IMG/VR virus record: IMGVR_UViG_3300044618_000993
Location: 1 to 64,000 of that record
Strand: one strand, 5' to 3'
Length of the DNA: 64,000 nt
From: a virus
Notes under the pieces: model-generated
What the model saw: the letters and a program-made list of their open reading frames with translations, nothing else
The model's database searches: none
Told to the model about the DNA's origin: nothing
Part shown: piece after piece, positions 1 through 64,000 of the stretch
How the letters are laid out: every line of letters starts with the position of its first letter
How positions within the stretch are numbered: the first letter of the stretch is position 1
Program-made: the position numbers and the translations under genes

Positions 1-1
1 G

Positions 2-136
2 AGCGCTACGAAGCTAAAGCTAGAGAAGGAGATTTCAAATCCTTCCGCCCTAAAGGTAGAGACACCTGCTGCTGGCAAACAACAGAAAACCGCTTCAGAC
101 CAAATCTTGGAGAAGTGGGAAAAGTTGTTCAAGTAG
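2..136 (+). CDS. C-terminal end of a gene upstream of the capsid gene (partial)
   Basis: This open frame enters from the left edge and ends at TAG 134-136. It encodes about 44 hydrophilic residues rich in Lys, Glu, Gln and Ala, ending in LEKWEKLFK. Scaffold or head-assembly proteins often lie just upstream of a capsid gene and have charged helical tails, so a scaffold role is a reasonable inference but is not shown. Frame 1 is also open to about base 186, but its peptide is Cys/Trp-rich and overlaps the capsid leader, so this frame is preferred. Confidence 0.55.
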   Translation, partial: SATKLKLEKEISNPSALKVETPAAGKQQKTASDQILEKWEKLFK

Positions 137-191
137 CGAATCTCCAAACAAACAACTTTAAAAACTTAAAACAAAAAATTAATTAAACAAA

Positions 192-1604
192 ATGGCAAAC
201 GTAGCAGCGCAGTATCAGAGTAATTATGTATCTGCATATGATGTACACAAACCAGACGTATTGAGCAAAATGTTCAACCGTTATGGTGATCAAGGATCTT
301 CTTGGTTCTTAACTTTAGAAAAATTAGGCTTTGTTAAGCCTGTGGGAGCAACTAGCTACTCACACTATGAAAACGAATTGAAGAACCCAACTTTCAATTC
401 ATTGGGTATCGCGACAGCTTCAGGTACTCCACTTAACGGTCAAACAATTGCAATTACTTTGAGTCCTTCAAACTTAGACAGTTTCAATAACTTCTACCCA
501 CGTTTGAATGATATAGTTTACTTCAAAGGTGGTCAATTGGGTATGATTACAGCAATTAACGTAACAGTTCCAACAGCTCCAGTTTTAACTATTACACAAG
601 TAAATGCTTGGCCAGTAGCTCCAGCTGCTTTATTGTCAGTTGCTGCTGGTGAAGAATTATCTTTGGTATCTAACGCTTTCTCTGAAGGTAGTGATCAACC
701 AAAAGGTATCATGCCAGGTGCTGCTAAACGTACAAACTACACTCAAATCATGAAAGAAACTTTGGCTGTAACAGGTACAGAGTTAACTAACCAAACTTGG
801 TTTGATGGTTGGATTGAAGTTCCAGGTAGCGTAAACGGTTCTGAGCAAATTGCTAGCGGTAACAGCTGGTACAACTTGAACTGGATGGACATGGAATGGA
901 GAATTGGCAAACAAATCTCTGGTGCGTTATTGTTTGGTGAAACTACAGTTGGTACTATCACAGATCCTGTAACTGGTTTACCAATCAGAACAACTAACGG
1001 TTTAATCCCTACAATCAAATCTTTAGGTAACACTGATACTTATGTACCAGGTGCATTCTCAGTAACTGATTTCGACGCTTATGGTCGTATCTTAGATAGA
1101 GAATATGCTGGTGAGTACGTAATGTCATTAGTATCTAAATCTTTCAGCGATGAAATCGAAAACACAATGGTTGCTTACTTAGCTAACACTAACATTATCT
1201 ATGAAATCGAACAACAATTAGGTTCTAGATTTGGTGTTGATGGTAAATCAATCTCTGTAGATTTCAGCTACTTGAAGAAATCAAACAGAACATTTATGTT
1301 CAAGCGTATGATGGAGTTTTCTAACAGACAAACTTTCGGTATCAACGGTTCAATCACCGACGGTATGGGCGTATTCTTACCTATGAACAAGGTAAAAGAT
1401 GCTAAGAGTGGTCAAATGTTAGATAACATCGGTGCACGTTACAAAAACTTAAACGGTTACTCTCGTAAGATGGAAGTATGGTCAGTAAATGGTGCTGGAC
1501 CAGGCATGAAAGTTAGCTCAGTGGACGTAAACAAATCGTTCATCAGAACTGACATGGGTGCTCACATCATGGGTGCAAACCAAATGATCTTGGTAACTAC
1601 CTAA
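192..1604 (+). CDS. Major capsid protein
   Basis: This 470-residue protein starts MANVAAQYQSNYVSAYDVHK. Length, position (just upstream of the lysis and neck genes, in the terminase-portal-capsid order) and smooth, uniform codon use typical of a highly expressed gene all fit an HK97-fold major capsid protein. The opening resembles capsid proteins of crAss-like and other Bacteroidota podoviruses as I remember them, but no homology search was possible. The gene is followed at once by a strong hairpin terminator, as expected for a separately boosted capsid transcript. The leader is A-rich and lacks a Shine-Dalgarno sequence, as is usual in Bacteroidota. No signal peptide or membrane segment is visible. 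Confidence 0.8.
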   Translation: MANVAAQYQSNYVSAYDVHKPDVLSKMFNRYGDQGSSWFLTLEKLGFVKPVGATSYSHYENELKNPTFNSLGIATASGTPLNGQTIAITLSPSNLDSFNNFYPRLNDIVYFKGGQLGMITAINVTVPTAPVLTITQVNAWPVAPAALLSVAAGEELSLVSNAFSEGSDQPKGIMPGAAKRTNYTQIMKETLAVTGTELTNQTWFDGWIEVPGSVNGSEQIASGNSWYNLNWMDMEWRIGKQISGALLFGETTVGTITDPVTGLPIRTTNGLIPTIKSLGNTDTYVPGAFSVTDFDAYGRILDREYAGEYVMSLVSKSFSDEIENTMVAYLANTNIIYEIEQQLGSRFGVDGKSISVDFSYLKKSNRTFMFKRMMEFSNRQTFGINGSITDGMGVFLPMNKVKDAKSGQMLDNIGARYKNLNGYSRKMEVWSVNGAGPGMKVSSVDVNKSFIRTDMGAHIMGANQMILVTT

Positions 1605-1620
1605 TCATAACTAAAACTAG

Positions 1621-1653
1621 TGTAAGGGGTGTAAAAAGCCCCTTACATTTTTT
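1621..1653 (+). terminator. Rho-independent terminator after the capsid gene
   Basis: A perfect 9-bp stem (TGTAAGGGG at 1621-1629 with CCCCTTACA at 1639-1647) with a 9-nt loop is followed by six T residues (1648-1653). It lies 17 bases after the capsid stop codon and would set off the capsid gene from the gene at 1674. Confidence 0.9.
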
Positions 1654-1673
1654 AATTTAAAACCAAAAAATTT

Positions 1674-2624
1674 ATGCTATATATAAACAATGAATTGTTC
1701 AAAAGAACAACAAAAGAAGACAAGGACAGCTACGAAAAATTCTGTAGAGAATTTGACAAACACTTAGACCAATATGGTCGTATTAGACAAGACAATCCTA
1801 TTATTTTAAAGTACGCCTCTCATTTGGTAAAACCAGATATGGATAACCCCGGCAAACTTGTAATGCCAAAAAGTATGAAGTTAAACTTTGTGGTTAACTC
1901 ATTTTACAACGGTCAAATGGCTGAGGTAAGATACTCAAGAACAGCTGGTATCCCACAAAGAGATGGTAGTTTAAAATTTACTGATAATGGAACTCAAGTT
2001 GTTGGTGGTAGATTAGCTATTACTGACAATGACTTAGCTTATTTTATTTGGAGATTTTCAAGCCAAATCGTAACCAAGGTTGAAAACTCAAGCAATCCTT
2101 TAGCATTCTTTGAAGTTGAGAATCCAGAAGGCGAAAGAAGAGCTATTGCTAGAAAGAAAAACATGGAATCTACAATTACAGCTAGATTGTGGAATGAAAT
2201 GGAAGATGGCGGCTTAAGCGATGAGGCAATCAAAACTGTTGCTAAAAACTTTATGATTCCTAATGTTGATGCAATAGATGACATTAATGAATTAAAGTTA
2301 ATGCTTGAAAAGTTAATTAAGTTTAACCCAGCTAACGCTGATATCTTTTTAACTTTAACTGACAAGAAGAATGCTCCTAAGGAAGAAATTGCTGAAAGAC
2401 GTAGTATCATAGCTAACGCTATTGAGAACGGTATCATTTCTCAAGACTCAATTAGAAAGTCATTCTTTATGATAGGCCCAGACGGTAAGCCAGAAGGCAA
2501 GCCAATCTTTACCTACCAAAAGGGCGAGAAAGATCCTAAGGGCGCATTGTTCATCTACTTGGAAGGCAAAAACCCAGAGATGTTAGATGAGTTAAAGAAC
2601 TTACTATCTTTGAGATCAGCTTAA
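1674..2624 (+). CDS. Unknown probable virion protein next to the capsid gene
   Basis: This 316-residue soluble protein lies between two terminators, so it may be a single-gene segment read through from the capsid gene. It has no signal peptide or membrane segment and no motif that I recognise. The N-terminal half has beta-like segments (for example LNFVVNSFYNGQMAEVRYSR), and the C-terminal half is charged and helical. In crAss-like phages the gene after the capsid gene encodes a head-associated protein; by position only, a head-decoration or cargo role is possible. The start ATG follows an A-rich leader. Confidence 0.6.
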   Translation: MLYINNELFKRTTKEDKDSYEKFCREFDKHLDQYGRIRQDNPIILKYASHLVKPDMDNPGKLVMPKSMKLNFVVNSFYNGQMAEVRYSRTAGIPQRDGSLKFTDNGTQVVGGRLAITDNDLAYFIWRFSSQIVTKVENSSNPLAFFEVENPEGERRAIARKKNMESTITARLWNEMEDGGLSDEAIKTVAKNFMIPNVDAIDDINELKLMLEKLIKFNPANADIFLTLTDKKNAPKEEIAERRSIIANAIENGIISQDSIRKSFFMIGPDGKPEGKPIFTYQKGEKDPKGALFIYLEGKNPEMLDELKNLLSLRSA

Positions 2625-2650
2625 AATAGACATAATTATATAATTGGTGA

Positions 2651-2678
2651 AGACCCCTGCATAACTGTAGGGGTTTTT
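2651..2678 (+). terminator. Rho-independent terminator upstream of the lysis cassette
   Basis: A stem of ACCCCT (2653-2658) with AGGGGT (2669-2674) around a 10-base loop is followed by a T-run (2675-2678). It closes the gene at 1674 and precedes a separate promoter for the lysis genes. Confidence 0.8.
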
Positions 2679-2707
2679 ATTTGTAAACAACTTATTAAAA
2701 TTTGGGG

Positions 2708-2715
2708 TATCTTTG
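2708..2715 (+). promoter_or_regulatory. Bacteroidota -7 promoter element (TATCTTTG) for the lysis cassette
   Basis: TATCTTTG matches TAnnTTTG. The box ends four bases before ATG 2720, so the mRNA leader would be only a few bases or absent. A TTTG at 2680-2683 is 24 bases upstream, slightly farther than the usual 19-21, so the -33 element is weak. Confidence 0.65.
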
Positions 2716-2719
2716 TCAG

Positions 2720-2977
2720 ATGAAAAAGGAAGTATCTAAGTTTTTAACATTAAACTTATTTGACCTTTTCAAAAGTTTAGTAATGTTTGTATTGGCCGCA
2801 ATAGGAGAGTTATCGATACAAGTTTTTACCATATTGTTAGAGCACTTAAAGTGGGACTTCAATTGGTTTAGAGTGTTTAACATAGGACTAGTAACTCTAA
2901 TATCGTATCTGATCAAACAATACTTCACAGGAAGAAAGCAAGAACCAGAACCATTTAAGCCACAAAAGATAAAATAA
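2720..2977 (+). CDS. Small membrane protein, holin candidate
   Basis: This 85-residue protein starts MKKEVSKFL; the upstream TTG at 2702 is not used because the promoter box lies between it and this ATG. Two hydrophobic stretches (about residues 14-38 and 52-66) are joined by a short amphipathic link, and a charged tail ends in PFKPQKIK. It sits one base before the endolysin gene start region and begins the lysis cassette, the usual holin position. Holins share no conserved sequence, so the call rests on topology and context. The other membrane protein at 3477 is an alternative holin, and the two may act as holin and antiholin. Confidence 0.6.
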   Translation: MKKEVSKFLTLNLFDLFKSLVMFVLAAIGELSIQVFTILLEHLKWDFNWFRVFNIGLVTLISYLIKQYFTGRKQEPEPFKPQKIK

Positions 2978-2978
2978 C

Positions 2979-3473
2979 ATGGACAAAGTTACAATAGACA
3001 GGATATCTAACTTACACCCAAAACTAAAAAACGAAGCATTAGAAATTTACAAAGAAATATGTGAAGCCCTAACAGGCAGAGCATTGTGTAGATTTGCATT
3101 TACTCTAAGAACAATAGAGGAGCAGGATGAGTTGTACGCTAAGGGTAGAACAAAGCCTGGCAAGATAGTTACTAATGCCAAAGGCGGTCAGTCTATGCAT
3201 AACTATGGATTAGCAATTGATATTGTGTTATTAGTCGACAAAGATAAGAACGGATCATACGAATCAGCCTCATGGGAAACCAATGTTGACTTTGATGGTG
3301 ACGGCAAGTCTGATTGGATGGAAGTTGTAAAAATATTTAAACTACATGGCTGGGAATGGGGTGGTGACTGGAAGTTTACAGATATGCCACACTTCCAAAA
3401 AACATTTGGCAAGTCTGTTAAAGAGCTTCAGAAAATGCATAGATACGTAGGTACAAGTTACCCAATATTTTAA
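2979..3473 (+). CDS. Endolysin, M15-family peptidoglycan peptidase
   Basis: This 164-residue enzyme is of the M15 D-Ala-D-Ala carboxypeptidase / L-Ala-D-Glu endopeptidase type and would cut peptide cross-bridges of the host wall at lysis. Zinc ligands are visible as His74 and Asp81 in SMHNYGLAID and His138 in DMPHF, with the typical GWEWGGDW just before. Residues 104-112 (DFDGDGKSD) form an EF-hand-like calcium loop, common in Bacteroidota members of the family. There is no signal peptide, so release needs a holin. The gene is two bases downstream of the holin candidate. Confidence 0.93.
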   Translation: MDKVTIDRISNLHPKLKNEALEIYKEICEALTGRALCRFAFTLRTIEEQDELYAKGRTKPGKIVTNAKGGQSMHNYGLAIDIVLLVDKDKNGSYESASWETNVDFDGDGKSDWMEVVKIFKLHGWEWGGDWKFTDMPHFQKTFGKSVKELQKMHRYVGTSYPIF

Positions 3474-3476
3474 ACT

Positions 3477-3740
3477 ATGATTAAAAAAATAATTTCATGG
3501 GCATCTAAGTTGTTCCACGATGAACACGGTGCTCCATCATCAAAAAGATTTGCAGGCATATTGTGTACACTTACACTATGCGCAGCCACAATCATTAACT
3601 CATTCTACCCAAACATTAATCCATCGGCTACATTGGTAGATGCGATTACACTTATTACAGTAGGAGCCCTAGGTTTCACATCTGTTGACAAGATATGGGG
3701 CAAACCTAAAACTACAAAAGAAGATGGCCAAAACGAGTAA
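3477..3740 (+). CDS. Second small membrane protein of the lysis cassette
   Basis: This 87-residue protein begins three bases after the endolysin stop codon. An amphipathic N-terminus with the motif HGAPSSKRFAG is followed by two transmembrane segments (about residues 28-43 and 53-70) and a polar tail. SSKRF followed by two hydrophobic helices is a pattern I associate with holin-like proteins beside phage endolysins. It overlaps the next gene start by 17 bases, indicating translational coupling. It could be the holin, with the product at 2720 as antiholin or accessory protein. Confidence 0.65.
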   Translation: MIKKIISWASKLFHDEHGAPSSKRFAGILCTLTLCAATIINSFYPNINPSATLVDAITLITVGALGFTSVDKIWGKPKTTKEDGQNE

Positions 3741-4719
3741 AAAAGGTGAAATAGCTAGAGAGTATCTAGCTCAATACCCATCCTCATCAATCAGAACATT
3801 AGCTCAATTGTTGATGGAGCATTATCCAACACTGTTTACAAACTATAATGCAGCTAGGACATTATTAAGTCAGCATTCAGGAAGGTGGTCAAAAATTAAA
3901 AACCCGATTAAAACCGAAAGAGTTCAATCTCGTGAAAATCCATTTGGACTACCTGAGTCAAAAGCAAACGTTAGAAAGTTTGTAAAGCTAGAGGGAGCTA
4001 CAAGAGTATTGTGGTTAAGTGACATTCACTTCCCTAACCAAGACAATGATGCCTTGACAGCTGCACTTCAATTTGGGCTAGACAATAAAGTTGATTGCAT
4101 TGTATTAGGAGGAGATATACTTGATAATGAGCCATTTACATCTCATGATGCACCACCACCATTGTATTCTGAGGTTAGAGAGTGGTTTGAAATGGTTGAC
4201 AATTTTTTGGATATGCTTAACGAAAGATTTAAGTGTGCGATTCATTGGATCGAAGGTAACCACGACAATTGGTACAAAAGATATTTAATGAAAAAAGCTC
4301 CAGCTCTATTCCATGACGAGTATTACACACTGTCATCTAGACTAAAGTTAAGAGAAAAGAAAATTGTTTGGCACGATCAAAATGTGATCTTGATGGCTGG
4401 TAAATTACCGATGACCCATGGGCATATGGTTGTTAGAGGTGCATTTTCTCCAGTTAATCCAGCTAGAGGCGTGTTTACAAGACTTAAAGGCCCTATGCTA
4501 ATAGGTCACTGTCACCAAACGTCTGAACACTCTGAGAGCACACTAGAAAACGCAATTATCACAACGTATTCAACTGGTTGTCTTTGTACGCTAGCCCCAG
4601 ACTACGATCCGTTCTGCGTAAAACATAACCAAGGTTTTGCTATGATTGAAATCCAAGAGAACGGTAACTACAAGGTACACAACAGAAGAATTGATTATTT
4701 TACAAAGGAGATATACTAA
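3724..4719 (+). CDS. Calcineurin-like metallophosphoesterase
   Basis: The preferred start is ATG 3724 (MAKTSKKGE), giving 331 residues; an upstream in-frame ATG at 3685 lies deep inside the previous gene. The five metallophosphoesterase blocks are intact: D100-x-H102, GGD131, GNHD (178-181), the H232-x-H234 pair and GHCH (261-264). Residues 8-52 look like a helical DNA-binding or winged-helix segment, so a nucleic-acid substrate is plausible. The substrate cannot be read from the sequence. Its position inside the lysis cassette is unusual. Confidence 0.88.
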   Translation: MAKTSKKGEIAREYLAQYPSSSIRTLAQLLMEHYPTLFTNYNAARTLLSQHSGRWSKIKNPIKTERVQSRENPFGLPESKANVRKFVKLEGATRVLWLSDIHFPNQDNDALTAALQFGLDNKVDCIVLGGDILDNEPFTSHDAPPPLYSEVREWFEMVDNFLDMLNERFKCAIHWIEGNHDNWYKRYLMKKAPALFHDEYYTLSSRLKLREKKIVWHDQNVILMAGKLPMTHGHMVVRGAFSPVNPARGVFTRLKGPMLIGHCHQTSEHSESTLENAIITTYSTGCLCTLAPDYDPFCVKHNQGFAMIEIQENGNYKVHNRRIDYFTKEIY

Positions 4720-5147
4720 TGAGATATTTAATTGTTATTTTATTGTTGATAACTAGTTGTCAAGCTCTTAAAGATAAGAGAGCCAACAACAAAATGAACT
4801 GGTTAATAAAGAACCATTACCTTGGAGACACCACCCGTTGGGTGCACGATACAATCCAAGGCTTTAAAATAGATACAGTTTTTAAGGGTGATACCCTCAA
4901 AGAAATTGACACATTTACAATTGTTAAGGACGGAATTAAAACTGTCTCAGTTGTCAAGTGGAAAGAAAAAATTTTAGAACAAACCTTGGTAAAAACCGAC
5001 ACAATTATCTCGATAAAGGTAAAAGAAAAGGTTCTGTATCAGACCGAAAAAAAGAAATGGTGGGATAGATATTGGGCAGGATTTGCGTTTGGAGTTGCCT
5101 TGATGATTTTACTTATCTTCTCAATATCGAGAATAGCCAAAAGCTGA
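4719..5147 (+). CDS. Unimolecular spanin (u-spanin) candidate
   Basis: This 142-residue protein has an N-terminal lipoprotein signal (residues 1-13) with the lipobox LITSC and acylable Cys14, a periplasmic beta-rich stretch with many T/D/K residues (about 40-112), and one C-terminal transmembrane helix (about 118-137) ending in a basic tail. A lipid-anchored N-terminus in the outer membrane plus a C-terminal helix in the inner membrane is the defining topology of u-spanins such as T1 gp11, which fuse the two membranes after wall degradation. The start overlaps the stop of the phosphoesterase gene (TAATG). It completes a holin-endolysin-spanin set. Confidence 0.82.
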   Translation: MRYLIVILLLITSCQALKDKRANNKMNWLIKNHYLGDTTRWVHDTIQGFKIDTVFKGDTLKEIDTFTIVKDGIKTVSVVKWKEKILEQTLVKTDTIISIKVKEKVLYQTEKKKWWDRYWAGFAFGVALMILLIFSISRIAKS

Positions 5148-5182
5148 AAGTAATTTATCAAACAACATATCCTTAAAAATGC

Positions 5183-5190
5183 TAAATTTG
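5183..5190 (+). promoter_or_regulatory. Bacteroidota -7 promoter element (TAAATTTG) for the tail/neck operon
   Basis: TAAATTTG matches TAnnTTTG and ends 19 bases before ATG 5210. No good TTTG is seen at the expected -33 distance, so the site relies on the -7 match and on its place at a gene-free junction. Confidence 0.55.
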
Positions 5191-5209
5191 TTCCCAATAA
5201 ACAAATACC

Positions 5210-7411
5210 ATGGCATTTTCTGCTTCACAATTAGCAATAGCCCTTGAGTTTAACTACACAAACGGGCCAAAAAATTTCAGATTTACAGATAGCTCAAATT
5301 ATGCTACCGTAGGTGGATACACCAACGTGCTAGGTAATTTAAAGGCTGTTGATCCATCAGGACTTCAGTTCTATAACAATACTTCGTATACCACACCAAA
5401 CATCAATTATAACACGTCTCATACTTCAGCGTACTTAGGCGCATTGCCTTTGAACACTGACGGAACAGTTAAGACTGGTGACTATACGTTTACATACACA
5501 GCTAAGATTTTAAATGCTCAACAATCTAATTTAATCATTTCTAACGACTCAGCTGCAAAAACATTTACAATTTCTGGTGACTATACTTCAGTTATTTTAG
5601 ATCCATCAGCTGCTAGTTTTTTTTGTGTTGACACGGTTACTACGGCATTAACAATTGTATCTGCTACTTATAGCGGTTCAACTAACTTAACGACTATAAC
5701 TGTAACCCAAACTTTAGGCACATTAACTGCGTTAGCTACATTAACTTACACAGTTAACCAAATCTTTACAAATACATTTGTACAAAACTATAGCTACGTA
5801 TCACCTACAGTTTGTTTAAACTGGGTAACAGATGAGTGTTGCTCAAGCATGACAATCACAGACGTTACAGTTTACCCAACAGGTTCAACAATAACCAGAA
5901 GCCACACTGTTAGCTACCCTGTGGGCATCACTCCTGCTAAAGCTGACATTCTTAGCCCACTACAAGAGTTAACCATTACTCCAATCTGGACTGGTACTTG
6001 GACAGACATTTTTGTTTCCGATATCACTAGCACCACTGGAATAATAACTACAATTGATGAAATTAAAGGAGTTAAAGAACACTTAGTGTCTTCAAGCGAT
6101 AGCTTGTGTCAAGTATATGGTTGCTTAACAAACATGGCAACTAAATATGCTGCTTACTTAACTACTGCTCCACAAAAAGCCCTTGAGATGTCTAAATACA
6201 TTTCTCAAGCTTCAGCTGCTTACATGGCATACACAGTAGGTAAGCAATGTGGTAAACCAGACTATGAGCAATACTTAACAATTATCAGCGACATTGCAAA
6301 TACTTGCGGCTGTGGCTGTGATTGTGCAGATTGTGCTGATGGATTGCCTCAAGAAGTTGTAGGCTGCTGCCAAAACGTAGGTGGTTCAGACTACACAATC
6401 GCAATGACTTCAACCCCTAGTGGTTCAATTGCAATAAGTGCAACTACAGTTGGAACAACTACTACATTCAACATTGAAGTAAGCGGCACCTGGTTAACAA
6501 CTCAAATGAATACATTCATTGGGGCAACTAGCATCAATGCATTAAGCGATGTAAACACTGGTAATATTGCTAGCGTTACAGGCCAAGTATTAATTTGGAA
6601 TCAAGGTACTGGTCAATGGGAAAGAGGTACTCCTCAATTAGCTTTGGTTAACTTAACCGACGTAAATAGCACAGGCTTATCTGATCAAAAAGTATTATAT
6701 TGGGATGCTGCAACATCTAAATTTAAATTTAAATTGTTAGCATCACCTTCAATTGCAACTTGCACAGATGTAACTTTAACATCTTTAACTAACGGCCAAA
6801 TATTAAAATGGAATGGCACTGCTTGGATTAACGCTAATAACTTATTCGCCTCATTAGGCGATGTAAACGTTGGAGGTGTTGTTAACGGTCAATCAGTGAA
6901 ATGGGATAGCGGCACATCTAAATGGATTGTATACACTCCACCTACAACATTGGCTGCATTAAGCGATGTATCAATTTCTGGTTTAGCCAATGGTGACAGA
7001 TTGCAGTATGTGACAGGTACAGGTTGGAAGAATGTTGCTCAACCTTCATTTGCAGCTATACCATCTGGTAATTTTGCATCTGGTTTTGGTAATGCTGTAT
7101 CTGGATTTTATCAAGCATCGTACAAATTTGATGCATTGACAAATACAACTTATTTACGTGGTGTAGTTAGCAATTCAAATCCTGCAATAGGCACAGTTGG
7201 AGTTTTGTTGTTTACATTACCAGCTGGATATTTTCCTTCAGCTACAGTTAATTTTGTTACTACTGTAGGTATTAATAGCACAAATTATATGGCTTTTGGA
7301 TCAATTAACACATTTGGTCAAGTAAGTATTTTTAGATATTATGACTCAAATGGTGTTATTCAAGGCGGCTTACCTTTAGGTGACATTAGCATTGACGGTA
7401 TATACTTTTAA
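5210..7411 (+). CDS. Tail or fibre protein with DVN-G-GQ-W repeats
   Basis: This 733-residue protein has three regions. The N-terminal half (1-360) is Thr/Ser-rich and beta-like. A cysteine cluster with CGCGCDCADC lies near residues 365-375. Five repeats of about 35 residues (near 444, 481, 519, 549 and 583) have the form L-x-DVN-x(2-3)-G-x(3)-GQ-x-L-x-W-x(4)-T-x-x-W, a pattern frequent in phage fibre shafts. A C-terminal beta-rich domain (about 610-733) may be the receptor-binding tip. The next gene starts three bases after the stop codon. It is probably an appendage or tail-attached fibre; the exact position in the virion is unknown. Confidence 0.7.
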   Translation: MAFSASQLAIALEFNYTNGPKNFRFTDSSNYATVGGYTNVLGNLKAVDPSGLQFYNNTSYTTPNINYNTSHTSAYLGALPLNTDGTVKTGDYTFTYTAKILNAQQSNLIISNDSAAKTFTISGDYTSVILDPSAASFFCVDTVTTALTIVSATYSGSTNLTTITVTQTLGTLTALATLTYTVNQIFTNTFVQNYSYVSPTVCLNWVTDECCSSMTITDVTVYPTGSTITRSHTVSYPVGITPAKADILSPLQELTITPIWTGTWTDIFVSDITSTTGIITTIDEIKGVKEHLVSSSDSLCQVYGCLTNMATKYAAYLTTAPQKALEMSKYISQASAAYMAYTVGKQCGKPDYEQYLTIISDIANTCGCGCDCADCADGLPQEVVGCCQNVGGSDYTIAMTSTPSGSIAISATTVGTTTTFNIEVSGTWLTTQMNTFIGATSINALSDVNTGNIASVTGQVLIWNQGTGQWERGTPQLALVNLTDVNSTGLSDQKVLYWDAATSKFKFKLLASPSIATCTDVTLTSLTNGQILKWNGTAWINANNLFASLGDVNVGGVVNGQSVKWDSGTSKWIVYTPPTTLAALSDVSISGLANGDRLQYVTGTGWKNVAQPSFAAIPSGNFASGFGNAVSGFYQASYKFDALTNTTYLRGVVSNSNPAIGTVGVLLFTLPAGYFPSATVNFVTTVGINSTNYMAFGSINTFGQVSIFRYYDSNGVIQGGLPLGDISIDGIYF

Positions 7412-7414
7412 TAA

Positions 7415-8098
7415 ATGAACGTAAATCAAATAAGAGACTGGGTCAACTTTGAGCTTAACAAGCATCAATCAGGGAATACTCTAAACAAAGAGGAGTACAA
7501 TCTCTGTTTGGCTTGGGCTAATGCTGAATACTTTAAAATTAAGTATGGCTTGCCAGAGGAGTATAGACCAGGTATGCCTTTGCCTAGACAGGCATGGGCT
7601 GTGTCTCAAAAAATAATAGACGATTTGAGAAGATTCTTAGTTGGCAAGGGTGGTAAAAACTTACCTCAGTTAACCGTAGATATTAACGGCTATGCCGATC
7701 TTCCAGATGATTATATTCACTACAGCTCAATCAGATATAATGGCAGAGCGGTAGAAACTATTAGCAATGATGTTTTGGGTGACAGACTTCAAAGCAGCAT
7801 TGTGTACCCAGACAAAAGTTACCCACTGTGTGTATTTTATGACACATACCTTCAGTTTTATCCTAAAGATTTAGGTTATGTAGACTTTGATTATTTAAGA
7901 ATGCCAATCACTCCTTATTGGGATGCTGTCATTGTTGATGATGAATATGTTTACAAGCCATCTAGTAGCGTTCAATTGGAATGGCCAGACGATACTCACA
8001 CAGATATCGCTAACTTAATTATTAAATACGCAAGTGAAAACATCAGAGACTTCGGAATGACTCAACTTGCTAAACAAAGACAAAACGACGGACAATAA
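7415..8098 (+). CDS. Neck/ring-like structural protein 1
   Basis: This 227-residue soluble protein is largely helical at the N-terminus, with a beta-rich centre (residues about 80-150) and a C-terminal helix after EWPDDTHTDIANLIIKYASENIRDF. The phrase 'S-V-Q-L-E-W-P-D-D-x-H-T-D-I' recalls ring or tail-adaptor proteins of crAss-like phages as I remember them. It is the first of three similarly sized genes directly upstream of the muzzle-like gene, the place where head-tail connector proteins are encoded. Its last base overlaps the next ATG. Confidence 0.6.
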   Translation: MNVNQIRDWVNFELNKHQSGNTLNKEEYNLCLAWANAEYFKIKYGLPEEYRPGMPLPRQAWAVSQKIIDDLRRFLVGKGGKNLPQLTVDINGYADLPDDYIHYSSIRYNGRAVETISNDVLGDRLQSSIVYPDKSYPLCVFYDTYLQFYPKDLGYVDFDYLRMPITPYWDAVIVDDEYVYKPSSSVQLEWPDDTHTDIANLIIKYASENIRDFGMTQLAKQRQNDGQ

Positions 8099-8742
8099 TG
8101 ACTAAAGCACAATGGATAGAATTGATCAAGCGTAACCTAGACGGTGGCGACGCTCCAGCTGAACTTCGTGGACGAAATCACGAAAGAGAGATTGAGCTTT
8201 ACTTGACAATGGCATTTGATACTGTATTAAACAGAAAGCAAACACAAACTCAAGAGATGCTTGCTGACATGGGTAAAGACTCATGGAGATACGATTCATT
8301 AACCAAGTCATTTGTCTTAGACATCTTAGAGGATACCACTAGAAACAGATACTACTCTACACTTCCAGTGACTGTTATGTCAATTATTAATAACAACGGT
8401 ATCAGAATGATCACACCGACTCAAGACGAGGGTGTAGCATTTTTCCCAAGATGGCAAACAGATACATTCTTAATGGATGGATTAGATGTTAACCAAATGG
8501 TTGGTCTAATTTATTATACACTAGAAGGCAAGAAGCTATATTACTCTGGTGACATTGATTGTCATTGGAAGCAAGTATTAGCTAAGTTGGTTTTAAAGTT
8601 CAATGAATTTGAATTAACTGACGATATAGTAGTTCCTGATGGTAAAGAACTTGAGATAGTTCAAGTTACATTAGGATTAATGGGTGCTAAGGCTCCGATG
8701 GATATTGTTGACGACGGCACAGCAATACAAACAACTAAATAA
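8098..8742 (+). CDS. Neck/ring-like structural protein 2
   Basis: This 214-residue protein starts by TAATG overlap with the previous gene. It opens with a helical segment (MTKAQWIELIKRNLDGG) and an arginine-rich turn, followed by a mixed beta region and a C-terminal stretch resembling a short adaptor domain. It has no enzyme motif, membrane segment or signal peptide. Context (three consecutive connector-size genes before a tail-tube/muzzle gene) suggests a head-to-tail joining protein. The function is inferred from synteny only. Confidence 0.6.
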   Translation: MTKAQWIELIKRNLDGGDAPAELRGRNHEREIELYLTMAFDTVLNRKQTQTQEMLADMGKDSWRYDSLTKSFVLDILEDTTRNRYYSTLPVTVMSIINNNGIRMITPTQDEGVAFFPRWQTDTFLMDGLDVNQMVGLIYYTLEGKKLYYSGDIDCHWKQVLAKLVLKFNEFELTDDIVVPDGKELEIVQVTLGLMGAKAPMDIVDDGTAIQTTK

Positions 8743-8747
8743 ACGAA

Positions 8748-9506
8748 ATGGCGAACCAAGTAACATCATATTTAACTCTTATACAAGTAGTTAAGGCTTT
8801 CATGAATGAAAGAGGTGAGAAGACTCTTACCAACATGGAAAAGTATATCCAAATGGCTATAGAAGGCTATAGTGATATGCAATTATTTGAAATAAACACA
8901 ATTGATGTTGCGTACTTAACGGTTAACCCAGATACATTAACAGCCGAACTGCCTACAGACTTTGTTACAATGACAAAGATAGGTGTTAAGGTTGGCGACA
9001 GAATGTGGACTCTTACAATGAATAATGATATAATTATTCCCAGACAAGAGACAATCTGCCCATTGCCAATTGAGGAGGTTAACGAACAAACAATGATTGA
9101 GGGCGGATATTTCTTTGCTCCTCACTACAGATACGGTAGATACACAAACACTCTTTATGGTGTTGGTGGTGGTTTTAATATAGCCTACTACAGAATAGAC
9201 ATGAACCGTCGTGTGATTTACTTCCACGGGAATGTGCCTAACAACGAGGTTATATTAGAATACAAATCAAGCGGAGTAAAAGCTGGCGGAGCATTAGTTC
9301 CAAGAGATGCGGCTCCTGCATTAAAAGCATATCTTCATTGGAAGACGGCTGAGTATGACTTCAGAATCCCAATGAACGAGAAAATTAGAAAAGAACAATT
9401 GTACGACAAAGAGCTATACAAGTTAAAGACTATTGAGTGTTCATTCAATATCACTGAATACCTTGACAATCAATATGCTACAATGTCTCAAGCACCTAAG
9501 CGTTAA
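8748..9506 (+). CDS. Neck/ring-like structural protein 3
   Basis: This 252-residue protein begins MANQVTSYLTLIQVVKAFM, with an N-terminal helical region (8-45), a beta-sandwich-like centre (60-180) with a glycine-rich loop (YGVGGGF), and a helical C-terminus. The arrangement 'helical N-terminus, beta centre, A-L-K-A-Y-L-x-W-K-x-A-E' is reminiscent of P22 gp4 or crAss-like ring proteins. It overlaps the muzzle-like gene by one base (TAATG), so the group is co-translated. No catalytic motif is visible. Confidence 0.6.
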   Translation: MANQVTSYLTLIQVVKAFMNERGEKTLTNMEKYIQMAIEGYSDMQLFEINTIDVAYLTVNPDTLTAELPTDFVTMTKIGVKVGDRMWTLTMNNDIIIPRQETICPLPIEEVNEQTMIEGGYFFAPHYRYGRYTNTLYGVGGGFNIAYYRIDMNRRVIYFHGNVPNNEVILEYKSSGVKAGGALVPRDAAPALKAYLHWKTAEYDFRIPMNEKIRKEQLYDKELYKLKTIECSFNITEYLDNQYATMSQAPKR

Positions 9507-12500
9507 TGAAAGATCTAAGAGCATTCACTGGAGGATTAGACTACGACTCTGATTACAGATTGGTAGGACCGACGGACTACGTCGATGCAGTAAACGTAAC
9601 AACTGGTACGTCTGCAAAAGGTAGTTTAAAGAATATGTTTGGAAACGTAGAGATAAACTTTACGCTTCCAGACGGTGACAATACCTGTATTGGAACTCTT
9701 AGAAACATCAAGGCAAACTCAATAATTTATTTCGTATTTAACTCTTTAAACAATCACTCTATACTAGAGTACAAATGCGATACAAAAGTTATTGAGCCAA
9801 TATTAATACCAGTTGCATCTATACCTTTTACTACAGAGTTCTTAGGTTTTACAAAAGACAACAAGATACACTCTGCAAATGTTATAGATGATATATTATT
9901 ATGGACGGACAACAACGTTTCTCCACGTAAAATAAATATTAAAAGAGCTAAAGACTTCTTGGCTCAATTAACCCCAAGTGCAATTACAACTCCATACGAT
10001 AATTTAATTGCAACTGGAACTACAGCAGAAAAAATTCAATTTATTGAATCTATTAAGTACAAGCCTTTGTACACTCCTTCAATAGAATTAAAATACGACC
10101 CAACAAGAAATACAAATTACATAAAAGAAAAAATGATACAAGTTAAGTATCGTTATATCTATGATGACAATGAGTATTCTAGATGGAGTGATGGATCATA
10201 TGTATCTTTGCCATTTGGTGACGAAAACGTACTTGGTCAAATATCTACTACAATAGCAAATAATTATTTGCAAGTAGCTTTTAATACAGGGCACCCAACA
10301 GTAAAATCAATAGAGTTAGCTTTTAGATTTAGCAATACTGGAGTTTGGGCTAAAATTGATTCACCAATACAAAAATACAGCGAAACTAATCAACGTATTT
10401 TACCTGATTATTCGACTCAATATTTTAATTTTTACAACGATATTGTATTAATTGAAGTAATTGATGATTTAAATAATTATGACGCTGTCCCTTTATTATC
10501 TAAAACTCAAGATATAATTGACGAAAACAGATTGGTTTATGCCAATAATGTAGAGGGTTATGAAAACCCTGTATTAAACGTTAAACTTGGCGTTCAGAAT
10601 ACAAGGACCGATATGGGGCAAGAGGTTGTGTATCCAATTAATGCAATACCAACAGCGCCATCAGAAAATTTTTATCTTTATAATGTTGAACCTTTTACTG
10701 GATTGTTTACAGGTGCGTTTTACATTCCAAACATAAAACCTCAATACTTTGTAGTTGGCTCTGTTATATCATTCTCAATTGATGTATATGATGGGTCTGG
10801 ATATAATATCAAATATCAATACTCTTTTAATGTTACTGATCAAAGTTTATCAAACTATCCTAGATCTCTTGCATATGATATGCAATCAACCTTAAGAAGT
10901 TTGCTTGGGTTTAACGAAGTTTACGCAGCTCCATCTACAGCTGGTGGCAATAGTTATTGGGTAGTTACTATTGGTTTATCAAACAATAATGTATACGCTA
11001 AGGTTTCAAACGGAGTTATTGTGGCTCCAATTCGTAAAATCACCTCTTTTAAAAAGGGGGCAAATCATACATTTGGTATAGTTTATAGAGATGCTCAAGG
11101 TAGAGATGGGGGTGTTGTAACTTCGGCTGATTTAACTGTCTATAATCCATATATACCTGAAGCATTTCCATTGGCTGCGGTTAATAACCAATATGCATAT
11201 AAATCACAAATAAGTTTTGAAATAAACCATCAACCGCCAGAATGGGCCACTACATATGAAATTGTTTATGCTTTAAATGATTTACAAAAATATACTCAAT
11301 TCGCAATTAAAGGAAATCCAACCTTAAATTTACAAGGCAACATTGATATTAACTGTGATTACATTATAAACTATATAACAAAGGAAAGGGTTAGCTCTTC
11401 TGTAGATTTCCAGTTTGAAGTTGGCGATAGATTAAGATTTGTTTCTAATTCAGAAAAAGTAGTTCCTTCATATATAGAAGTAAAAGTATTAGCATTTGAT
11501 ACTACAACAAACATCTTAACAGTCTCTCAATATAGCAGAAATTTGGTTGAGCAAGGTATGATAACTAAGACCGAAGAAGGCACCTTAGTTGAATTGTATT
11601 CTATTAAAGCCAGATCAGATGTAGACAATAAGCCATATTTTTCTATTGGTCAAATATTTAATGTCTTAAATCCTGGCACTGCTCAAAGAGCCCATCAAGG
11701 CAATTCTCAAAATCAAACAAGTACCGCCCCAGCAATAGTTGATTTAAGCCGAGGCGATTGCTATATATTTAGAAGATATTTTAAAAATAACTTAATAATC
11801 AATATGGTTGAGTCTGAAAATTTCTCAGATTTTTATGACTCTAAAAACATAGACATCTCGTCTATTTATGGTGTAATACCAGAAGGCAAGACAAAACGAT
11901 ACGAGCAAGGTATAAGATACGGTGGTAGATATTACCCAAATACCAATATTAATGATATCTTACAATTTAATGGATCCGATTATGATACATTAAACACTAG
12001 ATACGGACCAATCAACAAAGTAGCTACCGTAGGTTATGTGCTAAAGGTTCTTCAAACCAAAAAGAATACTTCAATTTATATTAATAGAAGTATGATATAT
12101 AATGCTAATGGTGACGAGCAGTTGACTTTAACCGACAAAGTATTGGGCAACAAAAATCCAAGTTCTTTAGACTATGGTTGTGAGCATCCAGAAAGTGTTT
12201 GTGTTGACGACAGGCAATTGTATTTTTACGATGTAAATAACGGTGTATTTATACAAGATGCGGCTAACGGTATGGTTCCTGTTTCTGAATATAAGGCTAA
12301 AACCTATTTTAGAAATATATCTGATAAGATTAAAAACAGCCCATATGTGTATGTGTACGCAGGTGTCGATAACTTTAACAACTATATCAACGTAACATTT
12401 ATTGATCACAGCGAGTCTCCGTTAATCGAAGATCAAACTATAGTTTATCATCCAATTGACAATAGATGGAAGTCTAGAATGTCTTATTTCCCAGAGTATT

Positions 12501-12976
12501 ATGGTAGTAACGCTTTAGTGTTTGTATCTTTCATGGATGGCAAGCTTTATGAGCATAATAGAGTTGATGCCCCTAGATGTAATTACTATGGCAACCAACA
12601 CTCAATGAAGGTTAAGCTAGTATCCAACAAAGACTACCCTAAAGTAAAAGTATACACATCAATTGCGGTATATGCTGACAAGACATTTAGTTCTCCAGTT
12701 TTAGGAGACATCTCAATTGAACCAAGTGTTAACTACCCTAACGGTATGGAGTCTAGACTTGTAGAAGGCAAGTGGAGATGGAAGGAAGGCGTTTTGTATG
12801 CTCAGTACTTAAGAGATGGCTTAACACCTAACTTTCCTACAGTTGACGAGGCTATCATGGGTGGTCGTAAATTAAGAGGCGAAACATTAGTTCAACAACT
12901 AGAAAACACAGATACAGATGAGGCTACATTGTACTCGGTGATTGTGCACGGTGTGGACAGTGAATTGAGCAAATAA
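9506..12976 (+). CDS. Tail-tube/muzzle-like (stabilisation-type) protein
   Basis: This 1156-residue, nearly all-beta protein begins MKDLRAFTGGLDYDSDYRLV. An N-terminal 'GGLDxDxxxRLxxxxDYxDAxN' signature is one I associate with the large tail-muzzle or stabilisation proteins of crAss-like phages and, more distantly, P22 gp10. Repeated short beta motifs with aromatic residues suggest propeller or barrel folds. Position after three neck-like genes supports a distal neck or tail-nozzle role. There is no signal peptide, membrane segment or enzyme motif. A beta-propeller adhesin would be the main alternative. Confidence 0.68.
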   Translation: MKDLRAFTGGLDYDSDYRLVGPTDYVDAVNVTTGTSAKGSLKNMFGNVEINFTLPDGDNTCIGTLRNIKANSIIYFVFNSLNNHSILEYKCDTKVIEPILIPVASIPFTTEFLGFTKDNKIHSANVIDDILLWTDNNVSPRKINIKRAKDFLAQLTPSAITTPYDNLIATGTTAEKIQFIESIKYKPLYTPSIELKYDPTRNTNYIKEKMIQVKYRYIYDDNEYSRWSDGSYVSLPFGDENVLGQISTTIANNYLQVAFNTGHPTVKSIELAFRFSNTGVWAKIDSPIQKYSETNQRILPDYSTQYFNFYNDIVLIEVIDDLNNYDAVPLLSKTQDIIDENRLVYANNVEGYENPVLNVKLGVQNTRTDMGQEVVYPINAIPTAPSENFYLYNVEPFTGLFTGAFYIPNIKPQYFVVGSVISFSIDVYDGSGYNIKYQYSFNVTDQSLSNYPRSLAYDMQSTLRSLLGFNEVYAAPSTAGGNSYWVVTIGLSNNNVYAKVSNGVIVAPIRKITSFKKGANHTFGIVYRDAQGRDGGVVTSADLTVYNPYIPEAFPLAAVNNQYAYKSQISFEINHQPPEWATTYEIVYALNDLQKYTQFAIKGNPTLNLQGNIDINCDYIINYITKERVSSSVDFQFEVGDRLRFVSNSEKVVPSYIEVKVLAFDTTTNILTVSQYSRNLVEQGMITKTEEGTLVELYSIKARSDVDNKPYFSIGQIFNVLNPGTAQRAHQGNSQNQTSTAPAIVDLSRGDCYIFRRYFKNNLIINMVESENFSDFYDSKNIDISSIYGVIPEGKTKRYEQGIRYGGRYYPNTNINDILQFNGSDYDTLNTRYGPINKVATVGYVLKVLQTKKNTSIYINRSMIYNANGDEQLTLTDKVLGNKNPSSLDYGCEHPESVCVDDRQLYFYDVNNGVFIQDAANGMVPVSEYKAKTYFRNISDKIKNSPYVYVYAGVDNFNNYINVTFIDHSESPLIEDQTIVYHPIDNRWKSRMSYFPEYYGSNALVFVSFMDGKLYEHNRVDAPRCNYYGNQHSMKVKLVSNKDYPKVKVYTSIAVYADKTFSSPVLGDISIEPSVNYPNGMESRLVEGKWRWKEGVLYAQYLRDGLTPNFPTVDEAIMGGRKLRGETLVQQLENTDTDEATLYSVIVHGVDSELSK

Positions 12977-13012
12977 TTTAAACAAGAGTATAATAAATTC
13001 ATTACTTTTGTA

Positions 13013-13020
13013 AAATAAAC
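13013..13020 (+). promoter_or_regulatory. Bacteroidota -7 promoter element (TACTTTTG) before the internal-protein operon
   Basis: TACTTTTG matches TAnnTTTG, lies in the 55-base gap after the muzzle-like gene and ends 11 bases before ATG 13032. No convincing -33 element is visible. Confidence 0.5.
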
Positions 13021-13031
13021 GATTTATTACT

Positions 13032-13892
13032 ATGGATCCAGTTACAATGATGTTGTTAGCTCAAGCAATCCCAACAGGGTTGCAGCTAGCCAAATCTTAT
13101 AGTCAGTCTCAACAAGCTAAAGAGTTAGAGAAGGTTGGAAGACCAAAATATGAGATTCCTGAAGCTGTTGAACAACAAGTTAATCAAGCTAGATACCTAG
13201 CTGGCATGAGAGAGCTTCCTGGGCAAAACTTAATGGAAGCTAAATTGGGTCAAAACACCGCTAAAGGTATTTCTCAATTACAAAATGCTTCAGCTAACTC
13301 AGCTGACTTGGCTTCAAACATAGCAAGAATATATGGTGCCCAAAATGAAGGCGTTCAAAACATAGGATTAAAGGCTGGCCAAAACTGGCTAGGTCAACAA
13401 GGCCAACTAAGCAATGCATTGAGAATGTTGGGTCAATACCAACAACAACAATGGGATTACAACCAAAAGCAACCATACGAAGAGGCCAAAGCAGCCGAAG
13501 CAGCATTAAGAGAAGCTTCTTACAGAAACTTAGCGGCAGCTTCAACAGGCATTGCAAGCGGAATCAGTGGAGCTGCAAATTTGCAATACCAAGACGATAG
13601 ATTTAATAAAATGATGGATTTTTATAAGCAAAGTCCAACATATAGTTCAGTGACTGGCACTCAAAATACAACAGCAACTCCTGGGGTAACTGATCTTGGA
13701 TATACTGATTTAAGAAGCGAAGGTTTTGTTGGGTATCCATACGCTAACCCAATGCTACCTTCTTATAATGTTAGTAGAAAAAACTTAATATTTCCTTTAG
13801 ATTTAAGGGATAGAGGCTATAAAGGGTATCCATATGCCCATCCATATGAACCAGTAAGAACCAAGCCAAGCGGCATCTCATTCGTATTTTAA
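13032..13892 (+). CDS. Internal virion protein (T7 gp14-like by context)
   Basis: This 286-residue protein is rich in Ala, Gln, Asn and Gly. It opens with a hydrophobic helix (MDPVTMMLLAQAIPTGLQLA), followed by a long helical, Gln-rich stretch (about 25-190), a low-complexity Thr/Tyr tail and short repeated phrases 'RSEGFVGYPYANP' and 'RDRGYKGYPYAHP' (about residues 230-275). A short Ala/Gln-rich protein with a hydrophobic start before giant internal proteins is typical of ejected pore or cargo proteins in podoviruses. It is the first gene after its own promoter. Function is inferred. Confidence 0.6.
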   Translation: MDPVTMMLLAQAIPTGLQLAKSYSQSQQAKELEKVGRPKYEIPEAVEQQVNQARYLAGMRELPGQNLMEAKLGQNTAKGISQLQNASANSADLASNIARIYGAQNEGVQNIGLKAGQNWLGQQGQLSNALRMLGQYQQQQWDYNQKQPYEEAKAAEAALREASYRNLAAASTGIASGISGAANLQYQDDRFNKMMDFYKQSPTYSSVTGTQNTTATPGVTDLGYTDLRSEGFVGYPYANPMLPSYNVSRKNLIFPLDLRDRGYKGYPYAHPYEPVRTKPSGISFVF

Positions 13893-13904
13893 TAAATAAC
13901 AATA

Positions 13905-15464
13905 ATGTTAGACGGTAAAGGTTTAGTATATCAAAAAAGAGCAGGCACAGGTTCGGCAGTTTACACAGGACCAGCTGCTCAAATAGGAGCAAATCCTTTA
14001 GATGCCCTTGCTAATCAAATTAGAGTAGAAGGCAAATATAAAGCGGCTGCTGCTGCAAAGCAAAAGGCGGAAGAAGCAAAAACTCTTAATGTTGATTTAA
14101 CAGGTTGGGATTATGACAACAAAAGATTTTTTTCTGACCTAGAAAACAAATTAAAGCAAGAGGGAATGGCTTTAAAAATGGCAGGCAAAAGTTTAGATAA
14201 TTATGCCGATAAAGAAGTATTAGATTGGCACAAAAAAGTCGATGAAGGTCAAAAAGCAGCATTAGCATCTGTGCATCAAGGCGATATGTATAAGGCGTTT
14301 GTTGATATGGTTAATAAAGATCCTGATAAATATGACAAGGAGCAAAGTATGACCAAAATTGGCACTTATATGCAAATGACCCCTGTAGAAAGATTAAGTG
14401 TTGACCCACAATCGTTAGCTGTGTTTAGGTATGATCCATACGGTCCAGTAGAAAAACTTGATATAGATAGATTTGGAAGCAAAGATGAGTGGAAAGGATT
14501 AACCAGTGAAGGCTTCAAAGAAACACTTCAAACCAAAAAGTTAAGAAGTGAAATTAACTCATTAGTTGAAAATCCTGAGAACTTAAAGTTCTATGAGTAT
14601 AATAAGGATAAATACGGTTGGGAAAACTTAAATGACTACAAGGAGTTCTTGTATAAGTATAAGAAAAACCAATTCGTAGCTGACTCTAAATATGGATTAA
14701 TTAAACCTACCAATACATATGGATGGGGTTTCCAAGACTACTACAATAATGTAGCAAATAGCGATGGATTAAATATCAATGTTGCTACAGCTCAACCTAG
14801 CGGTAAATCATCACCAACATTAACTCAAAATATATTATTAGATAAAGCCCAAGGCGTAGCTGGTGTAAACTTAGTAATCCCAGGTGGTGAAGCTAATATT
14901 TTAAAGAAAAATGAGTTAGGGGTTGGTGCTGCAAAAAGGCAAGGCAACTACACAATACAGAATGCTAACTTAGGTATAGCGTTAGTTCAAACCATGGATG
15001 GCAAATTACTACCAAGCAATCCTAATGGGATGCCAACTGGTGAATATTATGACATTAAAGATGCTAAAGGTGTCACTAAAAAGATGACTACTGCTGAAGC
15101 GTTTAAACAAGGTTTGGTAAGATACACACCAATAATTCAAGGTACTGGCAAATTCTTAAATGCATTAGGAATGCCTTTGTTTGATCCTATTGCTGCTCAG
15201 GCTGATAAATTTATAACTCCAGATATGGCTCAAAAATCTGCTGCTGAAAATGATGCATATCAAAAGTTATTAGCGTTGAATCAAGTATCTGATGAATACA
15301 ACCAAAGAATGTTGCAACAAGCTAATGCAGCCATAGAGAAAAAACCAGCCGCAACAGAAATTAAAGCTAACACGGGAACTATGTTATATTGGCCAGAGTA
15401 CAAAGCGGCTAATCCAAAAGCAACAAACGCAGATTATATAGCATACAAAAAAACATTTAAATAA
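13905..15464 (+). CDS. Putative internal virion/cargo protein
   Basis: This 519-residue, highly helical and charged protein has an Ala/Lys-rich coiled-coil-like segment (about residues 36-65) and no membrane segment. The C-terminal part ends in Asn/Ala/Lys-rich helices and the phrase YWPEYKAANP. It begins 12 bases after the previous gene and overlaps the giant polyvalent gene by one base (TAATG). By position between a gp14-like protein and two giant internal proteins it is probably packaged in the head and ejected. No enzymatic motif is recognised. Confidence 0.58.
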   Translation: MLDGKGLVYQKRAGTGSAVYTGPAAQIGANPLDALANQIRVEGKYKAAAAAKQKAEEAKTLNVDLTGWDYDNKRFFSDLENKLKQEGMALKMAGKSLDNYADKEVLDWHKKVDEGQKAALASVHQGDMYKAFVDMVNKDPDKYDKEQSMTKIGTYMQMTPVERLSVDPQSLAVFRYDPYGPVEKLDIDRFGSKDEWKGLTSEGFKETLQTKKLRSEINSLVENPENLKFYEYNKDKYGWENLNDYKEFLYKYKKNQFVADSKYGLIKPTNTYGWGFQDYYNNVANSDGLNINVATAQPSGKSSPTLTQNILLDKAQGVAGVNLVIPGGEANILKKNELGVGAAKRQGNYTIQNANLGIALVQTMDGKLLPSNPNGMPTGEYYDIKDAKGVTKKMTTAEAFKQGLVRYTPIIQGTGKFLNALGMPLFDPIAAQADKFITPDMAQKSAAENDAYQKLLALNQVSDEYNQRMLQQANAAIEKKPAATEIKANTGTMLYWPEYKAANPKATNADYIAYKKTFK

Positions 15465-18400
15465 TGGATAATAAAATAAAAGAAGTATATCAATTTATTC
15501 CTCAAGGATACTTTAAAGACGAAGCTCAGTTTGAAAAATTTGCTTCTGATCCTAAGAATGCAAAAGATTTATTTGCATTTATTAATGAAGGAACACCTGG
15601 GGCATTCAAAGACGAAGCTCAATTATCTAGTTATTTAGACTTAAAAAAAAAAGAACCTACTCAATTGGGTTCTGGAGATGGCGAATCAGTTTCTCAATCG
15701 AAGTCGTTTGCTGAAAGGTTTGGTGAAGGGTTAGCTAAAAATAGGCCTATTATGGAAAAGGAATCTACAGTTCCTACTCCAACCAAATTGGGCATCGAAG
15801 GGGTTAAACCTGAGCCATTACCAAAAACAGAGCTACCGGTTAAGGCTAAAATTGAAAAAACAGTTCAACCTGTTACCGAAGAATCAAAGACAAAGTATCT
15901 TTGGGAATCTGTCAAAAAAGACGTTGATGCTTCTACAAGTATTACTACTCAAGAACATTTCAAAAGATTATCTGATGAATTTGCTAATGAGTATTTAGAT
16001 GAAAGCCAAAAGCAAGAATACAGTTTTGTTAAAAACCTAAGGGATGCAGATGAGCTAGTTAAGAATTTACAAAAGGTATTAGAAAAGAATCCAAATAAAC
16101 CAGCTGCTCAATTAAGTTTAAGCAAAGCAATAGCCGCCAAAGCAGTTCAAGAAACTGAATACACAAAGTATAAAGAGGCTAAGTATAAGCAAATAGACGC
16201 TGAAATTAAGGATCTAGAAGAAAAGGTAAACACAAGCCCACTCTTCTCATCGTTTTGGGATAATGCTCGTAGAGACGATTACATCAACAAAATAAAAGAA
16301 CTTAAATCACAAAAGGAAAATTTCTTCTTAGACGAAAACGCATTAATTGAGAAAAAATATTCTGAGAACAAGACAGCTTTAGATAAATTTGAAATCCCAG
16401 GCAATACGCCTAAACAAAAATTACAAAACTATTATCTAACCTTAAACAAGGAAAGAGAAATTGTATTAAATCAAATAGAGCGAAAATACAATGAATTGTC
16501 AGGGGATACTCTAGACAACTTAAAAGTTAATTTAACTAACGTATTTGGAACTAATGCTGGAGTAGATAATTTCATTAAAACTGTTGACGCTGTATTAGGA
16601 ACTGACAATGGGTTAACAGATAAACTATCGGCTTTAAATGAAAAGATGAAATCTTTGGCCCCTGCGGTATTGATTAATAGAAACCCTATTAAAGATGTCA
16701 ATGAAGGGTTTGTAGAATCAACTTTAAAAAGCGCTATTCAAACATTAGTTCCTGCTACTCAAAATTTAATATCCACGCCTAGCAAATTAGCTGAAAATAT
16801 AAAAGAATCATTGGCATTGTCTAGTTTATCAGATGATTTATTATCAAAAACGACTGGCCAAATAGTTACTGAAAAGGCAAAAGGGCCAGAAGGGTTAACT
16901 AGAGAATGGTTTGGTAATATAGCCGGTACTGCATTAGGTATGAATCCATACTTTTCGGCTGGTACTAGCTTGGTAAAATCAGCCTCTATTGCAATGGATT
17001 TTGCAAAAATTAGCAAATATTTAGCTGGAGCAAAATATGGTAAATACCTTGTTTCTAAACCAGTTATGACTGGCTTGGGATACAAGGTAGCTGGTTACTT
17101 AATGCCGTCTAATTCCTTGGTCAAAGATGAAGCAACATTTTTATCTGGTTTCTTTGGAGGTATTGCTCAAGCAGGTATTGAAAAGGTTATAAATACAAGT
17201 TATATCGCTCAAACGTTTAATAAGCTATTTAAAGATCAAGCCGAATCAATGGCAATAAAAGTAGCTAAAATTGGCGAAAGAGTTGGTATGGGCTTGGGTG
17301 AATATGGGGAAGAGGTAGGTAACACCGTTGGAGAAATGATTGGTACTTGGGCATCAACTGGAGACTTTAAGAAGTTAAAGGCTGACTTTGAGCAAAATTT
17401 TGGTGCTATGGATAAAAACTTAGAGTTATTTGTAGCCTCATTTACAATGGGTGCTATCATGAGCTCTGGCAATGCTTTCGGCAAATCAGCTAATGCTAAA
17501 AGTAGAGATTACTACAACAACTTATCAGCTAACGATAAAAAGAAAGCAGATTCATTTGTACAAAGAGTAACTCAAGAAAGATATAATGCAATGGTAGCGG
17601 CTAAGAAAGCCGATATACAAGAAACTGGCATCAAGCCAACGCCTGTAACGCCAAAAGACTTAGCAGACAAACAAGAGGCAATTGATATTTTAACTAATCC
17701 ACAAAGCGGTGTAGATGAAAAGAAGGCTGCATTATCTGTATTAGCGGATGTTGATTTAAAGATTGAGAACGACAAAATTACTAAGGCTGCTGAGGCAGAA
17801 TTAAAAGCGGGCAACACATCGACAGAGGTTAAGCCGGAGGACGCTGTAATGGAGCCAATTCCAAGCGCTGAGGGTACAATAGTAACTAAAGAAGGAACCG
17901 TTGAGCCAGCGGTTGCTGAAGTTAAGCCATTAACCGAAGGTGATCAGGTTCAACTTGAGCCACAAATTAAAGGTGGTATGCCTAGAATCATGGAGTTCAA
18001 GGACAATACATGGCAACAAAAGGTAGGTAACGAATACACAACAGTATCAAAAGAAGTACAACAAGAAGCACAAAATTTATATGATAGTCAAAACAAGCAA
18101 AGGGTATCAGGTGAAGTCGGAGTCGGGCAAGAACCTCTCCAAACCAAACCTATCGAAGGAGGCCGCCAAGAAGCGCCTAGCACAAGTGGAAATGTTCAAG
18201 CATCTGAAGAAGTAACCACACCAACTCTCGTTACCCCTAAAATAGTAGATAATTTTATCAACACTGGATTTGTAGGTGACGATGTATTAACAAGCATTGC
18301 CGAAAAGATTAAAAACAATGAGACCTTAACAAAGGATGAGAATACAATCTTTAATGGCAAAACATCTGAAATAAATGAAATTTTAATTGACCTTAAAGAT

Positions 18401-21400
18401 CAAGCTGGTACTATTGAGCAAAAGTCTCTAGAGATGGCTAACAAAAACGTATCTAAGTTTTTGGAGAAATTAGGCGTTAGTGTAAATTTTGTAAATAGTC
18501 AAGAGGAGTTTGAGCAAGCGGCAAAAAATGAAGGCGTAAAAGCCGAAAAGGGTGCTCAAGGATTTTTCATTGGTGAATCAGGTAAAATATATATTAATAA
18601 ATCAAACCTTCAAAAATCTTGGGCTAAGACGGTGTTGTATCACGAGGCTACGCACCCTATTATTAATATTATTAGGAACACAAACCCGGAAAAATACAAA
18701 GCACTTGTTAATGGCTTGCAAGAATTATCTAAGACTAATACTCAAGTAAAAGAAGCATTAGATTGGGTTAAAAAAGAATACGATGGCTCACCAAGCGGCA
18801 CTATTGAAGATGAAGGTATTGTAGAGGTAATCTCTGGTATTGCATCTGGTAAAATACCATTTGGCCAAATTAATCCAACCCTAAGAGAAAGGTTAATTGA
18901 TTTTATGAATCAAATCCTTAGGGCTTTAGGAAAGAAAGAAATTACACCTAAGACAGATACAGAGACATTCAAGAAGACTGCTAGAGAAATAGCCTATGCT
19001 ATGAGAGAAGGTAAGTCTGCGGCTAAGATTGTAGGCAAGGAAAACGTAAAAGAGTACAAATACAAAGCAGTCTCTAATTTAAGTGGCCAATTTTCTATAA
19101 CCAAATTTGGTAAATCAGGAATTAAAAAATCACCTGTTTTAGACAAAGATGAGTATAAGAAAAAACTTGAAAACGGCACATTAAAAATAAGCACTCCACA
19201 AGAAGCATTAGGTGACAGTACATTTATGCTTACATTCCCAGACGATTTATTTGTAGGGGATATCTTTATTGGAAACAATAAGGTTGCTGAGTTTGGTGGC
19301 GGTGTTGTTTATGCTATCGTAGAAGGTGAGAAAGGTAGAATGTGGGCATCTGTTAGTGAAAAAACAGCCAAAGCATTTGCAGACAATGTAAATAAAAGCT
19401 TAAAGATGAACAACGGTACTTCTTATGTTGTATTAGTTAAAGGTGCTGATACTAAGCACGTATCATCTATGTCAGCAAAAGTAGGGTTCATGAAAACTTT
19501 GCTAAGATATGCTGAGAAAAATGAGTCTATGGCCAACGGTTTATTGACAGCTATTAAAGAAATATATTCTATAGGCAATGTTGCTAAACCAGAATTAGCG
19601 ATAAAGAGATTTGACAACTATTTAGAAGGCGGTAGAGGTGAGGATGGCCAAACAATGAAAGAAGCTAAGTCAGCATATGATGGGCTTCGATCGGCGTTAA
19701 TTAAATACGCAAACCCATTGATTACCAAGATGGCTTTAGAGATGGGATATGGAAATGAGTATTTTAATGGCACAAAATTAAAAGGTAAAAACCCAGTTTA
19801 CGAAGCGTCAAATCTAACCGTAGATAAAATGTTTGCTGACTTGCTGCAAGAAGATTTCCTTAAAGGCGTACCAGCTGGAGAGGCTTATGCAGTTATTAAA
19901 ACAAATAGCGAAGTAACTATTAAAAATGATTTGTCTCACCCATCATACCCTTGGGTTATATTAACTAAAGACGGATCCCCTGTCGCTCTTGAATTGTTTG
20001 ACAAAACATTCATGACATTTGGTAAAAATGAAGCAATAACAGGTAGATATAGTGAACCAACTGAAGGCCCAACAGGTGGATTTGGTCAAGTTTCATATAC
20101 TGTACCTAAATTTAAATTAAACCCAAATAAAGAATTAAAAGGGCCAGGAACTACTGATTTATTAGGTGCCATAAATAAATATAAGGCAGTAACAGAATCA
20201 AAACAAACGGCTAAGGCTCAGTTATCTAAAGGCAAAAGAGAAACTGCTGTAGTAGACGGTGTAGCACAGCGTGTCGCCTCAGTGCCGGATAGTTTAAGCA
20301 TTGTTGACGGTTTCTATTCACCAATAGAAAAGCGTATCACAGAGTTTAAGCAACCTAAAGCGTCAGCCACTAAGTGGAAAGAAATTGTAGGCTCTAAATC
20401 TGACGAAGCGGTATTCTCTGGGATAGCTGATTGGTTAAACACATTCAAGCCTGATCAACAAATCTCTAAAGAAGAGGTTCAAAACTTTATTAAAAACAAT
20501 AGAGTTGAGATTAAGCAAGTTATCAAGGCTGATAATTGGAGAGAGTTCTATGATGAAAGAATGGCTGAGGTAGAAAAGGAAACAGAATACTTTAGGCAAA
20601 AAGGATTTAGCGGGTATCAAATAACTAGAACTCCAGACGAAATGTTTGATAAGCTAAGTGACGCTGATCAAGACAGATTAATTAATTTAAAAGCTGAAAA
20701 AGATTTTTTAAATGATGTTTATTATGATTATGGTAACTCAAGGCAAGTGTTAGCTGGTACCAAAGAAGAGGATATGCCTAAGTACATAAAGTACATCAAT
20801 AGAGGCGATGCCCAAAACTACAAGGAAATACTTGTAACAGCTCCTGTTGGCAATAAATTAGAACAAGCTAACGCAATTATTGAAAAACGTTTAGAAGCTA
20901 TAGACGATGAAATTGAGCAAACTAGAGAATATAAAAAGGTTGGCGATACTGGAACTGTTAACGATTTTAAATTAGTAGTTAATGACCAAGAAAGGTATGA
21001 CAGCTTAGTTGCTGAACGCAAGTCTTTAATAGCTCAAGAGAAAGCAAACACTGAAAAGATTAGAGATTTAAAAAACAAGGAGTACAAATCATCTCATTAC
21101 AACGAAAAAAACATTATAGTTCACACTAGAACAGATGTTAGACGTGATTCTGATGACAATAAGGTATTCTTTATTGAAGAGGTTCAATCTGATTGGGGTC
21201 AAGAGGGCAAGAGAGAAGGATTTATCGCAGAAAATAAAAGAGAAGCTCAGCGACAATATGAAATTGACAAAAATAGATATAGTAATATCCAACAAGACAT
21301 TAAACAAGAAAAGTTTAATCTTGACAAAAACATAGAGCAAGATGCGGATATTAAAACTATTAAAAAATCTGGCATAGTTGCTTGGTTAGGATTAAAAGAG

Positions 21401-22621
21401 TTTAATGGTAAAACAGTTTTTACTAAAGATTCTGAAGGGGTTACGCCTCCTAAAAAAGAAGATATTATCCCATCAGAAGATTTACCAAAAAATTATGTAG
21501 ATGCATATAACAGGGTAAAAGAAAGATCTAAAAAACTAGATGAGTACATGGCAGAGAAAGATAGGTTGATAGCTAAGTATGGTCTTACGTATAATCCGTA
21601 CGGTGTAACTTCTCTTACAGCGCCAGAAGGTATTTACGAAGGTCAAATTACTGAAGGACCGTATGTAACTAATACAAATTCTTGGACTAAATTAGGCTTA
21701 AAGATAGCCCTTCAACAAGCTGTTAAAGAAGGTGCTGATAAAATTGCTTGGACCACTGGCGAACAACAAAATAAACGTTACGATTTATCTAAACAAGTAG
21801 ACGCTGTTACCTATGAGAAAAATGATGATGGCACCTACAATGTAGACGGCATAAAGAACAATAGATCCGTTTCTTACAAAGAAGATGTTCAAGCCGATCA
21901 ACTTGAGTCTATGCTTGGCAAGGATGTAGCCGAAAGAATCATTAATGATGAGGGCGATACATACTTTGATGGTAAATACATGGGCGGAGTAAAGGTATTA
22001 ACTGGGGATCAGTTGACCGTTGGCGGCAAAGGAATGACCGCATTCTATGGTAGCATGGAAACCCCAGGTATACTAGGCAATGTAGCCAAAGCGTTAGTAA
22101 AAGAACTAACGGGTGTTGAGCCTAAAATTGAAGGCACGGAATTAGGTTATACCCCTGTTGAAGAAACTGAACTTATAACCACATTAGATCAATATGACAA
22201 TGCGCTTAAAAAGGGTGGTATATTTTTTCAAAGAGGTGGCGAACTTATAACCAAAAAACAAGCATTTGAATTTATTGAAAAGGGCATGAAGATTGGCGTA
22301 TCTTATCCTAAGGCTGACGTACAACCATCTATTGAAATTACCCCAGAATTAAAGGCTGCCGTAGAAAAAGGTATGCCTCAATTCTCTAAAGGTAAAAAAT
22401 CATCCGCAGCTGAGACTGAAAAAGTATTTAACAAAGCAACTGACTTATTTTATAAAATCAAAGGGGCTGAAGGCTCTGCCAAAAGAAAAGCGTTAGCCGA
22501 TGAGAGAAAAGCATTAATGGATAAAAACCCATCAATTAAATTCATCGATGACAACGTTAAAGAGGTTTTAGATCAACTTGAAACAAAAAGAGTAGCAACA
22601 AGAAAAGGAAATTGTCCTTAA
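15464..22621 (+). CDS. Giant polyvalent internal protein with zincin protease motif
   Basis: This 2385-residue protein has, in order: two N-terminal copies of a 'GxFKDEAQ' unit (residues about 14-45 and 46-60); helical and coiled-coil regions; hydrophobic stretches near 500-530 and 640-665; a zincin motif HEATH at 1060-1064 in LYHEATHPII; a large central region; an EEVQSDWGQEG block near 1905-1915 followed by ALQQAVKEGADKIAWTTG; and a GMPQFSKG ending near 2303. The last three are hallmarks of phage and plasmid 'polyvalent proteins', multi-domain effectors delivered with the DNA. It is probably carried in the virion and protects or processes targets in the new host cell. The zincin likely cleaves a protein, but its substrate is unknown. 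Confidence 0.8.
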   Translation: MDNKIKEVYQFIPQGYFKDEAQFEKFASDPKNAKDLFAFINEGTPGAFKDEAQLSSYLDLKKKEPTQLGSGDGESVSQSKSFAERFGEGLAKNRPIMEKESTVPTPTKLGIEGVKPEPLPKTELPVKAKIEKTVQPVTEESKTKYLWESVKKDVDASTSITTQEHFKRLSDEFANEYLDESQKQEYSFVKNLRDADELVKNLQKVLEKNPNKPAAQLSLSKAIAAKAVQETEYTKYKEAKYKQIDAEIKDLEEKVNTSPLFSSFWDNARRDDYINKIKELKSQKENFFLDENALIEKKYSENKTALDKFEIPGNTPKQKLQNYYLTLNKEREIVLNQIERKYNELSGDTLDNLKVNLTNVFGTNAGVDNFIKTVDAVLGTDNGLTDKLSALNEKMKSLAPAVLINRNPIKDVNEGFVESTLKSAIQTLVPATQNLISTPSKLAENIKESLALSSLSDDLLSKTTGQIVTEKAKGPEGLTREWFGNIAGTALGMNPYFSAGTSLVKSASIAMDFAKISKYLAGAKYGKYLVSKPVMTGLGYKVAGYLMPSNSLVKDEATFLSGFFGGIAQAGIEKVINTSYIAQTFNKLFKDQAESMAIKVAKIGERVGMGLGEYGEEVGNTVGEMIGTWASTGDFKKLKADFEQNFGAMDKNLELFVASFTMGAIMSSGNAFGKSANAKSRDYYNNLSANDKKKADSFVQRVTQERYNAMVAAKKADIQETGIKPTPVTPKDLADKQEAIDILTNPQSGVDEKKAALSVLADVDLKIENDKITKAAEAELKAGNTSTEVKPEDAVMEPIPSAEGTIVTKEGTVEPAVAEVKPLTEGDQVQLEPQIKGGMPRIMEFKDNTWQQKVGNEYTTVSKEVQQEAQNLYDSQNKQRVSGEVGVGQEPLQTKPIEGGRQEAPSTSGNVQASEEVTTPTLVTPKIVDNFINTGFVGDDVLTSIAEKIKNNETLTKDENTIFNGKTSEINEILIDLKDQAGTIEQKSLEMANKNVSKFLEKLGVSVNFVNSQEEFEQAAKNEGVKAEKGAQGFFIGESGKIYINKSNLQKSWAKTVLYHEATHPIINIIRNTNPEKYKALVNGLQELSKTNTQVKEALDWVKKEYDGSPSGTIEDEGIVEVISGIASGKIPFGQINPTLRERLIDFMNQILRALGKKEITPKTDTETFKKTAREIAYAMREGKSAAKIVGKENVKEYKYKAVSNLSGQFSITKFGKSGIKKSPVLDKDEYKKKLENGTLKISTPQEALGDSTFMLTFPDDLFVGDIFIGNNKVAEFGGGVVYAIVEGEKGRMWASVSEKTAKAFADNVNKSLKMNNGTSYVVLVKGADTKHVSSMSAKVGFMKTLLRYAEKNESMANGLLTAIKEIYSIGNVAKPELAIKRFDNYLEGGRGEDGQTMKEAKSAYDGLRSALIKYANPLITKMALEMGYGNEYFNGTKLKGKNPVYEASNLTVDKMFADLLQEDFLKGVPAGEAYAVIKTNSEVTIKNDLSHPSYPWVILTKDGSPVALELFDKTFMTFGKNEAITGRYSEPTEGPTGGFGQVSYTVPKFKLNPNKELKGPGTTDLLGAINKYKAVTESKQTAKAQLSKGKRETAVVDGVAQRVASVPDSLSIVDGFYSPIEKRITEFKQPKASATKWKEIVGSKSDEAVFSGIADWLNTFKPDQQISKEEVQNFIKNNRVEIKQVIKADNWREFYDERMAEVEKETEYFRQKGFSGYQITRTPDEMFDKLSDADQDRLINLKAEKDFLNDVYYDYGNSRQVLAGTKEEDMPKYIKYINRGDAQNYKEILVTAPVGNKLEQANAIIEKRLEAIDDEIEQTREYKKVGDTGTVNDFKLVVNDQERYDSLVAERKSLIAQEKANTEKIRDLKNKEYKSSHYNEKNIIVHTRTDVRRDSDDNKVFFIEEVQSDWGQEGKREGFIAENKREAQRQYEIDKNRYSNIQQDIKQEKFNLDKNIEQDADIKTIKKSGIVAWLGLKEFNGKTVFTKDSEGVTPPKKEDIIPSEDLPKNYVDAYNRVKERSKKLDEYMAEKDRLIAKYGLTYNPYGVTSLTAPEGIYEGQITEGPYVTNTNSWTKLGLKIALQQAVKEGADKIAWTTGEQQNKRYDLSKQVDAVTYEKNDDGTYNVDGIKNNRSVSYKEDVQADQLESMLGKDVAERIINDEGDTYFDGKYMGGVKVLTGDQLTVGGKGMTAFYGSMETPGILGNVAKALVKELTGVEPKIEGTELGYTPVEETELITTLDQYDNALKKGGIFFQRGGELITKKQAFEFIEKGMKIGVSYPKADVQPSIEITPELKAAVEKGMPQFSKGKKSSAAETEKVFNKATDLFYKIKGAEGSAKRKALADERKALMDKNPSIKFIDDNVKEVLDQLETKRVATRKGNCP

Positions 22622-22630
22622 ATTTGTGCT

Positions 22631-23125
22631 ATGTTAAAACCAAAAGTACTACCTCAGGAAATAGTAGACTTATTATTACCTAGGTTAAAGGATGAATTTA
22701 ATGCTTACTACCTATATAGAGCAGCATCAAACTGGTGCCAAAACGTAGGTTTCTTTAAGGCTGCCGAGTTCTTTGCCGCTGAGTCTACTGACGAGTTAGC
22801 ACACGCCAAGTTGTTAGAAAACTATCTAATAGATTGGAACGTAACTCCAGAGTTGCCTACAATTGGTGAACCTAAGCTTGAGTTCTCAAGTTTAATTGAC
22901 GTTATCGAGTCAGCCTACAAGGTTGAGTATGTATTATACGAAGAGTACGAAGACACTTCAGCTAAGGCATTAAAGCTTGGCGACGTTTGTACCTTTAACT
23001 TTCTAGCCCAATTCAATGATTTTCAGCGCAAAGCAGTTGCTGAGTATTCAGATAAATTAAATATGTTAGAAGGTGTTTCTGGTAGTAAGTTTGAACTTTT
23101 ATTGCTAGAGAAAAAACTATTCTAA
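22631..23125 (+). CDS. Ferritin-like diiron protein
   Basis: This 164-residue four-helix protein matches non-haem ferritins in length and pattern. Candidate ferroxidase ligands are Glu22 in DEFNAYYLY, Glu55 and His58 in ESTDELAHAK, Glu99 in KVEYVLYEEYE and Gln127 in FLAQFND. The A-helix and B-helix signatures are clear. A bacterial ferritin stores iron as a 24-mer cage and oxidises Fe(II). The canonical 'EQVEE' of the fourth helix is replaced by 'QFNDFQ', so the catalytic site may be altered. The gene lies 9 bases after one polyvalent gene and 3 before another, on the same strand, so it is expressed with virion genes. An encapsulated or ejected iron protein is one possibility; a Dps-like role is less likely given the length and motifs. 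Confidence 0.85.
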   Translation: MLKPKVLPQEIVDLLLPRLKDEFNAYYLYRAASNWCQNVGFFKAAEFFAAESTDELAHAKLLENYLIDWNVTPELPTIGEPKLEFSSLIDVIESAYKVEYVLYEEYEDTSAKALKLGDVCTFNFLAQFNDFQRKAVAEYSDKLNMLEGVSGSKFELLLLEKKLF

Positions 23126-23128
23126 TAT

Positions 23129-26100
23129 ATGGCAGGACCATGCATCATATCATATAAGGGTAAGGACTACTCTTATGAAGAGTTTGCAACAATGCTGCAT
23201 GACGGCTTGTTGGCTCAATTGGTAGACGACAATGTAATCACAGGCATAGAAGCTGAACAGTTATCAAGAGGTGGCAGAGGTGAATACAAGCCTAGAAAAT
23301 TACCTATAAGGGTTATAGAAGAGTTTCCAGAATTAGGTGAAATAATGACCGATGACGGAACATTAAATTATAGGGTAATACCAAACTCAATCACCTTAGA
23401 AGAGGCAAATGGTGTCATAAATTATTTAGGGGAAGATTTAGCTTTAAAAGAAATCAAAAACATGGACAATGGTATGTCCTGGAGGGTTAGGTTTACCGTT
23501 GGTCAGGTTTTGGCTAAAAGATTTAGAGAGTCTGGTGAGCTTGACAAGATGGTTGATGCTGTTGACGAGGTTAGCACTAAGGCCACTGAACTAGGTCAAG
23601 GCATACAAGCTTTGGCAATGTTTTCATTATTGACCCCAGAAGGATCGATAAGATACGCTGTTAAGCAAACCAAGGAAAAGATTAAAAAGCTAAGAGGCAA
23701 GAGAGAAAGTAAGTTTCAGAAAACTACAGACGATCTAAAGAAGGTTAATAAAGAAGTAGCCAAAGAGGTTACCAAAAACCTTGATAAAATCATTAACAAA
23801 TCACAAGAGATCAAGCCTACTGAGACCACAGATACTCCAGAATATGGTGCTCAGAATAAGATTGTAACCAAAGAAAGATACAAAGACTTAAAGAAGGCCA
23901 TAAAGGGCAAGTTCTTTTCTAACTTACCACCAGAATTGTTTGAGATTGCTGCCTATCACTTAGAGGCGTCTGGTAGACAGTTTTCTGGTTTTGCTAAGAA
24001 AATGATTAGAGACTTTGGAAACAAAGTTAAACCTCATTTAAAAACCTTATACGACAAGGCTAAAGCTAATCTATCAAAAGAATATAATGACTTTGAAGCA
24101 ACCGAACAGGTTGATCAAGACTTTAGCACTATTGTAGGCAAAGAGGTTAAGAAATCAATATCAGCAGCTGGCGTTGATCTTAAAGAAATAATAGAAAGCC
24201 ACTACACTAAATATGAAGCGGCTAAACGTTCGTTAACTGAAAAATTTATTCAAGACGCTGGATTAACAGCTAGCGAAGCTCAAGACTTGGCTAAAGTAGT
24301 TCAAGCTGAGTTTGATAAATTGGCTACAGAACGTAAGCAAAAGATTGTTGATAAATTGTTTACAACAAAAGAAAAGATTGCAGATAGAAAGAAGAAGCGT
24401 ACAACAGAGGAAGAAATAGTTAGACTTAGCAACCTGGGTGTATTCACAAACGAAGAACTTATTAAGAAGTTTGGTGAAAAGATGGGTTGGCCAAGCATAA
24501 CTAAGGAACAAATAAAAGAGATAGAAAAACTAGCTCAAAGAGTTCAAGACGCTCCAGAAGGATTAAAGAGGTTTAAGGCAGTAGAAGATCTAATGTCTTA
24601 TCAAGCTAACATGAAAGGTGATAGTTTGATGGACGTGTCATTAGCTGTATACTATGCTAATATCCTTAGCGGACCTTTGACTCACATTGTGAACATAGTA
24701 GCTAACATGGCAAGAGCCATCTTAGAATTTACTATAGTTGCTGCTCAAAATCCAAAGAACTCAAGACTAATAGTTAACGCATACCTAAACGGTATATCTC
24801 GTGGATTGCTAGAAGGTATTGCTACACTACAGACTGGTTACTCGCCAATAAGAGGAAAGGTTGAGGTTCCAAACGTATTAGAAAGAACTCAATTTTGGGG
24901 TGGCTATAAAAACCCTGCAAACTGGTTAAAGTTTGTTAGACGTGCTATGGTTGCTGCGGACGTTGTGTTCTTTGAAGGCGCTAAGGAAATGAGAATGTAT
25001 CAGCAAGCAATTAAGTTTGCTAAGGATAATGATATCGAGCCAGGTAAATCAGCTAAAGAAAGAGCTGCCTATGTATTAGGTATCAATAATGATTTAGTAT
25101 CTGATGCTCAAGCTCAAGCTCAAATAGAGTATGAGGCTGAAGTGGAAAGAATTAACAGTTCAAAAGAAAGCGATGTTAAGAAAAAAGCAATGATCGCTTC
25201 GGCTAAATTAGATGCCAAAAGACGTGTGTATGAGATAATCGAGTCAGAGTATCCTGCAAATTCTCTTGCTGGAGCTCAGTCATATGCCGCAAGAACTACA
25301 TACAACTATCCACCAGAAGGCTTACTAGGTGTTGCGGCTAATGCAATTAACTCGGCTACAACCACTGTCCCTGTGTTAAAGCTATTTGTTCCGTTCACAA
25401 ATATTATTGCTAATATCATGAACGAGACAATTAACTACACTCCTTGGGGTTTTGCTAGAGCGGCCGCAGACGGTTCAGTTACTGGTCTTAAATTAAAAAA
25501 TGCTACCAGAAAGGATTGGGATGCATTATCAGAAGAACAAAAGAAACAAGAAAAGGTTGACTTAGTTTACAAAGCATTAATAGGCACGACTTTAATGGCT
25601 GCCGTATATATGCTTAGCAATATAAAAGATGATGACGATGAGCCTATACTTAAGATAACAGCTGGAGGCACAGGAAACTATGCTAAAAACCAAGCGTTAA
25701 AAGCTCGCGGATATCAAGAGTATTCTATAAAGGTAGGTGACAAGTGGATTTCATATAAAGAAACTCCGCTATTCATTCCTTTTGCTATTATAGGAACAAT
25801 AAACGACTACGACGAGTACAACAAAAAGAGCCTAGAAGATCCAGAAATGCAGTCTAAGGTTTCTGTTATTGTTAATCAGTTGAAGGATGTTATGTTTAAT
25901 GCTACAGCTATTGCTGGTATGAACACATTCCTTAAATTAGTTACAGAGTCAAACAACGAAACGATGGGATCCAAGCTACAGACAGCTACAGCTAACTTAG
26001 CTAAAGGATTTGTTGTTCCGAACTTATATACACAAACAGCTAGAGAGATAGAGTCTGTCATGGGAATACCTATGAAAGAAACAAAGGGAACATTCTTTGG

Positions 26101-26485
26101 CCCTATGTTAGCTGATATTCCTTTTGCTAGAGATCAATACTTTAACAAGGTGAATGTATTCGGTGAAGAGGTTATTCCAGACACCGATAGATTTGTATCT
26201 ACGGCTGAGGATGACAAGTTAATCGACCTGTTTATAAAACAAAAATACTACCCTGTAGTTCCATCAATCAAGTCACAAAAGGTCATAGACTCTGAGACCA
26301 ACAAAGAAAGACTGATGACTCAAGAGGAATACTATAAATACGCCAAGAAAAGAGGCGAAACAATGAAAGAGTTTATGCTTGATATGTACGACACCTTGAA
26401 TGATCAAGATCCTGCTATCTTTGCAAAAATTATGAACAAAATTGTTTCAGCATCTAATACCATGGGCAAACTAGAAATAAAATGA
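23129..26485 (+). CDS. Polyvalent-type internal virion protein
   Basis: This 1118-residue protein has a Lys/Glu-rich coiled-coil region (about residues 190-260 and 380-480), a characteristic block near 495-530 ([20 protein letters not shown]) seen in large polyvalent proteins, a helical mid-region with short hydrophobic segments (about 690-760), and a membrane-like stretch near 812-835 ([15 protein letters not shown]) before an acidic loop. No protease motif was found. It starts three bases after the ferritin gene and its end overlaps the tail-fibre gene by four bases. Likely role: internal protein ejected with DNA, perhaps membrane-inserting. An ejected pore component is an alternative. Confidence 0.68.
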
Positions 26486-29400
26486 TTAGATTAAATACAC
26501 CAGACGAATCACTAAGAATAACCACGATATACGCACAGAAAGTGACGTACACGGTGGTGTATACCTATAACTTTAGGGGCGTTCAATACAGCAACTCAAC
26601 TGTTGGTACAATTACCACAGCTGGCAACACTGATATTGTGTTAAACGATACGCCTGCATCTTGGACAGACATTACCGACATTACAATCGTAAACGAGGGT
26701 ACTGCGGCTAACACAGTTCAAATGTCAAAGGTATCTAATGGTTCGGTTCAAATCTTTTCATCTAGTGTAACATTAGACATCGGAGAGACCTTACAATATA
26801 ACGACCAAGGCTTTAGAAGATTTAACGCAGCAGGTGAGTTCATGACAGTCGGTGCAACAGGTGCCCAAGGACCAACAGGCCCAACAGGCCCAGTCGGAGC
26901 CACTGGAGCTACAGGACCAACTGGGGCTAACGGAACAAACGGAGCAACTGGTCCAACAGGTCCAACAGGCGCAACAGGCCCTGCTGGCGTTGGAGGTGCC
27001 CTTGGTTATTGGGGTTCATTTTGGGACACCACTGATCAAACAGCAACTCTTCCAAACACTCCATATGAAATAAAATTAAACAATACAGACCCTGACTCTA
27101 GTGGTATTAGTGTTGTATCTAATAGTAGAGTAACATTTGGATTTTCAGGCGTATACAGCTTGACATTTTCTATTCAGTTTAGAAATAGTGATACACAGAT
27201 ACACGACGTAAACGTGTGGTTGAGAAAGAATGATAGTGGAAGCACTGGTGATATGCCAGACAGCGACACTAAGTTATCTGTAACCGCAAGACATGGCGGT
27301 GTTGACGGCTTCCAATTGATGACCGTTAACTTTGTTTACAAATTAGTTGCTGGCGACTTCATTGAAATGATATGGTCAACAACAAGTACTCAAGTTACAA
27401 TTGACTCATCACCAGCTGGCACCACACCTATAAGCCCATCTATCCCAGGCGTAATCTTTACAGCAACTCAAGTTATGTATACTCAAGTCGGCCCAACTGG
27501 TGCGACTGGTATTCAAGGCCCAACAGGCCCGACTGGATGGACTGGACCTCAAGGCATCCAAGGACCAACTGGACCGACTGGTTGGACTGGCCCTGCTGCA
27601 AGTTTAATAGTAGGCACAACATCTATAACAAGTGGCTCTACTAACCGTATCTTATTTGAAGGCACAGGCAATGTGTTGCAAGAGAGCTCAAATCTTGTTT
27701 GGGATCAAACCAATAGCAGATTGGGTGTGGGTACAACTAGCCCATCATCAAAGTTACACATTAGTAGTGTTGCTGATGCGGCCAAGGGTCTAATAATGAA
27801 TGCTACTACAGGCACATTAAATATTTATCCTTACTACAATAGCTCATACGGTGTTATATTAGAGTCAAGAAACTCTACAGATACAGGTTATTTAGGCTTT
27901 ACAATTAGTGGAAGTAAAATATTCTTAACTGATGGTAACGTAAATATCAACACTGGTGGTACTGATGTAGGCGCAAAATTAACTGTTAAAGGTAGTGGTT
28001 CAACTAGTGCTACAACATCATTTAACGTACAAAATAACTTAGGTGTTACTAAAATATCTGCCAACGACGACTCGACTACATTAAACTTGCTAAGTGGGGT
28101 TAATGGTGGTAGTGCTGCTCAATTAACGCTAGGTCCAATAGCAACTGGTACTCTATACATAGAAGCACAAGTAAATGGCGGAGGTAACGGTCATAGAATA
28201 TATACAGATAGACAGAACACTAATATGTTCTTTGGTTGCGTGTCTGCAACTACACCTACGAATAATAATATAACGATTGGTAACTCAACTACAGCAACAG
28301 GCGCTACTCATAATATTTTATTTAGACAATCCAATGCGGTTGTAGGTGGTTTTCCTAATAGCGCAAACGTAACTTATCCATCAGCACAATTTTTTATTGA
28401 GTCAACGACTAGAGGTTTTTTAAAACCAAGAATGACAACTGCTCAAAGAGATGCTATTGTAACTCCTGCTGCTGGTCTAAGCATTTACAACACCACAACT
28501 AATACACAAGATTATTACAACGGTACTTCGTGGGTTCAGTTACAACCTACAATCACAAGTCCTATAACTGGATCTGGTACTGCCAATTATGTTCCTAAAT
28601 TTACAGGGACTAGCTCTATTGGAGACTCTTTGATTTATGATAACGGAACTAACGTAGGTATAGGAACAACAAGTGCAACAAATGGAAAATTAGTAGTTAA
28701 AAACAACACATTTCAATTTATAGCAGAGCCAACAGATGCAACAACTTATGGCTATCTTGGAATTGGTCAATTTACAAATGGTGCATTTATAGGAACTATA
28801 GCAGGTACTAATACTGCTTCTGACTTGTTAAGATTAGGAACAAGTGGAACTGAACGTATGCGTATTACCTCATCAGGTGACGTTGGTATAGGAACAACTA
28901 GTCCAAGTGCTAAATTAAATGTGTCAGGTGATATTCACATTGGTGATTATGGTAGTGCTGTTGCAAGAATTTTAGATTTTAGGACAAGTAATTCTTTATT
29001 TACTATTACAACAGACGGCACATCGGGGGCATTAGGAACTACAATTTCTTATAGTTGGGCAAATGGAGGACAAGGTGATTTGAAATTTAATAATGCAGGT
29101 GGAGAGGTAATGAGATTGTCTTCAACAGGTAACGTAGGTATAAACACAACTACACCTTCACTTGCAAAACTACACGTAAAAGGACAAGACGGAAGTGCAA
29201 TTGCTTATTTATATAATAATACAGGAACAGCAGGTCAAGTAAATGGATTGGCAGTTGAAGCAGGAACAAACACAAGTGATTATGCTTTATCTATCGGTTC
29301 ATCAGCAGGAACGTCTTATTTAAGAGTAAGAGGTGATGGTAATATAGGCATAGGAACAACTAGTCCTGCTTATCCACTACAAGTAAACGGTTTAATATCT

Positions 29401-32400
29401 TCAAATAGGACATCAAACACAGATGGCGGCATTGTATTCGGTAGTCCTGCAAGTGGCAATTATATCTACGGTGCAGATCTGGGTAGTTACATTGCAACAT
29501 ATACATCTAACTCTGAGCGTATGCGTATTGGCTCAACAGGTAATTTGCTTATAGGTACTACTACCGATTCAGGCTATAAGCTAGATGTTAATGGCAACTT
29601 AAGAGTGGCAAGTTCTATTTTTGGCCCAGGAACTGCTAATACTTATTATCAAATAGCAAATAGTGACTACAATCATAGATTCTTTACACGAACAGATGTT
29701 GGAGCAACCTTAGAACGTTTTACTATTGAAGGAGGTGCTGTAGCTGGAAAAGCTTACTTCCAAAACACTAACGTAGGTATTGGTACAACTTCACCAACTG
29801 CATTATTACATGTTAACGGAAATGCTGTTGTTGGTGCTGATGATTTAAATATAGCAACTCAAAGAATAACAATATCCAACAATACATTAACAAATTCAAG
29901 GGGATTGTCATTTTCTGTTTTAGATGGTTCACAAAATCCGAGGGCTTGGATTAAACACGTCACTGCAAGTGGTAGTCAGAGAATGGATTTTGAGTCTACC
30001 TATTCAACCAGTTCAACTCTTGCAAATTGGTGTTTTGTAAGTGGTAACGTTGGTATAGGCACAACAAGCCCTGCTAGAAAATTGCAAGTTAATGGTGACG
30101 CTGAATTAGTTAGCGGTAATTTTTATCTTTCAAACAATTATGGTATAATTTCTAAAACAAGTACAGGAACTGCCAAAGATGTATTCTATGTTGATTCCTC
30201 TAATAATGTTATTTTTGGCGCAACAGCAGGTGGTTGGAATAGCATTCAATTTAGGAATGGTGCAACTGCACAAATGTACATCAATTCATCTGGAAATGTT
30301 GGCATTGGCACTACAAGCCCTGCTGGTAAATTGGATGTAAATGGCGATTTGTTTTCAAGAAGCGTAATATTTGGATACGCTGGAGCAGGTAACCAATATG
30401 GCGGATTAACATGGACTAGCACGGATAGCGGTAACTTATTTTTAAAGTCAGCAAACATTACAAAAGTATTATTAGACTCTAATGGTGTTTCATATGTTAA
30501 TAGCGGCAATTTATTAATAGGCACAACAACCGATGCAGGCGCTAAATTATATGTTAAAGGAAGTGGCTCTACTAGTGCAACCACTTCACTATTAGTGCAA
30601 AACAGTAGTGGTGCTGATGCATTTAAAATTACTGATGATAAAAATGCTAATTTATTAGGAAGACTTTCAGTAGGATCAACATTGAACTCAAGCATTTGGG
30701 CTACTTATAATAGTATTTTACAAGTAGGACAATTATATATGTTTGATTATTCACCTACACCGCAAGCAGGTCTTGTGAATAATCAATATTTTGATGGTAC
30801 TAACTCAAGATATTTTAGAACTGCAGGCGCATCTGGCATACAATTTACAAATGATGGTTCAATTCAATTAGATACATATGTAAGCGGAACGGCAGGCACA
30901 GTTTTACCAACAGGAAAATCTTTTTATTTTAACTCATCGGGCAATATGGGGGTAGGGTTTTCAACGCCTACTGCACGATTACAAGTAAGAGGTAGCGGTG
31001 CAACATCTGCAACCACAGCGTTTTTGGTTCAAGATAGTGCAGGGTTAAATGCATTTTATGTAAGGGATGATAGATTTGCGTGGTTCTCTAAAGAAATTAC
31101 TGTTGGTGGTAGTTCATCAGCAAGTATAACTATGGGCACTGGGGGTTCAAATAACCCATACATTAATGCTTTTGGTAACGGGCTAGAATTAACAACATCA
31201 AATTCATATGGCGCAAATTCAAATATTCAGTTTAGACCAACAACAAATTGGAGTGTAGTAAGCACAACAACTGGTACGGGTGTTTTTGCGATAAATACTA
31301 ATGGTAATAATGAGAGATTAAGGGTAAATCAAACAGGCAATTTGTTGATAGGCACCACCACTGATGCTGGCTCTAGATTGTTTATTAAAGGTTCTGGAAC
31401 CACTTCATCTACATCTACATTTTTAATTCAAAACAGTGCAGGTACACAAGCTCTAAAAGTATTTGATGATACAACATCCATATTTGGAGATAGTACAACA
31501 ACGGTTAACAACCTAAGCACATTCTATGGCTCAATAGATGTAAAAGGCTCATCAGCCACAGGGGCTATTATTAATATGTCTTCTGCTAGTAACTCTGCAA
31601 TAACATATGCAGGTGGATCAGCCTTGTATATTAAGAGTGGCTTGCCTAACTTAATATTTCAAACCAATGGCGCAAACGAAAGAATGCGTATTGATACTAA
31701 CGGAAACGTAGGTATAGGTACTATAACTACAACAAATGCAAAATTAGAAGTATTTGTTGGCGCAGGAACTACTAGTGGATTAAGAATAAAAGCTTATTCA
31801 GATGCAAGTACTGCCTACTTATTGAGCGCAGGCACCGAGAGTTACCAAGACAACTTTAAGATCAAAATGATCAATGGAAATGTCACTATGGGGACTCAAT
31901 TAAATGGTTACACATTTGGCTTATATACATTCAATGGCACTGCACTAACGGTGGCTAACTCTGGCAATATCCTAATAGGAACTACAACTGACGCAGGGTA
32001 TAAGTTAGAGGTGTCTGGCGGAACTTCTAAATTTCAAAGCATTATTGCTGATGGTAATATTATATTTAACGCTCCTTATTGGTTACAGTGGGCAGGTTCT
32101 AACGTAATGATTGCGGACGGGACTGATACTAAAATAAGAACTAGTGGCGGTGGTATTACACAGTTTATAACATCTGGCTTCCAAAATCAATTAATATTAA
32201 CGTCTGATAAACAAGCAGGTGTAAACACAAGTGCTGTTGATCCTTCTGCTCAACTACAAGTAGACTCCACAACTAGAGGTTTCTTGCCTCCTAGAATGCT
32301 TGAGTCAGATAGATTAGCAATTGCAACCCCAGCTTTAGGTCTTATGGTTTATCAAACAGACATGACTGAAGGCTTGTACATATACAAATCAGCAGGATGG

Positions 32401-32415
32401 GTATTCGTAATATAA
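26482..32415 (+). CDS. Giant collagen-like tail fibre with GIGTTSP repeats
   Basis: This 1977-residue fibre has Gly-X-Y collagen-like tracts at about 123-173 and 336-373 (GPTGPTG, GATGPTG), separated by a C1q/TNF-like beta domain (about 175-335). The rest is built of about fifteen 'GIGTTSPxxKLxVxG' units and four copies of a '[13 protein letters not shown]-x-V-Q-N' unit. A '[10 protein letters not shown]' block with a following 'YNT-x-x-YNGTSW' appears in the middle (about 640-680) and again at the C-terminus (about 1929-1977). Such proteins form long trimeric fibres for host adsorption. No S74 chaperone domain is visible. The start is coupled (ATGA) to the previous gene. Confidence 0.88.
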
Positions 32416-32441
32416 ACAATTAAAACAAATAAATAAATAAA

Positions 32442-32705
32442 ATGACACAAATCGAACCAATCGTGTTCCCTACCATCGGAACAGCAACATTGTTAAACGT
32501 AACAGTTTTAAACTTTGAAACCAATGCTACAACTTGTACAACTTACTATGAGTTGTGGTCAGAGAACGAAGACGGCACACCAGCTGCTAAATTAATTGAC
32601 GGTAACTACACATTAACTCCAGAAGAGTTTGCTGCTTGGGGTACCGACAATTTCTATGTAGTTGAAGTTGTTGCCAACGCTAAAGGATTTGTAATTGTTG
32701 CATAA
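32442..32705 (+). CDS. Small tail-module protein, unknown
   Basis: This 87-residue protein has a beta-rich fold, no membrane segment, and a pattern (T-Y-Y-E-L-W-S-E-N-E-D-G, LTPEEFAAWGTDN) that I associate with small proteins downstream of fibre genes in Bacteroidota phages. It may be a fibre-associated or baseplate accessory protein. It follows the fibre gene by 26 bases, and its codon use is like that of the capsid gene, suggesting solid expression. Confidence 0.6.
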   Translation: MTQIEPIVFPTIGTATLLNVTVLNFETNATTCTTYYELWSENEDGTPAAKLIDGNYTLTPEEFAAWGTDNFYVVEVVANAKGFVIVA

Positions 32706-32708
32706 TAT

Positions 32709-32739
32709 TTTGCACAATTAAATTTTTATACTACATTTG
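32709..32739 (+). promoter_or_regulatory. Full Bacteroidota promoter (TTTG-N19-TACATTTG)
   Basis: TTTG at 32709-32712, a 19-base spacer and TACATTTG at 32732-32739 match both -33 and -7 elements at the standard distance. The box ends four bases before ATG 32744, so the transcript is nearly leaderless. Confidence 0.8.
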
Positions 32740-32743
32740 TAGT

Positions 32744-32899
32744 ATGACTAAAGAACAAATCTATCAAGTATTGTCAGCCGCATTAGATGCAGCTACTTTG
32801 AAAGGGGCTTTTAGTTTACAAGACACACGCACAGTAACTGATGCGTTGTTAGCCCTACAAAAAGAGTTCGGAATTAATCAAGACGAAGAAGCCAAGTAA
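32744..32899 (+). CDS. Tiny unknown protein before the glycosyltransferase gene
   Basis: This 51-residue protein (MTKEQIYQVLSAALDAATLK to NQDEEAK) is too short for routine ORF calling but lies directly after a complete promoter and couples by TAATG to the next gene. It is predicted to be an amphipathic helical bundle with an acidic tail. I recall similar short proteins beside tail genes of Bacteroidota phages, but no function is known. Confidence 0.7.
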   Translation: MTKEQIYQVLSAALDAATLKGAFSLQDTRTVTDALLALQKEFGINQDEEAK

Positions 32900-34062
32900 T
32901 GAAGCCTCTGTTCTCTATAGTATTAATTTCTAAGAACGAAGAAAACACATTGCCTAAGTGCCTAGATTCCTTAGAAGAGTTTAGGCAACTAGGTGGTGAG
33001 ATTATTTTAGCCGATACAGGATCAACAGATAGGACGGTTGAAATCGCCAACCAATACGGTTGCAAGGTATTCAACATAAACGCCACAGTCTCTGTAAGCC
33101 CAGAGATGTGTGATGCTATAAACAAACAACTAGACGAAAGGGATTTACTAGTCATGCCAAGCGATGGTGTAAGCATATTTGACTTTGCCTCCGCCAGAAA
33201 TCAAGCCACAGCCATGGCAACAAATGATTTCATTATTAGCCTAGACTGCGATGAGGTATACACAAGCCTTGACATTGAGGCAATAAACAAACTGATAGAG
33301 AGTGGCGTTGACCAATTAGACTATCAATTTATCTATGCCCACAACGAAGATGGCAGTCCTTCAATGCAGTTTAGGCAATCAAAGGCATTTAATAGAAAGA
33401 AGTTACAGTGGAGGGGAGTCATCCATGAGGTGTTACATACTACTGAGCGTATCAATAGCGTATCTGTAACGGAGGATGTAATAAAGTTAGAACACTGGCA
33501 GGAGCCAGGTAAAGAGTCTAGGGGTAAGTATTTATTAGGATTAGCATACGACTGCTATATCAATCCAGGCAACGATAGAAACAAGCATTACTATGCTAGA
33601 GAGTTAATGTACCAAGCAAGACCTTACTCAGCAATTAAGCACTTCGAGGAGCACATCCAAATGGATAAGTGGGATATTGAGAAGGCTCAAAGCTACACAT
33701 ACATTGGTGACTGCTATGGAATGTTGGATGATCAGCAAGAACAGATGGCCAGCTATGCCAAGGCAATCATCATTGATCCAAACAGAGCTGAACCATTTGT
33801 TAAGTCTGCATGGGCTATGCTAACCAACGGAAGCTTCAAGGCAGCGATAGGATACGCCAAGGCTGCGCAGGAAGTAGATTGGACAGACTACTATCAAAAT
33901 CACATCAGTCACTACACTGATGAGCCGCATAGAATAATGTACTTAGCGTATGGTTATATAGGTAACGTATCTATGGCACAGTACCACATAAACAAATGCC
34001 TATGGTACAAGCCAAACGATCCTTACTACATAGACCACAGAAAGTACTATTTTAACGACTAA
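32899..34062 (+). CDS. Glycosyltransferase family 2 with C-terminal helical repeats
   Basis: This 387-residue protein has a GT-A fold N-terminus: the nucleotide-sugar-binding segment around LADTGSTDRT (38-46) and a DCD metal motif (116-118) in LDCDEVY. Family members move a sugar from a nucleotide donor to an acceptor. The C-terminal part (about 210-380) looks like TPR-type helical repeats, typical of glycosyltransferases acting on proteins or on surface polymers. The start overlaps the previous stop (TAATG). Its position among tail genes suggests that it modifies a virion protein or the host surface, perhaps to block superinfection. The acceptor is not shown by the sequence. Confidence 0.85.
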   Translation: MKPLFSIVLISKNEENTLPKCLDSLEEFRQLGGEIILADTGSTDRTVEIANQYGCKVFNINATVSVSPEMCDAINKQLDERDLLVMPSDGVSIFDFASARNQATAMATNDFIISLDCDEVYTSLDIEAINKLIESGVDQLDYQFIYAHNEDGSPSMQFRQSKAFNRKKLQWRGVIHEVLHTTERINSVSVTEDVIKLEHWQEPGKESRGKYLLGLAYDCYINPGNDRNKHYYARELMYQARPYSAIKHFEEHIQMDKWDIEKAQSYTYIGDCYGMLDDQQEQMASYAKAIIIDPNRAEPFVKSAWAMLTNGSFKAAIGYAKAAQEVDWTDYYQNHISHYTDEPHRIMYLAYGYIGNVSMAQYHINKCLWYKPNDPYYIDHRKYYFND

Positions 34063-34092
34063 AAATAAATAACAACATAATCTTAAATTGGG

Positions 34093-34100
34093 TAAATTTG
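34093..34100 (+). promoter_or_regulatory. Bacteroidota -7 promoter element (TAAATTTG)
   Basis: TAAATTTG lies in the gap after the glycosyltransferase gene and ends 23 bases before ATG 34124. It also supports that ATG, and not the alternative upstream start at 34088, as the start of the next gene. No clear -33 element. Confidence 0.5.
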
Positions 34101-34123
34101 CTATCAGTAAATTCTTAAAACTT

Positions 34124-34639
34124 ATGGCTACAATAAATAAGGACCAAAACAACGCAATTATTGTCACTCCTGACAACTGCACCAGACCTTCAATTTTTTC
34201 TGATTGGAAATCTGCAAGTGTTTCATATTCAGCTAATAGCGTAACATTAAACATTGACAACAAAGGTTTTAAGTTTGGTGCTTGGCCTTATACTCCATGC
34301 GGAGTAATCACTAGCATTAACGGAGCTGCAATCGCAGGCTTAACCAATGCTCAGGTTGCTACCATCATTGAGAAAGCTGTGTTAACTGACGATGCATTCT
34401 CTGGTACTCCAACCTATGCAACTAGTGCTACTCCATACGTAGGAACATTTACTGCAATCCACGCTATAACTGATACAGTTATTGATACCACTAACTCATC
34501 TAACCCAAAGGTTACAGGTGGTACTAACCCATTGACTAACTTGACAGGCGTTACCATCAAAGCTGGTGACACTATCTATGGTACATGGACTCAAGTTCAA
34601 TTAACAAGCGGAACAGCAGTATTGTATTCTCCATTGTAA
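34124..34639 (+). CDS. Unknown tail-module protein
   Basis: This 171-residue protein starts MATINKDQNNAI; the upstream start at 34088 would overlap the promoter box. It is Thr/Ala/Ser-rich with short beta segments and no membrane segment. It lies one base from the adhesin gene at 34641 and is probably co-transcribed. A structural or fibre-accessory role is the simplest reading, without direct evidence. Confidence 0.58.
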   Translation: MATINKDQNNAIIVTPDNCTRPSIFSDWKSASVSYSANSVTLNIDNKGFKFGAWPYTPCGVITSINGAAIAGLTNAQVATIIEKAVLTDDAFSGTPTYATSATPYVGTFTAIHAITDTVIDTTNSSNPKVTGGTNPLTNLTGVTIKAGDTIYGTWTQVQLTSGTAVLYSPL

Positions 34640-34640
34640 T

Positions 34641-36803
34641 ATGAGATTAGGCTTAGGTTTAGGAGTTAAGAATAGTGGATTTGTTGGAGGCTATGACTCT
34701 GCAACCTCTGCGTTTTTGGCTGCCACTGGTATTACTAGTAAAACTGAATCTGATGCGGTAAACAATCTTGTTATAAGGCTTAAATCATACGGCCTATGGT
34801 CGAAGATGAAAGCTATCTATCCGTTTGTTTCTGATACTTACAATCTAACAAGCTACACAGAGGACTTTGATAATTGGGGTAAAACTGCGGCTACTGTTAG
34901 CGTAAATACAATAGTTGCACCAAATGGAACTACAACGGCTGATAAAATAATTCCAAATACAAGTAATACGAGCCATCAAGTATCTTCAAGTATAATATCA
35001 GTTACATCTGGTATTCCCTATACACGAAGTATTTATGTAAAAAAAGGAGAATATTCAAATGTAGTATTATCGATTGGGGGATTTAGTGCCTATAATGATT
35101 GGAAATATGTAGCTTTTAATTTAGATACAAATACATTTACTGCGGCTTCAAGTTCAACAACTTATACATCTACTATAATTGGGAATGGATGGGTGCGTTT
35201 ATCATTTACAGTAACTCCAACAAGTACAAACAATGATACATTTGTTATTAAAGTTTCAAATGACCCAAATAATACAAGCCAAAATCCATCTTTTGCTGGT
35301 GATGGAACAAGCGGAATATATCTTTGGGGCGCTCAATGGGAACAAGCAAGTTCAGCTTCAACCTACCAACCAATAGCCACAACCCCAGCAAACAGATTTG
35401 TAAGCCAATTTAAATATAACCTTAAAGACGCCAGAGACCTTGACGCTGCATTCAGATTAGCGTTTAATGGTACTTGGACATATTCAAAACAAGGTGCAAC
35501 AAGTAATGGAACAAACGCATATGCAAGAACTTACTTTGTTCCAAGTGTGCATTTAACTGCCCCTAATCAATCAGCTTCTTTGTATTCAAGAACAAATGTA
35601 GCTTCAACAAGTAATAGTTTTGACTTATCATCAGTAACAACTGGAGTAGGAAATTTCTCCTTAAACATTGATGCATTTGTTGCAGGAATAAAAGCATTTG
35701 TTAGATTTGGTCTCACTCAAGATGTTAGAATAACTACTGCACAAAGAAATGACGGCTATTTTGTAGGCTCAAGAACATCTGCTACAATGCTTAAATTATA
35801 TAGAAGCAATGTAATATTGGGAACTACTACAACAGCAGATACTGGAATTTCTACAACCGAAGTCCCTCTTGGCGTTGAAAGTGTTGGCGGTACATTATCT
35901 GGATATTCTGCTAAACAATATGCTTTTTGTCATATCGGAGACGGCTTAACAGACACAGAGGCAACTAACCTATACACTTCAGTTCAATTATTCCAACAAG
36001 AATTAAGCAGATATGTAGGCGTGCCTATTGTAAGTGATGCAAATGCTCAAGCGTTTCTTGATGCTGCGGTTATAACTGACCAAACACAAGCTAATGCAGT
36101 AAACACTTTAGTAACTGACTTAAAGACCTACGGATTATGGACTAAAATGAAAGCCATTTATCCTTTCGTTGGCGGAACTGCAAGTACTCACAAATGGAAC
36201 TTAAAAGACCCTCGTGATTTGGATGCGGCTTATAGACTTGCATTTAGTGGGGCGTGGACACATAGCTCAACTGGAGCTTTACCAAACGGTGCTAACGCTT
36301 ATGCAAACACTTTCTTTAATCAACAAGGGAATTGGACAAGCACAAGCAATGGTGCAATGGGTTTATATTTGAGAACAAATTCAGTTGGAGCTTATTGTGA
36401 TATGGGTGCAGGGACTATTTCAAGTGGTTTAAATAGCTCAACAATTTATTCTCGTTTTACTGGGGATGTAGTTTTTAGTGGGTTAAACTGTAGTGCTGTC
36501 ACTCCAAGTTCAGCAAATACAAATTCACAAGGATTTCACGCAGTAAGCAGAACAAACTCAACTTCATATAGCAGATATAAAAGAGGCACTTCAACTATAA
36601 ATTTAACAAATACAGATTCAATAGGTACAAATATAAATAGGAATATTTATTTAGGTGCTGGCAATGACGCAATAACTGCTGCAAGTTATTCTAATAGAGA
36701 AATTGCATATAGTTTCTTGGGCGATGGATTAACACAAAGCGAAATAGATTTGTATTATACTGCGGTTCAAAATTTCCAAACTTCATTATCAAGACAAGTT
36801 TAA
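34641..36803 (+). CDS. Duplicated-domain tail adhesin with an inserted carbohydrate-binding-like domain
   Basis: This 720-residue protein holds two copies of a domain that opens with 'AFLxAAxIT-x-QxxAVNxLVxxLKxYGLWxKMKAIYPFV' (residues about 24-65 and 467-510). In the first copy an extra domain of about 185 residues follows (about 66-250; it includes IVAPNGTTTADKI and a GIYLWGAQWEQ tail), then the shared block NLKDARDLDAAFRLAFNGTW. In the second copy the shared blocks follow directly. The insert resembles beta-sandwich carbohydrate-binding domains of phage tail proteins. Each copy ends in GDGL-T-x-(S/T)E-(I/A)-x-x-(L/Y)-Y. It is probably a host-surface-binding tail protein. Confidence 0.72.
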   Translation: MRLGLGLGVKNSGFVGGYDSATSAFLAATGITSKTESDAVNNLVIRLKSYGLWSKMKAIYPFVSDTYNLTSYTEDFDNWGKTAATVSVNTIVAPNGTTTADKIIPNTSNTSHQVSSSIISVTSGIPYTRSIYVKKGEYSNVVLSIGGFSAYNDWKYVAFNLDTNTFTAASSSTTYTSTIIGNGWVRLSFTVTPTSTNNDTFVIKVSNDPNNTSQNPSFAGDGTSGIYLWGAQWEQASSASTYQPIATTPANRFVSQFKYNLKDARDLDAAFRLAFNGTWTYSKQGATSNGTNAYARTYFVPSVHLTAPNQSASLYSRTNVASTSNSFDLSSVTTGVGNFSLNIDAFVAGIKAFVRFGLTQDVRITTAQRNDGYFVGSRTSATMLKLYRSNVILGTTTTADTGISTTEVPLGVESVGGTLSGYSAKQYAFCHIGDGLTDTEATNLYTSVQLFQQELSRYVGVPIVSDANAQAFLDAAVITDQTQANAVNTLVTDLKTYGLWTKMKAIYPFVGGTASTHKWNLKDPRDLDAAYRLAFSGAWTHSSTGALPNGANAYANTFFNQQGNWTSTSNGAMGLYLRTNSVGAYCDMGAGTISSGLNSSTIYSRFTGDVVFSGLNCSAVTPSSANTNSQGFHAVSRTNSTSYSRYKRGTSTINLTNTDSIGTNINRNIYLGAGNDAITAASYSNREIAYSFLGDGLTQSEIDLYYTAVQNFQTSLSRQV

Positions 36804-36816
36804 ATAATATAATAAA

Positions 36817-37041
36817 ATGGAAGGCTACCTTTTAGACATACCACAAAAAGATTCAATTCAAGGCGTAATGTACGCCCCTGACCAGTATTTCAATTGTGTG
36901 CAAGATATTAACGCAGATTGGTTTACTTTTTTGTCAGCTGATGACATCGTAATAATAACTAATTCAGAATGGGCTTGGATACTTGATTGCCCTTTCGTTG
37001 AGTATATCCCACCAATTCCACCGACACCGATAAATGAGTAA
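36817..37041 (+). CDS. Small unknown protein, Trp- and Pro-rich
   Basis: This 74-residue acidic protein starts MEGYLLDIPQKDS and has three Trp residues (W42, W56, W58 approx.) and a Pro-rich tail (PPIPPTPINE). It sits 13 bases after the adhesin gene on the same strand. It may be a tail assembly chaperone or fibre tip, but nothing specific is recognised. Confidence 0.55.
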   Translation: MEGYLLDIPQKDSIQGVMYAPDQYFNCVQDINADWFTFLSADDIVIITNSEWAWILDCPFVEYIPPIPPTPINE

Positions 37042-37043
37042 TT

Positions 37044-37112
37044 ATGAAAAAGAAATTATTTAACATACTAGAAGAAGTTGTGGCCTTCTTGACCACTTGG
37101 AATATACTATAA
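37044..37112 (+). CDS. Tiny unknown ORF (22 residues)
   Basis: MKKKLFNILEEVVAFLTTWNIL begins two bases after the previous stop codon and ends in a TAATG overlap with the next ATG, which argues for translation. It is a basic, amphipathic, hydrophobic peptide that could sit in a membrane. Evidence is limited to the coupling pattern. Confidence 0.4.
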   Translation: MKKKLFNILEEVVAFLTTWNIL

Positions 37113-37315
37113 TGAAAGACATTTTCATAAACAAATTACACGATTACGAGGGATTAATGGCCTTCAGCAGTTGCTTCCTTATGATGCAGACAATAGATTG
37201 GACTAACGAGATTATTAAATACATCGTCAGCTTCACTATGTCGATCCTAAGCGCATATGTTGTAAACAGACTCAAGAAACGTTGGGATAAAAAAGAAAAC
37301 AATACAGAGTTATAA
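37112..37315 (+). CDS. Small membrane protein, unknown
   Basis: This 67-residue protein starts MKDIFINKLHDYE; the ATG overlaps the previous stop (TAATG), so an upstream in-frame start at 37097 is not preferred. A single hydrophobic helix (about residues 38-55, YIVSFTMSILSAYVV) is followed by a basic segment (NRLKKRWDKK). It ends the rightward tail operon. Possible roles include a late membrane or lysis accessory protein. Confidence 0.55.
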   Translation: MKDIFINKLHDYEGLMAFSSCFLMMQTIDWTNEIIKYIVSFTMSILSAYVVNRLKKRWDKKENNTEL

Positions 37316-37335
37316 CAACCTATTAATTAAATTGT

Positions 37336-37343
37336 TAACTTTG
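37336..37343 (+). promoter_or_regulatory. Bacteroidota -7 promoter element (TAACTTTG)
   Basis: TAACTTTG lies in the gap after 37315. A strong hairpin terminator follows within 45 bases, so the transcript would be a short leader or small RNA unless read through into the gene at 37424. No -33 element is evident. Confidence 0.5.
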
Positions 37344-37383
37344 AAATCTCCTGTTTTTTTCATTGTATCATGGCTAGAAATCC

Positions 37384-37411
37384 CCCTTGACTCACATCGA
37401 GGGGTTTTCTT
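37384..37411 (+). terminator. Rho-independent terminator / attenuator
   Basis: A stem of CCCCTTGA with TCGAGGGG (8 pairs, one G-T) and a 6-base loop is followed by TTTTCTTTT. It lies between the -7 box at 37336 and the gene at 37424, so it either ends the tail operon or attenuates the nuclease gene. Confidence 0.75.
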
Positions 37412-37423
37412 TTAGTAAACAAT

Positions 37424-37831
37424 ATGGCAAAGAAGTGTACCGTCGAAGAGTGTAACTACCCAGTGTTTTCAAGGGGTTACTGCAAAATCCATCAAAGGCT
37501 TAGGAAGGATAAAAAGCCTAAGGCTCCTATCAAGCAAGAAACAATAGAAACACTTAACGGTAAAACAGAGATAGATATATTCAACGAGATATGGGAGGAA
37601 AGACCTCACGTGTCTGAGTTATCTGGCAAGCCCTTACCATACGACAAAACAAATATGAAAATGTGGGTCTGTCAATTCCTTCATGTAATAAATAAGGGTC
37701 GTAGCCCATCGCTTAGATTGGATAAACGTAATATACTCCTAGGTACCCCAGAAGAACATAGATTCCAAGATCAATACGAAATCTTTAAGATAAGAAAGAT
37801 TGAAATGTTGAGAAAATTATATGTTAAATGA
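37424..37831 (+). CDS. NinG/HNH-like nuclease with zinc-finger start
   Basis: This 135-residue protein has an N-terminal C-x(4)-C...C-x(2)-H pattern (Cys5, Cys10, Cys19, His22; MAKKCTVEECNYPVFSRGYC) followed by a basic stretch. The C-terminal half carries HVINKGRSPSLRLDKRN and a C-terminal EEH (residues about 86-113). The arrangement resembles the NinG/Rap recombination nuclease family and related HNH proteins. The first His-Asn-His residues are partly visible, so activity is uncertain. It opens the cluster of three nuclease genes at the right end of the tail module. Confidence 0.6.
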   Translation: MAKKCTVEECNYPVFSRGYCKIHQRLRKDKKPKAPIKQETIETLNGKTEIDIFNEIWEERPHVSELSGKPLPYDKTNMKMWVCQFLHVINKGRSPSLRLDKRNILLGTPEEHRFQDQYEIFKIRKIEMLRKLYVK

Positions 37832-37852
37832 TGAATATATGATTAAATGGTG

Positions 37853-37860
37853 TATATTTG
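37853..37860 (+). promoter_or_regulatory. Bacteroidota -7 promoter element (TATATTTG) for the GIY-YIG gene
   Basis: TATATTTG ends 12 bases before ATG 37873, which makes that ATG, and not the upstream start at 37858, the likely start. A stand-alone promoter is common for homing endonucleases. No convincing -33 element. Confidence 0.6.
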
Positions 37861-37872
37861 CATCAATTAATT

Positions 37873-38589
37873 ATGTATTACGTTTATATTCACACAAAAT
37901 CAGACATGACTCCTTTTTACGTTGGCGTTGCTAAAATAAATGAGTCAAGATCAAAAGGCTTTCGCACTACTTATGAAAGAGCGCACGCATTTGCTAAGAG
38001 GCCATATTATTGGAAACAAATAGCATCACAAGGATATTTTATATCTATACACGGGACATATCAAACATTAGCGGAAGCTCACGAAATTGAAAAAGAATTG
38101 ATATTAAAGTATGGTAGAATGGAGTATGATGCAAATGGTATACTATGCAATAGGTCTGTTGGGGGCATAGATTTTAATGCGAAAAAAATAAGACAAATAC
38201 CAATTCTCCAAATTGACATTAACACTAATGAGGTAATAAAAGAATGGAGGCAGCCACAAGACATAGAGACAGCTACTGGATACCTAAGGACAAATATTGT
38301 TAAATGTTGCAGGAAAAAACAAATTACTGCAAATGGTTTTAAATGGCAGTACAAAGAAGATACATTTAAACACATAGATGCCACAGCAGCTAGAAAGAAA
38401 ACAACCAACAAAGGACAAATTTTATTGGCCCATAATTTAGTAACAAATCAAACTATGGAATTTAGGACTCAAGAAGAATGCTGTAAACATACAGGCGTCA
38501 ACAGAAGTTTGATCCATGCTATTTTAAACAAAGGCAAAAAGCACGATGTTTGGTCGTTTAAATATAAAGGCTGGAGTCTTATGCGTTAG
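37873..38589 (+). CDS. GIY-YIG homing endonuclease with NUMOD-type repeats
   Basis: This 238-residue protein begins MYYVYIHTKSD; the N-terminal GIY-YIG domain shows YVYI (residues about 3-6) and YVGV (about 16-19) with a downstream Arg (near residue 25). The C-terminal half carries two copies of a DNA-binding module of NUMOD1 type: 'TNEVIKEWRQPQDIE-x-GYL-x(3)-NIVKCC' (residues about 118-150) and 'TNQTMEFRTQEECCKHTGVNRSLIHAIL' (about 191-220). It is a classic mobile homing endonuclease. It has its own promoter and lies at the edge of the tail module. Its end overlaps the opposing gene at 38579 by 11 bases. Confidence 0.9.
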   Translation: MYYVYIHTKSDMTPFYVGVAKINESRSKGFRTTYERAHAFAKRPYYWKQIASQGYFISIHGTYQTLAEAHEIEKELILKYGRMEYDANGILCNRSVGGIDFNAKKIRQIPILQIDINTNEVIKEWRQPQDIETATGYLRTNIVKCCRKKQITANGFKWQYKEDTFKHIDATAARKKTTNKGQILLAHNLVTNQTMEFRTQEECCKHTGVNRSLIHAILNKGKKHDVWSFKYKGWSLMR

Positions 38590-38926
38590 TATAGCGCTTG
38601 ATATACTCAACACACTTATCATTTACCAATATAAACAGCTTACCCTTCTTCTCATCTGGGAAAGGGTTACACAAGGTAAACCAACACGAAGCGACACCAT
38701 TTCTTTTAACGGATGGTACGGATGCATTCCTTAGCTGACCCTCAGATACACCAGTGATCAAGGCTAATTGTGGAAATGTAATTATATTATAAGCTAAAAC
38801 TTTTTTAACTTCAGCCTCAGTCAAGCTTCTTGATAGAGCTATTCTCTTTATTTGTTCGTCGTTAAAAACCGTAAGTGGCTGAATATCAACAAAGTTCTTA
38901 AGGTTCAATTCTCTTAGATTTGCCAT
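38579..38926 (-). CDS. Small leftward protein, HTH-like, unknown
   Basis: This 115-residue protein starts MANLRELNLKNF; the promoter box lies upstream of this ATG and argues against the in-frame start at 38956. Residues about 28-60 (SRSLTEAEVKKVL... FPQLALITGVSEGQL) look like a helix-turn-helix. The C-terminus has NGVASCWFTLCNPFPDEKKGKLFILV, which is Cys-containing but without a paired metal motif. It is encoded opposite the flanking genes and has its own promoter, consistent with a regulator. It could equally be another recently acquired gene. Confidence 0.55.
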   Translation of the reverse strand: MANLRELNLKNFVDIQPLTVFNDEQIKRIALSRSLTEAEVKKVLAYNIITFPQLALITGVSEGQLRNASVPSVKRNGVASCWFTLCNPFPDEKKGKLFILVNDKCVEYIKRYTNA

Positions 38927-38931
38927 ACCTG

Positions 38932-38939
38932 CAAAGATA
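38932..38939 (-). promoter_or_regulatory. Bacteroidota -7 promoter element (TATCTTTG), leftward
   Basis: On the minus strand TATCTTTG ends at 38932, six bases before ATG 38926, giving an almost leaderless mRNA. It faces away from the rightward box at 39005, so the two form a divergent pair. Confidence 0.65.
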
Positions 38940-39004
38940 CTAATAATCTTTTGCATAGTAAGATATATTTTAATAAATTTTAAACAACTTGACTATCCTA
39001 TGTC

Positions 39005-39012
39005 TATCTTTG
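39005..39012 (+). promoter_or_regulatory. Bacteroidota -7 promoter element (TATCTTTG), rightward
   Basis: TATCTTTG ends four bases before ATG 39017. A TTG lies upstream at 38989-38991, but only 13 bases away, so it is not a standard -33 element. Confidence 0.65.
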
Positions 39013-39016
39013 TGTC

Positions 39017-39244
39017 ATGGCAAATTTAATCACTGTAACCGCTGTAGGAAAGAATGGTATCGCTAGAACGTCTTTTACCATCTCTATCCCTGTATCTCAA
39101 ATCAAAGAAGTAACTGCTGAAACTAAAGGTGTTGCTACTGCTTTGTCAACTATTTACTTATTTGACACTAAAGCTTCTGGTAGCACTAATGACTATCAAG
39201 TTACTATCAACCAAGCTGCTGTAGTAACAGCTGCTAACGCTTAA
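39017..39244 (+). CDS. Small highly expressed-looking protein, probable virion or accessory protein
   Basis: This 75-residue, beta-rich protein starts MANLITVTAVGKNGIART and has no membrane segment. Codon use is very uniform (GCT, ACT, GTT) like that of the capsid gene, which suggests high expression. It is monocistronic, with its own promoter and strong terminator, in the middle of nuclease genes. An opposing small gene also begins MANLRELN, but the two are otherwise unlike. A decoration, cement or scaffold-like virion protein is a possibility; nothing proves it. Confidence 0.6.
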   Translation: MANLITVTAVGKNGIARTSFTISIPVSQIKEVTAETKGVATALSTIYLFDTKASGSTNDYQVTINQAAVVTAANA

Positions 39245-39267
39245 TCATTGATTTGATTAGAAAAATT

Positions 39268-39298
39268 AAGCCCCTTCACTAGATGTTGGGGCTTTTTT
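39268..39298. terminator. Bidirectional terminator between convergent genes
   Basis: A perfect 7-bp stem (AAGCCCC 39268-39274 with GGGGCTT 39288-39294) and a 13-base loop have TTTTTT on the plus side; on the minus side the hairpin is followed by AATTTTTC. The stop codon of the leftward HNH gene (39297-39299) touches its end, so the hairpin serves both transcripts. Confidence 0.8.
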
Positions 39299-39710
39299 AT
39301 TCTGGGTAATATGTTCTAATTTGATGGCAATTAGCGCATCTAATATCACATTTTCTTATTTCGTTTTTAATTTTTTTAAGGCTATAAGCTCCGCTAGCAA
39401 ACGTGCTCACTAATCCATCTTTACCTCTAATGTGATCAAATTGCATCACTCTGTAGTCGGTAGTCCCGCAATCAACACATTTGCCAAACATTTTTTTGTA
39501 CCTAATGATAAAAGCTCTGTTTCTTGAAATGTTTACCTTGTTTCTTTCTATTCTTTCTCTAGGGTTTAATTGCACCCCTTTAAGATAACATTTACGATCA
39601 CTCTCTCTTTGACAGGTTCTGCAAATTCGCTGAACACCATCCTTGGTTCTTTTGTTTTTGTTGTAATCGGATAATTCTTTTTCCGTTTTACATCTACCAC
39701 ATATTTTCAT
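39297..39710 (-). CDS. HNH endonuclease with zinc-binding cysteines
   Basis: This 137-residue protein begins MKICGRCKTEKELSDY. CxxC pairs are visible at CGRC (4-7) and CRTC (about 30-33) at the N-terminus, and again CVDC (77-80) and CANCH (about 125-129). The HNH core is the segment with FDHIRGKDG (residues about 91-99) plus the closing NCH (127-129). Such single-gene HNH enzymes are typical free-standing homing or recombination nucleases of phages. It is the third nuclease in 2.3 kb and has its own promoter. Confidence 0.88.
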   Translation of the reverse strand: MKICGRCKTEKELSDYNKNKRTKDGVQRICRTCQRESDRKCYLKGVQLNPRERIERNKVNISRNRAFIIRYKKMFGKCVDCGTTDYRVMQFDHIRGKDGLVSTFASGAYSLKKIKNEIRKCDIRCANCHQIRTYYPE

Positions 39711-39726
39711 ACATTTAAAATTTTAT

Positions 39727-39757
39727 CAAATGTACAAAATAGATTTGTAACACGCAA
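39727..39757 (-). promoter_or_regulatory. Bacteroidota promoter for the HNH gene (TTG-N20-TACATTTG)
   Basis: On the minus strand, TACATTTG is at 39734-39727 and TTG at 39757-39755, 20 bases upstream. The box ends 16 bases before ATG 39710. Confidence 0.7.
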
Positions 39758-39778
39758 GCATAATTACAAATTAATTTT

Positions 39779-39806
39779 AAAAACACCCAATTCACCTTGC
39801 AGGTGT
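39779..39806 (-). terminator. Probable terminator of the long leftward operon
   Basis: On the minus strand, ACACC (part of the CACACCTGC run) pairs with GGTGT across a 14-base loop, followed by TTTTT; an inner alternative stem CACC/GGTG also exists. It follows the stop codon of the last gene in the leftward set (39838). Confidence 0.55.
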
Positions 39807-39837
39807 GCACCCTTACAAGATTCCTATTCGCCCTGTT

Positions 39838-40092
39838 CTAATGGGAAGGGGGTTGGGTAATGTCTACATGTCTATTAAATATGTCTACTACCTTATTGTG
39901 AGCAATAGTTACCATGTAATTAAACTGATTGCTATTTTCTGCTTCTCGTACTTCATCCTTAAGGTTCTCTAAAATACTGACAACCTCCTCTTTAATATTA
40001 GAGTCGCACTCATCAAAGTGAGTGTCAATAAACTCCTCTAGTTCTATAACTGAGTCGTATAAACTGTCTGGTTGATCTGGTGTATCGAACAT
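39838..40092 (-). CDS. Small acidic unknown protein
   Basis: This 84-residue protein is rich in Asp and Glu (many in residues 1-55) and predicted mostly helical. It is the last gene of the leftward array and starts two bases after the stop codon of the next upstream gene. No domain is recognised. Confidence 0.58.
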   Translation of the reverse strand: MFDTPDQPDSLYDSVIELEEFIDTHFDECDSNIKEEVVSILENLKDEVREAENSNQFNYMVTIAHNKVVDIFNRHVDITQPPSH

Positions 40093-40094
40093 AT

Positions 40095-40325
40095 TTAATC
40101 TTTATCTACAAATGTAATGAACTCTGGGTCTACTAAAAATACCTTACCTCTGTTATCCCTACAAAGTGCTATGGTCTGAGAGTGGTATCTCCACTCACCG
40201 TTACTGTCCTGCTTAGAGACTGGAGTTAGGCCCCAATCAATAAAGGTTAAGTCATCCCATCCTTCTGGGTCTAACTGCTCACCCTCGTCGTCAAAGACAG
40301 CTGGTCTGTATACTGATACTCTCAT
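40095..40325 (-). CDS. Small unknown protein
   Basis: This 76-residue protein starts MRVSVYRPAVFDDEGEQL. Its beta-like N-terminal part and Trp residues (W23, W31, W45 approx.) do not point to a known family. The start couples to the upstream gene by an ATGA overlap at 40322-40325. An early host-modifying gene is plausible by position. Confidence 0.6.
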   Translation of the reverse strand: MRVSVYRPAVFDDEGEQLDPEGWDDLTFIDWGLTPVSKQDSNGEWRYHSQTIALCRDNRGKVFLVDPEFITFVDKD

Positions 40326-40561
40326 TTAATTGGTGCTCCTTTGTCTACTCTAATGACATATCTCATGTCATCGGTTGATCTAATTGCGCTCCACTTGGCT
40401 TGCTCATCGTAGCTAGCAACCACTGACATAGACTTGTCGTTACCTGCCGCATCCACATACCAAACAGTATAGTTAAATGTCGTAGGTATGTTAACGAAGT
40501 TTGTTTCGTGGTCGTGCTCGCCTGGTTGCAAGTCATCGCTTGGCCTTCTTTCGTTATTCAT
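40322..40561 (-). CDS. Small unknown protein
   Basis: This 79-residue protein has a polar N-terminus (DDLQPGEHDHETNF) and a beta-like C-terminal part with a YTVWYVDAAGNDKSM segment. It is linked to both neighbours by ATGA overlaps (40322-40325 and 40558-40561). No recognisable motif. Confidence 0.6.
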   Translation of the reverse strand: MNNERRPSDDLQPGEHDHETNFVNIPTTFNYTVWYVDAAGNDKSMSVVASYDEQAKWSAIRSTDDMRYVIRVDKGAPIK

Positions 40562-40776
40562 AGTAATTTAGTAATTTTATTAGGAATTGTTTTGTTTAAC
40601 AAAGCCTCATGCAACTCAATGTAACTTACCTCAACGATACTCTGTAAGTGTTGGCCATAGTAGAAATCTACCACATCCCCATAGATGTGAACGTTCGCAT
40701 GGGTATGCTTGGCCTTCAACTTACTAAGTATTTCATTTATAATAGGTTGTGTTTCATTGAGTTGCGACTTTTTCAT
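40558..40776 (-). CDS. Small unknown protein at the head of a leftward unit
   Basis: The start ATG at 40776 (MKKSQLNETQ) gives 72 residues; an in-frame TTG start at 40788 lies inside the promoter box and is less likely. The protein is helical with a central YGDVVDFYYG. It begins a short leftward unit of four coupled genes with its own promoter. Confidence 0.62.
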   Translation of the reverse strand: MKKSQLNETQPIINEILSKLKAKHTHANVHIYGDVVDFYYGQHLQSIVEVSYIELHEALLNKTIPNKITKLL

Positions 40777-40785
40777 ATTTAATTG

Positions 40786-40793
40786 CAAATATA
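40786..40793 (-). promoter_or_regulatory. Bacteroidota -7 promoter element (TATATTTG), leftward
   Basis: On the minus strand TATATTTG ends at 40786, nine bases before ATG 40776. It lies in the 45-base gap between the methyltransferase gene and the small genes. No clear -33 element. Confidence 0.62.
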
Positions 40794-40821
40794 ATAATAA
40801 AAAATTATATTATGTAAAATA

Positions 40822-41826
40822 TTAACTAATATAAGAAAAAATATGTGCAATCACATCCACAGTCCATCCATTCCCTAGCATCTTATATCTTTGTGTATCG
40901 CTTACACAAGCAGTATAATTATCTTTGACTGTCTGTAACCTCTCGCATTCTATTGGGGTTAGTTTCCTAACCTTTAATTGATCAGGGCCTTGGTTTTTCA
41001 TTTGCAATACTTGCTTAGGCTGTTTGTAATCTGTTGCGGTTAGGCAACTCATTTTGCCGTATTCACCAAACACCCAATCCCTTTGGCCTATGGTCCTAAA
41101 GTCTGGTCTTGTCGTGCCCACTATATTCCCTTTGTTATCCGTAAACTTAAACCTTGCATTAACTTCGTGGCTTAGGTAATACTTATCATCTACCTTATCC
41201 TCCAATACATTGACTAATAAAGCCTTCTTATCAGTTGGTTGCTGAATAGATGATACAAGGTCACCAAATAATCCAATAGGGTTTAATCCTATATTAGTCC
41301 AATATAATCTAGGTCTATTCTGAGCACTGACTAATGATGAGTTAATCATAATGGGTGCAACCCCAATTGCCTTAGTCAATATCTTTTCCCACTTAGAGCC
41401 CATCAATACATTTTCTAACAAGAAAAGCACATTGGGATTAGTCTCTCTTATCTCGTTAAGAATACGCATATACTCCCAAAAAAGATATGACTGCCCTTCA
41501 AACTCAAAGCCTTCGGCCCTTAACTGTAAGTAATGCTCTAAAGTAACAATCTCTTGCTCATCCTTTGTGCTCATACCTTTTCTTTTACCGGAAAATGAGA
41601 ATGACTGACAAGGCGATCCACCAATTAACAAATCAATCTTTGGTAAAGATCTGGCATCCACGCCAATTACAGAGCCTAATTGTTTTGTGTTAGGGTAGTT
41701 AGCCATAGTAACCTGTATGGCATACTTATCAATCTCAGAGGCAAAGTAATTGTCAACCTTAATGCCTTGGCGTTCCAAGGCTTGTTGACCGCAGGACATT
41801 CCGTCGAATAGACTTAGTACATTCAT
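40822..41826 (-). CDS. DNA cytosine-5 methyltransferase (orphan)
   Basis: This 334-residue enzyme would transfer a methyl group from SAM to cytosine C5. Motif I LFDGMSCGQQAL (6-17), motif IV GGSPCQSF (69-76) with catalytic Cys73, motif VI ENV (near 140), motif VIII QNRPRLYWTN (near 170-179) and the C-terminal motif X GNGWTVDVIAHIF (near 318-330) are all present in the correct order. There is no cognate restriction nuclease gene nearby, so it is probably protective or regulatory. It lies directly downstream (3 bases) of the DnaA-like gene in the leftward replication array. The recognition sequence is not deducible here. Confidence 0.95.
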   Translation of the reverse strand: MNVLSLFDGMSCGQQALERQGIKVDNYFASEIDKYAIQVTMANYPNTKQLGSVIGVDARSLPKIDLLIGGSPCQSFSFSGKRKGMSTKDEQEIVTLEHYLQLRAEGFEFEGQSYLFWEYMRILNEIRETNPNVLFLLENVLMGSKWEKILTKAIGVAPIMINSSLVSAQNRPRLYWTNIGLNPIGLFGDLVSSIQQPTDKKALLVNVLEDKVDDKYYLSHEVNARFKFTDNKGNIVGTTRPDFRTIGQRDWVFGEYGKMSCLTATDYKQPKQVLQMKNQGPDQLKVRKLTPIECERLQTVKDNYTACVSDTQRYKMLGNGWTVDVIAHIFSYIS

Positions 41827-41829
41827 AAA

Positions 41830-42303
41830 TTACATACTTAAAGCTGGTTCAAAACTATGTTGAGAATACTCAGAGTTCGTCATACCAAATTGCTTTTGAT
41901 GCTCAATGATATGCTCCTCTATTATGTTAACTAACTTGTCGTATTGCTCACGATATACTTTATTAGTTTCGTAATCGTCGCTATGTTTTCTCAATGCATT
42001 AACAATGGTTGAATGGTCTTGCATAAGATTTAATGACTTGCCAATCTCGGCTAAACTCATATGGGTATTGTTTCTTACCCAAAAGAAATACATATACCTT
42101 GCCCTTACATAATCAGACTGTCTAGTCTTAGTGTCTATGTTAATCCCAAAGAACTCACAGATTACTTCTTTAGCCACTTCGGCATCAGAAAACCTTCTCA
42201 ATGGTGTTGGAAACATATTAAAGCCTTGCATTCGTCTCTTTAAAATCATAAGTTCTTGTTTTAGTCTCATGTTCTCGATTCTCAGTTCTTCTAATTTTTT
42301 CAT
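41830..42303 (-). CDS. Stand-alone DnaA domain IV-like replication initiator
   Basis: This 157-residue protein has an N-terminal coiled-coil (residues 2-27) and then the DnaA DNA-binding domain (about 38-125): VRARYMYFFWVRNNTHMSL and EIGKSLNLMQDHSTIV fit the domain IV helices and the signature helix (QDHST 95-99). DnaA normally has RDHTTV; here the Arg is Gln95. There is no AAA+ domain, so it cannot oligomerise like cellular DnaA by itself. It is coupled (ATGA) to the DnaB-type helicase gene, which suggests that it targets that helicase or the host DnaA to the phage origin. A transcription-regulator role is the alternative. Confidence 0.75.
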   Translation of the reverse strand: MKKLEELRIENMRLKQELMILKRRMQGFNMFPTPLRRFSDAEVAKEVICEFFGINIDTKTRQSDYVRARYMYFFWVRNNTHMSLAEIGKSLNLMQDHSTIVNALRKHSDDYETNKVYREQYDKLVNIIEEHIIEHQKQFGMTNSEYSQHSFEPALSM

Positions 42304-43583
42304 AATATACTTGTAAATTTTTGTGTTGGTTTGTTAAATTCTAAATCTGTTGAAAGGCAAGCACCATTTCTATGCTTTGCCCATATAAATTCTATCTTGG
42401 TTGATTGCACACTCTTATCGTCAGCGTTCTCGTCGTATAGGAATATAACGATGTCAGCATCTTGCTCTAAACTACCAGACTCCCTAAGATCACTAAGCCT
42501 TGGTTTACCGTTGTTTCTTTTCTCCACATCCCTTGACAGCTGAGCAAGGGCTAGTATTGGCACATTTAATTCTTTGGCTACCATCTTAAGCGTTCTGCTT
42601 ATAAAGGATACCTCCTGCTCACGATTGCCTTTTACATTGGCAGTCATCAGCTGAACATAGTCAACCACTATAAACTTCACTCCATACTTTCTCACCATTC
42701 TTCTAGCCTTAGCCTTAAACTCAAGCACCGATAGCCCTGAAGTGTCATCAATATAGAGCGGTAGATTAAAGTTTTGCTTATGAATCTCTTGCCATTGTCT
42801 TTCTCCCAAGTCAGCATTCCTTAACTTCTCTGAGCCTATCCCAGCTGAGATGGACAATAGCCTACCCATCAATTCCCTTGTTGACATCTCTAAAGAAAAG
42901 AATGCAACGGGTATTTTTTGTTTTATAATATTGTAGGTAAAGTTCAATGCTGAGGCTGTCTTACCGGTCCCTGGCCTACCCGCCATAATTACCAAGTTTG
43001 GAGCGTGCCATCCATTAGTAATCTGATTAATCTTATGGTAGCCAGTATCAATGCCCGTAATCAATTTATCGGATGATTGAATGGTTTCCAATTCCTTTAT
43101 GTAATCAATGGCCGCTTTGGATAATGACACAGCCTCTCCAGATCCTTTCAATTGTGTCTTCTCTAAATCTGTTAGCATCGTGGCTTGGATGTCAAATGGG
43201 TCAGCGTTCTCATTAAATGCCATATCAGCCGCTTGGCTTGACACTCTTATAATTTCCCTTAAATTATACTTCTGTATTACTAATGCTGAGTGGTATTCTA
43301 TATTAGCCGTTGAGGTTGTCTTAGCCGTCAACTCTGCAAGGTAGGTCATCCCTCCAGCTGCATCCAATGTCTTATTCTTTTTAAGTTGTTGGCTAACGGT
43401 CAATAAGTCTATTGGACTGCTTTCAACAGATAAGTCAAGGATGGCTTGGTATACATATGAGTTACACTCTTGATAAAAGTGCTCTGGTCTTAGCATAGGC
43501 ACTTTATCTATTGCATTTTTCTCTAGCATTAAAGCCCCTAAAATAACCTTTTCAATTTCAATTGCTTGTGGTTGTAATTTCAT
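42300..43583 (-). CDS. dnaB: Replicative DNA helicase (DnaB-type)
   Basis: This 427-residue protein has an N-terminal DnaB_N helical domain (about 1-110) and a C-terminal RecA-type ATPase (about 170-420): the P-loop GRPGTGKT (near 203-210), a Walker B region IKFIVVDYVQLM (near 310), and the DnaB-specific block DLRESGSLEQDADIVIFLYD (about 370-390). It unwinds the fork in 5'-3' direction as a hexamer. ATGA overlaps connect it to both neighbours. No primase gene was found, so it probably recruits the host DnaG. Confidence 0.95.
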   Translation of the reverse strand: MKLQPQAIEIEKVILGALMLEKNAIDKVPMLRPEHFYQECNSYVYQAILDLSVESSPIDLLTVSQQLKKNKTLDAAGGMTYLAELTAKTTSTANIEYHSALVIQKYNLREIIRVSSQAADMAFNENADPFDIQATMLTDLEKTQLKGSGEAVSLSKAAIDYIKELETIQSSDKLITGIDTGYHKINQITNGWHAPNLVIMAGRPGTGKTASALNFTYNIIKQKIPVAFFSLEMSTRELMGRLLSISAGIGSEKLRNADLGERQWQEIHKQNFNLPLYIDDTSGLSVLEFKAKARRMVRKYGVKFIVVDYVQLMTANVKGNREQEVSFISRTLKMVAKELNVPILALAQLSRDVEKRNNGKPRLSDLRESGSLEQDADIVIFLYDENADDKSVQSTKIEFIWAKHRNGACLSTDLEFNKPTQKFTSIL

Positions 43584-43795
43584 AGATTTTTAAATTGTTG
43601 TAATCTAGATAAGTATGGTCTATATCGTTCGTTCCCATTGTGCTCTCTGACTATTGCAAAGTGGCTTTTAAGAAACTGCATTACATCCATAATTATAACT
43701 TGTTCGGTTAATTTGATTGGTCCTTTAGGAAGTTTATGTGATTTAAAAAACATTTCCAATTCTCTTATATCCTCATCCCAAGGTCTTGGTTTCAT
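43580..43795 (-). CDS. DUF6965-like small protein
   Basis: This 71-residue protein matches a short family seen in Bacteroidota phages and mobile elements as I remember it: 'ELEMFFKSHKLPKGPIKL', then 'IIMDVMQFLKSHFAIVREHNGNE' and 'RPYLSRLQQF'. It is helical and soluble, of unknown function. It is coupled to DnaB and to the DUF3310 gene by ATGA overlaps, which implies a replication-time role. Confidence 0.72.
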   Translation of the reverse strand: MKPRPWDEDIRELEMFFKSHKLPKGPIKLTEQVIIMDVMQFLKSHFAIVREHNGNERYRPYLSRLQQFKNL

Positions 43796-44046
43796 AGTTC
43801 TCTATATTCTTGGTCGCATCTGTTTTTACTTAGTTCTTTTAACTTAGCCTCATACCATAAGGCCTTCTTTAAGTCTTGCTCAATTGGTTGATCAGGCTTG
43901 TTGCCTAATCTCATTCTGTATTTGAACGCACACATTTGGCAGTGCAACTTAAAAGCCTCTAGGCCCCAAATGTCAACCATCATTCGCCATACTTCTTTGT
44001 CGTTTTGTTTGTAATGATCTGGGTTTATGTAATCGTATTCTGTCAT
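43792..44046 (-). CDS. DUF3310 protein (T7 gp1.7-like)
   Basis: This 84-residue protein carries the family core: 'NPDHYKQ' at the N-terminus (8-14), a central 'GLEAFKLHCQMCAFKYRMRLGNK' and 'DLKKALWYEAKL' near the end. The DUF3310 family includes T7 gp1.7, a nucleotide kinase-type protein. Direct activity is not shown here. ATGA overlaps with both neighbours support co-translation. Confidence 0.83.
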   Translation of the reverse strand: MTEYDYINPDHYKQNDKEVWRMMVDIWGLEAFKLHCQMCAFKYRMRLGNKPDQPIEQDLKKALWYEAKLKELSKNRCDQEYREL

Positions 44047-44567
44047 ATCTTTGGTATTATAATTTCTCTTTCTTGTGGTTTGTTGTTGTTAAATTGTTTG
44101 TTTCTGTTAGCCCAAGTTTCTAATCTCATACTGATGGACCAGGTTTTCTCAAGTTCAAATTTCATTTTAGTATTGCTTTGGTTAGGCTCTGACCAATATC
44201 GATAGAAGTCATTTAGCATATCCTTACCATACTTTTCAACATATGGTTTTAAACTATCTGTGAATGTTTGCCTTCTCTGTTCAATCGTAACTCGCTGATT
44301 ATCATTCTGATTTTGCTTGCTTTTGCTTTGTTTTGCTTTGATTTGCTTCGTGTTTTTAAGCCCATTCTCACGCATCTTGTCTGACTTTTCTTTGTCCTTT
44401 TGGAATGCATCTATAAACATAGTATGCAATATCTTTAAACCATTTGGAGCAATTGTAGTGTCATTGATATGGTAGTCATATAAAGACCTAAATAGCTGGC
44501 CTAATTGCTCGTCGGTTAGGTCCTCTATATACTTATAGGTATCTAATTTAATTGAGAATTTTTTCAT
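44043..44567 (-). CDS. DUF6291-like replication-organiser protein
   Basis: This 174-residue protein has an N-terminal domain opening with 'FSIKLDTYKYIEDLTDEQLGQLFRSLYDYH' (residues about 4-33), a Lys/Gln-rich linker (about 72-95, KQSKSKQNQNDNQ), and a C-terminal block with WSISMRLETWANRN. The layout resembles phage proteins that contain DUF6291 and DnaD-type modules, used to load helicase at the origin. The linker contains a strong run of Gln/Lys codons. It heads the set of coupled replication genes up to DnaB. Confidence 0.6.
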   Translation of the reverse strand: MKKFSIKLDTYKYIEDLTDEQLGQLFRSLYDYHINDTTIAPNGLKILHTMFIDAFQKDKEKSDKMRENGLKNTKQIKAKQSKSKQNQNDNQRVTIEQRRQTFTDSLKPYVEKYGKDMLNDFYRYWSEPNQSNTKMKFELEKTWSISMRLETWANRNKQFNNNKPQEREIIIPKI

Positions 44568-44573
44568 AGGGGG

Positions 44574-44601
44574 TTAAAAAAGGGGTGGCACTTCACCCCT
44601 T
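44574..44601 (-). terminator. Leftward rho-independent terminator between replication sub-operons
   Basis: On the minus strand a perfect 8-bp stem (AAGGGGTG with CACCCCTT, loop of six bases) is followed by a run of T. It lies in the 82-base gap between 44650 and 44567 and would give partial termination between the upstream (ATPase, SSB) and downstream (helicase) groups. Confidence 0.8.
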
Positions 44602-44649
44602 ATACCTTAAACTTTTTTTTATTATGAACCTTATAAGTGCCTAAGTGTT

Positions 44650-44940
44650 TTACTTTCTGAGCACATATGTGTACTCACTGCTGTTTGTTTCTGGACAAAT
44701 TGTTTTGCCTATTCTCACAATCTTACCTTCTTGATTTAAGAGAGTAATTACACGCCTACAACTAACAATTAAATAGCCAGTCTCTTTTTGTACCATTGAG
44801 CCACTATACAATCGATCAGGATTTGCCTCAAACAACTGTAGGATTATTTTCCTTTGAGCCTTTGCTTTAGAAATACTTTCCTCCAGCTTTGGGTTAACTT
44901 CCTTAGTGGTATTAAAAAATGCTACTATCTTGGCAAACAT
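44650..44940 (-). CDS. Small protein with winged-helix-like fold, unknown
   Basis: This 96-residue protein has a basic helical N-terminus and a stretch around residues 45-85 (SGSMVQKETGYLIVSCRRVITLLNQEGKIVRIGK) that reads like a winged helix. It may bind DNA. It is the last gene before the terminator at 44574 and starts one base after the next upstream gene ends. Confidence 0.58.
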   Translation of the reverse strand: MFAKIVAFFNTTKEVNPKLEESISKAKAQRKIILQLFEANPDRLYSGSMVQKETGYLIVSCRRVITLLNQEGKIVRIGKTICPETNSSEYTYVLRK

Positions 44941-44941
44941 A

Positions 44942-45373
44942 TTACACCTCCTTGTATTCTGATGTCGGCATCAATACTTTGCCACCCATTGACTTGATAA
45001 TCTGAACTGCTCTCTCAAAGTCCATAGCATTGGCTTTAGTGTTAGCCTTAGTCTTAGCCTCGATGGCCTCTCTTAACTGCTGTCTTACCTTGATCGATTC
45101 TTTGTCTACTCGGCTTGCAATCTCTCTGTCTTCTAAGGCAAAGAAGTCATTGCTATTAACTTTGTACACGCCTCTTGTAATCTTGGTTAAGAAGCCAGCG
45201 CTAGCCATGTAATAAAACACATTGTTGTTTACATTGTTTTGTTTCATGAACTTGCTAATCTCGGCTACTTCAAAGCCGTTAACTTTTAAGAAGTGGTCTC
45301 TAAGTAATTTGGTTAAGACTAATGCATCTCTGTAGGTCTTAGTGTTTTTTTGATAATCTGCTTTTGTTGTCAT
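44942..45373 (-). CDS. Unknown protein with HTH-like centre
   Basis: This 143-residue protein has a winged-helix-like central region (about 35-75: EISKFMKQNNVNNNVFYYMASAGFLTKIT) and a Lys/Ala-rich C-terminus with a possible coiled coil (about 88-125). Regulation or replication accessory work is possible. It overlaps the tiny gene at 45339. Confidence 0.6.
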   Translation of the reverse strand: MTTKADYQKNTKTYRDALVLTKLLRDHFLKVNGFEVAEISKFMKQNNVNNNVFYYMASAGFLTKITRGVYKVNSNDFFALEDREIASRVDKESIKVRQQLREAIEAKTKANTKANAMDFERAVQIIKSMGGKVLMPTSEYKEV

Positions 45374-45509
45374 TGTTTAAATTGTTTATATAATTGGTTT
45401 GATTTTCTTGTCTAATGTAGTTCAACCACTTGGCGAACTCGATTGGATTGATACCTACTGCACTGCAATAGTCAATTGTTTTGGTCTGAAGTTGTGCTAT
45501 GTTACTCAT
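45339..45509 (-). CDS. Tiny unknown protein (56 residues)
   Basis: MSNIAQLQTKTIDYCSAVG opens this small ORF that is too short for routine calling. Its ATG overlaps the stop codon of the RecF/SMC-like ATPase gene (ATGA at 45509-45506), and its end overlaps the next start. It is polar and helical with a Trp near residue 28 (FAKWLNYIRQ). The coupling supports translation. Confidence 0.6.
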   Translation of the reverse strand: MSNIAQLQTKTIDYCSAVGINPIEFAKWLNYIRQENQTNYINNLNNDNKSRLSKKH

Positions 45510-46735
45510 TGCATTATTTCGATTGTTAGTTTTTCGTTACCTCTGTCAACTTGCTCCATTATAATCTGCCAGTCATACTTCTGAGCCATCTCTTGTATCT
45601 CCTTTAATCTCTTAGCCCCTAATGACTCGCCTCTTTGGATAAATAGTATGCCCAAATTCGGATTCTCAGCCATTTTTAATTTGCAACCTAAGTGCATTAT
45701 CTCTGATGACGATAGATTGTGGCTTGTAACTGGTATGCCATTGTAGATTAAACTATCGGCATCAAAGGTCAACCCTTCCACCATAACATCACAATCTCTG
45801 ATGGCATCCTCGATGGCTTGTTTGCTTGACTCAATGAATGCAGTCAATTCACCGCTATCATTCTTTAGTGATTCAAGTATAGCCTTCTGCTTTAAAAAGT
45901 CATCCCTCTTATCGAACGCTGAATTAATTTCATATGCACTATCCTTTTGTGCCATCAATGACGATACATCAACCTCAGTGTTTGTACTTAACCAATCATT
46001 AGCACTCTCATTCATCTTCTCCAGCTCTTTACGCTTGTCTTCCAACTCCTTAATCTGAGCGTTTAGAATCAGCACTTCATTTTGGCGTTGGGCTAATCTT
46101 TCCTTCACCGATAACACTTTCTTATTGTGCTCAAGTGCTGACTCAATTTGCTCAGTCAATTGCTTAGTGTCGATTGGGCGATCAGGCATATCAAATATCT
46201 TTTTGAATGGATGCTCTGCTAAATAACCCTCCAACATCTTAGCCTCTCTGTTCTTTTCGGTTCTCTCATCGTATGCTTTCTGTACTCTCGCTTCTTGGGA
46301 TGCCATAAACTCTCTAATCTCTTGAGGCAAAAATGATTTGTAAATCTCTATTTGCTTTTTGCGACCACTCGTTGAGTCTGACAATTCAACGAACTCATCA
46401 ATGTCGAAATCCATTGCACCCACTACATTAGCCAACACACTCTTGCGTGTATCCTTAAACCCTTCAGGGCTTACTAATGTAATCTGTGGTTTGCCTTTCT
46501 TAAACTCGACATTGAATGTCCATTCTTTACCATCCTTATCAACCACAACTTGACCCTCGCCAGATCTAACTTCAGGCAAGTCACTTGTCTTACCAAGTGC
46601 AAGTTCGATGAATTGAATAAAGGATGACTTACCTACTCCGTTGTCTCCCAGCAACAGAATATTGTTCCCATTGATTTCTTTCTCGAGATTTTTGATTACC
46701 TTGTAATCTCTAATCTTAACTTTTAAAACTTTCAT
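45506..46735 (-). CDS. RecF/SMC-like ATPase
   Basis: This 409-residue protein has an N-terminal ATPase half with Walker A GDNGVGKSSF (30-39), a long coiled-coil middle (about 160-310, with an acidic centre), and a C-terminal half with a signature-like HNLSSSEIMHLG (near 340-350) followed by ILFIQRGESLG in the Walker B place. The usual Walker B Asp-Glu is not obvious, so catalysis may be atypical. The layout fits phage DNA-repair ATPases of the RecF/SbcC type. It sits in the same operon as SSB and helicase. Confidence 0.8.
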   Translation of the reverse strand: MKVLKVKIRDYKVIKNLEKEINGNNILLLGDNGVGKSSFIQFIELALGKTSDLPEVRSGEGQVVVDKDGKEWTFNVEFKKGKPQITLVSPEGFKDTRKSVLANVVGAMDFDIDEFVELSDSTSGRKKQIEIYKSFLPQEIREFMASQEARVQKAYDERTEKNREAKMLEGYLAEHPFKKIFDMPDRPIDTKQLTEQIESALEHNKKVLSVKERLAQRQNEVLILNAQIKELEDKRKELEKMNESANDWLSTNTEVDVSSLMAQKDSAYEINSAFDKRDDFLKQKAILESLKNDSGELTAFIESSKQAIEDAIRDCDVMVEGLTFDADSLIYNGIPVTSHNLSSSEIMHLGCKLKMAENPNLGILFIQRGESLGAKRLKEIQEMAQKYDWQIIMEQVDRGNEKLTIEIMQ

Positions 46736-46764
46736 TGTATTATTGGCTTAAAATTCCCCTTATC

Positions 46765-47481
46765 TTAAAATGGCAGGCCATCATCTTCCAAATCCGTTGG
46801 CTCGAATATAGATGACTTTGATTCATTAACTATTTGAGTCGGAACATCATACTTAATTGGCTCTTCCTGTTTACCCATATAAGACTCAAAATATTCTTGT
46901 AATAATTTATCCATCTCAACTGCTTTATTATTTGCCTCCTCTGATGCATCCCTTAAGGTAAAAGCTGGAGTTGTGTATTCAACCTTACCCTTTTTGCCTT
47001 TGTCAAATGATGCTATCTCGATAGCCTTAGTCATAATAGAGCCTTTGTGGTTGCGTGAGAAATCAGACCACGCTTGTAGTGATGCACCTTTAAATTGTAG
47101 GCAACCCATAGCATAAGCCTTGCCTTCTTTGTACGCAATGTACACATTCGATGTGAACTTGCCACCTTGAGACTTAACTGAGTCTTTAATGTCTTGATAA
47201 ATTCCGTTGGCTAATACGCCACCTTTAAAAGCCTTGACAACTAACTTGTCATTCTTAGTTGACTTTACCTCGTTAGAGTAGATACCACTTTCGCTTGGCT
47301 CATTGTAACCAGTGATGGTGGCCGTTTGATCAAGCACAAGGAATGTAAACGGCAATTTCAAATAGATGTGTTTCTTTTCTTCTTTGTCGTAATACTTGAT
47401 TGTGCTTTTGTCTGAGTCCCATTCAAACCATCTGTTTGAAGGGTTCTTTAATTGGTCGTTGTTGTTGTTACTTCTTGACAT
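46765..47481 (-). CDS. Single-stranded DNA-binding protein (phage SSB-like)
   Basis: This 238-residue protein has a beta-rich N-terminal OB-like region (about 15-150), a helical link, and an acidic C-terminal tip ending EDDGLPF that is the SSB tail motif used to bind partner proteins. It covers single-stranded DNA at forks. It is encoded upstream of the ATPase gene in the leftward replication array. The OB fold is inferred from pattern; the tail is directly visible. Confidence 0.75.
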   Translation of the reverse strand: MSRSNNNNDQLKNPSNRWFEWDSDKSTIKYYDKEEKKHIYLKLPFTFLVLDQTATITGYNEPSESGIYSNEVKSTKNDKLVVKAFKGGVLANGIYQDIKDSVKSQGGKFTSNVYIAYKEGKAYAMGCLQFKGASLQAWSDFSRNHKGSIMTKAIEIASFDKGKKGKVEYTTPAFTLRDASEEANNKAVEMDKLLQEYFESYMGKQEEPIKYDVPTQIVNESKSSIFEPTDLEDDGLPF

Positions 47482-47483
47482 AA

Positions 47484-47678
47484 TTATATTTTATTATTAA
47501 TTGGTTTAATATCCTCGTAGTATCTGACTATCTCTGAGTGGATGCCTCCTAAGCTGGTCTTGATGTGGTATTCGGTGACACGCTTTTTAATTACTATTTT
47601 ATATATAGTGCCTTGCCCCCATCTATCAAGAACCTTAAACGAACGCCACTCAACGATATCATTTACTTTATATATCAT
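47484..47678 (-). CDS. Small beta-rich unknown protein
   Basis: This 64-residue protein starts MIYKVNDIVEWRSFKV and is predicted a small beta barrel with many basic and Tyr residues. It may be an SH3-like or nucleic-acid-binding fold. Its start overlaps the end of the tiny membrane gene, and it ends two bases before the SSB start. Confidence 0.6.
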   Translation of the reverse strand: MIYKVNDIVEWRSFKVLDRWGQGTIYKIVIKKRVTEYHIKTSLGGIHSEIVRYYEDIKPINNKI

Positions 47679-47766
47679 CCTTTTTGTTTTCCTTATAGAT
47701 TTCTATTACGCCTAATATTGTAAATAGGATAAACATAATGCTATAAAAGATTTCTGAATTGCTCAT
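47668..47766 (-). CDS. Tiny single-helix membrane protein (32 residues)
   Basis: The peptide begins MSNSEIFYSIMFILFTILGV and ends in a charged tail (YKENKKDDI). One hydrophobic helix (about residues 6-23) should span the membrane. ATGA overlap with the upstream gene (47766-47763) and overlap with the next ATG show translational coupling. It is too short for usual gene calling. Confidence 0.6.
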   Translation of the reverse strand: MSNSEIFYSIMFILFTILGVIEIYKENKKDDI

Positions 47767-47978
47767 ATGATGGTTACTTTAGTTACTTTAGATAGTTCTG
47801 GCTTATCCTTTTTATAACTTGTGATCAGGACGCATTGCTCTGTAGTTACTTTTGTCTTGTGTGCCTTTGCGTATGCAGTTACTACCTGTGGTGCTATTTC
47901 GGTTAAGAATGAGTCGCCACTCTTTAACTGAGGCATTAGACTCATCATGCTATTGGTATAAGATTTTACTTTGCTCAT
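47763..47978 (-). CDS. Small unknown protein at the head of the SSB operon
   Basis: The preferred start is ATG 47978 (MSKVKSYTNSMMSLM, 71 residues), 30 bases downstream of a full promoter; the upstream alternative at 48038 lies inside the promoter. The protein is helical with a Lys-rich C-terminus. Unknown role, co-transcribed with SSB and the ATPase. Confidence 0.65.
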   Translation of the reverse strand: MSKVKSYTNSMMSLMPQLKSGDSFLTEIAPQVVTAYAKAHKTKVTTEQCVLITSYKKDKPELSKVTKVTII

Positions 47979-48008
47979 TGTATTTATTAATATCGTTGTG
48001 GTTGATTG

Positions 48009-48039
48009 CAAATATAACATTATTATATTACTATGCAAA
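48009..48039 (-). promoter_or_regulatory. Full Bacteroidota promoter (TTTG-N19-TATATTTG), leftward
   Basis: On the minus strand TTTG (48039-48036), a 19-base spacer and TATATTTG (48016-48009) match both elements exactly. It drives the SSB/ATPase unit; the mRNA leader to ATG 47978 is about 25 bases. Confidence 0.82.
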
Positions 48040-48042
48040 TTT

Positions 48043-48273
48043 TTATTTTAAATCTGTAAGGTAATGGAATGAGTCAATAAAAAAGAATCCTTCAAATAAT
48101 TCCCCATCTAATCCATAGCCTTTTCGTTCTTTATATGCTATCTCAATTGCTTCGTATTGTTCATTATGGTTGACTACTATTTTGCTTTGGTTAATCCACA
48201 TCACACATAGAGTATCGCCATTGGGCAATACTTTATGTGCATCAGTGTTGAAATTGCTTTTGCTCCAAATCAT
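48043..48273 (-). CDS. Small unknown protein
   Basis: This 76-residue beta-rich protein starts MIWSKSNFNTDAHKVL and ends FFFIDSFHYLTDLK. It couples to the gene at 48270 by ATGA. It is the last gene of the acidic-protein unit before the promoter at 48009. No family recognised. Confidence 0.6.
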   Translation of the reverse strand: MIWSKSNFNTDAHKVLPNGDTLCVMWINQSKIVVNHNEQYEAIEIAYKERKGYGLDGELFEGFFFIDSFHYLTDLK

Positions 48274-48563
48274 ACATCTAAGGAAACTTGAATTGTGGCG
48301 TTGTCTCTATGGTAAAATAGTACGGGCAATTGATTCTTTTTGCATACCAGCTCTATGGCTCTCTGCCTGGCCCCCCATTTAATGTCGTCGTCATTGTCCC
48401 TCATATCATCAATAAGATATAAATCGGTGGTTGTAGTCTTATATTTTTTTACAACTCCCAGATCATTCTTAAGAGTGATATTTAAAGAGTAAACTCCTAC
48501 TTTGATTTGCACATAGCGAACATTGGCTATGTATGTGTCGTGGCTATATTGTGTATTTGTCAT
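48270..48563 (-). CDS. Small unknown protein
   Basis: This 97-residue protein is beta-rich with a central DLYLIDDMRDNDDDIKWGARQ, strongly acidic in the middle. It begins one base after the next upstream gene stop and couples to the next gene downstream. No motif recognised. Confidence 0.6.
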   Translation of the reverse strand: MTNTQYSHDTYIANVRYVQIKVGVYSLNITLKNDLGVVKKYKTTTTDLYLIDDMRDNDDDIKWGARQRAIELVCKKNQLPVLFYHRDNATIQVSLDV

Positions 48564-48564
48564 A

Positions 48565-49617
48565 TTATTTTTTCTTTTTTGATTTTAAAAATTTCTCTGC
48601 TCTAACATCAGCAAAGTTGTGAACCTTAATGGTTATATCATTGAGTTCTTTAACCCTATCAATATCCTTGTCTTGAATAGCCTCTTCTACATCAGCGTAT
48701 AATTCTCTGTTAATTGTATTGGTAATGTATAAAAGTTCATCGAAGGTCATAGAGTTAACCATAGTTGTCAATTGGTTACGCCACTCCAAAGTCTCATCAA
48801 CAATACTACGCTCCCAACTGGCTTCAAAGTCATCGAATGGATTAATTTCTGTGGCATCATCAAATAAGTTACCTTTAGAGTCTACATAACTATCTCTATC
48901 AGAATCCCACTCAACCTCATCGCCATTGTCATTTAACCACATAGGCTCGCCTGTTTCTTCACAAACTTCGCCATTTTCAGAATAGGCTACGCCAGCAAAC
49001 CAAACCCCAGTTTCAGAATAAGTCAACTTAAAGTTTAACTTAGGGAACTTGGCAACTACATACTCAAGCCACGCAATTGGGGGTGACCAAGCAGAGTCAA
49101 AATAGGCAACGAACTCATTAGTATCGATGCTATAATTATCTGATGTGCAATCCCATTTAGTGCCCCAATTATTGATATTCCAATCGTACCAATTGTCAGT
49201 GCCATACTTCTTAATCAAAGCCTTTCTGTCCTTTTCAGTTCCATTAGCACAAGCCACCAGATCGGGTATTGTGATAGGCTTTTGTGCCTCTTCCAATATA
49301 TATAATAAAGAATCTATTTCATTCTTCGGAGCGGTTTGTAAATCGGCTTTAATCTTAGCAATCCTTTCAGATTGAGTATCAATCATTTTTTGAGCGTGGT
49401 TTACCTCATATTCATTGACCCATTTAGCGTCACGAGCTGGAGATATTGTTCGTGTTAATGGTTCAGGCGTTGGATAGTATGCGGACATTCTCCACACAAC
49501 TTCAGTCTCATTTTCTTTGTAACGCATTGGCTCGGTTTTAAGTCCAATCTTTAGAAACTTTTTAAGTTCTTTGGCATCGCCAGAAACTTGTAATCGGTTG
49601 TTGCAATAGTTAGGCAT
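48565..49617 (-). CDS. Api92/YubB-like ferredoxin-fold protein
   Basis: This 350-residue protein opens MPNYCNNRLQVSGDAKEL, the hallmark start of phage Api92 / YubB-type ferredoxin-like domains (residues 1-~60 and again a beta-alpha-beta part around 185-240: DSAWSPPIAWLEYVVAKFP). The C-terminal half is acidic (many Asp/Glu from about 240). Family members are found in phages and plasmids; function unknown. The start is preceded by the shared CCCTTAA leader motif. Confidence 0.78.
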   Translation of the reverse strand: MPNYCNNRLQVSGDAKELKKFLKIGLKTEPMRYKENETEVVWRMSAYYPTPEPLTRTISPARDAKWVNEYEVNHAQKMIDTQSERIAKIKADLQTAPKNEIDSLLYILEEAQKPITIPDLVACANGTEKDRKALIKKYGTDNWYDWNINNWGTKWDCTSDNYSIDTNEFVAYFDSAWSPPIAWLEYVVAKFPKLNFKLTYSETGVWFAGVAYSENGEVCEETGEPMWLNDNGDEVEWDSDRDSYVDSKGNLFDDATEINPFDDFEASWERSIVDETLEWRNQLTTMVNSMTFDELLYITNTINRELYADVEEAIQDKDIDRVKELNDITIKVHNFADVRAEKFLKSKKKK

Positions 49618-49641
49618 AATTGTATTTTTTGTTTAAGGGTT

Positions 49642-49869
49642 TTAAATTGAAATTTGTTCTAAATTAGGATACATAATAATGGTCTCATTTGGGTATGCCT
49701 TTTCTAAAGCAATACATAAATCATAGTTGTCATAGTCCTGGCCATTATCCTTAATTGGCTTTAATGTAGTTTTGATTTGGTTAAAGTCTAAACTTGTTAA
49801 TAAGATAAAATTTTCTTCATTGAATGCTGAGGTTGAAACCTCGATTAATGTTAACTGGTTTTGGTTCAT
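49642..49869 (-). CDS. Small unknown protein of a recurrent Bacteroidota phage family
   Basis: This 75-residue protein starts MNQNQLTLIEVSTSAF and has the pattern 'NFILLTSLDFNQIKTTLKPI... YDNYDLCIALEKAYPN', which I associate with a short family common in Flavobacteria and their phages. Function unknown. The leader shows the CCCTTAA motif. Confidence 0.68.
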   Translation of the reverse strand: MNQNQLTLIEVSTSAFNEENFILLTSLDFNQIKTTLKPIKDNGQDYDNYDLCIALEKAYPNETIIMYPNLEQISI

Positions 49870-49890
49870 AATATTTTTTTTGTTTAAGGG

Positions 49891-50061
49891 TTAAATTTGT
49901 TCTACTGAAATAATGTGACAAGATATGCCTTCGTAGGTTTCAAAGCAATCTTGCAGTTCCCAGCAAGCATCGTTTTCGCTTTCTGCTTTGATTGGCTTAG
50001 ATTTTTGAACCTCGTATTCGCCATCGTTGTTAAATCCGAATGTAATAATGTAAGTATTCAT
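49891..50061 (-). CDS. Tiny unknown protein (56 residues)
   Basis: MNTYIITFGFNNDGEYEVQ opens this short ORF that lies in the 193-base gap between the flanking genes and is missed by length filters. It is a beta-rich, acidic protein with ESENDACWELQDCFETYEG, a Cys/Trp-containing helical centre. Its ATG lies one base before the end of the upstream gene (50063), so it is part of the operon. Confidence 0.6.
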   Translation of the reverse strand: MNTYIITFGFNNDGEYEVQKSKPIKAESENDACWELQDCFETYEGISCHIISVEQI

Positions 50062-50062
50062 A

Positions 50063-50947
50063 TTAGTTGTTGTTTGATTTGCAAAAGTTTATTAATTGAG
50101 TTTTAAGTTCGTTGTCGGTAACATAAGCGTAATCGCATATAATTGTCCACTCTTCCGCTAAAGATTGATCGGGATTGTGGGTGATGGTATACTCATTGTT
50201 ATCGTATTCAACATCCCAGCTCGTGATGGTTAAAACCTCTTTGTTTTGTAGTTTGAATGGAGTCGTATTATCTTGGTTTGAAATTTCGAGTTCATCGACA
50301 TCGGTTAATTTACCATCCACGATTACATATTGAGAGTCCTCGAACTCTGTCCAATAAAAGCCATCGCTTGTATCCTTGTCATCGTCATAAGCCTCTTCTA
50401 AAGTCATACCCCACTCACGCTTAACAAATGCCTCAGCATCGGCCTCGTATTTAAAGTAGTAATGGCCACCATTGACTACCCATCCCTCATCCATACCTTC
50501 GCCAGTTATAGAGCACTCTCGTCCAAAGGTTTGGCCTTCGTATACTTTAGTGCCATCCTTATAGATGCTTACATAATCTTCCGACTGCTCATTTTCTGTT
50601 GAGTCAGATACTTCAAAGCCACCATTCACATCAATTGTAGCCGAGATGTCCCAACTAATTACATATTCATCATCTGATAAATTATATTGCTTTTTGAACT
50701 CCTCTAAGATATCAATATATAATTGGTTTGGGAGTACATCAATATCAAGAGGAACTCGCTTAGGCTCTTGACCTCTAAGGATTATTTTAGTGTTGCCATC
50801 GACTACATTGTTTTGCTCCAGCTCTGCCAGATCTATTTGCCCATTTTTAGCCATAGCCATATAAATGTCTTTAGCATCTTGGTAGTTGTCAGCATCGATG
50901 TCAACGATGGTTTGAGTTGTTTTGGTGATGATTGCTTGGTATTGCAT
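50063..50947 (-). CDS. Large acidic unknown protein with GMxEGW motif
   Basis: This 294-residue protein is strongly acidic (dense Asp/Glu from residues 60 to 220) and beta-rich. A motif 'CSITGEGMDEGWVVNGGHYYF' lies at about 145-165; it recalls 'TGxGMNEGY' segments with nearby Cys in phage and plasmid proteins of unknown role. The acidic make-up suggests interaction with nucleic-acid-binding host proteins, by inference. The start is preceded by CCCTTAA inside the upstream gene. Confidence 0.66.
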   Translation of the reverse strand: MQYQAIITKTTQTIVDIDADNYQDAKDIYMAMAKNGQIDLAELEQNNVVDGNTKIILRGQEPKRVPLDIDVLPNQLYIDILEEFKKQYNLSDDEYVISWDISATIDVNGGFEVSDSTENEQSEDYVSIYKDGTKVYEGQTFGRECSITGEGMDEGWVVNGGHYYFKYEADAEAFVKREWGMTLEEAYDDDKDTSDGFYWTEFEDSQYVIVDGKLTDVDELEISNQDNTTPFKLQNKEVLTITSWDVEYDNNEYTITHNPDQSLAEEWTIICDYAYVTDNELKTQLINFCKSNNN

Positions 50948-50951
50948 AATA

Positions 50952-51158
50952 TTAATTGTTTAAAAAGTTAAGGGTTGAGGTTAAGGTTTCAAAGTCGTCG
51001 TTGTCATATTGCTCATAGTGGTATGTGTCATCAAGCCATTCGGCAAAATCGGTTTGCTCTTGACCAGTTAAAGTGCTATAGATTGACTTTGCTTTGTCTA
51101 ATAGTTGATTCTCTAAAGCATCAACGATTTGAATAAATGATGGGTTAACTTGTGTCAT
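50952..51158 (-). CDS. Small acidic unknown protein
   Basis: This 68-residue protein has an acidic C-terminal half (EWLDDTYHYEQYDNDDFETL) and a helical N-terminus (IQIVDALENQLLDKA). It begins one base downstream of the next gene stop. Its final codons include a CCCTTAA motif that also serves as the leader of the gene at 50947. Confidence 0.6.
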   Translation of the reverse strand: MTQVNPSFIQIVDALENQLLDKAKSIYSTLTGQEQTDFAEWLDDTYHYEQYDNDDFETLTSTLNFLNN

Positions 51159-51159
51159 A

Positions 51160-51402
51160 TTAGTGGGCTTTAATTTGTTTGTCTAAAGTGATTTCATCAA
51201 TGGCTTCAGCAATGGCAGTATGAACGGCTTCAGATTGACTGAAAACGACATCCAAGATATCGTATGCCTCACTATCTGAGCAGTCATATAAGCCCTGTAT
51301 GTCATCGATTGACCATAGGTTATCTACATAGTAGCCTTCAGATTTAAGGAGTGCCTTAGCACTTTCGATTTGAGCGATTGAGTTGGTTATTGAATTATTC
51401 AT
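51160..51402 (-). CDS. Small acidic protein of a recurrent phage family
   Basis: This 80-residue protein contains 'GYYVDNLWSIDDIQGLYDCSDSEAYDILDVV', a pattern I recall from short phage proteins of Bacteroidota hosts (NLW-x-DDVQ). It is helical and acidic. Function unknown. Its start has an AT-rich leader with no CCCTTAA motif. Confidence 0.68.
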   Translation of the reverse strand: MNNSITNSIAQIESAKALLKSEGYYVDNLWSIDDIQGLYDCSDSEAYDILDVVFSQSEAVHTAIAEAIDEITLDKQIKAH

Positions 51403-51445
51403 AGGGCAATATTAAATTATAAATTTGATATAAAAAAATTTATTT

Positions 51446-51829
51446 TTAAAATTGTAATGACTTCGCCAGATCATCAAGTGTTTCTTGGTATTTAGCGTTA
51501 AACTCGGCTTCGCTTATTTTGTCATAATCTTCGCCAACTATATAACAATATGTGCTAATTGCGTTGTTATATACATCCAGCTGAATGGTATTATTTTCGT
51601 TTATAATGGCATAATAGTTTGAGCCGTCCTTTGTGTACATAGGATATTCGATTTCAATATTATCGAAAGCCACTCTGTAGTGATTGGTTATGCTTATAAG
51701 TTCTTTTACAAGGTCATAATCGCTCATCATTGCGTAGCGTTTTGCTTCATCAACTGAGTTAATGTCATAAGTAGATAATCCAAAGATTGCCTCTAAGATA
51801 AGTTGTCTTGTGTTGTGATTTGTGTTCAT
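51446..51829 (-). CDS. Acidic unknown protein, paralogue of the 51903 gene product
   Basis: This 127-residue protein's first 52 residues (TRQLILEAIFGLSTYDINSV... ISITNHYR) match the whole protein encoded at 51903-52067 in spacing and many positions, so the two arose by duplication. The extra C-terminal part (about 55-127) is beta-rich and acidic. Role unknown. It follows the tRNA-like hairpin by 23 bases. Confidence 0.66.
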   Translation of the reverse strand: MNTNHNTRQLILEAIFGLSTYDINSVDEAKRYAMMSDYDLVKELISITNHYRVAFDNIEIEYPMYTKDGSNYYAIINENNTIQLDVYNNAISTYCYIVGEDYDKISEAEFNAKYQETLDDLAKSLQF

Positions 51830-51850
51830 ATTAATTTGATGTTTAAATTT

Positions 51851-51895
51851 GAAAGCGTGGGTGGAATCGAACCACCCTTTATTCCAAAACGCTTT
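51851..51895 (-). ncRNA. tRNA-like minihelix (acceptor stem plus T-arm only)
   Basis: On the minus strand, a 7-nt segment AAAGCGT (51895-51889) pairs perfectly with ACGCTTT (51858-51852). Between them lie an 11-nt linker and a 6-bp T-stem (GGGTGG with CCACCC) closing a 7-nt loop TTCGATT that matches the tRNA T-loop consensus, with the conserved G53-C61 pair. Base 51851 is a discriminator-like C. There is no D-arm, anticodon arm or encoded CCA. It sits in a 73-base gap between two paralogous genes, in the same orientation. It may be a tRNA relic or a functional tRNA-mimic substrate for tRNA-binding enzymes. A simple hairpin terminator is less likely because no T-run follows. Confidence 0.7.
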
Positions 51896-51902
51896 GAGTG
51901 GG

Positions 51903-52067
51903 TTAATTAGTCCTAAAGTATTCCGCTATGTCGATTAGTTCATCTATTAATTGTTCTTCGCTCATTTTAGCATACTTTTTAGCGTCACTTACTTTTGCAA
52001 TTTCATCTGATGCAAAGTCAAAGATTGCATCAATTAATTTTTCTCGTGTGGTTTGCTTTGTGTTCAT
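51903..52067 (-). CDS. Small acidic protein, paralogue of the 51446 product
   Basis: The start is ATG 52067 (MNTKQTTREKLIDAIF, 54 residues); the longer in-frame start at 52112 would overlap the leader motif. Sequence matches residues 1-52 of the protein encoded at 51446-51829. Two CCCTTA-type motifs precede the start. It is helical and acidic, of unknown function. Confidence 0.65.
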   Translation of the reverse strand: MNTKQTTREKLIDAIFDFASDEIAKVSDAKKYAKMSEEQLIDELIDIAEYFRTN

Positions 52068-52089
52068 AATTGTATAAGGGTTTAAGGGG

Positions 52090-52287
52090 TTATGCATAAC
52101 GGCAGTTTTCAATTGCGGTCAAGTAATAGTCATACCATTCATTGAATAGGTCTTGAGCCTCATCGGTATAGTATGTTATAGCATCGGTATCGTTCACATA
52201 GATTTGTGACAATGTAGGGTCTTGCTCAAGGCGTTGGTGAGCCAATTCTGAAGCAAGTTCGAGGGAGTTTATTGTGATTGTTTCCAT
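52090..52287 (-). CDS. Small acidic unknown protein
   Basis: The start is ATG 52287 (METITINSLELASELA, 65 residues); the longer reading from 52335 overlaps the previous gene and is unlikely. It is helical and acidic with a Tyr/Trp-rich end (LFNEWYDYYLTAIENCRYA). Function unknown. An A/T leader without a CCCTTAA motif precedes it. Confidence 0.6.
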   Translation of the reverse strand: METITINSLELASELAHQRLEQDPTLSQIYVNDTDAITYYTDEAQDLFNEWYDYYLTAIENCRYA

Positions 52288-52315
52288 AATTATTGTAGGA
52301 TCTGGCAAAGGGGGT

Positions 52316-52504
52316 TTAAAAATTTTCGATTTCAAGTTGTCTTAACATACATTCAAGTGCTTCCTCTCTTGTGATAACCTCACCGAACTCGGCGAGGCTA
52401 TCTTCATCGTTGTAAGTGCCGTTGTGGTCATTCCATTCAAGCCACGCAATCATATCTTCACGAGACCAGTTTTTAAGCGATTCTTTAGTTATTTCAGTTG
52501 TCAT
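52316..52504 (-). CDS. Small strongly acidic unknown protein
   Basis: This 62-residue protein has roughly 18 Asp/Glu against 5 Lys/Arg and two Trp residues (SREDMIAWLEWNDHNG). It is helical. Acidic small early proteins of phages often mimic DNA or bind host factors, so a takeover role is inferred. The leader has a CCCTTAACCC-type motif. Confidence 0.62.
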   Translation of the reverse strand: MTTEITKESLKNWSREDMIAWLEWNDHNGTYNDEDSLAEFGEVITREEALECMLRQLEIENF

Positions 52505-52540
52505 AATATTTGGTATTTGGGGTTAAGGGTTAAGGATGGG

Positions 52541-53005
52541 TTAAAATAGTTTATCGTATTGTTTAGAGATTAGGTTTAAGGTAAAGCATTCATAGTTATC
52601 GAATGGGCAATAGCCGTCATTGGCATTCACTTGGTATTGGGCTATGTATTCGTCAAGGTCAATAGGTTGGGAGTCATCAAGGTTATAGGATTCATTGAGT
52701 GTATCCATAAAGTTACGAGCCAATAAATCAATGTTGTCATTTGTAGCCGTCAAGACTTCCAATGCACCATTTACTTCATCCCAAGATGTCAAGACTCCGT
52801 CATCTAAAAGGACTAAAGCATCAAGGGTTTTACGCTCGTTAGGGGTTAAGTCTTGCAAAGACTCAATGTAATGGATATGCTTTTGGTCAGCAACCTTACG
52901 CCATCTATTGTACTCAAGGTCATTAGGGGCATCATTTACTAAATTAAGGCAATATTCATAGGCACTATGCTTGAAAAAAAGTGTGATTAATTTATCGTAG
53001 TTCAT
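52541..53005 (-). CDS. Acidic unknown protein
   Basis: This 154-residue protein is helical and acidic with many Asp/Asn/Leu residues (LLARNFMDTLNESYNLDDSQPIDLDEYI). It has no recognised motif. It lies in the accessory run between the two larger acidic genes and has a CCCTTAA motif in its leader. Confidence 0.62.
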   Translation of the reverse strand: MNYDKLITLFFKHSAYEYCLNLVNDAPNDLEYNRWRKVADQKHIHYIESLQDLTPNERKTLDALVLLDDGVLTSWDEVNGALEVLTATNDNIDLLARNFMDTLNESYNLDDSQPIDLDEYIAQYQVNANDGYCPFDNYECFTLNLISKQYDKLF

Positions 53006-53047
53006 AATATTATAGGGGGGGATTAAGGGTTTAAAATGAGGGGTTAA

Positions 53048-53713
53048 TTATTGAGCGATTACAAATGAAATGATGAAGTAAATGAACACTTCTTTTAAGG
53101 TCTTTCTATCGTTGTATTGAGCCTCGTGGGTAGTGTAGTATTGCTCTTCGGCAATATAGACTACATTGTCACTTTCTAACCACTCGTTGAACTCCAATAT
53201 ATCGTGCACATTAGGGGCTAATAGTTTAGTCAAGGTCTCAAGGTTGTAGATTAAAATTTCTTGAGCACTCATACGAAGCCACAATATTTCTTCGTCATCT
53301 GTAGCCACTATAGTTGACCACACTTTATTGCACCAATTGTCAAATACTTCTTGCTCGTCATCGGCCATATCATCACTCCAAGATTGTCTAATAGCCAAAC
53401 CTTGACAATAAAGGTCATAGATTTTATTGGTAACTTCAGAAGCAAACTTAATCTCAGTAGAATAGACGGCATTAAGGTATAAATACCTATTCTCATAGAT
53501 TACATAGTTGTGTAGGCTTTGCTCATCAAATGCAACTATGTGGGCATCCGCACCATATGGCATATCAGCATAGTATTGTTGAGCGTCATTAAAGTGCTCA
53601 AAGGCTTGGCCATTAGGGGTGATTAAATAACCTTTGTCAATTGGTTGGAAGGTAATAGCGTCAATGTGTGCGAATGTGTCGCCGTTAGTTAGGGTGATTG
53701 ATTTTGTGTTCAT
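53048..53713 (-). CDS. Acidic unknown protein at the head of the leftward accessory operon
   Basis: This 221-residue protein has a short beta-rich N-terminal part (1-100) and a helical, acidic, Trp-containing middle (105-160: SWSDDMADDEQEVFDNWCNKVW), and ends in a short hydrophobic helix (VFIYFIISFVIAQ), so a membrane-anchored tail is possible. It is the first gene after a promoter in the leftward accessory cluster. No known family. Confidence 0.64.
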   Translation of the reverse strand: MNTKSITLTNGDTFAHIDAITFQPIDKGYLITPNGQAFEHFNDAQQYYADMPYGADAHIVAFDEQSLHNYVIYENRYLYLNAVYSTEIKFASEVTNKIYDLYCQGLAIRQSWSDDMADDEQEVFDNWCNKVWSTIVATDDEEILWLRMSAQEILIYNLETLTKLLAPNVHDILEFNEWLESDNVVYIAEEQYYTTHEAQYNDRKTLKEVFIYFIISFVIAQ

Positions 53714-53734
53714 AATAATTTATCTTAACGGCAA

Positions 53735-53767
53735 CAAAGATAAAGTTATAGAAATCATATAAACAAA
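53735..53767 (-). promoter_or_regulatory. Full Bacteroidota promoter (TTTG-N21-TATCTTTG), leftward accessory operon
   Basis: On the minus strand TTTG (53767-53764), a 21-base spacer and TATCTTTG (53742-53735) precede ATG 53713 by 21 bases. It likely drives the run of acidic genes from 53713 leftward. Confidence 0.8.
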
Positions 53768-53868
53768 TACTCACATAAAAAAAATTGAAAATAATTTGCA
53801 ACTCGCTGAAAATCAGCCGAAAAAAGTTTAAAAAAATCGATCCAAATTACCAGCTTTTTGACTAAAAT

Positions 53869-54516
53869 TTATAGTTTCTCAAGGTCATTTTGCCAAAAAT
53901 TAGTTGTGGCATCTTTGTAGATTTTCGCAAACAAAATATTGAACTCATCAAGGGCATTTGAACTCTCTCTTGATAGCCTATAGAACCTATGAGCAAAAGC
54001 GTGGGGACTTACTATCTTATTAGTATAGTTATTGACCTCCAAAGCGGACAACTCAACAAAGTGACCAAAGTATAACAACTCCCTAAACAATTGGGCAAAG
54101 TATTTCTTATCTGTCTTTTTAATCTTTAGCAATTGTGAGCGTTTAAATACCCCATCATTTAAACTACAAACTACCCAAGCATTGAGCAGTATTTCAAAGT
54201 GCCTATCGGTCAACCCTTTTAACCCCTCAACCTTACTCCTAACATCCCAAAGGTATTTCAATACCATAGACACTAAATACCCAAAGGCCAAAGATTGTTT
54301 GCCATAGACAACCCCCTCACTAACTGCCTTGACTTTCGCATCCCTTCGTTCTAAAGCGTTCTTAACCTTCTTACAATCCATTATATAACGAATAGGGATA
54401 CTATGCAATAAGGCTAAAGCCTCATCCTTTGTCATTGAATCTGTAGGCATAGGATAACTACATTTACCAATAGGCTCAACCATATATGCCCTCTGTTTTA
54501 TGCTCTTTTTACCCAT
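53869..54516 (-). CDS. Leftward unknown protein beside the control region
   Basis: The start at 54516 (MGKKSIKQ, 215 residues) is chosen because a -7 box lies just upstream; a longer start at 54597 crosses the box. The protein is basic at the N-terminus, with a helical middle and a C-terminal part (about 120-200) that reads like a winged helix (LLNAWVVCSLNDGVFKRSQLLKIKKTDKKYFAQLFREL). It is the first leftward gene from the control region, a typical place for an early regulator or initiator. Confidence 0.62.
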   Translation of the reverse strand: MGKKSIKQRAYMVEPIGKCSYPMPTDSMTKDEALALLHSIPIRYIMDCKKVKNALERRDAKVKAVSEGVVYGKQSLAFGYLVSMVLKYLWDVRSKVEGLKGLTDRHFEILLNAWVVCSLNDGVFKRSQLLKIKKTDKKYFAQLFRELLYFGHFVELSALEVNNYTNKIVSPHAFAHRFYRLSRESSNALDEFNILFAKIYKDATTNFWQNDLEKL

Positions 54517-54536
54517 AGTCTTTACTATATGAATCG

Positions 54537-54544
54537 CAAATGTA
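54537..54544 (-). promoter_or_regulatory. Bacteroidota -7 promoter element (TACATTTG), leftward from the control region
   Basis: On the minus strand TACATTTG (54544-54537) ends 20 bases before ATG 54516. The expected -33 TTTG is not evident. Confidence 0.6.
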
Positions 54545-54702
54545 CAAACAATATAGTATTTATAGGGTGAAAATTTTTCCAATTTTACGATAGACACAAT
54601 GTTTGTGAGGGAAACAAGATTCTCTCAGTTAAAAAACCCTTTGTTTTCAACGCTTTTAGACCCTTCCGCCAGGCAAAACCCTTGTGAGAGTAGGGCTTCA
54701 AT

Positions 54703-54714
54703 GCCAGATCTGGC
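54703..54714. promoter_or_regulatory. Perfect 12-bp palindrome GCCAGATCTGGC
   Basis: A perfect inverted repeat without spacer, inside the control region, is a typical dimeric-repressor or initiator site. No second copy was noticed. Confidence 0.45.
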
Positions 54715-54958
54715 GTACAACCCCTTATTTTATTGGGGGTTTGGCGTTGGTTCATTTGTCACACAATCTGTCTTATAATCAACATTATGTTAACCACTCT
54801 ATTTCTGTGGGTCAAGCGTTTGCCTTACTCTCGCTTGGGTTTCCGTTTAGCCCCTCCCCCACTCTATCGGCTTTTTTGCATCCGCTTTGCTTTGGGCTTG
54901 AATTATTGAGGCATCCCTATTGAGCATACATAAGGGCTAAAGTTTTGGAAAACAAATA

Positions 54959-54969
54959 GGGGGTGGGTG
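54959..54969. repeat. G-rich repeat, copy 1 (GGGGGTGGGTG)
   Basis: An 11-base G-rich block that recurs at 55195-55205; a related GAGGTGGGTGGG is at 55171-55182. Several G-runs close together could form G-quadruplexes or bind an initiator. Both 11-mers are followed within about 30 bases by a CGTAACT-type sequence. Confidence 0.6.
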
Positions 54970-55076
54970 CTATCGTAACTTCTTGTTTTTTAGGCAGTTA
55001 CAGGTATGGCAGGTTATGTATGTCACCCCACCAGCACACTTAGATCTAGGTTATTACATTCAGTACATACCCCTTT

Positions 55077-55085
55077 TGTGAATAA
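55077..55085. promoter_or_regulatory. DnaA-box-like site 1 (TGTGAATAA, i.e. TTATTCACA)
   Basis: The reverse complement differs by one base from the DnaA consensus TTATCCACA. It is followed by CTTA, as is site 2. Confidence 0.5.
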
Positions 55086-55154
55086 CTTAGGTATCAAAAA
55101 TCCAGCATAGGCTTTCCTTGCCACACGGTGGAGACAACTTTTTGCCAAATAGGC

Positions 55155-55163
55155 TGTTGATAA
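55155..55163. promoter_or_regulatory. DnaA-box-like site 2 (TGTTGATAA, i.e. TTATCAACA)
   Basis: The reverse complement differs by one base from TTATCCACA. The two sites share ATAACTTA at the same relative position and lie 78 bases apart, supporting a common binding factor. Confidence 0.5.
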
Positions 55164-55194
55164 CTTAAATGAGGTGGGTGGGTTATGTAAAACA

Positions 55195-55205
55195 GGGGGT
55201 GGGTG
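55195..55205. repeat. G-rich repeat, copy 2 (GGGGGTGGGTG)
   Basis: Exact copy of the block at 54959-54969, closely preceded by GGTGGGTGGG (55173-55182). The copies bracket the two DnaA-box-like sites. Confidence 0.6.
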
Positions 55206-55264
55206 TAGTAAAAAGGGGTGTATGGTATACGTAACTGCTTGATTATCATGCAAAATTTGCTATG

Positions 55265-55294
55265 TTTTGCTTCCGTTTGCTTCAGTTTGCTTCA
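55265..55294. repeat. Three phased 10-bp iterons (GTTTGCTTCA type)
   Basis: TTTGCTTC occurs at 55266-55273, 55276-55283 and 55286-55293, exactly 10 bases apart, so the copies lie on the same helix face. The second and third units are identical over 10 bases. This is the pattern of replication iterons or an operator array. Confidence 0.65.
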
Positions 55295-55310
55295 CATAAA
55301 TTATTTTTTA

Positions 55311-55322
55311 ATACTATAGTAT
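55311..55322. promoter_or_regulatory. Perfect 12-bp palindrome ATACTATAGTAT near the early promoter
   Basis: A perfect AT-rich inverted repeat ends 17 bases before the -7 box at 55340, where the -33 region would be. It is a plausible operator for a dimeric regulator. Confidence 0.5.
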
Positions 55323-55339
55323 ATGTTGGATTTTTAATA

Positions 55340-55347
55340 TATATTTG
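55340..55347 (+). promoter_or_regulatory. Bacteroidota -7 promoter element (TATATTTG), rightward early operon
   Basis: TATATTTG ends seven bases before ATG 55355 and so gives a nearly leaderless mRNA. It sits at the right edge of the control region and opens the rightward early operon. Confidence 0.7.
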
Positions 55348-55354
55348 CTCCCAC

Positions 55355-55555
55355 ATGAAAACAACAGAGCAGATTGTTGAATTAATCCATCAGATTGAGT
55401 TTGATATGGATCAGGTAAATACTCTTATTACTAAACACCTTAGGAGCGCTGGTAAGGCTGATATAGTTAGTGATGCTTACTTTGATTCACTGGTTGAGGC
55501 TAAGGCTGTTTTAGAGGGTAAGATTGAAATACTTAAATGGGTTATTGAGTTATAG
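55355..55555 (+). CDS. Small helical unknown protein, first rightward early gene
   Basis: The start ATG 55355 (MKTTEQIVELIHQ, 66 residues) is set by the promoter; the longer frame from 55262 covers the iterons and is rejected. The protein is an amphipathic helical bundle with no Cys motif. Unknown early function. Confidence 0.68.
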   Translation: MKTTEQIVELIHQIEFDMDQVNTLITKHLRSAGKADIVSDAYFDSLVEAKAVLEGKIEILKWVIEL

Positions 55556-55562
55556 GTATACT

Positions 55563-55754
55563 ATGAACCAAGTTAGCTTTAAGAAGGAAGGTAACAAATA
55601 CAGCATTTTGTGCAGCGGATGTGGGGCGGAAATTGTAAAGCACGCTCAGCTGTCTGACTTTCAACTTAAGAACCTTAAAGACAACCCAGGGATACTATTA
55701 CCTAAATACTGTAAAAATTGCATAAATGACTATGGAACAAAGACAAACAGTTAA
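55563..55754 (+). CDS. Small zinc-ribbon-like protein
   Basis: The start ATG 55563 (MNQVSFKKEGNKY, 63 residues) fits the spacing; the longer frame overlaps the previous gene. Two Cys pairs, CSGC (approx. 17-20) and CKNC (approx. 52-55), make a zinc-ribbon pattern. DNA- or RNA-binding early regulator is plausible. Confidence 0.65.
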   Translation: MNQVSFKKEGNKYSILCSGCGAEIVKHAQLSDFQLKNLKDNPGILLPKYCKNCINDYGTKTNS

Positions 55755-55917
55755 ATACTGTATAGACAGATCATTCTCAAAAATTGATGCGGCGGTGGTT
55801 TATGCCATCTCTGGTACAAAGTTACTACCTATTATGTATCTTAATAAGCCTCAAAGGATGTCTGATGAGGAGTTTAAAATATTGATAGACAAAGTTAGAA
55901 TACAAATAGAAGAATGA
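55726..55917 (+). CDS. Small unknown protein
   Basis: This 63-residue protein overlaps the previous gene end by 29 bases; the alternative start at 55732 would give MEQRQTVKYC. It is helical with a Cys at about residue 12 and a conserved-looking LLPIMYLNKPQRMSDEEF. Unknown. Confidence 0.55.
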   Translation: MTMEQRQTVKYCIDRSFSKIDAAVVYAISGTKLLPIMYLNKPQRMSDEEFKILIDKVRIQIEE

Positions 55918-56060
55918 ATAATACATCTGAAGCAATCGATTGGCTGGTAAGTCAGCTGGAAGAAAATGGCTTTCTTTGCATAGAGGGCTATGAAGAGGAC
56001 TTTCAAGAATTGGTAGAACAAGCAAAACAAATTAAGAATGAGCATCAAGGGGTTAATTGA
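55914..56060 (+). CDS. Tiny unknown protein (48 residues)
   Basis: MNNTSEAIDWLVSQLEENG starts in an ATGA overlap with the previous stop codon. It resembles very short phage proteins of the 'AIxWLxxQL ... EQAK' type that I recall from many phages. Its end overlaps the next gene by 23 bases. The coupling on both sides supports translation. Confidence 0.6.
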   Translation: MNNTSEAIDWLVSQLEENGFLCIEGYEEDFQELVEQAKQIKNEHQGVN

Positions 56061-56307
56061 GGAGCACTACGCAGGTCACGTTGAGGATGGGCCGCTATTT
56101 GTGGATGGGTTTGATGATGCCCTTATCGGAATATGTCCACATACACTAGTGGTGGTTTATTCTAGAAATAAGTGCGCTAAAATATTGAGTGATCAGGAAG
56201 GCGTATCTTTAGAGGAGGCTTTGGAAATATTGGAGGTAAATTTATTTAGTTTATATAGCGGTGAGTACACACCATTATTTATAGAAGATTTTAATTGGAA
56301 TGAGTAA
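56038..56307 (+). CDS. Small protein of a widespread phage family, paralogue of 57421
   Basis: This 89-residue protein shares with the 57421 product the order 'YAG-x-E-x-x-x-F-x-x-GFD-x-A-x-x-GI-x(4)-L-x-x-x-YS-x-x-KC-x-x-IL'. The pattern recalls a short family found in many tailed phages. No function is known. The two copies lie 1.4 kb apart and may come from duplication or separate gain. Confidence 0.7.
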   Translation: MSIKGLIEEHYAGHVEDGPLFVDGFDDALIGICPHTLVVVYSRNKCAKILSDQEGVSLEEALEILEVNLFSLYSGEYTPLFIEDFNWNE

Positions 56308-56719
56308 AATAAAAAATACATATTGGGCAATATATAGGTGGGTCAAGTGGGAACTGCCTTATGCGCACTACAGTCTATTCTATGGGGTCAAAAATTTGAT
56401 CAAGTGGTTTAGGCTTATTTGGTCAGACAGAAACTATGACTACTCCTTTATGCTTGACATTCTTAAGTTCAAGCTGGAGGGAATGGCGAGTTTGCACAGG
56501 GAGCATGGAAACTTTCACAGGGAGAGCAGGATTAAAATATGCATCAAACTGATTGACAGGATTCAGAGTGACTTTTATTGGATGCCTCACTACGAGCAGA
56601 TTAGAACTGACATTAGCATAGCGACTGATTTGGTAGATGCTTGCAGATCTAAACACAATAAGGCGGTTAAATTGTTATTTAAAATTATGGAGCAGGAAAT
56701 GGAGACTTGGTGGATATGA
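56300..56719 (+). CDS. Helical protein of a large-phage family, unknown
   Basis: This 139-residue protein is rich in Trp and aromatic residues, with a core 'WSDRNYDYSFMLDILKFKLEGMASLHREHG' (approx. 40-70) known from many large phages as a family of unknown function. The C-terminal part is helical and ends EQEMETWWI. It overlaps the previous gene by eight bases. Confidence 0.68.
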   Translation: MSKIKNTYWAIYRWVKWELPYAHYSLFYGVKNLIKWFRLIWSDRNYDYSFMLDILKFKLEGMASLHREHGNFHRESRIKICIKLIDRIQSDFYWMPHYEQIRTDISIATDLVDACRSKHNKAVKLLFKIMEQEMETWWI

Positions 56720-56928
56720 AAACAAGAACAACACCACTAGAGGATTTTATAGACGAGCTGGAGATCAGAGGGCTTAAGTTGCCACTTGACTTTGTCAATC
56801 ACTATTTGCAAAGAGAAGAGGATGCCTTTATCGAGGCGTATGACGAGGGCAAAAAAGATGGCATCTTAAACGACGAGGATGTAAACTATTGGGGAGAACA
56901 ATATTATATAGATACATATGGAGAGTAG
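56716..56928 (+). CDS. Small acidic unknown protein
   Basis: The start ATG 56716 (MKTRTTPLEDFI, 70 residues) is in an ATGA overlap with the previous stop codon, so the longer frame from 56707 is not preferred. Acidic, helical, with YDEGKKDGILNDEDVNYWGEQ. Unknown. Confidence 0.6.
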   Translation: MKTRTTPLEDFIDELEIRGLKLPLDFVNHYLQREEDAFIEAYDEGKKDGILNDEDVNYWGEQYYIDTYGE

Positions 56929-57001
56929 CGTAGAGCAATTAGCGATATTTGTGCTTGTTATAATTTTATGCTTTGCAATAATGTCTATAGAAAGAGATTA
57001 A
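56918..57001 (+). CDS. Tiny single-helix membrane protein (27 residues)
   Basis: The peptide starts MESSVEQLAIFVLVI; it overlaps the previous stop region and ends at 57001 in the promoter box of the next gene. It is one hydrophobic helix with a short polar tail. Membrane insertion is likely if it is made. Confidence 0.45.
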   Translation: MESSVEQLAIFVLVIILCFAIMSIERD

Positions 57002-57006
57002 CTTTG
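56999..57006 (+). promoter_or_regulatory. Bacteroidota -7 promoter element (TAACTTTG)
   Basis: TAACTTTG ends four bases before ATG 57011, leaving a nearly leaderless mRNA. It coincides with the stop codon of the tiny membrane ORF. Confidence 0.55.
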
Positions 57007-57010
57007 CAGG

Positions 57011-57256
57011 ATGAAAACTACTATGCAAGAATATGTGGACTGGCTTAAGGCTCAGACCGCAGCAACAGACCTACACGACTGCCTTAAAAAAGCGCAGTCA
57101 TTAATAGAAAAAGAAAAGAAGCAGATGATACAAATGGCTAATCACTGTTTAGCGTCAAGCAGTATATGTACCTGCGGATGCAACAGAATAAACGTAGCCG
57201 TTTCACCAGAGAAATATTATGATAAAAAATACGATCAAAAAGAAAAGACCATATAA
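57011..57256 (+). CDS. Small Cys-containing protein, unknown
   Basis: This 81-residue protein has a helical N-terminus (MQEYVDWLKAQ) and a cysteine-rich centre (HCLASSSICTCGCNR, residues about 45-60) that could bind metal. The C-terminus is basic. Translation probably starts at the first base after the promoter box. Unknown. Confidence 0.58.
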   Translation: MKTTMQEYVDWLKAQTAATDLHDCLKKAQSLIEKEKKQMIQMANHCLASSSICTCGCNRINVAVSPEKYYDKKYDQKEKTI

Positions 57257-57395
57257 GAAGTACTTTAAACAACAAGACCTAGCAATGATATTTGGATACA
57301 GCAGCCCCAAAAGTTTTTCAGCTACTTCATCTAAGAGAAGAATCTTAAAGGCTGTAGATGAGATTGTTAAACACATAGAAAAAAAATTACTATGA
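57219..57395 (+). CDS. Small basic HTH-like protein (58 residues)
   Basis: MIKNTIKKKRPYKKYFKQQD opens a short basic protein that overlaps the end of the previous gene by 38 bases and was below common length cut-offs. Residues 20-50 (DLAMIFGYSSPKSFSATSSKRRILKAV) read as a helix-turn-helix. It is a candidate DNA-binding early protein. Confidence 0.58.
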   Translation: MIKNTIKKKRPYKKYFKQQDLAMIFGYSSPKSFSATSSKRRILKAVDEIVKHIEKKLL

Positions 57396-57406
57396 AAAAT
57401 TTTTTG

Positions 57407-57414
57407 TATATTTG
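57407..57414 (+). promoter_or_regulatory. Bacteroidota -7 promoter element (TATATTTG)
   Basis: TATATTTG ends six bases before ATG 57421 and makes that ATG the likely start. Confidence 0.6.
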
Positions 57415-57420
57415 CATCGG

Positions 57421-57672
57421 ATGAAGTTAGTTGACAAAATAATGACTGATTACGCAGGAGAGGAGTTAGTATTTGCTAACGGATTTGACAGGGCGGTTTT
57501 GGGAATAGAGATGGACTCGTTAAGGATTATATACTCAGTTAAAAAGTGTATACATATATTAATGAGATCTGGTGACATGGATCACCACGAGGCGTTAGAT
57601 TTTTTTGACTCAAAGATTGCCAACGTAGACTTAGGACCAAAGACACCAATATGGTGCGATGATTTAGTATAG
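57421..57672 (+). CDS. Small protein, paralogue of the 56038 product
   Basis: The start at 57421 (MKLVDKIMTDYAG, 83 residues) is set by the promoter; the in-frame TTG at 57412 is inside the box. It keeps the family order seen in the 56038 product: GFDRAVLGI, IYSVKKC and a closing 'TPIW'. Unknown function. Confidence 0.7.
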   Translation: MKLVDKIMTDYAGEELVFANGFDRAVLGIEMDSLRIIYSVKKCIHILMRSGDMDHHEALDFFDSKIANVDLGPKTPIWCDDLV

Positions 57673-57673
57673 T

Positions 57674-57868
57674 ATGTTAGAATTTTCAAGACCAATACCA
57701 GTAATAGTAGAAGGAGGCAAGGATGGGTACGCCATATACGTATCTGACTCTGGTCCATTTGAAAATGATATATGGTGCGTGGTTTTATGTGAGGGCGGAA
57801 TAGTGAGACACTACGCTACAGACCAAATTAAAATTCACAAAAACAGTACATTAACAATAGAAAAATGA
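57674..57868 (+). CDS. Small beta-rich unknown protein
   Basis: This 64-residue protein starts two bases after the paralogue stop codon. It is a predicted small beta barrel with 'GDGYAIYVSDSGPFENDIWCVV'-like segments. ATGA coupling (57865-57868) to the next gene. Unknown. Confidence 0.58.
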   Translation: MLEFSRPIPVIVEGGKDGYAIYVSDSGPFENDIWCVVLCEGGIVRHYATDQIKIHKNSTLTIEK

Positions 57869-58254
57869 AAGGCAAATTAAGAAAACAGGAGTACGGATGG
57901 GCTATTGAGTATATGGCCTATGACGAAATCTATGGCTCTAGCCAAGAAATCTATCCTATCACAAAAGATCAGTCAGAGAGAATCTACGACGAGCTTGTTG
58001 ACTTGGATAAGTTTTATGACTTTGAAGTAAATAGCGCTGAGGGTGCTATCCTTAAAGATTTTCACTTGGTACCAAACCAATGGAAGATTAGCGTAACATT
58101 TAGCATACCTACACTTGGGGTAGCGGTGCCAGTGAAAGTGTCAGCAGACATGACCGACATTGATCCGTACAAAATACCGCAGGTTATAGGCGAGCTAATG
58201 GAAAGGTACAAGGAGAAAAGCCAAGAGCCAATAAACAGGTATGTCAAGTTATAA
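57865..58254 (+). CDS. Unknown early protein
   Basis: This 129-residue protein has a helical N-terminal half and a beta-rich C-terminal half with VSADMTDIDPYKIPQVIGELMERYKEK. No motif recognised. It is part of the coupled rightward early operon. Confidence 0.6.
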   Translation: MKGKLRKQEYGWAIEYMAYDEIYGSSQEIYPITKDQSERIYDELVDLDKFYDFEVNSAEGAILKDFHLVPNQWKISVTFSIPTLGVAVPVKVSADMTDIDPYKIPQVIGELMERYKEKSQEPINRYVKL

Positions 58255-58288
58255 TACATTGGTAAATTCTTCATACCAAACCTTTGCT

Positions 58289-58480
58289 ATGAAAAAGAAA
58301 AACATCGTGGCAGAGGTACACGTTTCAGATAAATTGGTTAAGTTTGTATTTAATCAATATAGGGATAAGGACACCTACACTGAGTATTATTTTGACGGCA
58401 AATTAATAGCCAAAGTACCTAATAATCAGATAGTTGTGTTCTCAGACTACCAAGATGAGACCCAGACGCATAAAGGATAG
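58289..58480 (+). CDS. Small beta-rich unknown protein
   Basis: ATG 58289 (MKKKNIVAEVHVSDK, 63 residues) is preferred because a near-promoter AACCTTTG, with TTG about 20 bases upstream, lies just before it; the longer frame from 58241 would cross the box. It is a predicted small beta protein. Unknown function. Confidence 0.52.
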   Translation: MKKKNIVAEVHVSDKLVKFVFNQYRDKDTYTEYYFDGKLIAKVPNNQIVVFSDYQDETQTHKG

Positions 58481-58616
58481 AGACATTGAGCAAAAGGAAG
58501 GTAGCGGCTTCGAGTATAGAGGGTACCCAAAAAAGAAACGAAAGACCAAAAAGAAGAAAGACAACCCACCACCAGATGGGCCAAATGGATTTATAAGTTT
58601 TTACATTATTACATGA
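58455..58616 (+). CDS. Small very basic protein
   Basis: The start ATG 58455 (MRPRRIKDRD, 53 residues) overlaps the previous gene. About one third of residues are Lys or Arg, with a KKKRKTKKKK cluster and a Pro-rich part. Its stop overlaps the next ATG (ATGA). Nucleic-acid binding is plausible. Confidence 0.58.
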   Translation: MRPRRIKDRDIEQKEGSGFEYRGYPKKKRKTKKKKDNPPPDGPNGFISFYIIT

Positions 58617-58930
58617 AAACAATATACGGTGTCATAGAGCCTCCATATTATAAGGTGTTGTTCTATGCTCAAAACAGAGAAACCAAACGTAAGTTTGCAA
58701 AGGAGACGGAGATTATGATATCTACGTTCTTACCTATTGAGATGGAGTTCCTAGGATTATTGTTCGACGAGAACGGCTTATCTTACATGGAGCTATTTAC
58801 CGCATTTAACACCATCTATAAAGATGAGTGTGATCGATTGAAAAAGGAACACAAGTTCGAGTACTTAAAATTAAAGCCAGACTATTTTTACAAAGAATAC
58901 TACCCACATGAGAGTAAAGCCATTAAATAA
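58613..58930 (+). CDS. Unknown early protein
   Basis: This 105-residue protein is helical, basic at the end, and has the segment TFLPIEMEFLGLLFDENGLSYMEL near the middle. Its end overlaps the GroES-like gene by 23 bases. Unknown. Confidence 0.58.
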   Translation: MKTIYGVIEPPYYKVLFYAQNRETKRKFAKETEIMISTFLPIEMEFLGLLFDENGLSYMELFTAFNTIYKDECDRLKKEHKFEYLKLKPDYFYKEYYPHESKAIK

Positions 58931-59729
58931 TTTTGTTCTGCTAAAGGTAAAAGCGGACAATTCAAAGATCAAATTACAAGGAGGACAGATTTTACAATTA
59001 GACACTAGCTATGCTGTTGAAAGACACAGTAATGTTGTGTGCGAGGTTGTTAGCGTTCCAGACAGACTAATCTTCGGTTATTCAACAGACATAGGAGACA
59101 GAACAGGCAAGCCATTGCCTAAGCCTCACACTATGGATTGGAAGTGTGACATGGAGTTAAGAGCTGGCGACGAGGTTATCATTCACTACATGGCCTACGT
59201 TAATGCGTTTGGCGATGATAAGCGTGCGTTTATCCTAGACGACCAAGAATACTTCTTCTGTCCGTACAGTATGATCTATCTTGCAAAGCGCAGATGGACC
59301 AAGACTGAAGAGGATGTGTTTTGGAAGGTAAACACAACAGCCCCAACTAAAGAGCAAAAAGAACAGTTGTCTATTGTTATAGATGGCGAAAAGATATACA
59401 ATGTAATTATGTTGAACGGTTATGTACTGTGCCAGCCAATTGAAAAAGCATTGACATCTAAGTATCTTGAGCTTCCTGATCACCTAACCAAGACAAACAA
59501 GAAAAAAATCAAGGTTTGTTACGTAGGTAAACCTAACCAAGAATATTTGAACGGTGTATACTATGATATACAAGTAAGCCCTGGTGATGTTATTTATGTG
59601 GACAAGTCTATTGACGTTCCGCTAGAAGCAGACGACCACAAATCATTTAACGGTGACGAGCCATATTGGAGACTTCAATCTTGCTTGATATATGCAGTCG
59701 AATCTAAAGAAGATGTACAGGTTCAATAG
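58908..59729 (+). CDS. GroES-like co-chaperonin with two domains
   Basis: This 273-residue protein has two GroES-like beta-barrel parts. The first (1-~130) starts with VKPLNNFVLLKVK and has VVSVPDRL and a GDEVIIHYMA stretch (residues about 85-95). The second (about 165-265) repeats the pattern with LNGYVLCQPIEKAL and a GDVIYVDKSIDVPLE stretch. GroES is normally about 95 residues; this is nearly three times longer. T4 gp31 and related proteins replace host GroES to fold capsid proteins, so a capsid-folding role is likely. It lies upstream of the terminase genes. Confidence 0.78.
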   Translation: MRVKPLNNFVLLKVKADNSKIKLQGGQILQLDTSYAVERHSNVVCEVVSVPDRLIFGYSTDIGDRTGKPLPKPHTMDWKCDMELRAGDEVIIHYMAYVNAFGDDKRAFILDDQEYFFCPYSMIYLAKRRWTKTEEDVFWKVNTTAPTKEQKEQLSIVIDGEKIYNVIMLNGYVLCQPIEKALTSKYLELPDHLTKTNKKKIKVCYVGKPNQEYLNGVYYDIQVSPGDVIYVDKSIDVPLEADDHKSFNGDEPYWRLQSCLIYAVESKEDVQVQ

Positions 59730-59901
59730 AAATCTTGTATGGTATTCTAGACATTTGGGATTTAAATGTGTAAAACAGTTTAAGTCACATCCAAGGTTCA
59801 GAGATTTTGTAAGCCTTTATTGGGATTTTACGATGAATGAGTGTGGGTATGACTTAAGCATTCCAATTAGAAACATGGAAATAGAGCTAAGACAAAGATG
59901 A
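59713..59901 (+). CDS. Small basic aromatic protein, unknown
   Basis: The preferred start is ATG 59713 (MYRFNRNLVWYSR, 62 residues), 17 bases inside the GroES-like gene; an earlier in-frame ATG at 59692 exists. Rich in Arg, Phe and Tyr. Couples to the nuclease gene by ATGA. Unknown. Confidence 0.55.
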   Translation: MYRFNRNLVWYSRHLGFKCVKQFKSHPRFRDFVSLYWDFTMNECGYDLSIPIRNMEIELRQR

Positions 59902-60323
59902 ACCACAACGAGTACAAACTACAGGTAGCCGTATGTAAGTTTTTGGAGATGCAATACCCAGAGGCTATATTCTATTCTGACTCAATCTCTAATATTAATC
60001 TAACCGTTCCACAGCGTGTTAGAAATAAAGCAATCCAAAAGAAAAACTTTTCATGTCCTGACTTATTAATATTAGAACCTAGAAATGGTTTTCATGGATT
60101 AGCCTTGGAACTAAAAAAAGAAACACCGTACAAACAAAACGGTGAACTTAAGAAACAGGTAGTCAAAGTTACCAATAAGGAGAAAAAGGTTATTGAGATT
60201 TACGACCATCTTCAAGAGCAGGAACGTGCTTTAAGAACTTTAAAGTCAAAAGGGTATCAAGCCCACTTCTGTTGGAGTTTAGATATGGCTGTTAAATTAA
60301 TCAATGAATATATGAAAGAATGA
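59898..60323 (+). CDS. VRR-NUC domain nuclease
   Basis: This 141-residue protein matches stand-alone VRR-NUC nucleases, a branch of PD-(D/E)xK enzymes that cut branched or flapped DNA: PDLLILEPRNGFHGLALELKKE (residues about 54-75) holds the catalytic Asp...Glu-x-Lys triad, and a helical C-terminus with QERALRTLKSKGYQAHFCW is typical. It is probably used for recombination, repair or packaging. ATGA overlaps connect it to both neighbours. Confidence 0.88.
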   Translation: MNHNEYKLQVAVCKFLEMQYPEAIFYSDSISNINLTVPQRVRNKAIQKKNFSCPDLLILEPRNGFHGLALELKKETPYKQNGELKKQVVKVTNKEKKVIEIYDHLQEQERALRTLKSKGYQAHFCWSLDMAVKLINEYMKE

Positions 60324-60883
60324 TCTATACGGACTTTAATATATTTTTTAGCGACAACCCTACAGATAATTATAAAGAACTTCATGACCTAGCACAATAT
60401 GTAGGTATTGATAGAGGTTACCATTGCAATTCTGGTGGTAGGCTTTATTATATGGTGCGTAAAAAAAGGCGAGTAATCAAAGAGCTTATGTTTAGGAAAG
60501 CTATGGTTGTAAGCAAACAAACTACAAAATATTATTTATTGAGCGGTCATTTAAACGTAACACTCCATACAGATTTTGAACGATATAAAACAAAAAACTT
60601 TTACCAAGATTTGTTTAAACAGATATTAGATTTGTATGATATACCATACACAAAACTTAGCATACAAGTCAAAACTTATGCTAATAAAATAACTGCCAAA
60701 AATTTCATTGATGATGATTATATAGTTTTTCAAGCTAGCAATCAATATCCAACTGGTAAATTATTGATTAATCGCAATAATACAATAGAAGAATTAGAGG
60801 TGCCATTGTTTGCTAAAAAGGCATTAATAGACAATGCTAAACCATTATCATTATTAGTTGCTAGAAACAAAATCAAGCAATAA
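60320..60883 (+). CDS. Unknown protein beside the packaging genes
   Basis: This 187-residue protein is basic, with aromatic-rich beta segments (LYYMVRKKRRVIKELMFRKA and KYYLLSGHLNVTL). ATGA start. It ends before the terminase promoter. No motif recognised; a packaging-linked or host-takeover role is open. Confidence 0.6.
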   Translation: MIYTDFNIFFSDNPTDNYKELHDLAQYVGIDRGYHCNSGGRLYYMVRKKRRVIKELMFRKAMVVSKQTTKYYLLSGHLNVTLHTDFERYKTKNFYQDLFKQILDLYDIPYTKLSIQVKTYANKITAKNFIDDDYIVFQASNQYPTGKLLINRNNTIEELEVPLFAKKALIDNAKPLSLLVARNKIKQ

Positions 60884-60908
60884 TTAACCTATAATGAATT
60901 TAAATAGT

Positions 60909-60916
60909 TAAATTTG
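60909..60916 (+). promoter_or_regulatory. Bacteroidota -7 promoter element (TAAATTTG) for the packaging operon
   Basis: TAAATTTG ends five bases before ATG 60922, at the gap between early genes and terminase genes. It is probably the promoter of the packaging and virion operon. Confidence 0.65.
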
Positions 60917-60921
60917 CAATA

Positions 60922-61548
60922 ATGGAATTTACACCAGACGATTTTAAACGGTTAATGTTTAATGTGTTTGAGGCCGATATGAGCAAGAGTTTTCTTACTC
61001 AATTCCCTGAACTTAAATTATATTCTGAGTTTGAGAAAAAATTAGCTCCGCCATTAGACACAAATAAAATTATCAAATACATAGCATATGTATACGATAA
61101 AAACTCACCTTATCGAGTTAAATATAAAGACATAACCCAAAGAAAGGTTAGGGCAATTATAGACGCAGGCTATGAGCTGGAGGGCAAGACATTTAACAAG
61201 GAAGTTGAGGATGTTTTGCAGGGACGCAATCATAAGGTTGCCGATATGATAGTGGCGTTTATTAAACTACATTGTAATGTAGGGTATGCTCACGTTGTTT
61301 TGCTAGAAGCAATGTACTTTCAGATTATGAAAGAAGTATTGCTAGGCCAAGTTGCTAAAATTACTGATCTTCAAAAAACAAAAGAGGCTTACGAAGAAGC
61401 AATGAACGATGTATTGCAAAATGATCAGGACAAAGGTCTTATGAAGTCTTTGTACAAATCAATTAACAATGACAAGTTAAGATTAAGTCCAGAAGATATA
61501 GCTCACGAATTAAAGGAAAAGGGTAAAGTAGATCTTTCAGATGAGTAA
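60922..61548 (+). CDS. Small terminase subunit candidate
   Basis: This 208-residue, largely helical protein overlaps the large terminase gene by eight bases, the usual position and coupling of small terminases. Residues 20-90 are helical with KYIAYVYDKNSPYR; the middle (about 95-170) is a helical oligomer-like region and the C-terminus is acidic. No clear HTH is visible in the first 60 residues, so the call rests on context. Confidence 0.6.
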   Translation: MEFTPDDFKRLMFNVFEADMSKSFLTQFPELKLYSEFEKKLAPPLDTNKIIKYIAYVYDKNSPYRVKYKDITQRKVRAIIDAGYELEGKTFNKEVEDVLQGRNHKVADMIVAFIKLHCNVGYAHVVLLEAMYFQIMKEVLLGQVAKITDLQKTKEAYEEAMNDVLQNDQDKGLMKSLYKSINNDKLRLSPEDIAHELKEKGKVDLSDE

Positions 61549-63727
61549 GGAACTAGAAATCTATAAAAAATACAAAAGGTTTGGTATTAAACCAAAAGTA
61601 CTTGAGGGTTACAAAAAGTCCGATAGGTTTATATTATTCAACGAAGAAGACCCAGATCTAGATACTATAACTGTTCAAATGCCTGACGAACCTGATTGGA
61701 ATCTTATAGCAGGATTTGGCAAAAAGGCTGAAGATCAAAGATTTGAGCGTACACAAATACCTGTAAAACTATTTGAGCTACAGAACGCTCAGGATGAAGA
61801 TGGTTTCTTTTTGACTCAAGATGAAATTTGGGCCAAGATAGAGGAACAACCCGAATACTACAAAAACGAAATACAGTTTATAAAGCAAGAATGGCTTAGA
61901 CGTGTCTATGGTCATTGGTTTTTTAACAACGGTGTGCCTACATATATAGATGGGTGGCACTATATGTACCTAAACTACTACGAACTTGACATCGGGCTAC
62001 CAGAATATCGTGATAGAGACAGGCGTTTCTTCCATTTTGCTAGATTTTGCTACAATGACCCTAAGTGTTATGGGTTTATATACCCTAAACATCGACGTGA
62101 GGGTGCAACTTACAAGACTAGTTGCATACATTACTGTATTATAAGCCTATTAATTAAGGCAAGGGGTGGTATTCAGTCAATGACAGACGATTCTGGTCGA
62201 GACGTGTTTCAAAAACACATTGTCGATCCATGGAGATCAATGCCATTCTTCTTCAAACCTAACCACAACGGTGGTGATGACCCAAAGGCTATCCTAGCTT
62301 TCAGAGCAAGCTCATCCAGGGGTAAGGCTGGTGTAAAATACAAGTCAGGTAAGTCGCTAGGTAGCGAGATTAGTTTCCGTGCAAGCGTAGAAACAGCATA
62401 TGACGGAACAAAGCTATACTTCTACCATCACGAAGAGGTTGGTAAGGCTGTAAATGTAGACATCAATAAAAGATGGGAGGTTGTGCAGTTAACATTGTCA
62501 ACTGGTGCTGGTGGTAGAATCCACGGTTTCAGCATACACACCTCTACTGTGGGTGAAATGGAACTTGGTGGTGGGGAACAGTTTAGAGATCTGTGCGAAA
62601 ACTCGCAGTATGGCAAACGAAACGCAAACGGTCAGACCGCTACAGGATTATATGTACTATTTATTCCAGCTTGGGATGGACTAGAGGGTTATGTGGACAG
62701 CTATGGCATGAGTGTAATTGACACGCCAAACGAACAGCAGGCAAAAGAGATAGGAACATCAATAGGAGCTAGGGAGTTTATCTTAAACACAATAGAATAC
62801 CTAAAGACTCTACCTAAAAAAGATAAGTTACTACAATTCCAACGAGAACACCCAACAACTTACAGAGGTTGTTTCAGATCTAACTCAAAAGATCCGTTTT
62901 TTAACATAGCCAAGATAGAAGACAGGCTGGATGAGATTAGAAAAGACAAGACAGCTGTAACTAGAGGTAACTTTGAGTGGATTGGTACACCTTATCAGAC
63001 TGGAGTTAAATTCATTCCACACGAAAACGGTAGGTTTGAGATGTCTTACCAACTGTCGCCAGACAAAGCCAACAAAGTTATTTGGGATCAGTCACTTGAG
63101 TCGTTTGTAGCCAACAATATAATGTATTGCGCTGGCGCTGACCCATTTAAAGCAAATACAACTAAAGGCAAAAAACGATCAAACGGTGCAGGTGCTGTAT
63201 TTTGGGGTCATGACATTATGATTGACTCGTATGAAAAGCCACTAGAGGAATGGGAGAGCTGTAGGTTTGTTTGCGTCTACTCATTTAGGCCAGACACCAA
63301 AGAAGAGTACGGAGACGACATGATTAAGATGTGCGTGTATTGGGGTTGTCCAATGTTTCCAGAGACAAACGTACCTTTTGTAAGAGAACACTTTGAAAAG
63401 AATGGTTACAGCGGAATGTTGATACATAAGTTTTCAAATGGTAAATACGATAATGCAGGTGGTGCCGATACAACCGAAAAGGTAAAGCAAAAAATATTTC
63501 AACTTTACCAAACGCACATTGAAAGACACGCTCACAAAGAAAAGCACGCACAACTTTTACAAGAGGTACGTGATATCAAGGGCGTTGACGATATGACTAA
63601 CTATGACTTGTTTACAGCTGGGGGTTATGCCATGCTAGGCATAGACAACTATCTGCCAGACGTACAAAAACAACAAAAACAAGATAACGAAATTAACTAT
63701 ACCTTTGTGGAAACCTTTTATTATTAA
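61541..63727 (+). CDS. Terminase large subunit
   Basis: This 728-residue protein has an N-terminal ATPase with a deviant Walker A (HRREGATYKTS, about 184-194) and a Walker B-type KLYFYHHEE (about 291-299), followed by a motif III-like LSTGAGG. The C-terminal RNase H-type nuclease domain shows GADPF (Asp near 534) and NYDLFTAGGY (Asp near 689). It packages DNA into proheads and cuts it. The length and the Walker A variant match terminases of crAss-like phages as I recall. The start overlaps the small subunit gene. Confidence 0.93.
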   Translation: MSKELEIYKKYKRFGIKPKVLEGYKKSDRFILFNEEDPDLDTITVQMPDEPDWNLIAGFGKKAEDQRFERTQIPVKLFELQNAQDEDGFFLTQDEIWAKIEEQPEYYKNEIQFIKQEWLRRVYGHWFFNNGVPTYIDGWHYMYLNYYELDIGLPEYRDRDRRFFHFARFCYNDPKCYGFIYPKHRREGATYKTSCIHYCIISLLIKARGGIQSMTDDSGRDVFQKHIVDPWRSMPFFFKPNHNGGDDPKAILAFRASSSRGKAGVKYKSGKSLGSEISFRASVETAYDGTKLYFYHHEEVGKAVNVDINKRWEVVQLTLSTGAGGRIHGFSIHTSTVGEMELGGGEQFRDLCENSQYGKRNANGQTATGLYVLFIPAWDGLEGYVDSYGMSVIDTPNEQQAKEIGTSIGAREFILNTIEYLKTLPKKDKLLQFQREHPTTYRGCFRSNSKDPFFNIAKIEDRLDEIRKDKTAVTRGNFEWIGTPYQTGVKFIPHENGRFEMSYQLSPDKANKVIWDQSLESFVANNIMYCAGADPFKANTTKGKKRSNGAGAVFWGHDIMIDSYEKPLEEWESCRFVCVYSFRPDTKEEYGDDMIKMCVYWGCPMFPETNVPFVREHFEKNGYSGMLIHKFSNGKYDNAGGADTTEKVKQKIFQLYQTHIERHAHKEKHAQLLQEVRDIKGVDDMTNYDLFTAGGYAMLGIDNYLPDVQKQQKQDNEINYTFVETFYY

Positions 63728-64000
63728 TGCAAAATTTTGTCGATAATAGCACGCCAAATCTTTACAATTTTCCAGCCCACGATGTGGACCCTTCTATTAA
63801 ATTGAAAAAAGACTGGAATGTTCAGTACTGCCAAGCGATCCATTCATTATACAGAAACAATCTGACTGGTATCAATTACTCAGATGTTGATATGTTCGCT
63901 AGATTCAGAGCGTACGGTAACGGTAACCAAGATAAGCTCCAATACATGGACTGGTTGGGTATAACAAAAAGACCAACGCCATCATTGCCTACACAAGCAA
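63727..64000 (+). CDS. Portal protein, N-terminal part (partial, runs off the window)
   Basis: The ATG overlaps the terminase stop codon (TAATG). The visible 91 residues start MQNFVDNSTPNLYNFP and include YCQAIHSLYRNN and FARFRAYGNGNQDKLQYMDW. The 'RxYxxGxQxxxxY' pattern is typical of portal proteins of crAss-like phages. Portals form the dodecameric DNA gate. The gene continues beyond 64000. Confidence 0.82.
   Translation, partial: MQNFVDNSTPNLYNFPAHDVDPSIKLKKDWNVQYCQAIHSLYRNNLTGINYSDVDMFARFRAYGNGNQDKLQYMDWLGITKRPTPSLPTQA

Follow-up and report, generated by a model that had tools for sequence, protein, structure and literature searches.

The DNA window analysed here (64,000 nucleotides, positions 1 to 64,000 of the IMG/VR virus record IMGVR_UViG_3300044618_000993) carries on its minus strand a conserved member of a widespread class of phage RNA elements, which is neither a relic nor a chance hairpin. 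Judged from sequence, these minihelices are best read as intercistronic mimics of the top half of a precursor tRNA, in which acceptor stem, D-loop GG and T-arm would together imitate the elbow. It is quite possible, at somewhat less than an even chance, that host enzymes process their ends in the manner of tRNA ends, preferably by a cut on the 3' side. The window copy and its neighbouring genes comprise the following features.

51852-51895, minus strand: minihelix (acceptor-like stem, mini D-arm and T-arm), 13 stacked base pairs in total, from sequence, folding and covariance model
51889-51895, minus strand: 5' strand of the acceptor-like stem, AAAGCGT, partner of 51852-51858; all seven pairs covary in alignments A3 and A4
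51882-51888, minus strand: mini D-arm TT-TGG-AA, two base pairs and a UGG triloop with a GG resembling G18/G19
51878-51881, minus strand: spacer TAAA from mini D-arm to T-stem, varying in length and sequence among relatives
51859-51877, minus strand: T-arm GGGTGG-TTCGATT-CCACCC, six base pairs and a 7-nt loop, with the tRNA invariants U54, U55, C56, R57 and A58 and the G53-C61 pair
51852-51858, minus strand: 3' strand of the acceptor-like stem, ACGCTTT, whose last T takes discriminator position 73 in the tRNA register
51849-51851, minus strand: tail C74-A75-A76, resembling CCA-less phage tRNA genes
51903-52067, minus strand: upstream gene, 54 amino acids, no family and no Pfam match; its stop ends 7 nt before the minihelix
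51446-51829, minus strand: downstream gene, 127 amino acids, no family and no Pfam match; its ATG lies 22 nt past the minihelix

Read along the minus strand from 51895 down to 51851, the sequence is AAAGCGT-TTTGGAATAAA-GGGTGG-TTCGATT-CCACCC-ACGCTTT-C. RNA folding gives the same structure as minimum free energy and as centroid (-15.8 kcal/mol, z = -2.9), consisting of exactly the 7-bp and 6-bp stems that the earlier note had described here together with the loop TTCGATT. That note saw neither a D-arm nor an anticodon arm. The anticodon arm is indeed missing, but the linker retains a covarying 2-bp mini D-arm with the G18/G19 bases. Likewise, the C that had been taken for the discriminator base is position 74 in the tRNA register, while the discriminator is the T paired with the first A. 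ARAGORN and Rfam at gathering thresholds called no RNA gene in the window, and an Rfam E-value search of the element's region returned sub-threshold chance matches only. A new covariance model scores the element at 62 bits (E 2.1e-15, the model having been built with the element included and its own record searched). In the whole phage record of 66,939 bases this search found one copy.

Without an anticodon arm no cloverleaf can form, and the element is thus not a canonical tRNA (RF00005). The minihelices do have the T-loop invariants and the G18/G19 of canonical tRNA; absent are the 12-bp acceptor/T stack, which measures 11 to 13 bp here, and the N73-CCA end, since CCA occurs in 5 of 258 minihelices. 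CCA-less tRNAs exist, so the missing CCA alone does not decide against tRNA identity. The mRNA-like domain of tmRNA, with its tag reading frame and pseudoknots, is likewise lacking in the window element, whose linker is only 11 nt long, and neither ARAGORN nor Rfam called a tmRNA in the window.

The wider family was collected from IMG/VR. A scan with nothing but the exact 19-nt T-arm retrieved 43 stretches, most of which showed the same architecture with a different acceptor stem. An acceptor stem of at least 5 bp was present in 28 of the 33 distinct flanks tested, compared with 2.8 on average and 8 at most when flanks were swapped between loci in 2000 trials, and acceptor and linker had played no part in the selection of this set. 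This is beyond chance expectation. The linker contained YGG in 29/33 flanks against 3/33 at a control position. The set was then enlarged by wider scans of IMG/VR, for one of which the matches listed were used, and by the covariance model R1, built from 22 elements. Across 141 distinct aligned elements 99.2% of the cells are paired, and the covariation value of 0.834 compares with 0.14 after shuffling and at most 0.14 after sliding; the elements of this alignment were fitted to the model, and A3, an alignment picked by hand, shows the same. A MAFFT alignment (A2) was left out because it misplaced the GG. Poor conservation of the two stems in related phages had been named beforehand as the sign of a chance relic, yet both stems recur and covary.

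Within the family the acceptor-like stem spans 5-7 bp and is followed by a mini D-arm of two base pairs around [T/C]GG, which occurs in covarying versions such as AATGGTT, TATGGTA, CATGGTG, CTTGGAG and TTTGGAA. Some mycobacteriophage copies have ACTGGCAGA at this place, which is nearer to an ordinary D-loop. After a spacer of a few nucleotides comes the T-arm, usually of 6 bp, with the loop TTCGATT or rarely TTCGACT, TTCAATT or TTCGAGT; the rare variants keep U54, U55, C56, R57 and A58 as well as G53-C61. In the aligned relatives the GG, T54, C56, A58 and C61 are invariant, T55 is found in 99% and position 57 is a purine, although conservation of the T-loop and of AATGGTT is partly imposed, as the loci were fetched by patterns fixing parts of T-arm and linker. 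Secondary copies in the same genomes support the conservation of these T-arm and linker bases. From the conserved bases, a G19-C56 elbow contact (tRNA numbering) could form. A second plain hairpin directly follows the minihelix in 134/241 cases, compared with 55 after shuffling, and in mycobacteriophages a Shine-Dalgarno sequence and then the next gene come after it.

The tail is a further tRNA-like trait. Over 258 minihelices the form N73-C74-[A/T/G]75-A76 prevails, with CAA in 69, CTA in 53, CGA in 28 and CCA in only the 5 mentioned above. CCA-less tRNA genes called by tools in the fetched loci, from which those overlapping a minihelix were removed before the comparison, have C74 in 101/111 cases, and position 75 is then T in 46, A in 43, G in 11 and C in 1. 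Hence, in the pattern of C74 and [A/T/G]75 the minihelices reproduce the 3' flank found on CCA-less tRNA precursors. Past the discriminator, they thus look like pre-tRNA substrates of RNase Z, with no CCA and a flank like that of CCA-less precursors. The 5' flank is different, because U-1 is found in 68% of the phage tRNAs but in about 21% of the minihelices, where N-1 is A-rich; this figure depends on the register, since a U-1:A73 pair lengthens the helix. Hence, the leader of the phages' own tRNAs, expected of an RNase P substrate, is not reproduced. U-1 is a preference of RNase P and not a requirement. As an observation on the tRNA genes themselves, those without CCA in these phages (for example at loci L171 and L223) nearly always keep C74 and nearly never C75, a partial-CCA signature like the one reported for chloroplast tRNA genes.

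The position of the minihelices in the genomes is equally regular. Open reading frames of the same strand lie on both sides of 60% of 228 distinct elements (18% at random positions), and 2.6% of them fall inside a reading frame of at least 150 aa (32% at random), the reading frames of the IMG/VR loci being mechanical calls. The minihelix starts at a median of 8 nt past the stop codon, which overlaps the minihelix in 44/178 cases. In five mycobacteriophage operons a full-length match occupies 41/60 gaps of at least 60 nt, and 46/51 matches begin no more than 30 nt from an annotated stop; in Send513 all 10 gaps of at least 60 nt contain one. The neighbouring proteins (381, falling into 294 clusters) share no single family, so the minihelix is not tied to one gene.

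The window copy conforms to this picture. Its operon lies on the minus strand of a tailed phage with genes for a DnaB-type helicase and a DNA methyltransferase, and the 127-aa downstream gene has N-terminal similarity to the 54-aa upstream gene. No relatives of the downstream gene and no sequenced orthologue of this copy were found in IMG/VR, and we infer its probable function from the minihelix family. A similarity search with the whole region yielded no phage match and a single 61-bp coding match in a Pedobacter plasmid (window positions 52404-52464, 82% identity to a coding stretch of NZ_MN657144.1), which hints at a Bacteroidota host. Elsewhere in the window, an ORF of 1118 aa at 23129-26485 matches PHROGs of DarB-like antirestriction proteins and of internal virion proteins.

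Among cultured phages, the mycobacteriophages Send513, Cuke and Predator carry 13, 12 and 7 copies, as counted with model R1 at loose E-values, so that the weakest may be partial matches. Further cultured carriers include Papyrus, Indlulamithi, Fowlmouth and Archetta, and the minihelix is also found in Corynebacterium phage PSonyx, Streptococcus SA-TP2, Pasteurella PMP-GADVASU-IND and Microcystis Mel-JY01, in the uncultured crAss-like phage cr131_1 and in Bacteroidota phages. Database matches in MargaretKali, EMsquaredA and Lj771 proved on inspection to be something other than minihelices, and there is no minihelix at a match among the tRNA genes of Asterius either. In 84,980 genomes of prokaryote species, only 8 stretches fitted a strict pattern; the genes adjoining the Carboxylicivirga copy look like those of a Mu-like prophage. 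In the phage regions inspected the minihelices bear no annotation. Our search of Rfam, annotations and open-access papers found no description of the minihelix; the open-access literature returned work on the biology of RNases P and Z and on tRNA mimicry.

Several copies deviate from the common form. In IMGVR_UViG_3300028883_000018 six near-identical minihelices, about 150 nt apart, follow each other on the minus strand at approximately 927-1780 of locus L182, with the repeat unit GCGAGCC-AATGGTTAGA-GCAGG-TTCGATT-CCTGC-GGCTCGC (7+5 bp), A/C-rich spacers, no convincing gene and a terminator-like hairpin near the end of the run; this might possibly be a trans-acting or multi-cut RNA. In Cuke, a larger variant (7444-7640 of the Cuke locus) has a long extra arm between the D-loop GG and the T-arm and ends in ACCA, and it looks like an intermediate between the minihelix and a full tRNA or a tmRNA-like domain. 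Another intergenic variant of the same phage (4499-4597) has the T-loop TGCGAGT, in which U55 is changed, and a linker without GG. Two minus-strand minihelices of locus L102 (3087-3149 and 3811-3872) contain a small extra hairpin at the place of the anticodon arm. In PSonyx (1498-1580 of its locus), an ACCA-tailed minihelix stands immediately upstream of a gene for an RtcB-like RNA ligase.

How might such an element act? An elbow and an acceptor stem without an anticodon are what tRNA end-processing enzymes read. Host enzymes of this kind would recognise the fold in the polycistronic phage transcript and so produce an mRNA end. The most likely step would be a cut by RNase Z on the 3' side, at N73/C74, perhaps with CCA addition afterwards. 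Such a cut would leave the upstream mRNA ending in a compact tRNA-like fold and would give the downstream mRNA a new 5' terminus, often beside the second hairpin; a cut by RNase P on the 5' side would be an alternative inside the same idea. Both RNase P and RNase Z grip the elbow of tRNA (PMC4810234). Bacterial RNase Z processes precursors that lack CCA; a CCA inhibits it strongly and, in the presence of Mg2+, slows the B. subtilis enzyme 1520-fold (PMC7479834), and a chloroplast tRNase Z fraction cuts partial-CCA precursors after C74, leaving the remainder of the CCA to be added (PMC3161902). RNase Z is clear in 6/7 minihelix-carrying genomes, the host genome with weak matches only being a Spirosoma MAG, and RNase P RNA is present in 6/6 host genomes tested. 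The 3' cut is favoured because of the tail, of the missing U-1 and of the overlap with stop codons, which such a cut would tolerate; our view of the host enzyme thus leans towards those acting on 3' ends rather than RNase P. The helix length of 11-13 bp, against 12 in tRNAs, and the poor RNase Z matches of one host genome lower the certainty of the 3' cut, and it also counts against RNase Z that C74 is kept although the full CCA is its antideterminant. The earlier note had thought of a functional tRNA mimic as well, and the recurrence in unrelated phages, the strong covariation, the fixed location, the tRNA-invariant T-loop and the D-loop GG bear this out. Nothing points to the aminoacyl-tRNA synthetases or EF-Tu that it listed as partners, since an encoded CCA is almost always absent.

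If host RNase P were the enzyme, it would cut at the 5' end of the acceptor stem and the downstream mRNA would begin with a protective minihelix. RNase P is universal, hairpins of acceptor stem, T-stem and T-loop are proven model substrates (PMC11143913), G1 is common among the minihelices of the 11-bp class, and Bacteroidota hosts keep the GGGUAGG segment of L15, with which C74 would pair. However, C75, which would make the second L15 pair, is avoided, N-1 and N73 are paired in the 13-bp class, the minihelices do not share the U-1 of the phages' own tRNAs, and a 5' cut would deprive the upstream mRNA of its stop codon wherever that codon overlaps the helix, which is the case in about a quarter of the elements. 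Because of this overlap and the missing U-1 the RNase P reading was downgraded, and we consider it unlikely. The tight placement behind stop codons and the frequent second hairpin would also suit a rigid fold that stays uncut and passively blocks 3'-to-5' exonucleases or insulates the translation of the neighbour. A plain stem-loop would suffice for this task, and the D-loop GG, the invariants of the T-loop and the C-[A/T/G]-A tail would be left unexplained, which makes such a passive role rather improbable.

Freed minihelices could instead serve in trans as decoys that titrate a host tRNA-binding factor, be it a processing or modification enzyme or a tRNA-targeting defence nuclease. Many phages have multiple copies, and the six-copy run with a terminator-like hairpin at its end would fit, but copies mostly occur singly, have diverged and keep to gene junctions, and the window phage has just one, so that this role seems quite improbable. 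The tRNA-like T-arm sequence and the single copy in the window phage are the arguments for a tRNA relic, as suggested earlier, an attachment-site fragment or a chance hairpin. Against them stand covariation, recurrence and intergenic placement, for a relic left by deletion would neither covary nor turn up at gene junctions as many as 13 times in one genome; this group of explanations can be given hardly any weight. An attachment-site origin in particular was rejected, since the acceptor stems around the exact T-arm are unrelated from phage to phage, which would not be expected of an attachment core.

If tRNA-type end processing holds, tRNA punctuation, known from organelles, would also work in DNA phages through a natural tRNA mimic of very small size, and phages would use the tRNA-maturation enzymes of their hosts to set mRNA ends. 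Moreover, the regular gaps of about 95 nt in several mycobacteriophage operons would be explained, RNase Z and RNase P would gain a minimal substrate from nature, and the covariance model would serve to annotate a feature overlooked in widely studied phages. The far-reaching version is doubtful at present; in it, DNA phages across many bacterial phyla would use half-tRNA folds to divide polycistronic transcripts into single mRNAs that end in a tRNA-like minihelix, made by host RNase Z and completed with CCA, a previously undescribed practice.

Among known systems, the model hairpins of RNase P have the same helices and T-loop as the minihelix, which differs in being natural and intercistronic, in its added GG mini D-arm and in the stop overlap and N-1 base that disfavour a 5' cut. 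The tRNA-like domain of tmRNA likewise joins an acceptor stem, a D-loop without a proper D-stem and a T-arm, whereas the minihelix has no mRNA-like domain, tag reading frame or CCA and is not called by ARAGORN or Rfam. Organelle tRNA punctuation with its t-elements and the mascRNA/MALAT1 ends also rely on a tRNA-like fold in a long transcript, which there marks the cut sites of RNase P and/or RNase Z (PMC4919922); the fold in phages is half that size, the hosts are those of phages, and cleavage is a prediction from sequence features. Finally, the tRNA-like structures of plant RNA viruses, such as that of TYMV, are viral RNAs imitating the acceptor/T half and the D/T-loop elbow of tRNA, and in terms of predicted secondary structure and conserved bases the minihelix shows an acceptor/T-type fold with the elbow bases as well. 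There is one TYMV-type structure per RNA genome, at its 3' end, whereas minihelices measure about 44 nt, lack an encoded CCA and are repeated at the gene junctions of double-stranded DNA phages.
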